Assembly: GCA_902562285.1 (NCBI GenBank)
Contig: CACESU010000012.1
Span: 1-52,176, forward strand
Reading direction: 5' to 3'
Source of the DNA: an uncultured Alphaproteobacteria bacterium
Lineage (GTDB): Bacteria > Pseudomonadota > Alphaproteobacteria > Rhodobacterales > Rhodobacteraceae
DNA: 52,176 bases
The notes below the pieces were generated by a model. The model saw only the letters and a program-made list of their open reading frames with translations, was not told where the DNA came from and did no database searches. The translations under genes were made by a program, and so were the position numbers. Positions 1 through 52,176 of the stretch are shown piece by piece. Position 1 is the first letter of the stretch. Each line of letters starts with the position of its first letter.

Positions 1-1172
1 CTATCATTTATAGAAATACCTTCTTTATTTAACCTTCCAAAGAGTTCATTGATAACCCAATTTGCTGCTAATTTACCTGTTTCTTTTGTTGATACCTTTT
101 CAAAAAAATTAGCAGTGTTTTTTTCAGAAGTTAATACTTCAGCATCATAATCACCAATTCCATATTCTACAATAAATCTATTTTTTTTATCATCAGGTAA
201 TTCAGGAAGATTTTTTTTGATGTCATCTACCCAGTTTTGTTCAATAACTAATGGCGGAAGGTCTGGACAAGGGAAATATCTATAGTCATGTGCTTCCTCT
301 TTTGATCTCATTGATTTTGTTTTTCCAGCATCTGGATCATATAATCTAGTTTCTTGAATAATTTTACCACCATCTTCTAGAATTCCAACTTGACGCTTGG
401 CTTCATAGTCTATTGCTTGTTGAATAAAACGCATAGAATTCATATTCTTAATCTCGCACCTAGTTCCAAGAAATGAAAGGTCTTCTTTTCCCAAATATTT
501 TTCATAATTACCTTTTCTTAGAACAGAAACATTTATATCAGCTCTCAAGGATCCTTCTTGCATATTTCCATCACAAGTATCAAGATACTGTAGAATTTGC
601 CTTAATTTTTTTAAGTAAGAAATTGCCTCTTCTGAACTTCTAATATGTGGACGTGATACTATTTCCATTAGACCTACTCCTGTTCTATTTAAATCAATAA
701 AAGACAGATTTGGGTCCATGTCGTGGATGGATTTACCAGCGTCTTGTTCGACATGTATTCTTTCTATGCCAATATTTCTAATTTTGTCTTTAATATTTAT
801 AGTAATTTCGCCTTCTCCCACAAGAGGATGATAAAGTTGGCTTATTTGATATCCTTGGGGTAAATCAGGATAAAAATAATTCTTTCTGTCAAATTGGGAG
901 TAAAGATTTATTTTAGCTTTCAAACCAAGCCCAGTTTTTACTGCCTGCTCAATACAAAACATATTTAATACAGGTAACATTCCAGGCATTGCTGCATCAA
1001 CTATACTTACATTTGAATTTGGTTCACTACCAAAATTTGTTGAGGCAGAAGAAAATAGTTTTGCTTTTGATTTAATTTGAGCATGAACCTCCATGCCAAT
1101 AACTAATTCCCAACTATATTTATTTCCTTTGATAATTTGAGGTTTTGGTAATTTACAATCAAAATCTGTCAT
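1..1172 (-). CDS. gatB: Aspartyl/glutamyl-tRNA amidotransferase subunit B (partial, 3' end outside window)
   Basis: Subunit B of the GatCAB amidotransferase, which converts Glu-tRNA(Gln) and Asp-tRNA(Asn) to the amidated forms; it binds the tRNA and phosphorylates the misacylated residue. I translated 390 codons from the ATG at 1172 to the window edge. The reading has the GatB core, including [12 protein letters not shown] near residue 25, the family signature [12 protein letters not shown] and [12 protein letters not shown]. The family is about 480 residues, so most of the YqeY-like C-terminal tRNA-binding domain lies beyond the edge. It follows pepN on the same strand after 35 bases. gatC and gatA are not in the window. 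Confidence 0.96.
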
Positions 1173-1207
1173 AATAATAATTTTTATTTTTAGTAATTAA
1201 TTAACTA

Positions 1208-3775
1208 TTAAGTATTAAGTATCCTATCAGTTATATCTAAGGTATCTTTTGATAAATCCTTAGAATAACGAATATCCTTTAAAATATTTTTCATCAATAA
1301 TTTTCGTTTTGGTTCTATTCTATTCATAGTCTCAAATGCTGTAGACAATCTAGCTGCTATTTGTGGATTTAACTTATCAATTTTTTTTACCCACTTAGAA
1401 ACAATTTTGTAACCACTACCATCTTTTGAATGAAATGCTACATGGTTGTTAAAAGCAAACGAACCGATTAAACTTCTAAATCTATTGGGGTTTTTAAAAT
1501 TGAAATCTGGATGAATACTAAGTTTGTCAATTGTACAAAAAATATTTTTAGAGGGTGTGAATATTGCTTGTATGGAGAACCATTTATCAATTAATAAGGG
1601 ATTTTTTTTCCACTTCTCATAAAAAGAATGCAAGGCAATAATTGCATTTTCTGTCTTAACTAATAGTTTTAAAGAGTTAAGTATCTCAGTCATGTTAGTA
1701 GAGTTTTCAAATGCATTAATAAGAATATCTTTCTCTTGACCTGACAATATGATAAGTTCTAAATATCTATTTTTCAATAGTCTTAGACCTGTATTTTTAT
1801 TATTAAATTCGTCACCAATTTTTCCGATTTTATCATATAATTTTAAAAGTTTATTTTTAAAGCTAATAGCAATAATTTGATTTATCTGTTCTCTCGCCTC
1901 ATAAATATTTTCTGGGATTATGAAATTACAGGATTTTAGCAAATGATCCGAAATATCTTCTTCAGATGGTGGTGTTAATAGTTTTGCTAAAAAGCCAGGA
2001 TTAGAATGAAAACGTGATAGTAAATCATTTAAAATTTCAGCCAAATTAATCTCATAATTGGTACCATTTACTATATTCTCAGCTAAATTAAGATATATTT
2101 TTTGTGCAGAATCCCAAATACAAAACGAATTTGCATTACTCCTCATAATCCTTATGTGATCATCTAAAGAATGATTAATTTCTAATTTAATAGGTGCCGA
2201 AAAATCACTTAGGTAAACGGGAATTGGCTTTTTTTTAAATCCTGAAAATTTAAAATTTTGTTTTTTCTTATTAAGAATAAGTAGCTCATCTTTAGCAATC
2301 TTTAATCCATTATCATCGATAAATGATAAATTTATTGGTATGACCATGGATTTGGCTTTTACACTTTCATTTTGAGTAGGCATAAATTGTGTTAGCTCTA
2401 TAATAAAATCCCCTGAACTATATTTTTCTACTGCTTTTACAATTGGAGTACCAGATTGTATGTACCATAAAAAAAATTGTTTTAAATCTTTTCCTGTACT
2501 CTCTTCAAAAACTTCTATCCAATCTTCAACAGTAATTGCTTCCCCATCATGTTTATTAAAAAATAATTTAATTGCATCAAAATAGTCCTTTTCACCAATA
2601 ATCAAATTCAACATTCTAATTAGTTCAGCACCTTTTTCATAAACAGTAGCAGTATAAAAATTATTGATTTCTGAATATTTTTCTGGTCTTACTGAATGTC
2701 TTAATGGACCTGCATCTTCTCTAAATTGTCTACTACGCAATAATTTTACGTCATCAATTCTAACAATTTCCTTGTTTTGCATATCTGCTGAAAATTGCTG
2801 ATCTCTAAATACTGTCAATCCTTCTTTCAAACATAATTGAAACCAATCTCGGCAGGTTATGCGATTTCCAGTCCAATTATGAAAGTATTCATGAGCGATA
2901 ATTCTTTCTATCATTTCGAAATCCATATCAGTGGCAGTTTTTTTATTTGATAAAACATACTTTGAATTAAAAATATTCAGTCCTTTATTTTCCATAGCCC
3001 CCATATTAAAATCGTTTATAGCAACTACCATAAACCGTTCTAGATCATATTCTCTATTATAAATTTCTTCATCCCATTTCATGCATTTTTTTATAGAATT
3101 CATTGCATGTTCACACTTATCTTCATTTCCTTCTTCAACATAAATTTGTAAGAGTATTTTTTTGTTTGTCATCGAGACAAATTCATCCTCAATTACCTTT
3201 AAATTTCCTGCAACTAGAGCAAATAAATAAGATGGTTTTGGCCATGGGTCATTCCATTCTGCCCAACCTTGGCCCTGACTAATCAGATTACCGTTTGATA
3301 ACAAAAATTTATAATTTCCTTCAATTCTAACATTAAATTTTGTCATTACATCGGGCCTATCTAGAAAGTAGGTTATCTTTCTAAAGCCTTCTGGTTCACA
3401 TTGGGTGCAATAAATTCCTTCTGATAAGTAAAGACCTTCAAGAGCAGTATTATCTTTAGGGTTAATCTCTGTAATACAATTTAATTTAAATTCAGAGTTT
3501 ATTATTTTATTAGATAGAATTTCTAACTTATCTTCTCGTAATTTATAACTATTTCTGTCTAATTTAATGCCGTCTATAGCTAGAGAAATTAATTTTAAAT
3601 TTTTTCCATCTAATATAAGAGATGAATCAATATTAGGATTTTTTTTAATAAATTTAAATTTTATTTCTGAAGAGACAATTGTTTTTTCAGGATCAAGCTT
3701 GAAGCATAAATCTATATTGATGACCTTAAATTCGGGTTTTTTATAATCTGATAAAAAGATTTCTTGAGGGTTCAT
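1208..3775 (-). CDS. pepN: Aminopeptidase N (M1 family zinc metallopeptidase)
   Basis: Cytoplasmic zinc aminopeptidase that removes N-terminal residues from peptides. The 855 residues are close to the roughly 870 of E. coli PepN. The substrate-anchoring GAMEN motif is at 259-263, the zinc motif HEYFH at 295-299, and the third zinc ligand is E318 in KEGLT. The remainder matches the Ig-like and helical C-terminal domains of PepN-type enzymes. It starts with ATG, is transcribed toward gatB, and is divergent from the hydrolase gene at 3859 across an 83-base gap. No signal peptide is seen. Confidence 0.96.
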   Translation of the reverse strand: MNPQEIFLSDYKKPEFKVINIDLCFKLDPEKTIVSSEIKFKFIKKNPNIDSSLILDGKNLKLISLAIDGIKLDRNSYKLREDKLEILSNKIINSEFKLNCITEINPKDNTALEGLYLSEGIYCTQCEPEGFRKITYFLDRPDVMTKFNVRIEGNYKFLLSNGNLISQGQGWAEWNDPWPKPSYLFALVAGNLKVIEDEFVSMTNKKILLQIYVEEGNEDKCEHAMNSIKKCMKWDEEIYNREYDLERFMVVAINDFNMGAMENKGLNIFNSKYVLSNKKTATDMDFEMIERIIAHEYFHNWTGNRITCRDWFQLCLKEGLTVFRDQQFSADMQNKEIVRIDDVKLLRSRQFREDAGPLRHSVRPEKYSEINNFYTATVYEKGAELIRMLNLIIGEKDYFDAIKLFFNKHDGEAITVEDWIEVFEESTGKDLKQFFLWYIQSGTPIVKAVEKYSSGDFIIELTQFMPTQNESVKAKSMVIPINLSFIDDNGLKIAKDELLILNKKKQNFKFSGFKKKPIPVYLSDFSAPIKLEINHSLDDHIRIMRSNANSFCIWDSAQKIYLNLAENIVNGTNYEINLAEILNDLLSRFHSNPGFLAKLLTPPSEEDISDHLLKSCNFIIPENIYEAREQINQIIAISFKNKLLKLYDKIGKIGDEFNNKNTGLRLLKNRYLELIILSGQEKDILINAFENSTNMTEILNSLKLLVKTENAIIALHSFYEKWKKNPLLIDKWFSIQAIFTPSKNIFCTIDKLSIHPDFNFKNPNRFRSLIGSFAFNNHVAFHSKDGSGYKIVSKWVKKIDKLNPQIAARLSTAFETMNRIEPKRKLLMKNILKDIRYSKDLSKDTLDITDRILNT

Positions 3776-3858
3776 TTTTGACCTTTACTTTAAAAAAATA
3801 TTTATTTTAATTAGATATAACATCAGATAATTTTTTAAAAGAGGTAGAATATAAAGTT

Positions 3859-4605
3859 GTGTCAAAACCAATCGTAGGCATTATAGGAAATAGTTACAAA
3901 ATTGATAACAAATATCCAGCACAAGGTTCGGGAACAATCAATATAGAGGCTATTGCTGAAGTTTCGGAAGCCTTGCCAGTCATTATTCCCAGTTTGCCTA
4001 ATTACTTTACTATTAATGAATTACTTAGTTCTTTTGATGGTTTTCTGTTTACTGGAGGAAGACCTAATGTACATCCATCATATTATGGAGAAAAAGCAAC
4101 GGAAGCGCATGGTGTTTTTGATATAGACAGAGATGAATTAGTTTTACCACTTATAAAAGCTTGTGAAAAAATAGGTAAACCAATTCTAGGTTTATGTAGA
4201 GGGTTTCAAGAATTCAATGTTGCGTTTGGTGGAACACTGCATCCAGAAATAAGAGAGCTACCCGGTAGAATGAACCATAGGATGCCTCCAGATGGTACTT
4301 TGGAAGAACAATTTGCTATTAGACATGAAGTAAAAATTATCAAAAATAGTGTTTTTGAAGATATTTTTGGTTCAAATAAAGTAATGGTTAATTCTCTTCA
4401 TGGACAAGGAATTAAAGAACCTGGCACCAGAGTGATCATAGATGGTTATGCTAATGATGGCACACCTGAAGCTTTATCTATAAAAGATTCCATTGGTTTT
4501 TGTTTAGCAGTTCAATGGCATCCAGAGTGGAATGCATCCTATGATAATGTTTCAAAACCTTTATTTCAAAATTTTGGAAAGAACCTTAGATTACCATCTA
4601 ATTGA
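3859..4605 (+). CDS. Class I glutamine amidotransferase-like hydrolase (peptidase C26, PuuD-like)
   Basis: A member of the gamma-glutamyl-GABA hydrolase family, which cleaves gamma-glutamyl amide bonds in the cytoplasm. The catalytic triad is visible: the nucleophile C113 in GLCRGFQEFN, and H221 with E223 in QWHPEWN. Length (248 residues) fits a stand-alone C26 domain. The start is GTG with a purine-rich AGAGGT about 12 bases upstream. Its 3' end overlaps the convergent gene at 4591 by 15 bases. The genes of the putrescine pathway are not nearby, so the substrate is open; glutamine or another gamma-glutamyl compound is possible. Confidence 0.82.
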   Translation: MSKPIVGIIGNSYKIDNKYPAQGSGTINIEAIAEVSEALPVIIPSLPNYFTINELLSSFDGFLFTGGRPNVHPSYYGEKATEAHGVFDIDRDELVLPLIKACEKIGKPILGLCRGFQEFNVAFGGTLHPEIRELPGRMNHRMPPDGTLEEQFAIRHEVKIIKNSVFEDIFGSNKVMVNSLHGQGIKEPGTRVIIDGYANDGTPEALSIKDSIGFCLAVQWHPEWNASYDNVSKPLFQNFGKNLRLPSN

Positions 4606-5547
4606 TGCTGGAATAAATTCATAGGATTTTTCATGCGCAATTATATGTCCTACTCCCGGGAAGGGGAAATGATACCCTAAATAAGCAATTTTCTCTTCAG
4701 TAAGTAAGTCTAAAATTTCATTTCTTGTTTTTTTTGCTTTAACCGGATCCATATCAGTATCTGGAATAAAATCTGGATTTTTTAAACTTGTGTAAGTATT
4801 TCTAAAAACATCTCCTCCTATTATTAATTTTGCTCCTTCACTCTCAACAAGTATACTTGAGTGACCAGGGCTATGTCCTGATGTATCAAAAGCTGTAATA
4901 CCAGGAAGAATTGATTTTTCATTTGTAAATAGTGAAATTTCAGGTATTGCGTTTAGTGAGTTTTGTGCCCACAAAACCATTTGTATAAATGTTTCTTCTA
5001 CTTCGTTTACTCTATCCTTTTTTGTCCACCAATTATATTCTTTTTCAGAAATAATAAATTTAGCATCAGGAAAAATAGTCTCATCAAAATCATCCCTTAT
5101 CCCCAAAATATGATCAGGATGCGCGTGGGTTAAAAAAACATGTGTTATACTATCTGGATCTATATTGGCTTTAGATAAATTATCAAAGAGTTTTCCAGTA
5201 CTTCCTATAAAACGTGATCCAGAACCAACATCAATTATTAATTTATTTTCTCCAACTTCAATTACTGCAAGATTAGTATTCATATATATATGGTCATCCG
5301 GCATATAATATTTTCTTAGGTGCTTTTTTAAACTTTCCTCTGTACTATTTATATCAATTGAAGATATTGGAAGTTGAAATCCTCCATCTGAAACTACAGT
5401 TATCTTAATATTTCCAATTGTAAATTTAAAATAATCTAGGTGATGAGTATTACCATTAGTATTCAACCCTCCAAATATAGGTGTTGAAATAGCTACTATT
5501 CCTGTACAATTTATGTAATTTAGAAGTTTTCTTCTAGAAAGAAACAT
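4591..5547 (-). CDS. Metallo-beta-lactamase-fold hydrolase with Tat-type signal
   Basis: A predicted exported metal-dependent hydrolase of the MBL superfamily, the group that contains lactonases and other ester or thioester hydrolases. The N-terminus SRRKLLN followed by a hydrophobic stretch to about residue 27 resembles a twin-arginine signal. The metal-binding HAHPDH is at 141-146; a later His in SGHSPGHS, the Asp in GGDVF and a His near 295 complete the usual set. Length is 318 residues. The insertion-free core and the signal resemble periplasmic lactonase-like proteins, but the substrate cannot be told. Neighbours give no pathway. Confidence 0.8.
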   Translation of the reverse strand: MFLSRRKLLNYINCTGIVAISTPIFGGLNTNGNTHHLDYFKFTIGNIKITVVSDGGFQLPISSIDINSTEESLKKHLRKYYMPDDHIYMNTNLAVIEVGENKLIIDVGSGSRFIGSTGKLFDNLSKANIDPDSITHVFLTHAHPDHILGIRDDFDETIFPDAKFIISEKEYNWWTKKDRVNEVEETFIQMVLWAQNSLNAIPEISLFTNEKSILPGITAFDTSGHSPGHSSILVESEGAKLIIGGDVFRNTYTSLKNPDFIPDTDMDPVKAKKTRNEILDLLTEEKIAYLGYHFPFPGVGHIIAHEKSYEFIPASIRW

Positions 5548-5638
5548 GATTTTACATTACTTAAGTTTAGTTTTAATTTATATAATCTTATTAAAATTAA
5601 CAAATTTTGCAATATACTTTAACTCTCAAGGCTCAATT

Positions 5639-6679
5639 ATGAATATTTCAAGACTTCTATCGGTGGCACCTATGATGGAAAGAACAGATAGACATTGTAG
5701 ATATTTTTTTAGGTTACTATCCCGGCAAACTTTATTATATTCCGAAATGATTAATGCCAACGCAATTACTAAAGGAAATAAGACAAGATTACTTAATTTC
5801 TCTGAAATAGAGCATCCTTTAGCACTACAAATAGGAGGAAGTGATCCTAAATTGCTAGCGGAGGCTACGAAAATTGGGGTTGATTGGGGATATGACGAAA
5901 TCAACTTAAATGTAGGTTGTCCTTCCTCTAGAGTGAGTTCAGGTGATTTTGGCGCAGTTTTGATGAAAAGAAAAGATCATGTTGCAAAATGTGTTGATGC
6001 TATGGCGCAATTTTCTTCTAATGTTCCAATAAGTGTAAAATGTAGAATAGCAGTTGATGATCAAGATCCCGAGGAAATTCTTCCTAGTTTTATAAAAACT
6101 ATTTCAAACTCAGGTGTATCTATTTTTATTATTCATGCTAGAAAGGCAATTCTAAGTGGGTTAAGTCCTAAAGATAATAGAAAGATTCCTCCAATTGATT
6201 ATAATTTGGTCAAAAAAATTAAGGCACAATTTCCAAAACTAGAAATTTGTTTAAACGGAGAGATAAAAGATTTAAGTTCGGTCATGAATTTTATAAGTGA
6301 TGGCATTGATGGCTGTATGATAGGGAGAGAAGTTTACAAGAACCCTAGTAAAATTCTTGAAAATGCTGATGAGAAAATTTTTAACAAAATGGACCTATCT
6401 GGAAAATCAAAAAAACGAAGATTGTATGAGGCACTTTTAAAAATGATTCCATATTTGGAATGTCATCTTCTAGAGGGTGGTAAAGCTTCTAGTGTGCTAA
6501 GGCATCTCATTAATTCAGTTTCTGGATTGGAAGGGGCAAAATTATTTCGATCAACTCTTTCAGAAAATATGAATAAAAAAAATCAACCAGAGATATTCGA
6601 AAAAGCATTAAAATTAGTCAATTTTTCAGATAAAAAAATAGATGTAGAAGGTACCCAGTTTGAATCAGGATTGGTCTAA
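5639..6679 (+). CDS. dusA: tRNA-dihydrouridine(20/20a) synthase DusA
   Basis: FMN-dependent reductase that makes dihydrouridine at positions 20/20a in the D-loop of tRNAs. I start it at the ATG at 5639, giving 346 residues, the usual DusA length and the usual N-terminus (MNISRLLSVAPMMERTDRHC). An in-frame ATG at 5546 would add 31 hydrophobic residues with no homology and would overlap the divergent start. C94 in NVGCPSSRV is the catalytic acid, and IHARKAILSGLSPKDNR is the DusA-type phosphate and tRNA contact region. The stop overlaps the next gene by 20 bases. Confidence 0.95.
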   Translation: MNISRLLSVAPMMERTDRHCRYFFRLLSRQTLLYSEMINANAITKGNKTRLLNFSEIEHPLALQIGGSDPKLLAEATKIGVDWGYDEINLNVGCPSSRVSSGDFGAVLMKRKDHVAKCVDAMAQFSSNVPISVKCRIAVDDQDPEEILPSFIKTISNSGVSIFIIHARKAILSGLSPKDNRKIPPIDYNLVKKIKAQFPKLEICLNGEIKDLSSVMNFISDGIDGCMIGREVYKNPSKILENADEKIFNKMDLSGKSKKRRLYEALLKMIPYLECHLLEGGKASSVLRHLINSVSGLEGAKLFRSTLSENMNKKNQPEIFEKALKLVNFSDKKIDVEGTQFESGLV

Positions 6680-7493
6680 TTTAAAAAAAAATGGCTGGAT
6701 TTTTTTAAATGCTGACCATATACATTATGAATGGATAGTTGAAGCAAAAAAACAATTACAAACTAAATTTCATCAAAAATTATTTGATCGTAAAGATTTA
6801 AGATGTGGTTCTACATGGTTTGTTGGAACAAATTTTTTAGATAATAGTTCCAATGGTAATATTGGAACAAAATTAATGAGTAGAAAAATTTTTAACAACA
6901 TTTCAAAAAAATTTGGAAACAATATTAAATATTGGGATAAAGGTCAGGTTTCAATTTGTTGGCCAGGTTATCCTAGAAAAGACGATAAAGAAACAATTAA
7001 ATCTTTTAATTTTCGAATTAAAAGGTTTGCGTCGCACATTGATGGTATAATCCCTTTTGGCAAAAAAAAACGAAGATTTGCAAAAGAATTTCATGCATTT
7101 ATTCTAGGGTTTCCATTACAAAATAATTGTTTGGAAAGTGCTCCATTAGTTTTATGGGAGGGGTCTCACAAAATTTTTAGAAACTTTTTTAAAGAAATTT
7201 ATGAAGGTATTACTTCTGATAAGATATCTAGTATTGATATTACAGAGTTATATAGTGAATGTAGAAAAAAAGTTTTTAAAAATTGTGAAGTGAAAAAAAT
7301 TACTCCTCAATTCAAACAGCCCTATTTATTAGATAGACATGTACTTCATGGTATCGATGCATGGCCAGAAAAAAAAAATGTAAAATATAATCTCAAAAAT
7401 AATATGTTATCAAACAACTTATCTGATAGTAGGATTGTTATATATTTTAGACCAGTTTTTATTAATCCTAATGATTGGATTAATTTGGAATAG
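6660..7493 (+). CDS. Fe(II)/2-oxoglutarate dioxygenase-like protein (PhyH-like)
   Basis: Predicted non-haem iron oxygenase. The 277 residues show the facial-triad pattern: H126-x-D128 in SHIDG, a distal His (H230 in DRHVLHGIDAW), and Arg residues for 2-oxoglutarate in DSRIVIYFRP (258 and 264). WEGSH at 166-170 resembles the GSH element of phytanoyl-CoA dioxygenases. The start is TTG at 6660, inside dusA, with no in-frame ATG near it, so translation is probably coupled to dusA. I do not recognise the substrate. The protein is rich in Lys and aromatics, which could suit a nucleic acid or polar substrate, but that is a guess. Confidence 0.68.
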   Translation: MNQDWSNLKKNGWIFLNADHIHYEWIVEAKKQLQTKFHQKLFDRKDLRCGSTWFVGTNFLDNSSNGNIGTKLMSRKIFNNISKKFGNNIKYWDKGQVSICWPGYPRKDDKETIKSFNFRIKRFASHIDGIIPFGKKKRRFAKEFHAFILGFPLQNNCLESAPLVLWEGSHKIFRNFFKEIYEGITSDKISSIDITELYSECRKKVFKNCEVKKITPQFKQPYLLDRHVLHGIDAWPEKKNVKYNLKNNMLSNNLSDSRIVIYFRPVFINPNDWINLE

Positions 7494-7498
7494 AAAAA

Positions 7499-7972
7499 TT
7501 ATGAATTTTTTAATCTATCAAGTAATCCTTGTAATATATAACAGGCTGCAATTTTATCAATAATTTTAGTTCGAGATTTTCTTGAAATATCTGAAGATAT
7601 AAGACTTTTTTCTGCTGCCAAAGTCGATAATCTCTCATCCCATAGACATATAAAATGATTTGTTATTTGTGACAGTTTTGTAGCAAAGGATCTAGTAGAT
7701 TGGCATCTTGGTCCTTCAGTTCCATTCATATTTATTGGCAAACCTAAAATTATACCAACAAATGCATACTTTTTTTCTAATTCTTTAATTTTTTCAAGAT
7801 CATCCAAAAATTTTTTTCTTTTAATTACAGTTACAGGAGTAGCGATTGTCCTCGTAATGTCTGACACTGCTACACCTATAGTTTTAGTTCCTAAATCAAA
7901 ACCGATAAGAGGACCATTTGTGTTAATATACTCTTCAAATTTTTCTGCGCTTTGTGTAACTAAATTATTCAT
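7499..7972 (-). CDS. ruvX: Putative pre-16S rRNA nuclease / Holliday junction resolvase-like YqgF (RuvX)
   Basis: RNase H-fold nuclease of the YqgF/RuvX family, implicated in maturing the 5' end of 16S rRNA and earlier proposed as a resolvase. In 157 residues the fold motifs appear in order: GFDLGTKTIGVAVSD near 24-38 with the first acidic residue D26, GLPINMNGTEGPR, WDERLSTLAAE, and DKIAACYILQ with the last Asp. It lies 6 bases downstream of ccmI on the same strand and converges on the dioxygenase-like gene with a 5-base gap. Confidence 0.93.
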   Translation of the reverse strand: MNNLVTQSAEKFEEYINTNGPLIGFDLGTKTIGVAVSDITRTIATPVTVIKRKKFLDDLEKIKELEKKYAFVGIILGLPINMNGTEGPRCQSTRSFATKLSQITNHFICLWDERLSTLAAEKSLISSDISRKSRTKIIDKIAACYILQGLLDRLKNS

Positions 7973-7978
7973 AACTAT

Positions 7979-9148
7979 TCAATTAATAAAACTTTTAACC
8001 AGATTTTCTAACTTTAAAATTAAATCAGCACTATTCCGGAAGATATCTTTAGACTCAGTAAATCTTTCAAGGGCTAATTCATTTTCACCTAAAACTAAGT
8101 AAGATCTAATGAGTTTAAACCACTCTTCAAAAGTACCACCTTCACTTTTAATGCGCTCGTTTAAATTTGATACCATATCATAAATCATATCTTTTTCATC
8201 TTCAGTCATTTCAATATTATTTTGAGTTTTTATTAAATTTTCTAACCTAACAATATCTTGTTTTATTAATTGTGACCAAGGACTTTCTTGAGTTTCTTCC
8301 TTTAACAAATTCTTCCAGATTTTATAACCCTCCTCTAATTTATTTTTTTGTAACTTAAGAAGTCCATAATAATATCTAGCTCTTTTGTCAGAGCCGTCTA
8401 AGTGAAGTGATTTTACTAAATTATTTTCCGCTTCTATTGAAATATAACCATCAGTTGCTGCTATCATTAATTCAGATAGTTTACTATAATCTGATGCACT
8501 AACAGTAGGATTTATGTTTTGGATAATATGTTCCATTGCATAATATGCAGTTTTGAAATCCCCAAGTCTAGCTGAATTTTCTACTAGTAAATTATATCCC
8601 TTTGAATCATTTGGACGATTTTTTAATATTTCCTTAAGCTTATTTACAAGTTCTCTCAATTGATCATTTTTAAGAAAATTGGTATCTTTATTTTCAATTA
8701 GATTTTCAGCATTTATTTGATTTAGTCGGGTTTGATTAAGATTATCTTCAATTAAATTGATATCACTAAAGGGATTATCTTCTAACTTATAGTTACCTAT
8801 TTGCAAATAAATCAAACCTGTGACCGTCGAAATCAGAAGAAAGGATATGAAAAAAAATATTTTATTAAAAAGGATCGGTGAAGTTGACTTACTTGATTTT
8901 TTTTCCTCGCTATAACTAAGTTCTTTTAAAATTCTTTTTTCAATTTCAAATTTGGTTGAAATATATTCACTTTCATCAATCTCATTTTTTTCAAATTCAA
9001 GAACAAGATTATTCAATTGTAATTTGAGCTCGATAAGCAAAGGATTTTTTTTACTAATAATATTTTTTTTAATTAAGAAACTATTTTTTAAGAAAATAAA
9101 TATTAAAATAATTGATATGGAAATAATGAATAAATAAAAGAATAGCAT
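7979..9148 (-). CDS. ccmI: Cytochrome c biogenesis protein CcmI-like (TPR)
   Basis: Membrane chaperone that delivers apocytochrome c to the haem ligation complex. The 389 residues show two membrane segments (about 1-20 and 94-117) separated by a basic, coiled cytoplasmic stretch with LNNLVLEFEKNEIDESEY, the typical CcmI N-terminal module. The remainder is helical with TPR character in the periplasm. It stands apart from other ccm genes here. It is divergent from soxB with 146 bases between. TPR proteins diverge quickly, so CcmI is assigned mainly on the two-helix plus TPR layout and the N-terminal motif. Confidence 0.8.
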   Translation of the reverse strand: MLFFYLFIISISIILIFIFLKNSFLIKKNIISKKNPLLIELKLQLNNLVLEFEKNEIDESEYISTKFEIEKRILKELSYSEEKKSSKSTSPILFNKIFFFISFLLISTVTGLIYLQIGNYKLEDNPFSDINLIEDNLNQTRLNQINAENLIENKDTNFLKNDQLRELVNKLKEILKNRPNDSKGYNLLVENSARLGDFKTAYYAMEHIIQNINPTVSASDYSKLSELMIAATDGYISIEAENNLVKSLHLDGSDKRARYYYGLLKLQKNKLEEGYKIWKNLLKEETQESPWSQLIKQDIVRLENLIKTQNNIEMTEDEKDMIYDMVSNLNERIKSEGGTFEEWFKLIRSYLVLGENELALERFTESKDIFRNSADLILKLENLVKSFIN

Positions 9149-9294
9149 ATTAATTCTATTATATAATCAAAGGATATGCTTCAATAAAAAACTTATAAAA
9201 TTTTTCTATTGAATTAAATTGATATATGTAAAATAGTGTCCATTTGAAACAACTCTTACAATCAAAAAAAAAAACTTAGGTAATACTACTCATT

Positions 9295-10542
9295 ATGAAA
9301 AAATACTCAGCATTTTCCTTAATAAAAGAATCATTTAATAACCACTTTGGATGGGAAAAAGCATGGAAGAAAAACAATCTTAAAAAAAGTTATAAAGTTA
9401 TTATTGTGGGTGCTGGAGGTCATGGATTAGCAACTGCATATTATCTTGGAAAAAATTTTGGGATAAGAGATGTTGCTGTTATTGAAAAAGGTTGGTTGGG
9501 TGGTGGTAATACTGGAAGAAATACTACAATTATTAGGTCAAATTATCTACAAGAAGAATCTGCTGCAATTTACGAAAAATCTAGATCCCTATACGAAAAA
9601 CTCTCCCAAGAACTAAATTATAATGTGATGTTTAGCCCAAGAGGGGTAATGATGCTATGCCAAACCGAGCACGAATTAAGGGCTATGCGAAGAACGTACT
9701 ATGCAAATCGTATATTTGGGGTTGATACGGAAATGGTTAGTCCAGCTAGAATGAAGGAAATGATACCTATTATAAACATAAATGGTCCAAGATTTCCAAT
9801 ATTAGGTGGATTATGGCAACCCCGTGGAGGAACAGCAAGACATGATGCAGTAGCCTGGGGATATGCACGAGCTATTTCAAATTGGGGTGTTGATATTATT
9901 GAAAATTGTGAGGTAATTGGAGTAAACAAAAATAAAAATAAAATTAATTCTGTTGAAACCACAAAAGGTACTATCAATTGTGAAAAAATGTGCTTTATAG
10001 TTGCAGGAAGTTCGAGTATTTTAGCTGAATTATGTGGTTTCAGACTTCCTGTTGAATCTGTGGCTCTTCAAGCACTAGTTTCTGAACCAATTAAACCAGT
10101 CATGCACTGTGTCGTTATGGCCAACACAGTTCATGGGTATATGAGCCAATCAGATAAAGGAGAAATGGTAATTGGTGGTGGGGCAGATGGATATAATAAT
10201 TATACTCAAAGAGGAAGCTTTCAGCATATTGAAGAAACTGTTAGGGCTCTTATAGAAACTTTTCCTTTTATAAGTCGGTTGAGACAATTAAGGCAGTGGG
10301 GTGGTATAGTTGATATGACTGGCGATAGATCCCCAATCATTTCAAAAACGCCAATTGAAAATATCTACGTAAATTGTGGTTGGGGTACTGGAGGATTTAA
10401 AGCCATACCAGGTTCTGGATGGGCTACCGCTGAACTTATAGCTAATGGTGAGCCTGGGGAATTAGCTGCTCCGTTTTCTTTAGCAAGATTTAAAGAGGGT
10501 AGAATGATAGATGAAAGTGTTGCAGCGGCAGTAGCACATTAA
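9295..10542 (+). CDS. soxB: Sarcosine oxidase subunit beta (heterotetrameric)
   Basis: Flavoprotein subunit that oxidises the methyl group of sarcosine, carrying FAD and sharing a covalent FMN with the alpha subunit. VGAGGHG at 38-44 is the dinucleotide-binding loop. H183 in GGTARHDAVAWGY corresponds to the histidine that binds FMN covalently in characterised enzymes. The C-terminal GWGTGGFKAIPGSG closes the FAD site. Length (415 residues) is standard. It is the first gene of a complete soxBDAG set with gaps or overlaps under 20 bases. The upstream A12 run and AT-rich 146 bases probably carry the promoter, which I could not fix. Confidence 0.97.
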   Translation: MKKYSAFSLIKESFNNHFGWEKAWKKNNLKKSYKVIIVGAGGHGLATAYYLGKNFGIRDVAVIEKGWLGGGNTGRNTTIIRSNYLQEESAAIYEKSRSLYEKLSQELNYNVMFSPRGVMMLCQTEHELRAMRRTYYANRIFGVDTEMVSPARMKEMIPIININGPRFPILGGLWQPRGGTARHDAVAWGYARAISNWGVDIIENCEVIGVNKNKNKINSVETTKGTINCEKMCFIVAGSSSILAELCGFRLPVESVALQALVSEPIKPVMHCVVMANTVHGYMSQSDKGEMVIGGGADGYNNYTQRGSFQHIEETVRALIETFPFISRLRQLRQWGGIVDMTGDRSPIISKTPIENIYVNCGWGTGGFKAIPGSGWATAELIANGEPGELAAPFSLARFKEGRMIDESVAAAVAH

Positions 10543-10559
10543 CATGAGGTTAATAATTA

Positions 10560-10883
10560 ATGCTTAAATTTATATGCCCTATTTGTGAAATAGAAACTGA
10601 CGAAACTGAACTAACGCCTGGTGGTGAAGCTCATTTAAAAAGAATGGGACCAGGTAGCAGTGATCAAAACTTTTATACGTATCTCTTTGAAAGAAAGAAT
10701 CCTAGGGGTATTCATTTTGAAAGATGGTTGCATTCCTACGGCTGTGGTAAATGGTTTCATGTTGTAAGATGTACTAAAACTATGGAAGTTTTTGGAACAT
10801 ATAGTGCTCAAGATACAAAACCACCAAAAAAAATATTGGATGCTATTAAGAAAAAATTACCTAATGGAAAGAATGTAAAATGA
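10560..10883 (+). CDS. soxD: Sarcosine oxidase subunit delta
   Basis: Small zinc-binding structural subunit of tetrameric sarcosine oxidase. The zinc ligands of the family are all present: C6 and C9 in CPICE, then H58 and C62 in LHSYGCGKWFH. The protein has 107 residues, slightly above the usual size of about 95-100. It lies 17 bases after soxB, and its stop shares ATGA with the start of soxA, so the two are translationally coupled. Confidence 0.97.
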   Translation: MLKFICPICEIETDETELTPGGEAHLKRMGPGSSDQNFYTYLFERKNPRGIHFERWLHSYGCGKWFHVVRCTKTMEVFGTYSAQDTKPPKKILDAIKKKLPNGKNVK

Positions 10884-13800
10884 CCTCGAGATTTTCAAAG
10901 GGTGGTATATTAATCAATCGCAAGAAAAAACTTTCATTTAAATTCAATGGCAAAAATCTTTTTGGTTTTTCCGGAGATACATTAGCTTCTGCTTTATTAG
11001 CAAATAATCAGGTCCTGATTGGAAGATCATTTAAGTATCATAGACCAAGAGGTTTTGTGTCAAGTGGAGTAGAAGAGCCAAATGCCTTATTAAGTATTGG
11101 CAGTGGTGGAAGCTTAGAACCAAATAGGTCAGCTACTACATTAGAATTATTTGATGGTATTGAAGCTATGTCTCAAAATCATTTTGGGTCATTAGAATGG
11201 GACATAGGTTCAATAAGTAATTTTTTATCAAAAATTTTTCCGGCAGGATTTTATTATAAAACTTTCATTAAGCCTAGATTTGCATGGAAGCATATTTTTG
11301 AACCTACGATTAGAAGCGCAGCGGGATTAGGTAAGGCTCCTAAGGAACATGATTTATCTTCCTATGATTTTTTTTATGCTCATTTGGATGTAGTAATCGT
11401 TGGGGGGGGGATATCTGGATTAGTGACCGCAAAAAATTTAGCGAGTTTAGGTTTAAAAATACTTTTAGTTGAACAAAAACATTTTTTTGGGGGGTATGCG
11501 CTTTCAGAAGAATTTAAAATTAATAATTTAGATTCATCTGAGTTTATAAAAAATTTAGAAGATGATTTATCAAAGAATGAGAATGTTATTTTAAAGAAAA
11601 ACTTTTCCATTGTAGGAGTTCATGATCATAGTTATTTACTTGGGTTAGAAAATTTTGAAGTTCTTGAAAGTGAAGACCATAGTTCAATAAGGCATCGGCT
11701 TTGGCGAATAAGAACTAAACATCTAATTTTAGCAACAGGAGCTATTGAAAGACCCCTAGTTTTTGCTGGAAATGATATACCTGGAGTTATTTTATCTTCT
11801 GCAGCAAATGAGTTTTATAAGCTTTATGGGATATCGCAAGGTGATAGAGTAATACTCATAACAAATAATGACTCTGCATATTCCGCTGTAGTTGAGTTAT
11901 TCAATGCAGGTATTAGTATTCCTCTTGTAATTGATGTCAGGGAGAAAAGTGTTGGTGAACTTCCGCTCAAAGTTAAAGATTTAGGAATTAGAGTAGAATT
12001 CGGTAAAGCAATTACAAAAGTTTTAGGAAAGAAAAGAGTTAAAGCAGTAGAAATATGCTCGATAGTGGGTGAAGGATCTGTTTTGGAAACCATAATTTGT
12101 GACTCAGTATTAATGTCAGGTGGTTGGACCTCTACACTAAATTTATGGTCACATTGTGGTGGTAAAATAAAATGGGATAATCAACTCAATACATTAGTAC
12201 CTGACGAAACTAAACAATCTACTAATGAATTAGGTCAAAGTTTTATTTCTGTAGTCGGATCAGCAAGAGGTCAATTTTGGCCATCAGAGTTATTTGATAA
12301 TATGGAAAAAGTGATTAAAAATATTTGTGAAATATTTAATTTAAAAAAGATTAAATATGAAAAATACCAAATCAAAGAAATTATACATGAAAAAACATCT
12401 CCTATATCTTGTGTGCCTGAATCTGCAGATGAAAATTTAAAAGGAAAGAGCTTTGTTGACTACCAGAATGACGTAAAACTAACTGATCTAAGAATTGCAA
12501 CTCAAGAAGGTTTTGAAAGTGTTGAACACTTGAAAAGATATACAACTCTTGGAATGGCAACTGACCAAGGAAAATTATCCAACATTAATGGTATAAAAAT
12601 CTTATCCCACTTAGTTGGAAAAGAAATAAATGAAGTTGGCACGACTACTTTCAGACCACCTTATACGCCTATTTCATTGGGATCTATCGCTGGTGAAGCA
12701 AGAAAAGAACTATTTAAACCAATAAGAAAAACACCTATGCACAAATGGCATCAGGAGAATGGGGCAATTTGGGAACCTGTTGGTGATTGGCAAAGACCAT
12801 ATACTTATTTGAGAAATAATGAAACAAAAGAAGAGGCGGTTTACAGAGAAGTTAAGAATACTAGAAATAGTTTAGGGATGTTAGATGCTTCTACACTCGG
12901 AAAAATAATTGTTAGTGGTAATGACGCAGGAGAATTTTTAGATTTAATTTATACTAATATGATGTCTACTTTAAAACCTGGAAGATGTAGATATGGATTA
13001 ATGTGCAATGAAAATGGGTTTCTCTTTGACGACGGTGTAGTCGCTAGACTAAACGAAAAAACTTTTTTATGTCATACTACTACTGGTGGTTCAGATAGAG
13101 TATACTCGTGGATGGAAGAGTGGCACCAAACGGAATGGTGGGATAAAAAAGTATTTATTCAAAATTTAACAGAAGAATATGCCCAAATCACAATAGCAGG
13201 ACCAAAAGCTAGATTACTTCTTGAGAAATTAGGCGGTTTAAATGTAGAAAGTAAAAAATTTCAGCCTTTAGATTTCATAGAAGGTAAGCTAGGAAATTTT
13301 GATGTAAGAGTTTTTAGGATTTCATTTTCTGGAGAATTATCTTTTGAAATTGCGACACCTAGCGCGAACGGTGAAGCTTTATGGATAAGATGTTTAGAAC
13401 TTGGAAGTGAATTAGGTATAACATCATATGGAACAGAAGCACTTCATATAATGAGAGCTGAAAAAGGTTTCATTATGATAGGAGATGAAACTGATGGAAC
13501 TGTAATTCCTCAAGATCTAAATTTGGATTGGGCTGTATCGAAAAAAAAGAAGGATTTTATTGGTAAAAGAGCGCATGAACGTATATATATGCAAGATCCA
13601 AATAGAAAAACTTTGGTTGGGTTATCTCTTAAGGATAGTACACAGAAAATACCAGATGGAGCATATGCTTTGAAATCTGGTGGTAATGGTGCAGAAGATG
13701 TATTGGGTCATATAACTTCAACATATTTTTCTCCCTCTTTAGATAAACCTATTGCTATGGCGTTGCTCAAAAATGGGAAATCATTAAAAGGGCAAGAAGT

Positions 13801-13891
13801 CGATATACCTTTAGGAAGTGGCAATAAATTAAGAGCAATTGTAGTTGATCCTCAATTTTATGACATTGAGGGGAAGAGGCAAAATGTCTGA
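10880..13891 (+). CDS. soxA: Sarcosine oxidase subunit alpha
   Basis: Large subunit that binds NAD and transfers the one-carbon unit to tetrahydrofolate. The 1003 residues show an N-terminal ferredoxin-like domain without iron-sulphur cysteines (about 1-100, with GRSFKYHRPRG), a nucleotide-binding domain starting at VIVGGGISG (173-180), and a GcvT-like folate domain from about 620 to the end. Products are glycine, hydrogen peroxide and 5,10-methylene-tetrahydrofolate. The glycines of GGGISG are coded by nine consecutive G bases, unusual in this AT-rich sequence. It overlaps soxD by 4 bases and soxG by 8. Confidence 0.97.
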   Translation: MTSRFSKGGILINRKKKLSFKFNGKNLFGFSGDTLASALLANNQVLIGRSFKYHRPRGFVSSGVEEPNALLSIGSGGSLEPNRSATTLELFDGIEAMSQNHFGSLEWDIGSISNFLSKIFPAGFYYKTFIKPRFAWKHIFEPTIRSAAGLGKAPKEHDLSSYDFFYAHLDVVIVGGGISGLVTAKNLASLGLKILLVEQKHFFGGYALSEEFKINNLDSSEFIKNLEDDLSKNENVILKKNFSIVGVHDHSYLLGLENFEVLESEDHSSIRHRLWRIRTKHLILATGAIERPLVFAGNDIPGVILSSAANEFYKLYGISQGDRVILITNNDSAYSAVVELFNAGISIPLVIDVREKSVGELPLKVKDLGIRVEFGKAITKVLGKKRVKAVEICSIVGEGSVLETIICDSVLMSGGWTSTLNLWSHCGGKIKWDNQLNTLVPDETKQSTNELGQSFISVVGSARGQFWPSELFDNMEKVIKNICEIFNLKKIKYEKYQIKEIIHEKTSPISCVPESADENLKGKSFVDYQNDVKLTDLRIATQEGFESVEHLKRYTTLGMATDQGKLSNINGIKILSHLVGKEINEVGTTTFRPPYTPISLGSIAGEARKELFKPIRKTPMHKWHQENGAIWEPVGDWQRPYTYLRNNETKEEAVYREVKNTRNSLGMLDASTLGKIIVSGNDAGEFLDLIYTNMMSTLKPGRCRYGLMCNENGFLFDDGVVARLNEKTFLCHTTTGGSDRVYSWMEEWHQTEWWDKKVFIQNLTEEYAQITIAGPKARLLLEKLGGLNVESKKFQPLDFIEGKLGNFDVRVFRISFSGELSFEIATPSANGEALWIRCLELGSELGITSYGTEALHIMRAEKGFIMIGDETDGTVIPQDLNLDWAVSKKKKDFIGKRAHERIYMQDPNRKTLVGLSLKDSTQKIPDGAYALKSGGNGAEDVLGHITSTYFSPSLDKPIAMALLKNGKSLKGQEVDIPLGSGNKLRAIVVDPQFYDIEGKRQNV

Positions 13892-14438
13892 TAAATTAGA
13901 ATTCTCTAACAATTTATTCACTATTAAAGATCTTTATTTGCCTGGAATGGTTTCTATAAGGACTCATCTTTTTGATAAGAAATTTCAAAAAATTATTAAA
14001 GATATTTTAAAAATTAATGTGCCTAACAAATTAGAATTTACATTTAACAAAAATCTTTATTTAGCATGGATGTCCCCAAATGAATTATTATTATTTTCAA
14101 AAAATTTAAATGAAATTTTAAAACTAATAACAATTATTGAGGATACACTGAAGGGAATAGAATCACTTGTGTTAGACGTATCAAGTTCAAGAACTGTTTT
14201 TTCAATTAAAGGGTCATTATGGAGGGAGTTACTAGCTAAAGGAACTCCTATAAATTTATGTCCAAATAAATTTACGTCTAAGTCATTTAGAAGAACAAGA
14301 TTAGGACAGGTTAGTACCGCATTTTGGATGGTAAAAACTGATCAGGTCTACATTGTGTGTGGAAGGTCGTTTAAAGAATTCTTTTTTAAATGGTTATGTA
14401 ACGCGGCTAACGAAAAATCAATTATCAAATTTTTTTAG
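13884..14438 (+). CDS. soxG: Sarcosine oxidase subunit gamma
   Basis: Smallest GcvT-related subunit of tetrameric sarcosine oxidase, structural rather than catalytic. I start at the ATG at 13884 because a GAGGGGAAGAGG purine run lies just upstream; this gives 184 residues. An in-frame ATG at 13845 lies inside soxA. Conserved elements include LVLDVSSSRTVFSIKG and SFRRTRLGQVSTAFWM, typical of the family. It ends the sox operon; the next gene converges 15 bases downstream. Confidence 0.92.
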   Translation: MSDKLEFSNNLFTIKDLYLPGMVSIRTHLFDKKFQKIIKDILKINVPNKLEFTFNKNLYLAWMSPNELLLFSKNLNEILKLITIIEDTLKGIESLVLDVSSSRTVFSIKGSLWRELLAKGTPINLCPNKFTSKSFRRTRLGQVSTAFWMVKTDQVYIVCGRSFKEFFFKWLCNAANEKSIIKFF

Positions 14439-14453
14439 AATGATTTAACTGCT

Positions 14454-15137
14454 TTATTTTACAAATGACCAACCTTTGGCATTTTTTTTTATTTCTGCAA
14501 TACGTTCTTTTGAGCTTGGATGACTTTTCAGCCAACTTAAATTATCATTGTTTACAGTTAATTTATCTAGTTTTTCAAATAAAGTGATTAATGGTTCTAT
14601 TCCAATTCCCACTTTAATCATTAAAGCAGAGGCATATTTGTCAGCTTCGTATTCATCTAATCTAGAAAGTTTAGCGGTTAACAAGCTAGTAATGAAAGAA
14701 GATATATATATCCCAATAAAAGGTATAAACCTAGATATTAAATATCCTAAGCCCATTTGAAGAGCATTTTGTAAACTATAAGTCACCATTCTTTTTTTTG
14801 TATGTCCTAAAGCTAAATGACCAAGTTCGTGGGAGATAACGCCTATTAATTCTTCAGCTGAAATTATTCCTGAATAATATTTGTCTAAAAAACCTTTGGT
14901 TAAAAATACCTTTCCATCGTTAGAGGCCAAGCCATTGATATTTAAATCTTCTAAAATGTAAACTTCCAATTGAGGAAGATTAAGTGAAAAGCTTAACTTT
15001 TTTAAAAGAGAGTTAATTATAGGATCTTTAAGAATAAAAGAATTTCTCTCCAAATATTTTGACATTTTTTTTGAAGACATTTTGTATCCAATAATCCCTA
15101 AAAATATTGGAAATAATATAGAAATTATTTTTATCAT
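14454..15137 (-). CDS. M48 family membrane-associated zinc metallopeptidase
   Basis: Predicted membrane-anchored peptidase of the M48 (HtpX/Ste24/BepA) superfamily, used in envelope protein quality control. HELGH at 103-107 holds the catalytic Glu and two zinc His; E162 in DEYEAD is the third ligand. A hydrophobic N-terminus (1-18) is a signal or anchor, and a second hydrophobic pair spans about 125-155. No TPR domain follows, so it is a short form (227 residues). It lies 3 bases after the CoxE-like gene and ends the moxR run, so a joint envelope or assembly role is plausible. Confidence 0.82.
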   Translation of the reverse strand: MIKIISILFPIFLGIIGYKMSSKKMSKYLERNSFILKDPIINSLLKKLSFSLNLPQLEVYILEDLNINGLASNDGKVFLTKGFLDKYYSGIISAEELIGVISHELGHLALGHTKKRMVTYSLQNALQMGLGYLISRFIPFIGIYISSFITSLLTAKLSRLDEYEADKYASALMIKVGIGIEPLITLFEKLDKLTVNNDNLSWLKSHPSSKERIAEIKKNAKGWSFVK

Positions 15138-15140
15138 TTT

Positions 15141-16322
15141 TTAATTAAGTAATTTCATCCCTTCGTCTAAACCATTAAGAGTTAAGGGAACCATCCTACT
15201 TTCAAATATATCTTGAAGAATTACTGTAGATTGGGTGAATTTCCAATAATCTTCTTGGGCTGGGTTTATCCAAATATTATTAGGCCATTGATTTCTTGCT
15301 CTCTGCAGCCATATTCTTCCAGTTTCATTATTATAATGTTCATTAGCTCCTCCAACCATTTCAATTTCATAAGGACTCATCGCTGCATCACCTACAAAAA
15401 TGCATTTGTAATCTTTATTGTATTTATGTAATAAATCATAAGTGGGTATTTGTTCTTTCCATCGTCTTTCATTATTTTCCCAAACCCCTTCATATAAACA
15501 ATTATGAAAATAATAGTATTTTACATGCTTAAAAGCAGATCTGGCAGCTGAAAATAGTTCTTGAACTTTAGAAACATACATATCCATTGAGCCACCTACA
15601 TCAAAGAAAATAAGTAGTTTAACTGCGTTCTCCCTTTCAGGTCTTGTCTTAATATTAAGAAAACCTGAACGTGCAGTTGATGTAATGGTGTTATCAAGAT
15701 CTAATTCCTCATCAAGACCATTCCTTGCCCAAATTCGGAGTCTTTTTAAAGCAATTTTCATGCTTCTAGATCCAATCTCTGTATTTTCATCTAGATTTTT
15801 AAAAACTCTTTTATCCCAGACTTTCACTGCTTTCTGATGTCTGCTTTCTTGTTGTCCTATCCTTACCCCTTCTGGATTAAAGCCATATGCCCCAAAAGGT
15901 GAGGTTCCTGCTGTGCCAATCCATTTGTTTCCACCCTGGTGACGTTTTTTCTGTTCTTTCAACCTTTTTCTGAGAGTTTCCATCAATTTTTCAAAATTCC
16001 CCAATGATTTGATTTTTTTCATTTCTTCTTTGGTAAGTAACTTTTCGGCTAATTTTTCTAACCATTCAGAAGGAAGGTTCATTTTATCAAGAAATTTTTC
16101 TAATTCTATTTTTTCAAGTCCATTAAAATTTGAACTAAATATTTGGTCGAACGTATCAAAATACTTTTCATGTTTTACCAGAGAAGTTTTTGCCAAAAAA
16201 TAAAATTTTTCAATTTCAAATTCAGTGAGGTTTGTTTGTAAGCAATTTAAAAAAGTTAAGAATTCCTGTATTGAAACAGGAATACCAAATTTTTTTAATT
16301 CTAAAAAAAAATTTGTATACAT
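15141..16322 (-). CDS. CoxE-like VWA domain protein
   Basis: A von Willebrand factor A-domain protein that normally works with a MoxR AAA+ ATPase in metal-cofactor insertion or protein-complex assembly. The MIDAS start D241-x-G-x-S245 lies in IFFDVGGSMD. The region before it (about 1-130) is helical and charged, with KEQKKRHQGG, and a conserved GTAGTSPFGAYGFNP element lies at 136-150. Length (393 residues) is normal. Its ATG overlaps the stop of the small membrane gene upstream as TGATG. No carbon monoxide dehydrogenase genes are nearby, so the client is unknown. Confidence 0.87.
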   Translation of the reverse strand: MYTNFFLELKKFGIPVSIQEFLTFLNCLQTNLTEFEIEKFYFLAKTSLVKHEKYFDTFDQIFSSNFNGLEKIELEKFLDKMNLPSEWLEKLAEKLLTKEEMKKIKSLGNFEKLMETLRKRLKEQKKRHQGGNKWIGTAGTSPFGAYGFNPEGVRIGQQESRHQKAVKVWDKRVFKNLDENTEIGSRSMKIALKRLRIWARNGLDEELDLDNTITSTARSGFLNIKTRPERENAVKLLIFFDVGGSMDMYVSKVQELFSAARSAFKHVKYYYFHNCLYEGVWENNERRWKEQIPTYDLLHKYNKDYKCIFVGDAAMSPYEIEMVGGANEHYNNETGRIWLQRARNQWPNNIWINPAQEDYWKFTQSTVILQDIFESRMVPLTLNGLDEGMKLLN

Positions 16323-16495
16323 CAGAAAATACCAGATCTCATTATAATTATTTGAATAATTATAGAAATTAATAAGAAAATTATTCCGAATACAGCAATA
16401 TATTGCAGTTTATCTAAAAGTTTTCCATTTCTTTTTTTTGCCAAATAATATCCCAAAATGGAACCAAGCATTATAATTGTAAATATTAATAACAT
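16322..16495 (-). CDS. Small two-helix membrane protein (57 aa), unknown function
   Basis: A 57-residue reading frame found by translating the gap between moxR and the CoxE-like gene. It starts at the ATG at 16495 with TTGAG six bases upstream. Two hydrophobic helices (about 2-18 and 33-52) flank a basic turn, KKRNGKLLDK, that should face the cytoplasm. Its stop overlaps the ATG of the CoxE-like gene (TGATG), and it sits on the strand and in the order of the moxR run, so translational coupling supports it as real. I do not recognise a family. It could be a membrane anchor for the MoxR/VWA pair. Confidence 0.68.
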   Translation of the reverse strand: MLLIFTIIMLGSILGYYLAKKRNGKLLDKLQYIAVFGIIFLLISIIIQIIIMRSGIF

Positions 16496-16543
16496 ATCTC
16501 AAGGGTTATACTTTATTTTGATTAAAAAAAATACTTTATACAT

Positions 16544-17380
16544 TCATTGATTCCTATTGATAAAAGCTAGTTTTTCAAAAAGCTGAACATCTTGTTCATT
16601 TTTCAAAAGCGCTCCGTAAAGAATAGGGAGCATATCTTTTGGCTCTTTTTTCAAGTCTGTAACAGAAATGTCCTCTACTAAAAGTAATTTTATCCAATCT
16701 AAAATCTCTGAAGTAGAAGGTTTTTTCTTTAATCCTGGAACTTCTCTTATATCAAAAAATATTTCTAATGCAGACTGAAGGAGGGTTTTTTTGATATCTG
16801 GAAAATGCACATTTATTATTTTTGTTAAAGTTTCATGGTCTGGAAATTGAATATAATGAAAAAAGCATCTTCTTAAAAAAGCATCAGGTAATTCCTTTTC
16901 ATTATTAGAAGTAATTATAACAATTGGACGTTTCTTTGCAGAAATAATTTCACCAGTTTCATATACAAGAAACTTCATTTTGTCTAATTCATGAAGTAAG
17001 TCATTGGGAAATTCAATATCAGCTTTGTCTATTTCATCAATAAGAAGTACTGCCTTTTCTTCAGATGAAAATGCTGACCAAATTGTTCCTTTCTTAATAT
17101 AATTTTTAATATCATTAACCTTTTTATCACCAAGTTGGCTATCTCTTAGCCTACTAACTGCGTCATATTCATATAAACCTTGATGTGCTTTGGTTGTAGA
17201 TTTAATATTCCACTCAAACAATTTTAATCCAAGTTTTATTGCTACTTGTTTTGCTAATTCTGTTTTTCCAGTACCAGGTTCACCCTTGACCAATAATGGT
17301 TTTTCCAAATTGATTGCAGCATTTACCGCCATCTCAAGATCTTCAGTTGTTATATAATTCTCAGTATTTTTAAACTGCAT
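16544..17380 (-). CDS. MoxR family AAA+ ATPase
   Basis: Chaperone-like ATPase that remodels client complexes together with VWA proteins. I start at the ATG at 17380, preceded by GGAG six bases upstream (278 residues); an in-frame TTG four codons earlier is less likely. Walker A is GEPGTGKT (33-40), Walker B is VLLIDE (111-116), and a sensor region follows in ITSNNEKELPDAFLRRC. It is first in the run moxR - small membrane protein - VWA - M48 peptidase. The gene is divergent from dksA, with about 120 bases between. Confidence 0.92.
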   Translation of the reverse strand: MQFKNTENYITTEDLEMAVNAAINLEKPLLVKGEPGTGKTELAKQVAIKLGLKLFEWNIKSTTKAHQGLYEYDAVSRLRDSQLGDKKVNDIKNYIKKGTIWSAFSSEEKAVLLIDEIDKADIEFPNDLLHELDKMKFLVYETGEIISAKKRPIVIITSNNEKELPDAFLRRCFFHYIQFPDHETLTKIINVHFPDIKKTLLQSALEIFFDIREVPGLKKKPSTSEILDWIKLLLVEDISVTDLKKEPKDMLPILYGALLKNEQDVQLFEKLAFINRNQ

Positions 17381-17499
17381 TATTTTCTCCAAATTTTAAA
17401 AATTTTTTAGTGACAAACTATTTGATTCCATTTACAACTCAGTTATTAATTATTGAACTTGTAATAAGCTGTCTAGACATAGAGTGGGGGGTCAAAAAG

Positions 17500-17922
17500 A
17501 TGGTAGTATATCAAAAAAATAATCTTAAGCATTCTTCTTTACCTGATGAAGAGTTTATGAACCTTGAACAAATTGAGTATTTCCGAAGCAAATTAATTGC
17601 TTGGAAAGAATCTATCCTAAAAGAAAGTAAAGAAACTATTGAAGATATGCAAACTGATACTAGGAATATTCCTGATTTTACCGATAGAGCATCTGAAGAG
17701 ACTGATAGAGCACTAGAATTAAGAACACGTGACAGACAAAGAAAACTTATTTCTAAAATTGATTCTGCATTAAGAAGAATAGAAGATGGAACTTATGGTT
17801 TTTGTGAAGAAACAGGTGATCCAATTTCTTTTAAAAGACTTGATGCAAGACCAATTGCAACATTAAGTATTGAAGCGCAGGAAAGGCATGAAAGAAGAGA
17901 GAGAGTGCATCGAGACGACTAG
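17500..17922 (+). CDS. dksA: RNA polymerase-binding transcription factor DksA
   Basis: Binds the secondary channel of RNA polymerase and acts with ppGpp on stress and ribosomal promoters. I start at the ATG at 17500, preceded by GGGGGG about 9 bases upstream, giving 140 residues; the longer frame from 17410 adds 30 residues without homology. The coiled-coil tip carries DxxDxA as D59, D62 and A64. The zinc-finger positions are C102, T105, S123 and A126, so three of four cysteines are replaced. This cysteine-poor type is common in alphaproteobacteria. Confidence 0.93.
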   Translation: MVVYQKNNLKHSSLPDEEFMNLEQIEYFRSKLIAWKESILKESKETIEDMQTDTRNIPDFTDRASEETDRALELRTRDRQRKLISKIDSALRRIEDGTYGFCEETGDPISFKRLDARPIATLSIEAQERHERRERVHRDD

Positions 17923-17969
17923 TTGGAATATTTTATTTTATACTAAGTTAAAATTAAATATTTTTTGAA

Positions 17970-19148
17970 GTGTTTAATATAGGTATTGTAGGAGCTGGGA
18001 TAGGAGGTCTTTCAGCTGGATTAATGTTAAGAACATCTGGTCATCAAGTTACTATATTTGAAAAACAGCCAGAATCATTTTCATCAGGGGTAGGAATACA
18101 AATTAGTTCTAATGCTATAAGAATTCTTAGAGAGTTTGACTTAGAAGATGACATAATTAAAAGTGGTAATTATCCTCTAGTGGTTGATTGTATAGATGGT
18201 CACAGTGCAAAAAAAATTACTTCTATACCACTTGGAGAATATGCAAAAAAAAAATTTAATGCTGGATTTTATCAGCTTCACAGAAATGATTTAATATCAA
18301 TTTTAAAAAATAAAGCCAATGATATTGGTGTAAAAATACATTATAATAGTGCAATAACAGGTCTATTACAAAATTCATCTAAGGCAACACTTAAATTTGA
18401 GAAAGATCATTTTAATTTTGATTTTGTAATAGGGGCGGATGGTATTAATTCGTTAGTGAGAAAAAAAATTTTCTTTGATAAACCACCAAATTTTTTAAAA
18501 CAAGTTGCATACAGAACTTTAATTCCATCTAAAAAATTACCTGGGTTTTTCTCTCAGGATAAAACTCTTCTTTTTCTTGGCTCAGGTAAACATGTTGTTT
18601 CATATCCTATTAAAGATAAATCTTTAGTAAATTTTGTTTTTTGCATGGACTCCCATAGTTTTTATGATCAAAGTTGGACTAGAGAGGTACCACCATTAGA
18701 GTTAAGTAAAAACTTTTCTAATTTTATCGTGTTAAAGGATGTATTTCAGGAAATCACATCTTTAAAAAAATGGGGATTGTTTGATTATCCTATTTTGAAA
18801 GAGTGGTATAAAAACAGAATACTTCTATTAGGTGATGCTAGTCATCCTATTCTACCCTATCTTGCTCAAGGGGCATCTCAGGCAATTGAAGATTCTTATG
18901 TTTTATATCAATGTATGCAAAATAATTGTGATGAAGATTATTCAACAGATTTCTTAAAAGAGTATTCGTCGATAAGATATTTAAGAGTTAATAAGATAAA
19001 AAAAGCTTCAAAAAAAAATGCGACCTTATACCATTTAAGAAACCCAGTTTTGAGATTAGTTTTCCATTTTTCATTAAAAATGGCAGGTTATTTTCCAAAT
19101 TTTATTTTACAGAGGTTTAGCTGGATTTATTCAGGTGGTCCTATATAA
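17970..19148 (+). CDS. FAD-dependent aromatic-type monooxygenase
   Basis: Group A flavoprotein hydroxylase (PF01494 family), using FAD and NAD(P)H to hydroxylate an aromatic or similar substrate. GAGIGG at 8-13 is the FAD loop, GADGINSLVR near 153 is the DG motif, and GDASHP at about 288-293 is the second FAD motif, followed by QGASQAIEDS. Length is 392 residues. The start is GTG at 17970 with a weak ribosome site. The overall look is closer to salicylate or 3-hydroxybenzoate hydroxylases than to UbiH, but the substrate cannot be assigned and no catabolic genes flank it. It converges on xthA with 2 bases between. Confidence 0.78.
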   Translation: MFNIGIVGAGIGGLSAGLMLRTSGHQVTIFEKQPESFSSGVGIQISSNAIRILREFDLEDDIIKSGNYPLVVDCIDGHSAKKITSIPLGEYAKKKFNAGFYQLHRNDLISILKNKANDIGVKIHYNSAITGLLQNSSKATLKFEKDHFNFDFVIGADGINSLVRKKIFFDKPPNFLKQVAYRTLIPSKKLPGFFSQDKTLLFLGSGKHVVSYPIKDKSLVNFVFCMDSHSFYDQSWTREVPPLELSKNFSNFIVLKDVFQEITSLKKWGLFDYPILKEWYKNRILLLGDASHPILPYLAQGASQAIEDSYVLYQCMQNNCDEDYSTDFLKEYSSIRYLRVNKIKKASKKNATLYHLRNPVLRLVFHFSLKMAGYFPNFILQRFSWIYSGGPI

Positions 19149-19150
19149 CT

Positions 19151-19927
19151 TTATTGAATTGTGTCAATTATAATCCAAATGGGTATATGATCTGATGGTC
19201 GATCTTTAGACCTCATATACTTATCTAATCCAAACGAATTTAATTTATCAGCAGCTAGTGGATTTAGTAAAAAATGATCTATTCTTACCCCCTCATTTTG
19301 TTGCCAGGCACCTCCTTGATAATCCCATTGAGTATAAATATTGGGTTCAGAGGTTTTAAGTCTTAAAGCATCATAAAAGCCTAGATTTAAAATCTTAAAA
19401 AAAATGGATCGGACTTGTTTGTCAAACAAGGCATCATTAGTCCATTTCTGATGTGATTTACAATCAATTTTTTGAGGAATTACATTGAAGTCACCCATGA
19501 TTATAATTGGTTTGCCAAATGATTCCAATTTTTTAATATACTCATATAAAAGGTTCATCCAATTAATTTTATATTCAAATTTATCAGTTCCCAGGGGATT
19601 ACCATTTGGTAGATAAAGGTTGCAAAATAATATTCCATTAATTTCAGCGCTTATCCACCTACTTTGTTTATCATGTTCGTTTCCAATAAAGAAAAAGGAA
19701 GTATTTTTAGTTTCGTATTTTGATAGAATACCACATCCATTATAAGACTTTTGACCATTATATATGAAGCTGTACCCCAAATCAGCAAACATATCTTTTT
19801 CTAATGTATCATTATCAGATTTTAGTTCTTGTAAACCGACTACATCTGGTTTTTCCTTTGCCAACCACTCTCTAAGTAATAGAAGTCTTGCTTTAATACC
19901 ATTAATATTGAAGCTAGCAATTTTCAT
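19151..19927 (-). CDS. xthA: Exodeoxyribonuclease III
   Basis: AP endonuclease and 3'-5' exonuclease of base excision repair. The 258 residues contain the metal ligand E34 in GLQELKSD, GDFNVIP, RIDHFLL and the terminal SDHIPIW with the catalytic His. Size and motif order match ExoIII. It is followed in the alphaproteobacterial order by erpA upstream on the same strand and dgt on the other. Confidence 0.96.
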   Translation of the reverse strand: MKIASFNINGIKARLLLLREWLAKEKPDVVGLQELKSDNDTLEKDMFADLGYSFIYNGQKSYNGCGILSKYETKNTSFFFIGNEHDKQSRWISAEINGILFCNLYLPNGNPLGTDKFEYKINWMNLLYEYIKKLESFGKPIIIMGDFNVIPQKIDCKSHQKWTNDALFDKQVRSIFFKILNLGFYDALRLKTSEPNIYTQWDYQGGAWQQNEGVRIDHFLLNPLAADKLNSFGLDKYMRSKDRPSDHIPIWIIIDTIQ

Positions 19928-19954
19928 ATCTTTTATTATTAAACAAGTTATTAT

Positions 19955-20278
19955 TTAAATTGAAAAACTAGTTCCACATCCACAGGAAGAAGTTGCATTT
20001 GGATTTTCTATTATAAATTTTGATCCAATTAACTCCTCTTTAAAATCTATAACAGCACCAGACAAAAACTCAAGTGAAATTGGATCAATTACAACTCTAC
20101 AGTCATTCTCTGACAAAACTAGGTCATCTTCTTTTATATTACTTTCCATTGATATTTCATATTGAAAACCAGAACATCCGCCTCCTTCAACAGCAACTCT
20201 TAGACATTTGTTACCTCCAATAAGCATAATCTTGTTAAACGCATTAGCAGTTACTTTAGGTGGAATTTTAACTTTCAT
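19955..20278 (-). CDS. erpA: Iron-sulphur cluster insertion protein (A-type carrier, ErpA-like)
   Basis: A-type carrier that hands Fe-S clusters to target proteins. The three cluster cysteines are C35 in GGGCSGFQY and C99 and C101 in SSCGCGTSF. I prefer the ATG at 20278 (107 residues) because GAGAAA lies six bases upstream; an ATG six codons earlier is possible. The gene is upstream of xthA and divergent from dgt, an arrangement common in alphaproteobacteria. IscA is the alternative name; sequence alone does not separate them here. Confidence 0.92.
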   Translation of the reverse strand: MKVKIPPKVTANAFNKIMLIGGNKCLRVAVEGGGCSGFQYEISMESNIKEDDLVLSENDCRVVIDPISLEFLSGAVIDFKEELIGSKFIIENPNATSSCGCGTSFSI

Positions 20279-20352
20279 TGATTTCTCTGCATACAATAAT
20301 TAATGAATAATGTAATGCTAAGGAACATTAGTTACAAGGAGTTTTTAAAAAA

Positions 20353-21483
20353 ATGGAAAGCTACGCAATACTACCTGCTCAATCCAAAGGTAGAGAATAT
20401 CCAGTCGAACCTTCTAATTATGGATCTGTTTTCCAAAGAGACAGAGATAGAATTTTGCACTGTGGTTCTTTCAGAAAATTACAATTTAAGACGCAAGTTT
20501 TTTTGGAAAATAAAGGAGATTATTATAGGACTAGGTTAACCCATACTTTAGAAGTCGCACAAATTGCTAGAACAGTCTCAAAAGAATTAGGGGTAAATTC
20601 AGAATTATCAGAAGCTATAGCTTTGGCTCATGATTTAGGTCACCCACCTTTTGGCCATACTGGGGAGGAAGAATTAAATAATCTACTCATAGACGAAGGA
20701 GGATTTGATCATAATATCCAGACTCTAAAAATTGTAACAAAACTAGAGAAAATGTATGCATCACACCCAGGATTAAACCTCACAATTGAAACATTAGATG
20801 GAATAATAAAACACAACGGACCTTTAAAAAGTATTAATCAATATATAACTGAAAATATCAAAAATTTAAAGAAATTTAACTTTGAGAAATCACCAAGTAT
20901 AGAGGCTCAGATTGCTGCTATATCTGATGATATTGCTTATAATAGTCATGACTTAGAGGATGGATTACGTGCTGGTTTTTTTAATTTATCCGACATTAAA
21001 TCACTTCCTATAGTAGAAGAAGCATATCAAACAGTAGAAAAAAAATATAAATCTGTAAATTATAAAACCAAATGTTACGAAATTATTCGATACTTTCTAA
21101 ATTATTTGGTAACGAACTTGATTGAGGAAAGTTCAAATAGATTAAAACTAATAAAAGATAAAAACTTAAAAAGTTTTAGAAATGAGAAATTGAGATTAAT
21201 AGATTTAAGTAACAATACTAAGAAGGATTTGGAAATTATAAGTAAATATCTTTTTGAAAATATGTATCGAAGCAAAGAAGTTATTTTTGAAAGAAAAAAA
21301 AGTTCAAAAGTTATAATGGATCTTTTTAATTTTTATAATACTAATCTCAATTTACTGCCCTATGATTGGCAAAAAAAAATTAAATATTCTAACTCAGAAT
21401 CTCCAAAAAGGATTATTGGTGATTATATCTCTGGTATGACTGATAGGTTTGCTATAAACCAGCATACAGTATTAGTTAATTAA
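20353..21483 (+). CDS. dgt: Deoxyguanosinetriphosphate triphosphohydrolase-like HD protein
   Basis: HD-domain dNTP triphosphohydrolase that releases tripolyphosphate from deoxynucleotides and helps control dNTP pools. H64 in RLTHTLEV and H93-D94 in ALAHDLGHPPFGH are the metal-binding HD motif. The 376 residues fit the short alphaproteobacterial type rather than the 505-residue E. coli enzyme. AAGGAG lies about 12 bases before the ATG. argS follows after 33 bases. Confidence 0.95.
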   Translation: MESYAILPAQSKGREYPVEPSNYGSVFQRDRDRILHCGSFRKLQFKTQVFLENKGDYYRTRLTHTLEVAQIARTVSKELGVNSELSEAIALAHDLGHPPFGHTGEEELNNLLIDEGGFDHNIQTLKIVTKLEKMYASHPGLNLTIETLDGIIKHNGPLKSINQYITENIKNLKKFNFEKSPSIEAQIAAISDDIAYNSHDLEDGLRAGFFNLSDIKSLPIVEEAYQTVEKKYKSVNYKTKCYEIIRYFLNYLVTNLIEESSNRLKLIKDKNLKSFRNEKLRLIDLSNNTKKDLEIISKYLFENMYRSKEVIFERKKSSKVIMDLFNFYNTNLNLLPYDWQKKIKYSNSESPKRIIGDYISGMTDRFAINQHTVLVN

Positions 21484-21516
21484 TCAAGTGGTTCTTTTTA
21501 ACATTGGATATAAACT

Positions 21517-23262
21517 ATGGAAATATTAAGTATTTTAAGAAATAAAGTTATATCAGCAGTAGAACTACTAGAAAAACAAAAAATATTACCATCTGATCTC
21601 AACAAATCTTTAATCACAATTGAAAAACCAAAAGATGAGAGTTTTGGTGAACTTTCTACAAATGTATCTATGGTTTTAGCTAAAGACGCTAGAATTAAAC
21701 CAAGAGATTTAGCCATTAAAATAGTAGATATATTAAAAAAAGACGAAATAATTAGCAGTGCTGAAATAGCAGGACCTGGATTTATTAATTTCAGAATTTA
21801 CAAAAAATTTTGGTTTAAACTAATAAAACAAATTCTGGAAGATGGAGAAAAATTTGGTTTTACAAATATTGGTGATAATAAAACAGTAAATATAGAATTT
21901 GTGTCAGCAAATCCTACTGGTCCTCTTCATGTAGGGCATACAAGAGGAGCGATATTTGGTGACGTATTGGCTAATCTATTAGAAAGTGTTGGGTTTATTG
22001 TTACTAGAGAATATTACATTAATGACGCTGGTACTCAGATAGATTCACTTGCTAGATCTGCACATTCTAGATACCAAGAAGCTTTAGGAAAAAATTATAG
22101 TGAAACTGAAAATGAATATCCTGGAGATTATTTAAAAAAAGTAGGCCAAAGGTTAAAAGATGAATTTGAAGAAACACTCTCATCTATAGATGATAATTCT
22201 AATTTAGAAAAAATTAAAGAATACACTGTCAAAATTATGATTGATGAAATCAAGAAAGACTTATTGGCTCTCGGTGTTGTAATGGATAGTTTTGTTTTTG
22301 AAAGCTCACTTTATAAAAACGGGAAAGTTCAAGAGGCAATAGATCATCTTTCTAGATTAGGTTTGATTTATAGAGGAGTACTTGAAAAACCTAAAGGAAG
22401 TGAAGCCTCAGATTGGGTAGAAAGAGAACAAGATTTGTTCAAATCTACTTTGTTTGGAGATGATATAGATCGTCCTATAAAAAAAATAGATGGTAGTTGG
22501 ACTTATTTTGCTCCAGACATTGCTTATCACTATGACAAAATTAAAAGGAATTTCGATGAAATAATAGACATATTTGGAGCTGACCATAGTGGATATACCG
22601 CTAGAATGAAAGCCATTGTGAAGGCACTTTCTGAAGGTAAAAAAGAATTAAAAATAAAACTTTGTCAACTTGTAAAATTATATAAAAATGGTAAACCAGT
22701 AAAAATGTCAAAAAGAGCAGGTACTTACATTACTCTTGGAGATTTACTAGATGAAGTAGGAAAAGATTCGATAAGATTTCTTTTCCTAATGCGAAAAAAT
22801 GATGCCCCATTAGATTTTGATTTTTCTAAGGCTATAGATCAAACAAAAGATAATCCTGTTTTTTATGTTCAATATGCGAATGCCAGAATATTTTCAATAT
22901 TAAAAAGAGCAAAATCTTTGAAAATTATAGTAAATGATAAAACTTTATTTAGCACTAATTTAAATAAATTATCAACTGATAGTGAGGTATCAATCATCAG
23001 GAAACTTGCTGAATGGCCAAATGTAATATTTTTTTCAGTATCTAGATATGAGCCACATCGTGTAGCTTTTTATTTATATGAGTTAGCACAACTTTTTCAC
23101 AGCTTACAAAGCCTAGGCAAAATAGATCATACTATGAAGTTTATAGTTGAGGATGACGTGCAATTAACTTATGCAAGGCTTGCCTTAATTAGATCAATTC
23201 AAATAGTTATAGTTTCAGGATTAAAAATATTAGGAGTTAAACCAATAGATGAAATGTTGTAA
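21517..23262 (+). CDS. argS: Arginyl-tRNA synthetase
   Basis: Class I synthetase that charges tRNA(Arg). The HIGH element is HVGH at 138-141 in SANPTGPLHVGHTRG, and the KMSKS-type loop is KMSKR at about 396-400. The N-terminal additive domain and C-terminal DALR-type anticodon domain are both present in 581 residues. It sits in the order dgt-argS-SPOR-scpA-scpB on one strand. Confidence 0.98.
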   Translation: MEILSILRNKVISAVELLEKQKILPSDLNKSLITIEKPKDESFGELSTNVSMVLAKDARIKPRDLAIKIVDILKKDEIISSAEIAGPGFINFRIYKKFWFKLIKQILEDGEKFGFTNIGDNKTVNIEFVSANPTGPLHVGHTRGAIFGDVLANLLESVGFIVTREYYINDAGTQIDSLARSAHSRYQEALGKNYSETENEYPGDYLKKVGQRLKDEFEETLSSIDDNSNLEKIKEYTVKIMIDEIKKDLLALGVVMDSFVFESSLYKNGKVQEAIDHLSRLGLIYRGVLEKPKGSEASDWVEREQDLFKSTLFGDDIDRPIKKIDGSWTYFAPDIAYHYDKIKRNFDEIIDIFGADHSGYTARMKAIVKALSEGKKELKIKLCQLVKLYKNGKPVKMSKRAGTYITLGDLLDEVGKDSIRFLFLMRKNDAPLDFDFSKAIDQTKDNPVFYVQYANARIFSILKRAKSLKIIVNDKTLFSTNLNKLSTDSEVSIIRKLAEWPNVIFFSVSRYEPHRVAFYLYELAQLFHSLQSLGKIDHTMKFIVEDDVQLTYARLALIRSIQIVIVSGLKILGVKPIDEML

Positions 23263-23315
23263 AATTATAAAACTTATATTAATATAAAAAAAAATAATAT
23301 AGAGCAGTTTTAATA

Positions 23316-23984
23316 TTGAGGCACATTTTGGTTGACCAAGAATTACAGGTAAGTCCAAATAGAAATAAATATTTAGTAATTAAGTTTATTGGATTCTGTT
23401 TATCTACAATGATTATTTATTTTATGGTTATTTGGACAGTAGAATTGAGTAAAGTAGAAATAGAAGATTTACCAGTTATTTCTGTTTTGAATGAAAATTT
23501 CAAAACATCTACAAAAAATGGGCATGCTGAGATAGAGAATTTAGATTTTTCCGTAAACATATTGAAAGAAGGTAAGCTCATCGAGGATTATAAAAATCAT
23601 AAATTACAAAATACAATGGAACCAAATTTATTAGAAGATGAAAAAGCAGTTTCATTAGATATGGAAGAAGCTCTTCAAAATTCTATTTCTCAAGCATTAA
23701 AAAGTCTAGAAAATCTTGAAATAATCTCTTCAGAAAAATCTTTTTACTTGTATTTAGGGTCTTTTGAAAATCAGGAAAATGCATATAAAAAGTTATCAGA
23801 AATTAAGAAAATTGATAAAATTAAGTTAATTACAGATTTTTCAATAGTAAAAAAAATATCAAGCGATAATAAAAGTAGCTACAGTGTAATATCTAGTAAT
23901 AGTTTTTTTCATGAAAAAGCTTTAGATTATTGTAATGATATTTCTTCTCATAATTTAAAATGTAAAATTATATCGGATTTATGA
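23316..23984 (+). CDS. SPOR-domain membrane protein
   Basis: A bitopic membrane protein with a C-terminal peptidoglycan-binding SPOR domain, a family that marks septal, denuded peptidoglycan. One membrane helix spans about 19-41, followed by an acidic linker and the SPOR domain at about 142-222, starting at SFYLYLGSFENQ. The start is uncertain: TTG at 23316, or TTG at 23328 with GAGG about 7 bases before it. Position between argS and scpA is typical of alphaproteobacteria, although the nagZ gene usually found next is absent. Confidence 0.82.
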   Translation: MRHILVDQELQVSPNRNKYLVIKFIGFCLSTMIIYFMVIWTVELSKVEIEDLPVISVLNENFKTSTKNGHAEIENLDFSVNILKEGKLIEDYKNHKLQNTMEPNLLEDEKAVSLDMEEALQNSISQALKSLENLEIISSEKSFYLYLGSFENQENAYKKLSEIKKIDKIKLITDFSIVKKISSDNKSSYSVISSNSFFHEKALDYCNDISSHNLKCKIISDL

Positions 23985-23988
23985 ATAA

Positions 23989-24744
23989 ATGCTTCAACAT
24001 AATATTAAACAAGATAAATTTATTGTTGATCTAAAAGGTTTTGATGGGCCTCTCGAACTTTTATTGTCCCTAGCACAAAAACAAAAAGTCGATTTAAAAG
24101 AGATTTCAATAACAGAATTAGTTGATCAATACTTATTTTTTATAAAAAATGTTAGCAAGCTTAAATTGGAATTGGCGGCAGAATATTTGATGATGGCTTC
24201 TTTTTTAACATATTTAAAAAGTAGAATTTTATTACCTAAGGATTGTCTTGAAGATGAATTATCTGCATCTGAGATGGAAAAAAATCTTGCATTTAAATTA
24301 AAAAGACTGTCAGAAATTAAAAATTGTACAGATGAACTTTTTTTAAAACCAAAATTGGGTATAGACTTTTTCAAAAGAGGTTTTTACGAGAATTCGGATA
24401 AACAGATTGTTAAGAAGTTAGATGCTTCTTTGATTGATATATTGCGCGCTTTTGCAAAAATTAATAGTAAAAAAATTTTTTCACCATTAAGATTTATTAG
24501 AGAATCTATCTTTAAAATTGATGATGCACTTAAGTCTATCCTAGGTTTTATTAATAGAGGTAAAAAATGGACTCTTTTACATGAAATAATCCCTAAGGAC
24601 TGGAGAGGTAGTAAAGTAAAAGTAAGATCAGCAATAGCTACTACTTTTGCAGCATCATTGGAGTTAGCTAAATCGGGAGATTGTCTCTTAGAACAAAGTT
24701 CTCCATTCAAATCCCTAAAAATAAAAAGCAAAGAGAGAGGATAA
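23989..24744 (+). CDS. scpA: Segregation and condensation protein A (kleisin)
   Basis: Kleisin subunit that bridges SMC heads and recruits ScpB in chromosome condensation. The N-terminal SMC-neck motif FDGPLELLLSLAQKQKVDL lies at about 19-37, and the C-terminal winged helix ends in VKVRSAIATTFAASLELAKSG. Length is 251 residues. It starts 5 bases after the SPOR gene stop and ends 2 bases before scpB. Confidence 0.95.
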   Translation: MLQHNIKQDKFIVDLKGFDGPLELLLSLAQKQKVDLKEISITELVDQYLFFIKNVSKLKLELAAEYLMMASFLTYLKSRILLPKDCLEDELSASEMEKNLAFKLKRLSEIKNCTDELFLKPKLGIDFFKRGFYENSDKQIVKKLDASLIDILRAFAKINSKKIFSPLRFIRESIFKIDDALKSILGFINRGKKWTLLHEIIPKDWRGSKVKVRSAIATTFAASLELAKSGDCLLEQSSPFKSLKIKSKERG

Positions 24745-24746
24745 AA

Positions 24747-25334
24747 ATGAATTTCATCAATAAAAATGAAAATAAAAGTTTTTCAGGCTCTCAAGATGAT
24801 TTACCTGACATTAAAAAAAAATTTAAGCTTGAAGATGAGAAAATTCTTGAAGCTATTATATTTGCTTCTAAAGAACCAGTAAATATTAATGATCTGAAAA
24901 AATCATGCCCATTTATTGAGGATATAAATGCATCTTTGAAGAATTTAACTAATTTTTATAGTAATCGTGCAGTAAATCTGGTTAAAATAAAAAATACATA
25001 TGCATTTAGAACCTTACCATATTATAGTAATCATATAACACAAACAGTTGAAAAAAAAGTGAAATTATCTAAAGCTGCTAAAGAGACCTTAGCAGTTATT
25101 GCTTATCATCAACCAGTTACAAGAACAGAAATTGAGGATATTAGAGGTGTAAGTTTATATAAAGGATTAATGGATACTTTATTAGATTCTAAGTGGGTTA
25201 ATATTGGTCAAAGAAGGGATACTCCAGGAATGCCAGTTACATATATTACAACCAATGATTTTCTTGATCATTTTGGATTAAATACAGAAAAGGATTTACC
25301 GAATTACAAAGAATTAAAAGAAGCTGGTTTTTAG
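24747..25334 (+). CDS. scpB: Segregation and condensation protein B
   Basis: Winged-helix partner of ScpA in the SMC complex. I start at the ATG at 24747, directly after AGAGAGAGG, giving 195 residues; the in-frame ATG at 24681 lies inside scpA. The diagnostic motif ETLAVIAYHQPVTRTEIEDIRG is present in the second winged helix. A tat gene cluster, often next in alphaproteobacteria, is missing here; dcd converges instead after 56 bases. Confidence 0.95.
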   Translation: MNFINKNENKSFSGSQDDLPDIKKKFKLEDEKILEAIIFASKEPVNINDLKKSCPFIEDINASLKNLTNFYSNRAVNLVKIKNTYAFRTLPYYSNHITQTVEKKVKLSKAAKETLAVIAYHQPVTRTEIEDIRGVSLYKGLMDTLLDSKWVNIGQRRDTPGMPVTYITTNDFLDHFGLNTEKDLPNYKELKEAGF

Positions 25335-25337
25335 CTG

Positions 25338-25363
25338 ATTTTAAAAGTGAAGCATTTTAAAAT
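25338..25363. terminator. AT-only inverted repeat between convergent scpB and dcd
   Basis: ATTTTAAAA at 25338-25346 and its reverse complement at 25355-25363 enclose an 8-base loop. It sits between two converging genes and could act in both directions, but it has no GC pairs and no clear T-run, so it is weak as an intrinsic terminator. Confidence 0.3.
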
Positions 25364-25390
25364 TTAGAATATAAAACTTGAAAAACCATA

Positions 25391-26455
25391 TCAAGTCTTG
25401 AAGTGTTTTGACAATTTCAATCCTTGTCCTTGGTAATTTGATTTTAGTGTTTTACCGTATATAAGGTCTGGTTGCTCTAACATATTTTCAAATATTAATT
25501 GTCCCATGTTTTGTCCATGTTCTAAAATAAAAGGGGTATCATGACATCTTACTTCTAAAACTGCTCTTGATTTTTGAGTGTTGTCAGAACTATAACCAAA
25601 TCCCGGATCAAAAAATCCTGCGTAGTGTACTCTGAATTCGCCAATTAATGGTAGGTATGGTGCCATTTCAGCTGCTTGATTTGGGGCTATACTTACGAAC
25701 TCTCTACTGCTTAATATATAGAAAGCTCCTGGATCCAATACTATTTGGTTTTTGTTTGGTATGATTTTTTCCCAATAATCTTCGATTTGGTAATAATTTA
25801 TCTTACTTAAATCAATTAAATCAGTATGTGGTTTTGCTCGATATCCTATAAAACTATTATTATTACAACTTAAGTTGATAGAAAAATTCTTTGGTGTAAA
25901 TGCGCTTTTTTTTATTTTGTTTTGATTAGTTATACAAGACTGGTATAATTTGAATCTTATTTGATTTAATTTAATATCTTCTTTAGCAAATACTGAAAAG
26001 GAGTTTGGTGCAATTTCAGCGTACAGTGGTCCTTCGTAGCCTCTTATTACTCTATCAAATTCAGTACAATAATTACTTATTAGTCTAGTAAATAAATCTA
26101 ATCTACCTGTTGAACTTTTAGCGTTAGCAAACCCTTCAATGTTATCTGGTAGATTTAAAGCTTCCTTTAGCTCTACCAAATAAACTGAACCTTTTTCTAA
26201 AATGTAACCACTTGATAAATCAATTTCGTGCATTGCAAATTCGGATATACAAGAACTAACAGTTCTTTTTATCCCTGGTAGAAATGAGGCTCGCATACGC
26301 CATGCTTTTGGTCCTAAACGAAGATCCATACTCGATGGTTGTATTTGTTCATTTTCAAATTTCGTATTAGAGAAAATTTGCTGATTTTGTAATAAGTTTC
26401 TTATTTTTTGAGATGGGAGTACATATTTATAAATCGTATGTTCATTTGAACACAT
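25391..26455 (-). CDS. dcd: 2'-deoxycytidine 5'-triphosphate deaminase (long form)
   Basis: Deaminates dCTP to dUTP for thymidylate synthesis. The 354 residues are about twice the size of the E. coli enzyme and match the two-domain alphaproteobacterial form (PF06559). The N-terminal copy shows SSTGRLDLFTR; the C-terminal half contains HYAGFFDPGFGY and the ending QGQGLKLSKHF. The ATG is preceded by GAGG about 8 bases upstream. It lies downstream of the tRNA-Pro gene on the same strand. Confidence 0.93.
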   Translation of the reverse strand: MCSNEHTIYKYVLPSQKIRNLLQNQQIFSNTKFENEQIQPSSMDLRLGPKAWRMRASFLPGIKRTVSSCISEFAMHEIDLSSGYILEKGSVYLVELKEALNLPDNIEGFANAKSSTGRLDLFTRLISNYCTEFDRVIRGYEGPLYAEIAPNSFSVFAKEDIKLNQIRFKLYQSCITNQNKIKKSAFTPKNFSINLSCNNNSFIGYRAKPHTDLIDLSKINYYQIEDYWEKIIPNKNQIVLDPGAFYILSSREFVSIAPNQAAEMAPYLPLIGEFRVHYAGFFDPGFGYSSDNTQKSRAVLEVRCHDTPFILEHGQNMGQLIFENMLEQPDLIYGKTLKSNYQGQGLKLSKHFKT

Positions 26456-26473
26456 ATTTTTTTCCTCACAAAA

Positions 26474-26550
26474 TGGTCGGGCTAGCGAGATTCGAACTCA
26501 CGACCTCTCGTCCCCCAGACGAACGCGCTACCAGACTGCGCTATAGCCCG
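26474..26550 (-). tRNA. tRNA-Pro (anticodon GGG)
   Basis: On the minus strand a 77-base cloverleaf folds: acceptor CGGGCTA pairs with TAGCCCG, a D-arm with GCGCAGTCTGGTAGCGC, an anticodon stem with loop CTGGGGG (anticodon GGG), and a T-arm with GTTCGAATC. The 3' CCA is encoded (26474-26476). It reads CCC and CCU proline codons. Its position after merR is the usual alphaproteobacterial one. Confidence 0.97.
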
Positions 26551-26576
26551 TAATTTATTTATTTTTTACGAATATT

Positions 26577-27011
26577 TCATAAATCATTTAATATCCTACT
26601 TTCAATTCTTGACTTTAAAAAATCTAATTTATTAATAAATTCAATTATTTTTTCTTTGTCAATTTTAGATTTCTGAATATTAATCTTTTTCGAAATATTT
26701 TCTTTTTTTTGTAAATTTGAATTATTATCTCTTATATCTTTGCCAATATTTGTAATGAAATTAATACCGTTCTCTTTAATTAATCTTTTCACACCATTTA
26801 TCGTCAATCCATCAACATGTAAAAGTTTTTTTATGCCAAATATAAATAATATATCGTTTGGTCGATAAAACCTTCTACCACCGGCTCTTTTCAAGGGTTT
26901 GATTTGTGTAAATTTACTTTCCCAAAATCTTAAAACATGAGAAGGTAAAGATAACATTTCAGATGCTTCTGAGATTGTTCTAAAAGCTTCAGGTGATTTT
27001 TCAATAACCAA
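26577..27011 (-). CDS. MerR family transcriptional regulator (ihfA-linked type)
   Basis: DNA-binding protein with an N-terminal MerR winged helix: [25 protein letters not shown] at about 9-33 and [11 protein letters not shown] at 42-52. The 144 residues end in a charged helix instead of an effector domain. The apparent start is TTG at 27011, which matches the N-terminus of relatives ([11 protein letters not shown]). It follows ihfA by 14 bases, as in many alphaproteobacteria. Its targets are unknown. Confidence 0.88.
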
Positions 27012-27025
27012 ATAAAATAACCAAA

Positions 27026-27331
27026 TTAGTTGTTTTGGTTCCCTTCGTTAATCTTTTCTTTCATTATTTGAGAGGATTTAAATGTTACCACTTTTCTAGC
27101 AATTATTGGTGCTTCTATACCAGTTTTAGGATTCCTACCAATTCTTTCTTTTTTTTGTTTACAAGAAAAAGTACCAAAAGATGATATTTTTACGTTTTCA
27201 CCCTCTACTAAAGCCTTTAGTATATGTTCTAAAACTTCATCTACTAATTGCATAGATTCGTGTCTAGAAAGACCTACCTCTCGTACTACTGCGTCAGACA
27301 GTTCCAACCTTGTGAGACTATTGTTACTCAT
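27026..27331 (-). CDS. ihfA: Integration host factor subunit alpha
   Basis: DNA-bending HU/IHF-family protein. I start at the ATG at 27331, with AGGA five bases upstream, giving 101 residues; an ATG four codons earlier is possible. The beta-arm motif [12 protein letters not shown] contains the intercalating Pro (P68), and the helical core is [16 protein letters not shown]. It lies between plsX and merR, where fabH would normally separate it from plsX. Confidence 0.95.
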
Positions 27332-27350
27332 ATTATTCCTCATTAATAAA

Positions 27351-27380
27351 ATGATATTTTAAATAATAACTTAGTGTCAA
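27351..27380 (-). promoter_or_regulatory. Predicted sigma-70 type promoter of ihfA
   Basis: On the minus strand a perfect -35 TTGACA (27375-27380) and a -10 TATCAT (27351-27356) are separated by 18 bases. The likely transcript start, near 27344, gives a very short leader that still holds the AGGA ribosome site before the ATG at 27331. Confidence 0.6.
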
Positions 27381-27431
27381 TATATATATTTAGGGTGATA
27401 TAATATAATTTTTTTTTAAATAAATTTTCAA

Positions 27432-28481
27432 TTAAAATTTTTTCAAATTATTTATTTGAAAAATTTTATTTTCTAGATTTTTTTGAAAATTATTTTTTGA
27501 TAATTTACTTGCAAGTGTTATAGCAGCACTAATACCTATAGCATCTGCTGCACCATGTGATTTAACAATAGTACCATTAAGTCCAAGAAAAACACCTCCA
27601 TTTACTCTTCTAGGATCGATTCTTTTTCTTAAATTCTTAAGATTTTTGAAAGCGATTAATGAAGCAATTTTAGCCATTAATGAATTATTGAATGTCTCTT
27701 TAAAAAGTGTTCTAACTAATTTCGCTGTACCTTCGCCAGTTTTTAAAGCAATATTTCCAGTAAACCCATCTGTTACTATTACATCAATTTTCGATGATGG
27801 TATATCATCTCCTTCTACATAACCTATAAATTTGAAACCAAAAATTGATGATAAATTATCAATGATATCCGCAGCCTTCAGTAATTCTGAGCTTCCTTTA
27901 TGAACTTCTGTGCCAATATTCAAAATTCCAACTCTCGGATTTGCTATATTGAAACCACTTTTAGCATAAGAGACACCCATTAAAGCATATTGACAAAGGT
28001 CTTGTGCATCTGCTTTAATATCAGCCCCGGCATCTAATAAAATATTAAAACCTCGAATATTAGTTGATGGCCAAAGTACTGCAATTGCAGGCCTATTGAT
28101 ACCATTTAATTTTTTAAGTTTCATCATAGACATTGCCATTAATGCTCCGGTATTTCCGCAAGATATTGCTACCTCTGCCTCTCCATTTGAAACGCAAGTT
28201 AAGGCATTCCACATAGTCGTATTTCTTCCTTTTCTTAATGCTTGTGAAGGTTTATCACTCATACTCACTATGCTATCTGCTTCAATATATTTAAATGCTC
28301 CTAACAGTATTTTTTGTTTAATAAGTAATTTTGGGAGTTTTGTCCCCGAACCATGAATAATAAAAAATAAAGAATTATTTTTTTTATATGCTTCTATTAT
28401 ACCCTTGAGAACTTCTTGTTCACCCAGATCCCCACCCATGCAATCTATGGATATAATGGTTCTATATATTTTTTCAGACAT
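27432..28481 (-). CDS. plsX: Phosphate acyltransferase PlsX
   Basis: Converts acyl-ACP to acyl-phosphate, the first acyl donor of the PlsX/PlsY phospholipid route. ISIDCMGGDLGEQEVLKG at the N-terminus and SCGNTGALMAMSMM are family motifs; 349 residues is the usual length. It follows rpmF by 35 bases. The gene downstream is ihfA; fabH, usually between the two, is not there. Confidence 0.96.
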   Translation of the reverse strand: MSEKIYRTIISIDCMGGDLGEQEVLKGIIEAYKKNNSLFFIIHGSGTKLPKLLIKQKILLGAFKYIEADSIVSMSDKPSQALRKGRNTTMWNALTCVSNGEAEVAISCGNTGALMAMSMMKLKKLNGINRPAIAVLWPSTNIRGFNILLDAGADIKADAQDLCQYALMGVSYAKSGFNIANPRVGILNIGTEVHKGSSELLKAADIIDNLSSIFGFKFIGYVEGDDIPSSKIDVIVTDGFTGNIALKTGEGTAKLVRTLFKETFNNSLMAKIASLIAFKNLKNLRKRIDPRRVNGGVFLGLNGTIVKSHGAADAIGISAAITLASKLSKNNFQKNLENKIFQINNLKKF

Positions 28482-28516
28482 AACTTAACACAACATAAGA
28501 ATAAAGTTCTTATATT

Positions 28517-28723
28517 TTATGCAGCATCTTCATCAACATCTATGTCTTCTATAATTGGTGTAATTTCTTTATCACCATAATAACCACAAGCTTTACATAT
28601 GTGGTGAGTAATTTTTTGCTCTCCACAATTTGAACATTCAATTACATTAATTGCCCTCAAAGAATCATGAGCTCTTCTCATCCCTCTTTTAGATCTTGTA
28701 ATTTTACTCTTTGGTACGGCCAT
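28517..28723 (-). CDS. rpmF: Large ribosomal subunit protein bL32
   Basis: Ribosomal protein of the 50S subunit. Of 68 residues, the first 25 are the basic [19 protein letters not shown] type, and a zinc ribbon is formed by C30, C33, C43 and C46. The C-terminal acidic tail ([10 protein letters not shown]) is common in alphaproteobacterial L32. It sits between DUF177 and plsX as expected. Confidence 0.97.
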
Positions 28724-28754
28724 TTTATACCCTCTAAATTTGTTAAGTTTGTCA

Positions 28755-28783
28755 GTACTAAATAATCAAATAATTATTTTCAA
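28755..28783 (-). promoter_or_regulatory. Possible promoter of rpmF-plsX
   Basis: Minus-strand TTGAAA (28778-28783), a 17-base spacer and TAGTAC (28755-28760) lie in the 112-base gap before rpmF. The -35 is good and the -10 is weak. Confidence 0.35.
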
Positions 28784-28835
28784 TCCCAAATTACGCATTG
28801 TTATGTTTTTTTTATAACTACAATAATAAAAAATT

Positions 28836-29384
28836 TCAAATTTTTAAGTTTTCAAGCTTTTTAAAAGGATTTGATTCTGAATTTTGTTCAGTAATAATTA
28901 TATTTTGAAGCTTAACTCCTCTCTTCTTCGGATATTTTGGTATTGCAAGATAAATTTCTTCACTGACGATATCTCCTAAATCAATATTTTGTGTTAAAGG
29001 ATCTGTTTCACAATCATTATTTTCATAATCAATGATTTTATTGCTTCGTATTTTTAGATTCGATGATAAGTATCTTTTGATAGGTATTTTTAACTTATAT
29101 ATTAAATCTTCAAGACTTATAACACATTGTAAAGTACAATTTATTGATACTTGACCATTTATTTCCCATTTATTTTTCAATGGGACTAAATTGATAATGC
29201 AATTAAATGAATTTATTGATAGAATATCTAAAAATTTTACCAATGATTTATTTTCTTTTTGAGATAAATTAAACTTGAATTGATTATTTTTTTTTACATT
29301 GAGCTCTGATATTTTTATATATCTAGAAAAGGGAGGATTACTCCATTTAATTTTATTGAAATTTTCTTTATTTTTTTTTGGCAT
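28836..29384 (-). CDS. DUF177 (YceD-like) protein
   Basis: A YceD/DUF177 family protein. Members sit next to rpmF, and in plants and bacteria they are linked to large-subunit rRNA accumulation. The signature elements are CTLQCVISLEDL (about residues 82-93) and the acidic DPLTQNIDLGDIVSEEIYLAIPKYPKK (about 132-158). Length is 182 residues. It is divergent from the bamE gene, with 106 bases between. Confidence 0.86.
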   Translation of the reverse strand: MPKKNKENFNKIKWSNPPFSRYIKISELNVKKNNQFKFNLSQKENKSLVKFLDILSINSFNCIINLVPLKNKWEINGQVSINCTLQCVISLEDLIYKLKIPIKRYLSSNLKIRSNKIIDYENNDCETDPLTQNIDLGDIVSEEIYLAIPKYPKKRGVKLQNIIITEQNSESNPFKKLENLKI

Positions 29385-29490
29385 TTGTATAAAAGTTTTT
29401 AAATCAAATGATTGAAACAGTATTTAGATTAGGTTAGCTTGATTTAAGAAGGTTTATCACTAATTATCACCTATATGCAAATATTTTAAA

Positions 29491-29949
29491 ATGAATGAAA
29501 AAAAAAAAATTAATTTCAAAACTTTATTAATTTTGTCATTATTTTTAAACCCACTTGGATGTAGCAAAATAGTTGAACAAAATGGGGTTCCAACAAATGA
29601 CGAAAAATTTCAAAAATTAGATATTGGAAAATCAACTAAAAGCCAAGTAAAAAAAATACTTGGTGATCCTGTGATGATTGATGATCAGCTAGTAGAGACT
29701 TGGATTTATTTCAGTCAAAAAATTGAAAAATTTGCTTTTTTTGAGCCGAAATTATCAACTAGAAAAGTAATTTTATTATCATTTAACAATAATATACTAA
29801 TCAAAAAGGAAATCTTTTCTCAGAAAGATTCTAAAGTCATTGAATTAAGTACTAAAAAAGTCATCTCTGGAGGTAGGAAGCTTACGGTCTTGCAACAAAT
29901 CTTCGGAAACATTGGTAATTTTTCATCACAAAACTTTCAACAAGAATGA
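29491..29949 (+). CDS. bamE: Outer-membrane assembly lipoprotein BamE/SmpA-like
   Basis: Small lipoprotein of the BAM complex, which inserts beta-barrel proteins in the outer membrane. A signal sequence ends in the lipobox LNPLGC with the lipidated C24. The SmpA domain follows with LDIGKSTKSQVKKILGDPV (about 43-61) and WIYFSQ. The 152 residues are typical of alphaproteobacteria. Codons 3-6 form a run of twelve A bases. Position opposite DUF177 is conserved in relatives. Confidence 0.87.
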   Translation: MNEKKKINFKTLLILSLFLNPLGCSKIVEQNGVPTNDEKFQKLDIGKSTKSQVKKILGDPVMIDDQLVETWIYFSQKIEKFAFFEPKLSTRKVILLSFNNNILIKKEIFSQKDSKVIELSTKKVISGGRKLTVLQQIFGNIGNFSSQNFQQE

Positions 29950-29953
29950 AAAA

Positions 29954-30334
29954 TCACTTTTTCCCTTCAATTGCTACACCATTGATACAGTATCTCAACC
30001 CAGTTGGTTCAGGTCCATCTTCGAAAACATGTCCCAAATGAGCTTTGCATTTACTACATTTTACTTCAGTTCTAATCATTCCATAGCTTACATCACTATG
30101 ATTAGTAATTACTTCAGAGGAATAGGGGGAATAGAAGCTTGGCCAACCTGAACCACTTTCAAATTTATTTTCTATTTTAAATAGTTTAGAGCCGCAACAA
30201 ACACAGACAAAAAATTTTGTCCCTTTTTCAAAACCTTTATGTGAAAATGGTGGCTCAGTTGCCCCTTCTTGAGTAACTTTATATTGTAGCAAACTTAGAT
30301 TATTCATTAGTTTATTTTTTGAGTTTTTATCCAT
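29954..30334 (-). CDS. msrB: Peptide methionine (R)-S-oxide reductase
   Basis: Repairs methionine-R-sulfoxide in proteins. The catalytic Cys is C116 in GLRYCIN; a structural zinc site is made by C44/C47 and C93/C96; SGSGWPSF at about 60-67 is the signature. The protein has 126 residues and no signal peptide, so it is cytoplasmic. It converges on bamE with 4 bases between and lies downstream of pyrE. Confidence 0.96.
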   Translation of the reverse strand: MDKNSKNKLMNNLSLLQYKVTQEGATEPPFSHKGFEKGTKFFVCVCCGSKLFKIENKFESGSGWPSFYSPYSSEVITNHSDVSYGMIRTEVKCSKCKAHLGHVFEDGPEPTGLRYCINGVAIEGKK

Positions 30335-30344
30335 AAAATATCTT

Positions 30345-31019
30345 TTAAATTTTTTGGCTATGATTTTCTGACCACTCTTTTGGAGAAATTAAGAATTTTT
30401 CTATTTGATCTATTGTCTTGTTATCTATTATAGAATTATCTTCTTTACAATAATTTAAAATATCCCACCAGCATGCCAAATAGTTAAGATTTATACCAGA
30501 GTTTTTTAGTTTGTCTGGAACATCATTAAAAATGTTGTAGTAAAATAATACGATAGTTTCTTCAACTATAGCACCAGCTTTTCTTATAGTATCACAAAAT
30601 TTGATTTTACTTCCTCCGTCAGTTGTGAGATCTTCTACAAGTATAACTTTTTTCCCTTCAATATTATTGCCTTCAATATAATTATTAACACCAAATCCTT
30701 TTGGCTTTTTTCTCACATAATGCATAGGTAAATCAAGGTTAATTGCCAAAAATGACGCAAATGGAATGCCAGCAGTTTCACCCCCTACTAGACTTTCTAC
30801 TTTATCTAAACCAATTTTATTAACAACTATATCACCAAAAAAATTTATTAGGATGCTTCTAGCCTTGGGATAGGAAATAAGTTTTCTACAATCTATATAA
30901 ACTGGGCTTTTTAACCCAGAAGTTAGAGTAAATGGGGATACTGAATTAAAATGAACAGCATTTATTTCTAGCAGTAATTTAGCTGTTATTCTTGCTACTT
31001 CATTTTTTAAATTTTTCAA
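30345..31019 (-). CDS. pyrE: Orotate phosphoribosyltransferase
   Basis: Adds PRPP to orotate to make OMP in pyrimidine synthesis. The PRPP loop VILVEDLTTDGGSK lies at 125-138. The start appears to be TTG at 31019, overlapping the pyrC stop as TTGA, with AAGGA six bases upstream; there is no nearby in-frame ATG. At 224 residues it is the slightly long alphaproteobacterial form. Confidence 0.94.
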   Translation of the reverse strand: MKNLKNEVARITAKLLLEINAVHFNSVSPFTLTSGLKSPVYIDCRKLISYPKARSILINFFGDIVVNKIGLDKVESLVGGETAGIPFASFLAINLDLPMHYVRKKPKGFGVNNYIEGNNIEGKKVILVEDLTTDGGSKIKFCDTIRKAGAIVEETIVLFYYNIFNDVPDKLKNSGINLNYLACWWDILNYCKEDNSIIDNKTIDQIEKFLISPKEWSENHSQKI

Positions 31020-32101
31020 AATTTTTCCTTAATAAGATTTTTTTCACCAACAATTTCATTTTTCCAATATAATGGGTAACCAGGATTGAAAACTGTTATT
31101 AATTCTTTTCCAACTTCAATTTTGCTTGGGTATTTTATAGCCTCTTTAAATTTTGTAAACTTAGAAAGAGTAGAATTTAAGGATAAATTATAAAATTTTG
31201 CTCCGTTAATTGAAATGAAATTTTCAAGATTATCTAGTGCAGACTCCTCCTCAAAAACTTGTGCTACATAGCCTAAGGCATTAGGTGCAGAAAAAATCCC
31301 AGCACATCCACAGGCACTTTCTTTATTTTTATCTAAATGGGGTGCGGAATCAGTTCCTAAAAAAAATTTTGAATTTCCTGAAGTTGCAGCGTTCCGAACT
31401 GCCATTCTATGTTCTTCTCTTTTCGCAATTGGACGACAATAATAATGAGGTCTTAAACCTTCATCAAATAAGTTATTTCTATTTAAAATGAGATGATGTG
31501 CAGTAATTGTAGCGGCTATGTTGGAATTATTTTCTAAAATAAAATCAACACTATCTTTTGTAGTAATATGCTCCAATACAATTTTTAACTCTGGTATTTT
31601 TTCTATTAGTTTAGAAACAGTTTCTTCTAGGAAATATGCTTCCCTATCATAAATATCAACTTTGGAGTTTGTCGTTTCTCCGTGGATTAATAATGGAATA
31701 TTGAGATCTGGTAATTTTTCTAACAAATTATACATTTTTGATAAATCTTTTACCCCTCCATAAGAATTAGTTGTAACTCCTTGAGGATAAAATTTTATGG
31801 CGCTTATGGTGCCACTTTTAACACCGTCATATATATCCTTTAATCGAGTTTCTTCACTTAAAAAAAGTGTCATTAATGGTTCAAAGTTATATCCTGGTAT
31901 AATTAAAGATTTTATTTTTTTATAGTATTCATGAGCTTGCGATAGTCTAATTATAGGATTTTTTAAATTTGGCATAATTATGGCTTTACCAAATTTGGTA
32001 AATGTATATGGAAACACTTTTTCAATTAAGGGACTCTCTCTTAAGTGTAGATGCCAATCGTCGGGTGTAATAATTTCAATAGATTTGATTTCTTCTAGCA
32101 T
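31016..32101 (-). CDS. pyrC: Dihydroorotase (class II, E. coli PyrC type)
   Basis: Cyclises carbamoyl-aspartate to dihydroorotate. Zinc ligands H17 and H19 lie in DDWHLHLRE, the carbamylated lysine is K103 in AIKFYPQGVTTNS, and LGTDSAPH carries the catalytic Asp. The 361 residues and these motifs fit the stand-alone class II enzyme, not the larger class I type. It is translationally coupled to pyrE by a 4-base overlap. Confidence 0.96.
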   Translation of the reverse strand: MLEEIKSIEIITPDDWHLHLRESPLIEKVFPYTFTKFGKAIIMPNLKNPIIRLSQAHEYYKKIKSLIIPGYNFEPLMTLFLSEETRLKDIYDGVKSGTISAIKFYPQGVTTNSYGGVKDLSKMYNLLEKLPDLNIPLLIHGETTNSKVDIYDREAYFLEETVSKLIEKIPELKIVLEHITTKDSVDFILENNSNIAATITAHHLILNRNNLFDEGLRPHYYCRPIAKREEHRMAVRNAATSGNSKFFLGTDSAPHLDKNKESACGCAGIFSAPNALGYVAQVFEEESALDNLENFISINGAKFYNLSLNSTLSKFTKFKEAIKYPSKIEVGKELITVFNPGYPLYWKNEIVGEKNLIKEKF

Positions 32102-32339
32102 TTTTATAATAAATTTTCATTCCTAAAATTTAAGTTATTAAAAATTATATTTTTTAGTGTAAATCAGTAAAATATCTCTATTACTATGTTGCACCTTTAC
32201 TTTATGTGATTTATAGTTAGTGTAAAATTATTAGGATTATAAATATTAAGGTTATATTTATCAAACTTTATCAATAAATCTAGGTTAAATTCATTGGCCA
32301 ATTTACATTTAAAAAGTGTTATTGCTTAGGAGATTAGTA
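32102..32339. other. Longest intergenic gap, between pyrC and folE
   Basis: 238 AT-rich bases between divergent pyrC and folE. I see no reading frame, tRNA or recognisable riboswitch. A tandem TTTATCAA pair lies around 32255-32275, and the folE ribosome site TAGGAG is at the right end. It probably holds two promoters. Confidence 0.5.
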
Positions 32340-32954
32340 ATGGGTGTTCACGATTTTTCTATTAATCACAAAATAGAAGATATAAAAGATTCAAAAAAAC
32401 CATCAAAAAGTGAAGTGCTTGAAGCAGTTAGAACTCTATTGAGATGGACAGGTGATAATCCTGACAGAGACGGTTTAAAAGATACCCCAGAAAGAGTTTT
32501 AAAGGCCTACAGTGAATGGTTTAGAGGCTATGATGAGAACCCAAAGTCAATTTTGAGTAAAACCTTTAAGGAAGTAAAAGGATATAATGATTGGGTTATT
32601 TTAGATTCTATAAGATTAGAAAGTTACTGTGAACATCATCTTGCTCCGATAATAGGAGTTGCCAAGGTAGGTTATCTGCCCAATAACTTTGTAGTAGGAA
32701 TTTCAAAATTAGTTAGAGTAGTAGATGCTTACTCTAAAAGACTTCAAATTCAAGAGAGGCTAACTCGAGAGATAGGACTAGCAATCAATGAAAGTCTAAA
32801 TCCAAAGGGCGTAGCAGTTGCAATAAAAGCTGAACATCATTGTATGTGTACTAGGGGTGTGAATAAACCTGGGACCAAAATGCTTACTAGTTCATTTATA
32901 GGAGAAGCAGAAAAAAATTTAGAATTTAGAAGATCATTTTTAGAATTCAATTAG
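32340..32954 (+). CDS. folE: GTP cyclohydrolase I
   Basis: Makes 7,8-dihydroneopterin triphosphate from GTP, the first step to folate. I start at the ATG at 32340 because AGGAG lies 7 bases upstream, giving 204 residues; the GTG at 32316 is less likely. Zinc ligands C97 and H100 are in SYCEHHLAP and C168 in HHCMCTRG. Other folate genes (folB, folP) occur 7-9 kb downstream. Confidence 0.97.
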   Translation: MGVHDFSINHKIEDIKDSKKPSKSEVLEAVRTLLRWTGDNPDRDGLKDTPERVLKAYSEWFRGYDENPKSILSKTFKEVKGYNDWVILDSIRLESYCEHHLAPIIGVAKVGYLPNNFVVGISKLVRVVDAYSKRLQIQERLTREIGLAINESLNPKGVAVAIKAEHHCMCTRGVNKPGTKMLTSSFIGEAEKNLEFRRSFLEFN

Positions 32955-33065
32955 TTTATTGCTTGAAAATTTGATATAAAAATAAAAATAACATTTATAG
33001 TTCAATTAATTTGATGTAATTAATAGATATAAGTAAGTGTTAATTTAATTAGAAAGCATTTTTTC

Positions 33066-33965
33066 GTGCCTTATTCATTTCAGGACATTATTCATAAATT
33101 AAGCGATTACTGGTCTTCAGAAGGGTGTATAATTTTACAACCTTACGACTTAGAAGTTGGTGCTGGTACTTTTCATCCTGCAACCACTTTAAGAGCTTTA
33201 GGGAAAAAAAATTGGCAAGCTGCTTATGTTCAACCTTCTAGAAGACCAACTGACGGTAGATATGGTGAAAATCCAAACCGTTTGCAACATTTTTATCAAT
33301 ATCAAGTAATTCTAAAACCCTCCCCTTATGAGATTCAAGAACTATATCTAAATAGCTTAAGAGCCATTGGGATTAATTTTAAAAATCATGATATTAGATT
33401 TGTTGAAGATGATTGGGAAAGTCCAACATTAGGAGCTTGGGGGCTAGGCTGGGAAGTTTGGTGTGATGGTATGGAAGTAAGCCAATTTACATACTTTCAA
33501 CAAGTAGGTGGCATTGATTGTAATCCTGTTACTGGAGAGCTCACTTATGGTTTAGAAAGAATAGCAATGTTTGTTTTGGGTGTTGATAATGTGATGAACT
33601 TACCATTCAATGATCCTAAATCCTTATATCCAAAAAAGTATGGTGATGTTTTTCAACAGTCAGAAAGAGAGTATAGTCGTTGGAATTTTGATATAGCAAA
33701 CCAAGAATTACTATTGCATCATTTTAGTGACTATGAGAAAGAATGTGTTAGAATTTTATCTCAACCAAAAATTGATCCACAAACTGGTATGTCTATTATA
33801 ATGGTTCAACCAGCTTATGATTATTGTATAAAAGCAAGTCATATTTTTAATTTGTTAGATTCAAGGGGAGTAATTTCACCTACTGAAAGACAAAATTATA
33901 TTTCTAGAGTGAGAAATTTAGCCAAAAGCTGTGCTGAAGCTTACATTATGTCTGAAGAAGGTTAG
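33066..33965 (+). CDS. glyQ: Glycyl-tRNA synthetase subunit alpha
   Basis: Catalytic class II subunit of the alpha2-beta2 glycyl-tRNA synthetase. The conserved start region [20 protein letters not shown] and the motif 2 region with [21 protein letters not shown] are clear. At 299 residues it is standard. It starts with GTG at 33066. glyS follows after one small membrane gene. Confidence 0.97.
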
Positions 33966-33977
33966 CGTAAAATAGAG

Positions 33978-34418
33978 ATGACTGGTAAAATTACAGTAAT
34001 TTTATTAATTGTGATAACTTTATTATTTGGAATAGTGTTTTTTTATTTTCAAACTTATGCTTATTATTCGCAAGTTTCTGCTAAAAATAAAATATTAGTA
34101 AATGGAAAACATATCCAAGTTGAAGATTATATCGGAATAAGGTCAGATGTTTCTAAATTAAAGTTAAGAGGATGTTTTAATATAGATCCTTCTGCGTTTG
34201 ACTTTTTTGATGTAAGTGTCAAAGCTTCACCTTTATCGGCCCCTTTTTGGTTTGACTGTTTTGATTATAAAGAAATTCAGACTAATATTGATAATGGAAT
34301 TCTAAAGGCCTTTCTCGCAGAAGAAAATGAATATCCAGGGATTGATAGATATGTAGCTATTTCTGTAAATGGTCTTGGTTATGAATGGCGTCAACTAAAT
34401 GAAAAATATGAGAAATAG
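33978..34418 (+). CDS. DUF6446-type membrane-anchored protein
   Basis: Unknown-function protein found between glyQ and glyS in alphaproteobacteria. One N-terminal membrane helix spans about 5-27, then a soluble domain of about 115 residues. From memory it matches the DUF6446 pattern WFDCFD...AFLAEEN...GIDRYVAIS, ending in WRQLN. The two pairs of Cys (near 64 and 89) could form a disulphide outside the cytoplasm. It sits 12 bases after glyQ and 3 before glyS, so it is co-transcribed with the synthetase, though no functional link is known. Confidence 0.75.
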   Translation: MTGKITVILLIVITLLFGIVFFYFQTYAYYSQVSAKNKILVNGKHIQVEDYIGIRSDVSKLKLRGCFNIDPSAFDFFDVSVKASPLSAPFWFDCFDYKEIQTNIDNGILKAFLAEENEYPGIDRYVAISVNGLGYEWRQLNEKYEK

Positions 34419-34421
34419 AAA

Positions 34422-36485
34422 ATGTCTGATTTAATTTTAGAATTTTATTCAGAGGAAATTCCTTCAAGAATGCAAAAAAAAGCTTCTATTGATTTAAAAG
34501 ATATTTTTACAGAAGGTTTAGTTGATGCTGGCTTAGATTACTATAAAATCGAAACCTTTGTTACACCTAGAAGATTAGCTTTAATAGTAAAGGGTCTTTC
34601 AAATAGCTCTAAATCATATTTCGAAGAAAAAAGGGGGCCAAGAGTTGGATCTCCAGAAAAAGCAATAGAAGGTTTTGCGCGTTCATTAAGTATAGATAAA
34701 TCTTCTTTATTTATAAAAAAAGAAAAAAAAGGTGATTTTTATTTTCACAAAGTACATCAAAAAGGAAATTCTGCAAAAGAAATTATAGTAAAAATTTCTA
34801 CAGATATTATATCAAATTTCCCTTGGAAGAAATCAATGAGATGGGGAGAAGGAAATTTAAGGTGGGTAAGGCCTCTAAAATTTGTTTATTGTGCATTGTT
34901 TGAAAATGATACAAGTTTTGAAATTATTGATTTGAGATTAAAAGAAATTTCTTCAGTAAATTTTACTTTAGGTCATTATATGATTTCTTCTAAAAAAATC
35001 TTTCCAAAAAATGTAAATGATTATTTAAAACAATTAGTCGAAAATAAAGTTATTTTAGATAAAAGTGAGAGAAAAAAAATTATAGTGAATTCATATAAGA
35101 AGTTGCTTATAAATGAAAATTCTTGTGTGATAGATGATGAAGATCTTATCGATGAAATAGTTGGCTTGGTTGAGTGGCCTGTAGTATTTTTAGGATATAT
35201 TGATGAAGAATTTTTAACTCTACCCAAAGAAATTCTACAAGTTACAATGAAAGAACATCAAAAATTTATATCAGTTATTAACAAAGAAACTGAAGTAATT
35301 GATAAATTTATAGTAGTTGCAAATATGCTTGCAGAGGATGGAGGAGAAGCCATTTTAAGGGGTAATTCTAGAGTTTTGCGATCAAGATTAAAAGATGCAA
35401 AATTCTTTTTTGAAAATGATATCAAAGTTATTGAAAAAAAAGGTCTATCAAGTTTTACAAATAATTTGAATAAAGTAACTTTTCATAATAAAATTGGAAG
35501 CCAATTGGATAGGGTAAATAATATTGAAGAAATTTCTCAAAAAATTTCAAAATTATTAGGTGTGGATAATTCAAAATGTAGAATTGCTGCTAGATTGTGT
35601 AAAGCAGATTTAGTTACCCAAGTAGTATCAGAATTACCGGAATTACAAGGAGTAGTTGGTAAAATTTATGCAGATCATGAGGGTATAGATCATGTCATTT
35701 CTGATTCAATTAGAGAGCATTACTTACCAATCAAGCTTAATGATAGAGTACCTTCACAATCAATTTCTATAGTCATTGCCATCTCAGATAGAATCAATTC
35801 TTTAATAAGTTTTTGGAAAATTAAAGAAAAACCTACTGGATCAAAAGATCCATTTGCATTGAGAAGGTCTGCGATAGGTTTAATTCGTATAATTATAGAA
35901 AATAAATTAGACATAAACATTGGAAAATTAATCTCTAGTAAATTAGACAACAGAGACTCTAATGATTTAATTAAATTCTTGGAAGATAGATTTAGAGTCT
36001 ATTTATTAGAGAAAGATTTTGATCATGATTTATTAGAATCTTGTTTGCAATTTAGCAATTTAAATAATCCTTATTTAATTTATCTAAAAATACAAAGCAT
36101 AAAAGAATTTAAAAAAACTGATGAGTTCAAAAAGCTAATGAATTCTTACAAAAGGCCTATAAATATATTAAATGCAGAGGAAAAGAAAAATAATTATGTT
36201 CTATCTGATGCGCCATCAAAAGAACTTTTTGAAAAAAATGATGAAATAGTATTATATAAAAAGTTAATTGAAGTTGAAAGTGAAGTTAGTGATGCACTTG
36301 AAAAACATGATTTTAAGTTAGCACTACAATCTTTATCAAATTTTGACGATGAAATTGAAAATTTTTTTAAAAATGTTGTCATTAGCTCAGATAAAACTAA
36401 TATAAAGATTAATAGATTAAATTTGTGTTATAAAATAAGAAAGCTCATGCATTCAGTAGCATATTTTGGTCAATTAAATCTCTAA
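34422..36485 (+). CDS. glyS: Glycyl-tRNA synthetase subunit beta
   Basis: tRNA-binding subunit that works with GlyQ. The 687 residues begin with LILEFYSEEIPSRMQ, contain GWVE-like core blocks such as EGNLRWVRPLKFV and DPFALRRSAIGLIRI, and end in the anticodon-recognising region. Size and order are as expected. It ends 20 bases before the PPDK homologue. Confidence 0.97.
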   Translation: MSDLILEFYSEEIPSRMQKKASIDLKDIFTEGLVDAGLDYYKIETFVTPRRLALIVKGLSNSSKSYFEEKRGPRVGSPEKAIEGFARSLSIDKSSLFIKKEKKGDFYFHKVHQKGNSAKEIIVKISTDIISNFPWKKSMRWGEGNLRWVRPLKFVYCALFENDTSFEIIDLRLKEISSVNFTLGHYMISSKKIFPKNVNDYLKQLVENKVILDKSERKKIIVNSYKKLLINENSCVIDDEDLIDEIVGLVEWPVVFLGYIDEEFLTLPKEILQVTMKEHQKFISVINKETEVIDKFIVVANMLAEDGGEAILRGNSRVLRSRLKDAKFFFENDIKVIEKKGLSSFTNNLNKVTFHNKIGSQLDRVNNIEEISQKISKLLGVDNSKCRIAARLCKADLVTQVVSELPELQGVVGKIYADHEGIDHVISDSIREHYLPIKLNDRVPSQSISIVIAISDRINSLISFWKIKEKPTGSKDPFALRRSAIGLIRIIIENKLDINIGKLISSKLDNRDSNDLIKFLEDRFRVYLLEKDFDHDLLESCLQFSNLNNPYLIYLKIQSIKEFKKTDEFKKLMNSYKRPINILNAEEKKNNYVLSDAPSKELFEKNDEIVLYKKLIEVESEVSDALEKHDFKLALQSLSNFDDEIENFFKNVVISSDKTNIKINRLNLCYKIRKLMHSVAYFGQLNL

Positions 36486-36505
36486 TATTATTTTAAAGAG
36501 TATAA

Positions 36506-39085
36506 ATGAAAGAAAATCATAAATCACTGATATCTACTGCTTCAAAACTTGTATTATCTCAAAAAAAATTTGGTTATAGATCTACAATTTTGTCCAAGTT
36601 GAGTAAGATTGGTTTTCCTATTGTTGAAGGTTTTTTTATCTCTTCTGAAATTATGAAACAAATAGAAATTGGAAAAAAAACTCTACAAATTCCCAGCAAA
36701 TTTTTAGAGTGTGGACCCTTTTGTTTAAGATCTAGCACAAAAAGGAAAGAATTTGCAGGACTTGAACCTTTTTTATTCTTAGGACTTAATAAAGATAAAA
36801 TTGAAGAGTTATCTTATAAATACGGGCAAAAAAAACTAAATCAAATTTACCTTAGTTTTATAAAAAATTTTGGAATTAGAGTTTTTGATCTTGAGGTGGA
36901 TTTTTTTGAAAATATTATTACGAAAACTTTAAAGAAAAAAAAAATAAGTTCTGTAAATAATTTGGACATAAAATCTTTAAATTTTTTGATAAATGAATTT
37001 GAGGAATATTATAGGAGTAGTTTGGGTTTTGATTTCCCAGAAGATCCATCTAAACAAATACATTATGCTTTAAAGGCTTTAGTTAATGAATGGCAAAGTC
37101 CAACATCAAAAATTTTAAGAAACTCTTTAGGTATAGTAAATGAAGATCATGTAGCTTTTATAATTCAAAAAATGATTTTTAAGAATACAAATTCTCATAC
37201 AATAGATTTAGAAATTCAATTTATTGATAGTAGCACTGGTGAAGAAAAAATTAATGGCCGATACAAAAAAATTGGACAAAACCAATCAACTTCAAAAAAT
37301 TTTGAAGGTATTAATTTCAAATATTTGCTATCAAAAAATATTGAGGTTGGTAGACCTAAATTCAATCTATTTTCAAATCCTTTTTTTAGAAAAATAAATG
37401 AGTTAGATAAAAAAACTTCAAAGATTTCTGAAAAAAAATTGAAATATAGATTCATATTAAATGCTGATGATATTTTTTTAGTAGATGCTCAGCAAGTTGA
37501 TTTAGAAACATCTGCAATATTAAAATTGCATATGGATAGCGTAAAAAAAGGCATATTAAGTAAAAAGCAAATTATTTCAAAAGTAGAACCTGAAATTTTT
37601 GTTCAATCATTACATCCACAAATAAGTCAAAATTCAGAACTTGATATAATTGGGGTTGGATTGCCAGCTAGTCCAGGAGGAGTTTCTGGAAAAGTAGCAT
37701 TCAGAGCTGAAGAAGCAATTAGAATGAGTTCAAAGGGAATGACTGTAATTTTGGTAAGAAGTGAAACCAGCTCTGAAGATATACGAGGGATGCATGCTTC
37801 TGCTGGGGTCTTAACATTAAGGGGAGGAATGAGTAGTCATGCGGCTGTGGTTGCTCGTGGTCTTGGAAAACCCTGTGTAGTAGGTGTAAGAAATCTAAGT
37901 ATAAATAGTAGTTTAAATTCAATTACGACTTCAGAGGGAGAAGTTCTTAAATCTGGTGATATTGTTACTATTGATGGATCAAATGGCCAAGTTTTAAAAG
38001 GCAGTGCCAGTATGGTTAAACCAAAGCTGCCAAAATATTTTTTTGAAATTTTAGACTGGGCTCGTGACCTTGGAAATATATGTATTAAAGCTAATGCTGA
38101 CACCATTAAGGAAGCTAAGCAAGCCAAGGGATTTAAGGTTGATGGTATAGGATTATGTAGAACAGAGCATATGTTCTTTGAAAAAAAATCATTGCAAATC
38201 ATGCAGAAGATCCTTCTTTCTCCTCTCGAAAGTGATAAAATTGATGCAATTGCTAGCCTTTCAAAAATTCAGGTATTTGAGTTTGAAAAAATTTTTAAAA
38301 TAATGCTTGGTAAAACTGTAACTACCAGATTACTTGATTTACCAGTTCATGAGTTTTTACCAAATAGTATAAATGAATTAGAAATTTTAGCTGATGAACT
38401 TAAAATGTCTTTCTTACAAGTTTCAGAAAGATGCAAACAAATGGCAGAGATAAATCCAATGCTAGGTAAAAGAGGGGTAAGGTTAGGCATTTTATTACCT
38501 GAGTTATATAAAATGCAAGTAAAATCAATAATTAAAGCAAGCATAATTGTTTATGGAAAAAGTCAAAAAGAATACCCTCCAGAGATTATGTTACCTATGG
38601 TATCCTCTTATAAAGAAGTTAACCTTCTTAAAAAACTAATTGATGATGTAGTTATTGAAATAAATGAAGAAATAAATTTTCCAATTAACTATAAGTTGGG
38701 AGTAATGGTTGAAACACCAAGAGCTGCACTTAAAGCGGGTGAACTAGCAAAAATAAGTTCTTTCCTAAGTTTTGGAACTAACGATTTAACTCAAATGACA
38801 TATGGATTAAGTAGGGACGATTCTGGAACATTTATGCGAGATTATCTAGAAAAAGGGATATATCCAGATGATCCATTTCGATCTTTAGACTTAGATGGTG
38901 TTGGAGAGTTACTAAAAATAGCCTCAAAAAAAAGCAGAGCTGCTAATCCTACAATCAAAATTGGTATTTGTGGTGAACATGGTGGAGATCCAAAATCAAT
39001 TGATTTTTGCAAAAAAATTGGTTTAGATTTTGTTTCATGTTCACCTTTTCGTGTCCCAATTGCTAGGATTGCTGCTGCTCAATAA
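36506..39085 (+). CDS. ppdK: Pyruvate phosphate dikinase homologue with degenerate ATP-grasp domain
   Basis: PPDK normally interconverts pyruvate, ATP and phosphate with PEP, AMP and diphosphate. In 859 residues the His domain is intact (phospho-acceptor H445 in RGGMSSHAAVVARG), and so is the PEP/pyruvate barrel: R552, R608, E736 in MVETPRAAL, N759-D760, and the acid C845 in VSCSPFRVP. The N-terminal third is not: the usual GGKGANLAEM is FGYRSTILSKL (22-32), RxNPSTGE has become IDSSTGE, and the block matching E323 and Q335 of the Clostridium enzyme reads RFILNADDIFLVDAQQ (315-330), with R and D at those places. The gene order glyS-ppdK-SleB is normal. It may lack ATP turnover. Confidence 0.9.
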   Translation: MKENHKSLISTASKLVLSQKKFGYRSTILSKLSKIGFPIVEGFFISSEIMKQIEIGKKTLQIPSKFLECGPFCLRSSTKRKEFAGLEPFLFLGLNKDKIEELSYKYGQKKLNQIYLSFIKNFGIRVFDLEVDFFENIITKTLKKKKISSVNNLDIKSLNFLINEFEEYYRSSLGFDFPEDPSKQIHYALKALVNEWQSPTSKILRNSLGIVNEDHVAFIIQKMIFKNTNSHTIDLEIQFIDSSTGEEKINGRYKKIGQNQSTSKNFEGINFKYLLSKNIEVGRPKFNLFSNPFFRKINELDKKTSKISEKKLKYRFILNADDIFLVDAQQVDLETSAILKLHMDSVKKGILSKKQIISKVEPEIFVQSLHPQISQNSELDIIGVGLPASPGGVSGKVAFRAEEAIRMSSKGMTVILVRSETSSEDIRGMHASAGVLTLRGGMSSHAAVVARGLGKPCVVGVRNLSINSSLNSITTSEGEVLKSGDIVTIDGSNGQVLKGSASMVKPKLPKYFFEILDWARDLGNICIKANADTIKEAKQAKGFKVDGIGLCRTEHMFFEKKSLQIMQKILLSPLESDKIDAIASLSKIQVFEFEKIFKIMLGKTVTTRLLDLPVHEFLPNSINELEILADELKMSFLQVSERCKQMAEINPMLGKRGVRLGILLPELYKMQVKSIIKASIIVYGKSQKEYPPEIMLPMVSSYKEVNLLKKLIDDVVIEINEEINFPINYKLGVMVETPRAALKAGELAKISSFLSFGTNDLTQMTYGLSRDDSGTFMRDYLEKGIYPDDPFRSLDLDGVGELLKIASKKSRAANPTIKIGICGEHGGDPKSIDFCKKIGLDFVSCSPFRVPIARIAAAQ

Positions 39086-39108
39086 ATTTTAAAATTTATT
39101 GATTTTTT
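39081..39108 (+). terminator. Possible intrinsic terminator after the ppdK gene
   Basis: A perfect 20-base AT palindrome (39081-39100), starting at the ppdK stop, is followed by GA and six T bases. The stem has no GC pairs, so it is weak, but this low-GC genome offers little better. Confidence 0.4.
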
Positions 39109-39191
39109 ATATTCAATTTCTTACATATTTTACTTGCATGATTGCTGCAGTAGCATTATGAGCTATTGACCATATAATTGTCGAGACGAAA

Positions 39192-39851
39192 ATGAAATTT
39201 TATACAAAAATAAATTATTTAATTTTTTTCAAAATCTTTTGTATATTATTTTTTAATTCTTTGCATGCAGAAGAAACAAAAAATAGTACTGAAAAAAGTT
39301 ATACAGATACTTATGTATTTTTAAAAAATTTTATTGATTCTGATCTTTTATTTATATCTTCATTAAGTCAGAATACTTTAAAGAATTTTTCAGGTTTTTC
39401 TGATTTTGATAAAGGAAAGTTTTCCTTTGATATTATTGATAGTTTGCCTAAACCCAAAGCAACCTCTGAAATGAAATGTTTAGCAGAAGCTATTTATTTT
39501 GAAGCTAGGGGTGAAGCACTTGAAGGGCAATATGCTGTTGGTGAAGTAATTATTAATAGAGTATTATCAAAAGATTTTCCAAACAGTGTATGTGGAGTAA
39601 TTTCAGAAGGGGCAACTAGACTAAATGCATGCCAATTTTCTTATAATTGTGATGGTAAATTAGAGACTATTACAGAGAAAAAAATTTATGAAAGAATTTT
39701 GAAATTATCTAAAATGTTATTAGAGCCATCTGCTAGGTTTCTTACTAATGGAGCAACTTTTTACCATTCTAAGTTAGTAAGCCCTAGTTGGTCAAAGAAA
39801 TTTATAAAAACAAATGAAATTGGAAATCATGTTTTTTATAAATTGCCATAA
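39192..39851 (+). CDS. Cell wall hydrolase, SleB-like (exported)
   Basis: Predicted periplasmic peptidoglycan hydrolase of the SleB/CwlJ family (Hydrolase_2). A signal peptide with a hydrophobic stretch to about residue 24 ends near LHA. The domain starts near 95 and has CLAEAIYFEARGE, where E104 matches the catalytic Glu, then GQYAVGEVIINRVLS and NACQFSYNCDGK. The 219 residues are typical. A promoter may lie in the 106-base gap, where TTGCAT and TATGAG are 17 bases apart near 39135-39163. Position after ppdK is conserved in alphaproteobacteria. Confidence 0.85.
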   Translation: MKFYTKINYLIFFKIFCILFFNSLHAEETKNSTEKSYTDTYVFLKNFIDSDLLFISSLSQNTLKNFSGFSDFDKGKFSFDIIDSLPKPKATSEMKCLAEAIYFEARGEALEGQYAVGEVIINRVLSKDFPNSVCGVISEGATRLNACQFSYNCDGKLETITEKKIYERILKLSKMLLEPSARFLTNGATFYHSKLVSPSWSKKFIKTNEIGNHVFYKLP

Positions 39852-39912
39852 ATTAATTTTATGAGTTAAGTTCTTTATAAGTTATATCAATATTTCATAT
39901 TGGAGGTGCTGA

Positions 39913-40260
39913 TTGGATCAGATTTTTGTTAAGGATTTTGTACACGAAACTGAAATTGGTGTATATCAATCTGAGTTTGGAAAAAAACAAAGATTAAGGT
40001 TTAATATATTTTTGACAATCAACTATGATCAAAAAAATAAGAATGACAATATAGATGATGTAATTACTTATGAACTCATTTTGAGGGCTATTGAAAAGCA
40101 TACTTCTGATCGGAGGTTAAATCTTTTGGAAACACTAGCTAATAAGATTTCAGATTCTTGTTTTAGTGATTCTAGAGTTGAGAAAGTTGATATCCAAATT
40201 GAAAAATTAGATAGAATAAAAGGCTCATTAGGAATAAGAGTAATTAATGAAAATAACTAA
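39913..40260 (+). CDS. folB: Dihydroneopterin aldolase
   Basis: Splits dihydroneopterin to hydroxymethyl-dihydropterin and glycolaldehyde in folate synthesis. At 115 residues the T-fold elements are VKDFVHETEIGVYQSE at the N-terminus, DDVITYELI in the middle and RVEKVDIQIEKLD near the end. The start is TTG at 39913 with GGAGG 8 bases upstream. It overlaps the next gene by 14 bases. Confidence 0.88.
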   Translation: MDQIFVKDFVHETEIGVYQSEFGKKQRLRFNIFLTINYDQKNKNDNIDDVITYELILRAIEKHTSDRRLNLLETLANKISDSCFSDSRVEKVDIQIEKLDRIKGSLGIRVINENN

Positions 40261-40921
40261 AATGAAACATAAATATAATATAATTTTTGATCTTGATGGA
40301 ACGCTGGTACATACAGCACCAGCCCTGACAAAAGCAGCAAATGACTTACTTAGAGAATTAAACTTACCTGCAGTTAGCCCAAGTTTATATTCTACTTTTA
40401 TTGGCGGTGGTATTAAAAAACAAGTTCAAAGGTTGCTAGCCCATTACGGATATAGTTATAGTTGTATCGATAAATATGTGAAGAGATTTAAAGATTTTTA
40501 TTATGTTGATCCTTATTTTAAAACATATCTTTTTCCTAGTGTTAAAAATATTTTAATAGAGTTAAAATCCTTGAATTTTAACATTGCAATATGTACTCAA
40601 AAAAATAAAGAGCCTGCTTTAAAAATTTTAGAATATTTTGAAATAAGAAATTTTTTTGCAGGGTTTGCATTTGGAGATTCATTAGAGGTACTTAAGCCGG
40701 ATCCATTAATGGTAAAATATGCTACAAAAAGTTTTATACCAAAAAAAAATATATATATAGGTGATAGTAAAACTGATTTACAAACTTCCAGAAATTCAGA
40801 TTCTATATTTATTTTATTTACTGAGGGTTACAGAAAAGAAAATATTTCAGAACTAAGACCTGATTATTATTTTTCAGATTACAATAAGTTACTTGAATTG
40901 ATAAAAAAAATAGCTTTTTAG
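40247..40921 (+). CDS. HAD-superfamily phosphatase (phosphoglycolate phosphatase-like)
   Basis: Haloacid dehalogenase-type phosphatase with nucleophile D15 and acid D17 in FDLDGTLV, a helical cap, a motif II region CTQKNKEP, Lys in LKPDP and GDSKTD as motif IV. The 224 residues resemble Gph. Its start at 40247 overlaps folB by 14 bases, and folP is 11 bases downstream, so it may serve the folate pathway by removing a phosphate from a dihydroneopterin phosphate rather than recycling phosphoglycolate. The first motif has VHTAP where Gph usually has VDTAP. Confidence 0.85.
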   Translation: MKITKMKHKYNIIFDLDGTLVHTAPALTKAANDLLRELNLPAVSPSLYSTFIGGGIKKQVQRLLAHYGYSYSCIDKYVKRFKDFYYVDPYFKTYLFPSVKNILIELKSLNFNIAICTQKNKEPALKILEYFEIRNFFAGFAFGDSLEVLKPDPLMVKYATKSFIPKKNIYIGDSKTDLQTSRNSDSIFILFTEGYRKENISELRPDYYFSDYNKLLELIKKIAF

Positions 40922-40932
40922 AGGATAAATTA

Positions 40933-41934
40933 TTGTCTAGATATTTTCAGCCATTAATAAATTTTGGTTCCAACCCTATAGTTGGGAGTACTTTCCTAGC
41001 TGACCCAAGTTTTTGGTATGATAGAGTTAAAGTATTGGAAAGAGGTAAAAAACCCCAAATCGTAAGTGTAAAAGATATTCCCAAGCGAGTAATTAAAGAA
41101 ATCGCAAATCCATTTAATATTTGCAGTCATAAAAAGGGTCCTCTTTTGATGAGTGTACTGAATCTCTCACCAGATAGTTTTTCTTGCACTGACGAATTGA
41201 ATAGAACCAAACCATCTTATATCATAAAAAATTTAATTCAAAAGGGCGCAGATATAATAGATATTGGAGGTGAATCAACTAAACCAAAATTTAAAGATGT
41301 TGAAAATTTATTGGAAATAAATCGTATTAAAAAGACATTTAAATCAATACAAAAAAACCGTTTTAATGTTATTTTTTCTATAGATACGAGGAAGTCAAAT
41401 GTAGCAAATTATGCTTTAAAAAATGGGGCAAAGATTTTAAATGATGTTTCTGCATTACAGTTTGATCCTGAAAATGTAAATGTTGTAAAAAAACATAAAT
41501 GTTATGTTTCTATCATGCATAATTCTGGAAACGGAAAAGATCTTCATAAAAAAATATCTGGCAAAAACTTTTTGCTAGATATTTATGACTATCTTTTAAA
41601 TAGGATAAATTTTTTGTTATCTTGTGGTATTCCAAAATCAAAAATTATTATTGATCCTGGTATTGGCTTTGGAAAATCACTATATCAAAATTTGCAAATA
41701 ATTTCTAATATAAGTTTATTCCACTCATTAGGGTGCCCAATCCTAGTTGGATTATCTAGAAAAGGTTTTATTGGAAAAATTACTGGTGAAGTGCAACCAA
41801 AGGAGAGAAAGTTGAGTTCAGTTATTTTAGCATTTGAGCTTATCAAAAAAGGAGTTCATATTTTAAGAGTGCATGATATCAAAGAAACATATGAAATGGT
41901 TAAAATTTTTAATAGCTTGAAATTAAATAAATGA
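40933..41934 (+). CDS. folP: Dihydropteroate synthase
   Basis: Joins hydroxymethyl-dihydropterin diphosphate and p-aminobenzoate. Motifs in order: MSVLNLSPDSFSC (about 73-85), DIIDIGGESTKP, IDTRKSNVANYAL, IIDPGIGFGKS and LVGLSRKGFIG. The N-terminal ~67-residue extension is typical of alphaproteobacteria. The usual loop end SFSDGG is SFSCTDE here. TTG at 40933 is the start, with GAGG 8 bases upstream. glmM follows by 16 bases, a known pairing. No folK is seen in the window. Confidence 0.92.
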   Translation: MSRYFQPLINFGSNPIVGSTFLADPSFWYDRVKVLERGKKPQIVSVKDIPKRVIKEIANPFNICSHKKGPLLMSVLNLSPDSFSCTDELNRTKPSYIIKNLIQKGADIIDIGGESTKPKFKDVENLLEINRIKKTFKSIQKNRFNVIFSIDTRKSNVANYALKNGAKILNDVSALQFDPENVNVVKKHKCYVSIMHNSGNGKDLHKKISGKNFLLDIYDYLLNRINFLLSCGIPKSKIIIDPGIGFGKSLYQNLQIISNISLFHSLGCPILVGLSRKGFIGKITGEVQPKERKLSSVILAFELIKKGVHILRVHDIKETYEMVKIFNSLKLNK

Positions 41935-41950
41935 TTTTTGAAAGTAAGTA

Positions 41951-43297
41951 ATGATAAGGAAAATATTTGGAACTGATGGTATTAGAGGGAAAGTTAATAC
42001 ACAATTCATAACTGCAGAGTTTGCACAAAGATTGGGTATTGCCTGTGGAGAATATTTTTTATCAAAAAGTGGTGGGGAAGGATCTAATAGAGTAATAATA
42101 GGTAAGGATACTAGACGCTCAGGCTATATGTTAGAAACTGCTCTTACATCAGGTTTTACATCAATTGGTATGGATGTGTTTCTTTTGGGTCCAATACCTA
42201 CTCCAGCTGTAGGTATGCTAACCAGATCAATGAGAGCAGATCTTGGCGTTATGATTTCTGCATCACATAATCATTTTGAAGATAATGGTATAAAATTTTT
42301 TGGTCCAGATGGATTTAAATTATCAGATAGAGTTGAAAAAGATATTGAAACAACACTTACAAAAAAAATTAACTTAGTAGAACCATCACTAGTGGGTCGT
42401 GTTAAAAGAATTGATGAAGTACTAGGTAGATACACTGAAGCTGTTAAGAAAAGTCTCCCAAAGTCATTAAACTTGAGAAACTTAACAATTGTGATAGATT
42501 GTGCCAATGGTTCAGGGTATAAATGTGCTCCTCAAATACTGTGGGAATTAGGAGCAAATGTTATACCAATAGGTGTTGAGCCAAACGGGTATAATATTAA
42601 TTTGAGTTGTGGTTCTACAAATACATTAAGGGCTGCAGAATTAGTAAAAGAATATAATGCAGATCTTGCAATTTGTTTAGATGGAGATGCTGATAGAGTA
42701 ATTATACTTGATGAATTAGGTAAAGAAATAGATGGAGATCAATTAATAGCGCTTATTGCTAAAAATTTAAAATCTGAAAATAAGATACAGGGTAACACTA
42801 TAGTTTCAACTGTTATGTCGAACTTAGGGTTATTGAAATACCTAAAAGATTTAGGTTTAAGTCTATATCGTACGCCGGTTGGTGATAGATATGTTTCTGA
42901 AGCAATTAAAAAGAAGGGATTAAATTTTGGAGGTGAAAAATCTGGACATATAATTATGACTGATTATTCATCTACAGGGGATGGTCTATTGGCTGCACTT
43001 TATTTTTTATCAATTCTTAAGGATTCAGGACAAACGACTAGCCAGCTATTGAATGTTTTTAAACCAACTCCTCAAAAATTATTAAATCTTAACTTTGGAT
43101 CAAAAGATAATCCGTTAGAGAACTCGGAATTCAACAAAACTATTAATGAATTAAGAAAAAAAATTTCAGATAATGGTGAAATTTTAGTAAGAAAATCTGG
43201 TACTGAACCAGTTATAAGAATTATGATACAACATAAAGATACCAAGATATTTGAAGAAATTTTGGAAGAAATTAATTATATGATATCCAAATTATAA
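41951..43297 (+). CDS. glmM: Phosphoglucosamine mutase
   Basis: Isomerises glucosamine-6-phosphate to glucosamine-1-phosphate for UDP-GlcNAc and cell wall synthesis. The phosphoserine is S105 in ISASHNHFEDNGIKF; the metal loop is DGDADR near 243; GGEKSGH and KSGTEP complete the active site. The 448 residues are normal. The 3' end overlaps the convergent transporter gene by 6 bases. Confidence 0.97.
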   Translation: MIRKIFGTDGIRGKVNTQFITAEFAQRLGIACGEYFLSKSGGEGSNRVIIGKDTRRSGYMLETALTSGFTSIGMDVFLLGPIPTPAVGMLTRSMRADLGVMISASHNHFEDNGIKFFGPDGFKLSDRVEKDIETTLTKKINLVEPSLVGRVKRIDEVLGRYTEAVKKSLPKSLNLRNLTIVIDCANGSGYKCAPQILWELGANVIPIGVEPNGYNINLSCGSTNTLRAAELVKEYNADLAICLDGDADRVIILDELGKEIDGDQLIALIAKNLKSENKIQGNTIVSTVMSNLGLLKYLKDLGLSLYRTPVGDRYVSEAIKKKGLNFGGEKSGHIIMTDYSSTGDGLLAALYFLSILKDSGQTTSQLLNVFKPTPQKLLNLNFGSKDNPLENSEFNKTINELRKKISDNGEILVRKSGTEPVIRIMIQHKDTKIFEEILEEINYMISKL

Positions 43298-44218
43298 AAT
43301 TTTAATTACTTTTTTTGACTGACAAATGAAAATTCCTAATAGTATAAAAAACGCAGACAAGATAAAGTTGTTTGGAAGTACTTCCTTTAGGATTAAAAAA
43401 CCAAATATAGTAGACCATAATGGCACTTTAAAGTTTACTAAGCTCAAAAAAATTGGCCCTTCTTTTTTTATTAGATATATTAAAATGATTGTCGCCATTC
43501 CAGTTGATAATAAACCTAGATTTAAAATTGCAAATGTTGATTTGTAATCAAATTTAGAAGAAATTAATCCTTTATTAAATAAAAATGGTAAACTCAAAAC
43601 AGATGCAATAAAAAGTGCATGTGTTGTAAATGCTAATAAATTTACTGGTTCTGATTTTCTTATAATTATTGCCCCTAATGAGTAAGAGAATGTGGCTAAT
43701 ATGCATAAAAAAATGAATACAATATTTAAGCTTTGATTATATTCAAAATCTGTTTTTGCTTTTGATAAGACTAAAATACATGAACCAGACAAACCAATTA
43801 AAAGTCCAATTAATTTTTTCAATGAGAAAGGTTCTTCTTTTAATAAAAAAAGAGAGAACACCAAAATTAATAGCGGTATAGTAGCCATGCAAAGTCCAAC
43901 AAAAACTGTAGATAAATGTTCCTGTGCTATAGCTAAAATTGTAAAAGGTAACAAATTAGATAATACTGCTACACAAAAGCAATATATCCAATATTTTTTT
44001 GATTGAAAAACATTGAATACGTGAATCTTTAAAATTAAAGAAAATACAAATACTACTAAAAAGCCAATTATTAATCTGAAAGATGCAATTTGTAGAGGAT
44101 CAAAAGCAATAATTGCATATTTCACTGATAAAAAGGAACTTCCCCATAGTATTCCAAGTGTGGAAAGCAAAACCCATGATGATATTTTTTTTGTTTGAAT
44201 ATTTTGAGAAATGATCAT
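43292..44218 (-). CDS. DMT-superfamily transporter (EamA domain)
   Basis: Predicted ten-helix inner-membrane exporter or permease with two EamA repeats. Helix one begins at about residue 15 with LSTLGILWGSSFLSVKYA, a common EamA start; the second repeat begins near 160. Length is 308 residues. Substrate cannot be told; relatives export amino acids or metabolites. It is divergent from serC, with 92 bases between. Confidence 0.85.
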   Translation of the reverse strand: MIISQNIQTKKISSWVLLSTLGILWGSSFLSVKYAIIAFDPLQIASFRLIIGFLVVFVFSLILKIHVFNVFQSKKYWIYCFCVAVLSNLLPFTILAIAQEHLSTVFVGLCMATIPLLILVFSLFLLKEEPFSLKKLIGLLIGLSGSCILVLSKAKTDFEYNQSLNIVFIFLCILATFSYSLGAIIIRKSEPVNLLAFTTHALFIASVLSLPFLFNKGLISSKFDYKSTFAILNLGLLSTGMATIILIYLIKKEGPIFLSLVNFKVPLWSTIFGFLILKEVLPNNFILSAFFILLGIFICQSKKVIKIL

Positions 44219-44310
44219 TTTTTTAAATATTTTAAATTATTTTAAAGTAATACTTGCAGTTATTTCAATTAAATATTATCCGATACTTATTAAACCTTTA
44301 AATAATAGTC

Positions 44311-45477
44311 GTGTTAGAAAAACCAAAGAAATTACCAAAGCGTCCAAATTTTTCATGTGGTCCTTGTGTAAAAAGGCCTGGATGGTCTTTAGATAATCTT
44401 AAAAGTTTTGAAGTGTTAGGTAGATCTCATAGATCTCAGATTTGTTTAAATTGTCTAAATGATGTAATCAAGTTAACTAAAGAAACTTTGGATATACCTG
44501 AGGATTTTAAAGTTGCAATAGTGCCTGGTTCTAACACAGGGGCTTTTGAAATGGCCTTATGGTCAATGATAGGACCACTGCCGGTGGATGCTTTAGCTTG
44601 GGAAACTTTTGGCAGTGGCTGGGTAAATGATATTAAAAACCAACTCAAGATAAATGATTTAAGGATACATAAAGCTGAATATGGTAATATCCCTGATCTA
44701 TCTTTAATTGGTGATGATACGGATATTTGTTTTACTTGGAATGGTACTACCTCTGGAGTAAAAGTTCCAAATGCTGATTGGATAAGTGAAGAAAGAAAAG
44801 GAATAACTTTTTGTGACGCAACATCTGCAATCTATTCTCAAAAATTAGAATGGGATAAAATGGATGTAACAACTTTTTCTTGGCAAAAGTCAATGGGCGG
44901 TGAAGGAGGCCATGGTATGTTAATCATGAGTCCAAAAGCAATAGAAAGATTAAAAACATTCAATCCAGATAGGCCATTACCAAAATTATTTAGATTGATG
45001 AAAGATGAAGATTTAAATGAAGGAATTTATGAAGGGAAAACAATAAATACCCCTTCAATGCTTTGTGTAGTAGATGCATTAGATTCGTTGTTATGGATTA
45101 AAGAATTAGGAGGATGGAAAAAAACTTATAAAAAATCTTTACGCAATTTTGAAGTCATATCTAATTGGTATGATACTAGAGATTGGATTTCGAATTCTGT
45201 TAAAGATAAAAAAATACAGTCAAATTCTTCTATTTGTCTAGAAATTACCGATAATAAGTTTTTAAAACTGGATTCTCAAAAAAAATGGAGTTTTATTCAA
45301 AAAATGTGTTCTATTCTTGAAAATAATAGTGCTGCTTTTGATATAAAAGGACATCGGGATGCCCCCCCTGGTTTAAGAATTTGGTGTGGTCCAACCGTGG
45401 AAGAAGATGACCTAAAAGCAGCATTACCTTGGTTAGAATGGTCTTTTGAAATGGTGAAAAGTGATTTTTTTAACTAA
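44311..45477 (+). CDS. serC: Phosphoserine aminotransferase
   Basis: PLP enzyme making phosphoserine from 3-phosphohydroxypyruvate. It is the type shared by alphaproteobacteria and Methanosarcina (388 residues), starting NFSCGPCVKRPGWSL and GRSHRSQI; the PLP lysine is K193 in SWQKSMGGEGGHG. GTG at 44311 is the start. serA follows after 17 bases, so this is a serine operon. Confidence 0.95.
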   Translation: MLEKPKKLPKRPNFSCGPCVKRPGWSLDNLKSFEVLGRSHRSQICLNCLNDVIKLTKETLDIPEDFKVAIVPGSNTGAFEMALWSMIGPLPVDALAWETFGSGWVNDIKNQLKINDLRIHKAEYGNIPDLSLIGDDTDICFTWNGTTSGVKVPNADWISEERKGITFCDATSAIYSQKLEWDKMDVTTFSWQKSMGGEGGHGMLIMSPKAIERLKTFNPDRPLPKLFRLMKDEDLNEGIYEGKTINTPSMLCVVDALDSLLWIKELGGWKKTYKKSLRNFEVISNWYDTRDWISNSVKDKKIQSNSSICLEITDNKFLKLDSQKKWSFIQKMCSILENNSAAFDIKGHRDAPPGLRIWCGPTVEEDDLKAALPWLEWSFEMVKSDFFN

Positions 45478-45494
45478 ATTGGGAATTTATTACA

Positions 45495-47096
45495 TTGAAT
45501 TATAAAGTTTTAATTTCAGATAATTTATCTAAAGGTATTGTTAATAAATTTAAAAGGGAGGATATAAGTGTAGTCTATAACCCTGAAATAGGAAAAGATA
45601 ATACATTGCTTTTAAATGAAATTTGTAACTACGATGCTATAGCTATAAGATCAGATACAAAGCTAGATTCAATAGTATTAAATAAAGCTATTAAATTGAA
45701 AGTCATTGGAAGAGCAGGTATTGGGGTTGACAATATAGACTTGGATTCTGCCTCAAGTAAAGGCATTGTGGTAATGAATACCCCCTTTGGTAATGCTATA
45801 ACCACTGCTGAACATACTATAGCAATGATTTTTGCGGCTGCTAGAAACATACCTGCAGCTAATCAATCTACACAAAGTGGGAGATGGGAAAAGAAAAAAT
45901 TTATAGGAATTGAATTATCGAGAAAAAAATTAGGTATAGTTGGTGTTGGTAATATTGGATCGATTGTAGCCTCTTTGGCCCAATCTATAGGTATGGAGAT
46001 AATTGCATATGATCCTTTTTTATCAGATGAAAGAGCAAAGAGTTTAAAGATTTATAAAACTCAGGATCTTAATGATTTATTATCTCAGTCTGATGTTGTA
46101 ACACTTCATTTGCCAAAAAATGAAAATACTCATAATATAATATCAAGAGAAAATATTTTTAAAATGAAGAAAGGTTCAATCTTAGTTAATTGTGCAAGGG
46201 GTGGTTTAGTAGAAGAGATAGCGGTTGCCGAAGCTATCAAAGCAAAACACCTATCCGCTGCTGCATTTGATGTTTTTCTGAAAGAACCTGCCACATCAAA
46301 TCCTTTGTTTGGTTTAAAAAATGTAATTTGCACTCCTCATTTAGGTGCTTCCACTGCAGAAGCTCAAGAAAAAGTTTCATTTCAAATAGCTGACCAAATA
46401 ATCAATTACCTTAAAAATGGTGCAATTACTAACGCATTGAATACACCTTCTATTGATCCAAAAGAAGCTATTTTATTAAATCCATGGATAAGATTAGCTA
46501 AAATTTTAGGTTCGTTTGTTGGTCAGATTTTAGATTCACCTATTTTAGATATAGAGATTGAGTATGTAGGAAAAGTAGGGGAATTAAATTTTAAACCTAT
46601 TTCATCAGTTTTAATAGCTGAGACATTAAAACCATTAGTTGGTAGTGGTGTGGTCAATATGGTATCCGCTCCTTTAATTGCAAGAAATAAAGGGATAAAA
46701 ATATCAGAGATTAGAAGAGATACTCAGGGTACTTTTGACTCTTATATAAGAGTTCATATAAACCATAAAAGTTCTATATTTTCTATAGCGGGGACAATAT
46801 ATTCTGATAGTAAACCTAGATTTATCCAAATAAATAGTATTAATCTAGAAGCAGAACCGGTTGATCATATGCTGTATACAACAAATATCGACAAACCAGG
46901 ATATATTGGGGCACTTGGAACGGTATTAGGTGAAGCTAACGTAAACATAGCTACTTTTTCCTTGGGGAGAGATAATAGAAATGGTAAAGCTTTAGCATTG
47001 TTAGGAGTAGATGAAGCTATTTCTGATTTAGTGATTAAAAAAATAAAAAAACTTCCACAAGTAGATATAGCAAAATCTTTGAATTTTTTAAAATAG
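45495..47096 (+). CDS. serA: D-3-phosphoglycerate dehydrogenase
   Basis: Oxidises 3-phosphoglycerate, the first step to serine. The 533 residues have a Rossmann loop GVGNIG near 150, GRAGIGVDNIDL, and the catalytic His in TPHLGAST, then an intervening substrate-binding domain and a C-terminal ACT domain (about 457-530) for likely serine feedback. TTG at 45495 is the start. purA follows by 54 bases. Confidence 0.97.
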   Translation: MNYKVLISDNLSKGIVNKFKREDISVVYNPEIGKDNTLLLNEICNYDAIAIRSDTKLDSIVLNKAIKLKVIGRAGIGVDNIDLDSASSKGIVVMNTPFGNAITTAEHTIAMIFAAARNIPAANQSTQSGRWEKKKFIGIELSRKKLGIVGVGNIGSIVASLAQSIGMEIIAYDPFLSDERAKSLKIYKTQDLNDLLSQSDVVTLHLPKNENTHNIISRENIFKMKKGSILVNCARGGLVEEIAVAEAIKAKHLSAAAFDVFLKEPATSNPLFGLKNVICTPHLGASTAEAQEKVSFQIADQIINYLKNGAITNALNTPSIDPKEAILLNPWIRLAKILGSFVGQILDSPILDIEIEYVGKVGELNFKPISSVLIAETLKPLVGSGVVNMVSAPLIARNKGIKISEIRRDTQGTFDSYIRVHINHKSSIFSIAGTIYSDSKPRFIQINSINLEAEPVDHMLYTTNIDKPGYIGALGTVLGEANVNIATFSLGRDNRNGKALALLGVDEAISDLVIKKIKKLPQVDIAKSLNFLK

Positions 47097-47150
47097 ACTA
47101 ATTTTTTTTTAACTAGTAATATTTAAAAATTGACCTGGAAAGGATAATTA

Positions 47151-48446
47151 ATGAACAATCTTGTGGTAGTTGGTTGTCAGTGGGGTGACGAAGGAAAAGG
47201 TAAGCTTGTTGATTATTTAGGAGATAAAGCAGATATTATCGTACGTTTTCAAGGGGGTAATAATGCAGGCCATACAATTGTCACTGGTGATAAAATTTTT
47301 AAATTGTCATTACTACCTTCTGGGATTTTAAGAGATAAGAAACTGTCAATAATTGGTAACGGTGTTGTTTTAGATCCTTGGGCTTTAAAAAAAGAAATTA
47401 ATTCTTTGGAAAATTTAGGAATTCAAATTTCAAAAAAAAATCTGATGATTGCAGAAAACGTTTCACTAATTCTTCCTTTCCATAAAGAGTTAGATAACCT
47501 TAGAGAAGAAATTGCTGGAGGTAAAAAAATTGGAACAACAGGCAGAGGAATAGGTCCAGCATATGAAGATAAAGTCGGAAGACGATCAGTTCGTTTGTCT
47601 GATTTAAATAATCCAGAATTACTTAGGGAAAGATTAGAAAGATCTGTAGCTCATCACAATATTTTAATGAAGGGTTATGGTAAATCTGAATATAGTGTTT
47701 TGGAGGTAGAAAAAAAATTAGATGAAATTTCTCATTTTATTTCCAAGTTCTCAACATGTGTTTGGCAAGAATTAAATCAAGAAAAAAATAAAAATAAAAC
47801 AATTTTATTTGAAGGTGCGCAAGGAAGCCTTTTAGACGTTGATTTTGGAACTTATCCTTATGTTACTTCCTCTAATACATTAGCTCCTGCTGCTTCCATT
47901 GGATCTGGTGTTTCGGCAAAAGAAGTTAAAACTGTTTTGGGAATAGTAAAAGCTTATTCAACTAGAGTAGGGGAGGGTCCTTTCCCAACAGAATTAATTA
48001 ATGACCAAGTTGGCAATCACCTGTCTTCAGTTGGTCATGAAAAAGGTACTGTAACTGGCAGGGACCGTAGATGTGGATGGTTTGATGCGGCGCTAGTAAA
48101 ACAAACATGTATACTAAATGGTGTGAATGGTATTGCGATAACAAAATTAGATGTTTTAGATGGTTTGAAAGAATTGAAAATATGTATTGGTTACAACATA
48201 AACAATAAATTTTATAATTATTTACCATCTAGTATTGATTTAGCAAAAAAAATTGAACCTATTTATGAAATCTTTAAAGGATGGAATGAAAGTACTGTTG
48301 GCGTCAAATCACTAGAAAGATTACCAAAAAATGCTATATTTTATATCAAAGCAATAGAAAAATCTATTGGGTGTCCTGCATATATAATATCTACTTCACC
48401 TGATAGAGATGACATAATAGAGGTTCAAAATCCCTTTGAAAGGTGA
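47151..48446 (+). CDS. purA: Adenylosuccinate synthetase
   Basis: Joins IMP and aspartate with GTP to give adenylosuccinate for AMP. The P-loop QWGDEGKGKLVD lies at about 10-21, NNAGHTIV near 38-45, GTTGRGIGPAYEDK near 128-141, and GRDRRCGWFD near 304. Length is 431 residues, standard. GGAAAGGA is 8 bases before the ATG. Confidence 0.98.
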   Translation: MNNLVVVGCQWGDEGKGKLVDYLGDKADIIVRFQGGNNAGHTIVTGDKIFKLSLLPSGILRDKKLSIIGNGVVLDPWALKKEINSLENLGIQISKKNLMIAENVSLILPFHKELDNLREEIAGGKKIGTTGRGIGPAYEDKVGRRSVRLSDLNNPELLRERLERSVAHHNILMKGYGKSEYSVLEVEKKLDEISHFISKFSTCVWQELNQEKNKNKTILFEGAQGSLLDVDFGTYPYVTSSNTLAPAASIGSGVSAKEVKTVLGIVKAYSTRVGEGPFPTELINDQVGNHLSSVGHEKGTVTGRDRRCGWFDAALVKQTCILNGVNGIAITKLDVLDGLKELKICIGYNINNKFYNYLPSSIDLAKKIEPIYEIFKGWNESTVGVKSLERLPKNAIFYIKAIEKSIGCPAYIISTSPDRDDIIEVQNPFER

Positions 48447-48450
48447 AAAT

Positions 48451-48651
48451 ATGTTAAATAGAAATCTTCGAAAAAAAATAGCTTATTTGATTTTATTCTT
48501 TTTCCTACCCGTTTATATTATTGTCGCGGTTTCAATAATGAATTACCTTAGCCAATTAAATATATGGATTGAACTAATTATTTATGTTTTATTAGGTGTA
48601 TTATGGATTTTCCCATTTAAATTTATCTTTAAAGGGTTAGCATCAAGGTAA
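48451..48651 (+). CDS. DUF2842-like small membrane protein
   Basis: A 66-residue two-helix inner-membrane protein (about 11-31 and 38-60). The end VLLGVLWIFPFKFIFKGL fits, from memory, the DUF2842 family, which sits beside purA or serA in alphaproteobacteria. I start at the ATG at 48451, with AAAGGTGA upstream; an earlier ATG at 48436 lies inside purA. Function is unknown. Confidence 0.8.
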   Translation: MLNRNLRKKIAYLILFFFLPVYIIVAVSIMNYLSQLNIWIELIIYVLLGVLWIFPFKFIFKGLASR

Positions 48652-48691
48652 AAATGCAAAAGATTTAATATTCACATATAGGATTTCTGCT

Positions 48692-49363
48692 TTGCTTGTT
48701 AAAAGCTACAATAAGCCTTTAACCTTAATAGGTGGAGGTGAATTTTCGTACCAAATTTTTTCAAAATGTTTGAGAATTGCTCCAACACTTATAGCCGTTG
48801 ATGCTGGTTTAAATCATTTAAATGTTAAGAAATCTATTCCAAAGTGGGTCATTGGAGATTTGGATTCTGCAAAAAAATTAGAGGTATGGAAAAAAAAGGG
48901 AACAAAAATTAAAGGTATTGAAGAACAAGAGACTACTGATTTTGAAAAATGCCTTTATTCTTTTAACGCACCTTATTTTCTAGCTAATGCGTTTTTAGGT
49001 AAAAGAATAGATCATTCTTTAGCTACTATTTCGACTATAGTGAAAATGAGAAATAAAAAAGTAATACTTTTGGGAAAAAAAGATATTTTATTTCATATCG
49101 AAAATTCTATTGAGTTAGATTTAAAAAAGGGTATCCGATTATCTTTATTTCCCATAAAAAAAGTGCGTGGTGTAAAAAGTAAAGGTTTGAAATATGATAT
49201 CAAAAATATTAAATTTGCTCCTAGTAACTGTCTAGGAACCTCAAATGAGGTAACTGGAACAAAAGTTTTAATTGAACTTGATGGTCCTGGGATGATAATA
49301 ATTCTACCCAAAAGTTGTTTTAAAGATGTAATCTTAAATTTCAATCAAAAATTTTTAAGATAG
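48692..49363 (+). CDS. Thiamine pyrophosphokinase
   Basis: Converts thiamine to thiamine diphosphate with ATP. Metal and substrate motifs are VIGDLDS (D56, D58), TTDFEKCL (D83) and GKRIDHSLATI (D107). At 223 residues it matches bacterial TPK. TTG at 48692 is the start, with AGGA about 9 bases upstream. No thiamine riboswitch is seen in the short gap upstream. An enzyme of this kind suggests uptake or salvage of thiamine. Confidence 0.85.
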   Translation: MLVKSYNKPLTLIGGGEFSYQIFSKCLRIAPTLIAVDAGLNHLNVKKSIPKWVIGDLDSAKKLEVWKKKGTKIKGIEEQETTDFEKCLYSFNAPYFLANAFLGKRIDHSLATISTIVKMRNKKVILLGKKDILFHIENSIELDLKKGIRLSLFPIKKVRGVKSKGLKYDIKNIKFAPSNCLGTSNEVTGTKVLIELDGPGMIIILPKSCFKDVILNFNQKFLR

Positions 49364-49463
49364 CTAGATATTAAATCTTAGTAATAAATATTCCATGCTG
49401 TATATAAGAATAATAAATAAGATTAATTTCGATAATAACTTTTAGATATAAATAATTGATCTT

Positions 49464-50678
49464 TTAAGATCTATCATTTATTTCATTCACTGTGAAACCA
49501 TCATTCTCTAGTGAATCAATAATTGTTTTGATATGATTAGTACTCAAAGCTTCTATCACAGCATCTATTTTCGCATTTTTAACAGGTACATCATGAAACA
49601 TTCTCTGGTGAAAAATTTCAATTATATTTCCTCCATTCTCTGCAATTAAATTTGATATTCTTGCAAGCATTCCTGGTTCGTCTAAAATATCAATTCTGAC
49701 TTTAGCTAATCTACCATCTCTTGAAAGTTTTCTATTGAGTATACTTGCAAAAACTCTTGCATCAATATTCCCACCACAAATTACTGTACCAATATTCAAA
49801 CCTTGAAATAAATCTGGACTTTTCATAATAGCAGCTACACCAACTGCTCCTGCTCCTTCAGAAACAACTCTATCATTTTCAAATAGGGAGCTAATAGCTT
49901 TTTCTATCTCAAATTCATTGACCAATATTATATCATCGATGTAATTTTTAATTATGGAACTAGTAATTTCTCCAGGTATTTTAACAGCAATACCATCGGC
50001 TATTGTATCACCAGTAATATTTAATTCTTTATTCTTAAATAAATTATACATTGCTGGAAATTTTTTTGTTTGTATTCCATATATTTTTATTTTTGGATTA
50101 ATAGATTTTGCTGCAATTGCAATACCAGAAATCAACCCACCGCCACCAATTGGAATTATTAAACAATCAAGATTTGGAATACTTTCTAAAAACTCAATGC
50201 CAATTGTCCCCTGGCCTAAAATAACATTATAGTTATCATAAGGATGAATAAGTGTAAGACCCTCTTCTTTAATTTTTTCTTTAACAAATGATTGAGACTC
50301 ATCCAAGGTTCGACCTTTTAGGATAACATTTGCTCCATATTCTTTTGTTTTCATAACTTTGGCAAAAGGTGCTTGCTCAGGCATAACAATAGTTGCCTTT
50401 ATTCCCTGTTCTCTAGCCCACCATGCAACTGCTTGTGCATGATTTCCTGCAGACATTGCAATTACACCCTTTTTTTTGTTTTGTTCCTCTAATCTATCTA
50501 TAGAAATAAAAGCACCTCTAGCTTTAAAAGAGGAAGTATGTTGTAAATTTTCAAGTTTTAAAAAAACATTCCCATTTATCAGCTTACTCAGGTAATTTGA
50601 TTTAATTTCCGGTGTAATTACTGTATTGTTGTTTAAAAGATTTCTTGCTTCTTGAATATTTTCTAAGTTTACTTGCAA
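49464..50678 (-). CDS. ilvA: Threonine ammonia-lyase (with ACT domain)
   Basis: PLP enzyme that turns threonine into 2-oxobutyrate, feeding isoleucine synthesis. I start at TTG at 50678, preceded by AAAGG, giving 404 residues and the usual N-terminus (NLENIQEARNLL); the open frame runs 65 codons further, back into rpiA, without homology. The PLP Lys is K52 in SFKARGAF, the phosphate loop is GGGGLISG, and an ACT domain lies from about 325 (DILDEPGMLARI). This is the one-ACT-type form, often catabolic or not isoleucine-inhibited. Confidence 0.93.
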   Translation of the reverse strand: MQVNLENIQEARNLLNNNTVITPEIKSNYLSKLINGNVFLKLENLQHTSSFKARGAFISIDRLEEQNKKKGVIAMSAGNHAQAVAWWAREQGIKATIVMPEQAPFAKVMKTKEYGANVILKGRTLDESQSFVKEKIKEEGLTLIHPYDNYNVILGQGTIGIEFLESIPNLDCLIIPIGGGGLISGIAIAAKSINPKIKIYGIQTKKFPAMYNLFKNKELNITGDTIADGIAVKIPGEITSSIIKNYIDDIILVNEFEIEKAISSLFENDRVVSEGAGAVGVAAIMKSPDLFQGLNIGTVICGGNIDARVFASILNRKLSRDGRLAKVRIDILDEPGMLARISNLIAENGGNIIEIFHQRMFHDVPVKNAKIDAVIEALSTNHIKTIIDSLENDGFTVNEINDRS

Positions 50679-50793
50679 GCTTAAATACCTTTCTTTTGAA
50701 ATTTCAACATTTACATTTAATAAATTATTTTTTCTTATTTGACTATAGTAACTATTACTTACATTATTGCAAAATTTTAAAAGAGGATAAATT

Positions 50794-51516
50794 GTGTCTG
50801 ATATTTCAATAAATTTCGATAAAGCTAAAGAGGCTGCTGCAAAAGAAGCATTGACCTTTATAAAGTCAAACATGGTTATTGGTTTAGGTACAGGATCAAC
50901 TGCAAAAATTTTTGTTGATTTATTAGCAAAAAAATTTTTTTTAGAGAAATTAGAAATTAAAGTGTTATCAACATCTTCAATAACTGAAATTCAAGCAAAA
51001 AATTTAGGTCTTCCTCTAACTCAAATAGATAAAGTTTCAAAAATAGACATCGTTATAGATGGTGCTGATGAAACAGATATGAATTTAAATTTAATAAAAG
51101 GTGGAGGAGGAGCATTGCTTCAAGAAAAAATAGTAGCATCAAATAGTAATAAAATGATAGTTATTGTGGACTCAAGTAAAGTTGTAGAAAACTTAGGTAA
51201 ATTCCCACTTCCAATAGAAATTGTAAAGTTTGGCTGTAATAGTACAAAGAAACAGATTGAAAAAATGCTTTATAAGTTAGGTTATTCAAAATTTTCAATG
51301 AATTGGAGAATGGAAAATGATAATTTTTTTATAACAGATGAAAAACATTATATTCTTGATTTACATCTAAAAAAAATTAAGGATCCTATTTTGTTACATA
51401 AAATTATTAATCATATACCAGGTGTTGTTGAAACAGGATTATTTATCAAAATAGCAAATCAAGTAATTGTTGGTGACCATAAAGGGAATGTTAAATTGAT
51501 TAAAGAGGAAGGTTAA
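50794..51516 (+). CDS. rpiA: Ribose-5-phosphate isomerase A
   Basis: Interconverts ribose-5-phosphate and ribulose-5-phosphate. GLGTGSTAKIF lies near 30-40 and DGADETDMNLNLIKGGGGALLQEK near 89-112, the two main signature blocks. At 240 residues it is normal. The start is GTG at 50794, with AGAGGA upstream. It is divergent from ilvA with 115 bases between, and glutathione reductase follows at 3 bases. Confidence 0.96.
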   Translation: MSDISINFDKAKEAAAKEALTFIKSNMVIGLGTGSTAKIFVDLLAKKFFLEKLEIKVLSTSSITEIQAKNLGLPLTQIDKVSKIDIVIDGADETDMNLNLIKGGGGALLQEKIVASNSNKMIVIVDSSKVVENLGKFPLPIEIVKFGCNSTKKQIEKMLYKLGYSKFSMNWRMENDNFFITDEKHYILDLHLKKIKDPILLHKIINHIPGVVETGLFIKIANQVIVGDHKGNVKLIKEEG

Positions 51517-51519
51517 GTT

Positions 51520-52176
51520 TTGGCTAGATATGATTTTGACTTATTTATTATTGGAGCTGGTTCTGGTGGTGTAAGAGCTGCTAGATTAGCATCTAAATTA
51601 GGTAAAAAAGTTGCTATAGCTGAAGAGTATAGATTTGGTGGAACTTGTGTAATTAGAGGCTGCGTTCCAAAAAAATTGATGGTTTTTGCTAGTTCTTATC
51701 CAAAAATTTTCAAAGAAGGTAAAGGATATGGTTGGGATCAAAAAAATGCTTTATTTTCGTGGAATAAATTTTCTAAAAGTATGAATTTTGAAATTGACCG
51801 TCTAGAAGAGATTTATAATGACCTACTTATTTCTTCTAATGTAAAAGTATTTAGACATAAGGCAAAACTTTATAGCTCAAATTCTGTTATTCTAGATGAA
51901 AAAACAAAAATTACTGCGAAATATATTTTAATTGCCACAGGAGGAGAACCGCAAAAATTAGACATTGAAGGCGGTAACCTTACAATTTCTTCTAATGATG
52001 TTTTTAATCTACCTTCTTTACCAAAAAAAATGATTATAATTGGAGGAGGTTATATAGCTTGTGAATTTGCATCTATTTTCAATGGCTTAGGGGTTGAAGT
52101 AACTATACTTTATCGAGGAGACAGAATTTTACGTGGCTTTGATGACGATATAAGAGAAAATATTGAAGAATCATTA
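51520..52176 (+). CDS. gor: Glutathione-disulfide reductase (partial, 3' end outside window)
   Basis: NADPH-dependent flavoenzyme that keeps glutathione reduced. I translated 219 codons from TTG at 51520. FAD loop GAGSGG is at 12-17, redox-active cysteines C43 and C48 in GGTCVIRGCVPKK, and the NADPH domain starts with GGGYIACEFASIF followed by YRGDRILRGFD, whose arginines favour NADPH. The family is about 450 residues, so about half is missing beyond the edge. Confidence 0.94.
   Translation, partial: MARYDFDLFIIGAGSGGVRAARLASKLGKKVAIAEEYRFGGTCVIRGCVPKKLMVFASSYPKIFKEGKGYGWDQKNALFSWNKFSKSMNFEIDRLEEIYNDLLISSNVKVFRHKAKLYSSNSVILDEKTKITAKYILIATGGEPQKLDIEGGNLTISSNDVFNLPSLPKKMIIIGGGYIACEFASIFNGLGVEVTILYRGDRILRGFDDDIRENIEESL

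What the first reader, a model, noticed from the sequence alone, without database searches (positions are those of the whole stretch)
36506..39085. PPDK homologue with a decayed ATP-grasp domain but intact phosphohistidine and PEP sites
Seen: H445, R552, R608, E736, N759, D760 and C845, and long stretches around them, are conserved, while the N-terminal ~340 residues lack the GGKG loop, the RNPSTGE block and the E323/Q335 equivalents (R and D by my hand alignment); one arginine (R75) of the SVRSGA block survives. Known: E323 and Q335 are needed for ATP turnover in Clostridium PPDK. Inference: selection still acts on the PEP half, so the protein may be a PEP/pyruvate-His phosphotransferase, similar in logic to enzyme I of the PTS, with an unknown partner, rather than a true dikinase. 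The gene remains in its usual place after glyS, so it is the resident gene and not a second copy.
Basis: partly seen in the sequence, partly recalled or inferred. Interest (0 to 1): 0.72.

Follow-up and report, generated by a model that had tools for sequence, protein, structure and literature searches.

The report
Pyruvate dikinase without its ATP site
A gene labelled as the ATP-using enzyme pyruvate phosphate dikinase has lost its ATP site while keeping its phosphoenolpyruvate half intact, and a similarly rebuilt protein is found across most of the bacterial family Rhodobacteraceae, so the label may be wrong in many species.

Summary
Window 36506-39085 encodes an intact 859-aa PPDK homologue with all His- and PEP-site residues, but Pfam no longer recognises its ATP-grasp domain. 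Profile-profile alignment confirms K22R, E323R, Q335D and R337Q.

It is bigger than one genome. Of 150 genomes of the family (Rhodobacteraceae), 146 carry a homologue; one scored as canonical. In 96 typical members K22R, E271R and Q335D are fixed and seven His/PEP residues unchanged; deep branches vary. In the nucleotide domain 34 canonical-invariant positions switched to another conserved residue, against five elsewhere: rebuilding rather than decay, with relaxation in the window's genus. E271R is one of three mutations of Clostridium PPDK that left its His domain beside the PEP domain (2R82). The regulator PDRP survives in 8 of 150, mainly where PPDK is least diverged. Published 13C data show no or weak pyruvate-to-PEP flux in three roseobacters.

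Best reading: an ATP-blind PEP/pyruvate phosphohistidine protein. Acceptor and biochemistry are untested.

The parts
36506..39085 (+). ppdK homologue, 859 aa, intact ORF (whole feature)
   Evidence: full-length homologue in 9 of 12 genomes of the genus (own included), no stop inside in any of the 9
36563..37510 (+). Altered former nucleotide-binding (ATP-grasp) domain, residues about 20-335
   Evidence: PPDK_N not detected; ATP-site residues replaced; AlphaFold model with residues 257-285 at pLDDT below 50
36578..36580 (+). R25 = K22 of C. symbiosum PPDK (GGKG loop lost)
   Evidence: R in 96 of 96 typical Rhodobacteraceae and 8 of 9 of the genus
36728..36730 (+). R75 = R92, the one scored ATP-site residue that is kept
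   Evidence: R in all groups
37259..37261 (+). R252 = E271, same substitution as E271R of the engineered mutant 2R82
   Evidence: R in 96 of 96 typical and 6 of 9 genus copies; PDB 2r82 title; PMC5371819 passages
37448..37450 (+). R315 = E323 (lost in the window's genus, kept in 89 of 96 typical members)
37484..37486 (+). D327 = Q335
   Evidence: D in 96 of 96 typical and 9 of 9 genus copies
37643..38005 (+). Phosphohistidine (swivelling) domain, residues about 380-500, with S443-S444-H445
   Evidence: PF00391 80 bits; H455 equivalent kept in every sequence
37838..37840 (+). H445 = phospho-accepting H455
38045..39082 (+). PEP/pyruvate-binding domain, residues 514-859, with R552, R608, E736, N759, D760, C822
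   Evidence: PF02896 249 bits; these residues kept in every sequence
34422..36485 (+). glyS, upstream neighbour that marks the resident locus (name by eye from the translation)
   Evidence: conserved order
39192..39851 (+). SleB-type cell-wall hydrolase gene, conserved downstream neighbour (name recalled, not scanned)
   Evidence: motif found downstream in 78 of 79 named loci with enough sequence

Best explanation
The protein is an ATP-blind relative of PPDK. Its PEP and His domains still run the reversible half-reaction PEP + His445 <-> pyruvate + phospho-His445, but the former ATP-grasp domain no longer binds ATP/AMP or docks the His domain for phosphotransfer from ATP, so the cell gets no PEP from pyruvate by this route. 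The state of His445 then follows the PEP/pyruvate ratio, and the rebuilt N-terminal domain serves as a new acceptor or effector module. Most simply, the change happened once, early in Rhodobacteraceae, on the resident glyS-linked gene; in the window's genus the N-terminal domain has since loosened further. Shown here: residue changes, domain-specific conservation, conserved locus, scarcity of the regulator. Inferred: single origin, the half-reaction, the absence of ATP turnover, and the output role.
For:: no PPDK_N in three window-genus proteins, three typical members and one deep member; two deep members give 18 and 23 bits (cut-off 27); two canonical relatives 208 and 193. PEP-utilizers_C scores stay close (242-251 against 269-272). 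His/PEP residues invariant; 80 of 135 canonical-invariant NBD positions lost against 5 of 67 (linker/His) and 10 of 146 (PEP); the ten PEP-synthase-like proteins fetched from family genomes keep D-x-E, Q-x-R and GGK (they were the ten best PPDK_N hits, so a favourable sample); the triple mutant R219E/E271R/S262D has its His domain next to the PEP domain; in the 96 typical members E271 is R and R219 is T or S. PDRP in 8 of 150 genomes, among them 7 of the 8 with the least diverged PPDK (the 750-bit line was drawn after seeing the data); no or weak pyruvate-to-PEP flux in three roseobacters with an annotated ppdK.
Against: No biochemistry. In most typical members R92, E323 and a conservative K22R remain, and D335 could in principle bind Mg2+, so nucleotide binding cannot be excluded outside the window's genus. 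Deep-branching members are mixed: K22 is kept in L126, L153 and L155, R219 in L155, R337 in L126 and L030, and L159 has S at E271. I had no model coordinates, so the pocket was judged from alignments only. The flux data come from few growth conditions, in one study with low ppdK expression, and those three species were not among my sequences. The PDRP link is confounded by shared ancestry, and G114 (808 bits) lacks PDRP. No acceptor or partner was found.
Confidence: 0.6

Rival explanations
1. It is still a working dikinase with a shifted ATP site: R22, R92, E323 and D335 form a new Mg-ATP site, possibly with a phosphate acceptor other than Pi.
For: R92 96/96, E323 89/96, D or E at 280 in 85/96 typical members; NBD under strong purifying selection outside the genus and mostly high pLDDT in the Phaeobacter model; ATP-analogue-bound 5jvl chains are among the best Foldseek matches.
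Against: Q335 and R337, kept by PEP-synthase-like proteins of the same family, are replaced in 96 of 96 typical members; E271R and E279R (96/96, 90/96) reverse charge; the regulator is rare; zero or weak flux. In the window's genus E323 is lost as well (9 of 9).
Confidence: 0.2
2. It is a PEP-protein phosphotransferase like enzyme I of the PTS, handing phosphate from His445 to a separate carrier protein.
For: PEP domain shared with enzyme I; HPr-type proteins in 51 of 61 genomes, own genome included.
Against: No enzyme-I N-terminal domain among the Pfam matches; a separate PtsP-like frame exists; HPr is about as common with canonical PPDK (14 of 15 other-family genomes with a PPDK match below 1e-140) as in the family (34 of 37); no obvious partner gene beside it.
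Confidence: 0.25
3. In the window's genus it is a remnant on the way to a pseudogene.
For: NBD w 0.10-0.30 in four genus pairs against 0.02-0.05 in nine other pairs; a loop at pLDDT below 50; no full match in 3 of 12 genus drafts.
Against: Nine of nine copies are open; His domain w 0.015-0.05; every scored catalytic residue is kept. The three drafts are 66-83% complete.
Confidence: 0.1
4. It acts as a PEP phosphatase: phospho-His445 is released to water, giving pyruvate and Pi.
For: The PEP half is intact and the ATP half is not.
Against: Pyruvate kinase is present in all 25 family genomes tested, so a wasteful bypass has no evident use.
Confidence: 0.08

Closest known systems
Pyruvate, phosphate dikinase (EC 2.7.9.1, TIGR01828; C. 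symbiosum 1KBL, maize 1VBG, Flaveria 5JVL)
   Same: Domain order, overall predicted fold (TM 0.81 to 5jvl_A), His and PEP catalytic residues
   Different: PPDK_N not detectable; K22, E271, D321, E323, Q335 and R337 replaced in the window protein; 740 bits against a 843-bit cut-off
C. symbiosum PPDK triple mutant R219E/E271R/S262D (PDB 2R82)
   Same: E271R and loss of R219 occur naturally in typical members and in the window protein
   Different: Natural, with the ATP site also changed; the S262 position is variable (still S in the window protein); the docking effect is inferred, not measured here
Enzyme I of the PTS (PtsI, PtsP)
   Same: PEP domain that phosphorylates a histidine on a mobile domain
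   Different: No enzyme-I N-terminal domain found; His domain of PPDK type
PEP synthase (EC 2.7.9.2)
   Same: Distant relative in all three domains (recalled; C-terminal match)
   Different: Ten PEP-synthase-like proteins of the family keep the GGK, DxE and QxR motifs lost here

Membership tests
Pyruvate, phosphate dikinase (EC 2.7.9.1) | NCBIfam TIGR01828 above its cut-off (843.45 bits) | tested here: not met
   740.4 bits. In one search: canonical 1427 and 1397; typical members 840, 830, 842; deep members 872 and 892 (over the cut-off) and 778; two genus members 763 and 721
Pyruvate, phosphate dikinase (EC 2.7.9.1) | ATP-grasp domain PPDK_N (PF01326) | tested here: not met
   no match at E<=10; 208 and 193 bits in two canonical relatives
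Pyruvate, phosphate dikinase (EC 2.7.9.1) | ATP-site residues K22, R92, D321, E323, Q335, R337 (list recalled) | tested here: not met
   only R92 kept
Pyruvate, phosphate dikinase (EC 2.7.9.1) | Phospho-accepting His and PEP-site residues | tested here: met
   H445, R552, R608, E736, N759, D760, C822
Pyruvate, phosphate dikinase (EC 2.7.9.1) | Three-domain PPDK fold | tested here: met
   predicted only: AlphaFold pLDDT 84.5; Foldseek TM 0.81 to 5jvl_A
Pyruvate, phosphate dikinase (EC 2.7.9.1) | ATP + Pi + pyruvate <-> AMP + PPi + PEP activity | not testable with these tools
   needs purified protein
Enzyme I of the PTS | HPr-binding N-terminal domain (PEP-utilisers_N; family name recalled) | tested here: not met
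   only two Pfam families match at E<=10
Enzyme I of the PTS | NCBIfam PTS_I_fam (TIGR01417) above its cut-off (341.7 bits) | tested here: not met
   132.2 bits, best stretch 647-852
PEP synthase (EC 2.7.9.2) | TIGR01418 above its cut-off (739.75 bits) | tested here: not met
   125.1 bits

The most novel reading that the evidence does not exclude
Across Rhodobacteraceae the gene called ppdK encodes not a metabolic enzyme but a PEP-fed phosphohistidine protein, in which an ATP-grasp domain was rebuilt into a new acceptor or effector module. It would be a second entry point, besides enzyme I, through which PEP phosphate reports or drives another process, present in nearly every genus sampled of a major marine bacterial family.
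Probability: 0.35. Interest if true: 0.8.

Novelty: new variant of a known kind. Interest (0 to 1): 0.6.

Why it matters
Genome papers and models of this family use the gene as a pyruvate-PEP enzyme: a mixotrophic CO2-assimilation route was proposed on it (PMC2761930 and PMC3230580 passages), and a D. shibae model runs PEP-to-pyruvate through the dikinase in all states (PMC3789786 passage). If the protein cannot use ATP, those routes would be wrong, the null 13C flux would be explained, and a widely kept protein of unknown output is exposed. It would also be a natural experiment in which a swivelling-domain enzyme was cut to one half-reaction, partly by a substitution that structural biologists had made on purpose.

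Tried and rejected
Rejected: a second canonical PPDK elsewhere. In 150 family genomes only G087 scores as canonical, with a single match, next to glyS; in the own draft the only PPDK_N protein is a different one with a 788-aa frame. Rejected: misalignment hiding the ATP residues; HMM-HMM alignment gives the same pairs. Rejected: an artefact of one genome. Considered: a role as glycolytic bypass; pyruvate kinase is present in 25 of 25 family genomes tested. Considered: HPr as a specific partner; its occurrence does not track the PPDK type. No partner was found by neighbourhood.

Led nowhere: papers on ppdK knock-outs in Rhodobacter or roseobacters (listings; passages of PMC12868695, PMC12542648 and PMC4052901 and of PMC4334477, none about the function of this protein).

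AlphaFold/Foldseek limits: both models lie closer to 5jvl and 1vbg (TM 0.76-0.85, His domain at the PEP side) than to 1kbl/1dik (0.62-0.66); 2r82 itself gives 0.73. I had no canonical control model, so I do not count this as evidence. The structure alignments used 59 (A3) and 48 (A4) of the 80 named loci, plus the window protein.

Rows dropped from the residue counts: L037, L044, L049, L079, L088 and L093 of the 80 named loci (N runs, unclear start or short or broken frame), L152 (broken frame), and duplicates of genes already counted (L131, L132, L145-L149, L156, L158). In one search YN00 gave no value for the NBD in 3 of 7 window-genus and 2 of 11 other pairs, and for the PEP domain in 4 of 7 and 1 of 11; the His domain outside the genus gave 0.02-0.12 (6 of 11), so it is not more constrained there than the NBD. 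The Fisher tests ignore shared ancestry and are not used as proof.

Full report
WHAT IS THERE. The ORF at 36506-39085 (+) is intact, 859 aa, directly after glyS and before a SleB-type hydrolase gene (neighbour names by eye). Pfam finds only the two C-terminal PPDK domains; PPDK_N does not appear at E<=10. NCBIfam TIGR01828 scores 740 bits, below its 843-bit cut-off. phmmer aligns residues 75-859 to C. symbiosum PPDK chains at E about 1e-155, best 5e-156. In C. symbiosum numbering, derived from the chain coordinates printed, the changes are K22R, E271R, D321K, E323R, Q335D and R337Q; R92 and all scored His and PEP-site residues are kept, with C822 (not C845) as the Cys831 equivalent. That these ATP-site residues matter for turnover is recalled from the PPDK mutant literature; a passage of PMC5507339 says that Arg95 and Glu324 of the Flaveria enzyme are directly involved in ATP binding. 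A separate HMM-HMM alignment of window-genus, family and canonical N-domains pairs the same residues.

WHO ELSE HAS IT. The window is contig 12 of a 1.73-Mb, 68% complete draft. Among 61 genomes the gene is in 9 of 12 drafts of the genus and in 25 of 25 genomes of other genera of the same family, some cut by contig ends; the 19 of these that I aligned all have an altered N-domain. Of 150 family genomes, about one per genus and at least 90% complete apart from the own draft, 146 have a match at E<=1e-60; one of them, G095, has a second, shorter one; four have none. G087 carries a canonical gene next to glyS. In one search, 15 canonical sequences (14 from other families plus G087) keep the scored ATP-site residues 15/15. 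In 96 typical Rhodobacteraceae K22R, E271R and Q335D are 96/96, E279R 90/96, R337 is never R, R219 is T or S in 96/96, while R92 is kept 96/96 and E323 89/96. In nine window-genus copies E271 is R in 6, S in 2, Q in 1, and E323 is S, R or K. H455, R561, R617, E745, N768, D769 and C831 are invariant in all groups. Deep-branching members are mixed: K22 stays in L126, L153 and L155, Q335 is A in L126 and D in the others, and E271 is S in L159. A quick tree of the C-terminal half puts all family sequences, G087 included, on one side of a branch with SH-aLRT 99, with the window's genus as one clade on a long branch; many inner forks are open and G087 is a long branch. The simplest reading is inheritance in place from a canonical ancestor.

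DECAY OR REBUILDING. Of columns invariant in canonical PPDK (at least 14 of 15), the canonical residue is kept in under 10% of 115 typical members at 80 of 135 in the nucleotide domain, 5 of 67 in linker/His and 10 of 146 in the PEP domain; at 34, 2 and 3 of the invariant columns another residue is conserved in at least 93%. Pairwise dN/dS (YN00) of the N-domain is 0.02-0.05 in nine other Rhodobacteraceae pairs, close to that of the PEP domain (0.01-0.05, ten pairs). In the window's genus it is 0.10-0.30 (four pairs), against 0.015-0.05 for the His domain (four pairs) and 0.03-0.14 for the PEP domain (three pairs). The domain looks rebuilt and held in the family, and loosened in the window's genus. 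As a control, ten PEP-synthase-like proteins of family genomes, the ten best PPDK_N hits, keep GGK, D-x-E and Q-x-R.

THE DOCKING SURFACE. Foldseek lists 2r82, a C. symbiosum triple mutant R219E/E271R/S262D, among the closest solved structures. PMC5371819 (passages read) says that in this mutant the His domain rests by the PEP domain and that introduced charges mimic repulsion from the nucleotide domain. From memory, the original paper (Lim et al. 2007; not held) reports that the mutant keeps the PEP half-reaction but loses the overall reaction. Here E271R and the loss of R219 are fixed in the typical members; in the window protein E271 is R and R219 is T, while S262 is still S; R219 is T in 8 of 9 genus copies.

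THE REGULATOR. PDRP (PF03618), the known regulator of PPDK (function recalled), is found in 11 of the 15 other-family genomes that have a PPDK match below 1e-140, but in 3 of 37 family genomes of that sample and in 8 of 150 in the larger sample. Seven of the eight genomes with the least diverged PPDK (above 750 bits to canonical) have it; the eighth carrier, G180, has a contig-truncated gene with 54% identity. G114, with 808 bits, lacks it, which goes against a strict rule.

PHYSIOLOGY IN PRINT. In D. shibae and P. gallaeciensis, 13C data on glucose showed no PEP from pyruvate although ppdK is annotated (PMC2761930 passages). In R. denitrificans the flux is weak, which the authors link to low ppdK expression (PMC2749216 passages). 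I did not have these three sequences. A D. shibae model uses the reverse reaction in all states (PMC3789786 passage). I found no paper that reports the altered ATP domain (searches; listings seen, open-licence full texts only).

MECHANISM. I take the protein to be an ATP-blind PEP/pyruvate phosphohistidine protein. The residue state, the conservation pattern and the locus are shown; the half-reaction, the absence of ATP turnover and the output are inferred. Outside the window's genus a shifted ATP site (R22, R92, E323, D335) remains possible; I give it 0.2. Pyruvate kinase is present in all 25 family genomes tested. An ATP-type PEP carboxykinase match is present in 22 of these 25, of which 16 are full length, 5 are a compact form and one (G018) is in pieces with stops. 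AlphaFold gives the three-domain fold for the window protein (pLDDT 84.5) and the Phaeobacter protein (84.6).

Noticed in passing
L181:3677-4870 (G000:C2:47748-48866), - strand: Five genomes of the genus (G000, G001, G002, G007, G010) have a compact, about 400-aa ATP-type PEP carboxykinase homologue (294-301 bits) where G003-G006 have the usual 534-546 aa (678-684 bits); the GLSGTGKT P-loop is kept.
   Followed up: partly
G095:C33:123613-125082: A family genome has, besides the altered PPDK, a 654-aa open frame that matches residues 29-560 of canonical PPDK at 48% identity, that is, the nucleotide and His domains without the PEP domain.
   Followed up: no
L031 (G000:C27:1582-4860): A protein with a 788-aa frame and a PPDK_N match of 37-40 bits (over the cut-off) that keeps DxE and QxR sits next to an adenylylsulfate-kinase-like ORF in the window's genome (the kinase name is by eye).
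   Followed up: no
G002-G007 genomes: Six genomes of the window's genus carry a second, shorter (349-413 aa) pyruvate-kinase-like gene at 117-142 bits.
   Followed up: no
NCBIfam TIGR01828 cut-off: Three typical Rhodobacteraceae members score 830-842 bits, just under the 843.45-bit cut-off, and two deep members just over it, so automatic naming of this protein is probably inconsistent across the family.
   Followed up: no
37832-37834 (residue 443): The window genus mostly has Ser (8 of 9) where PPDK has the regulatory Thr453 beside the catalytic His.
   Followed up: no
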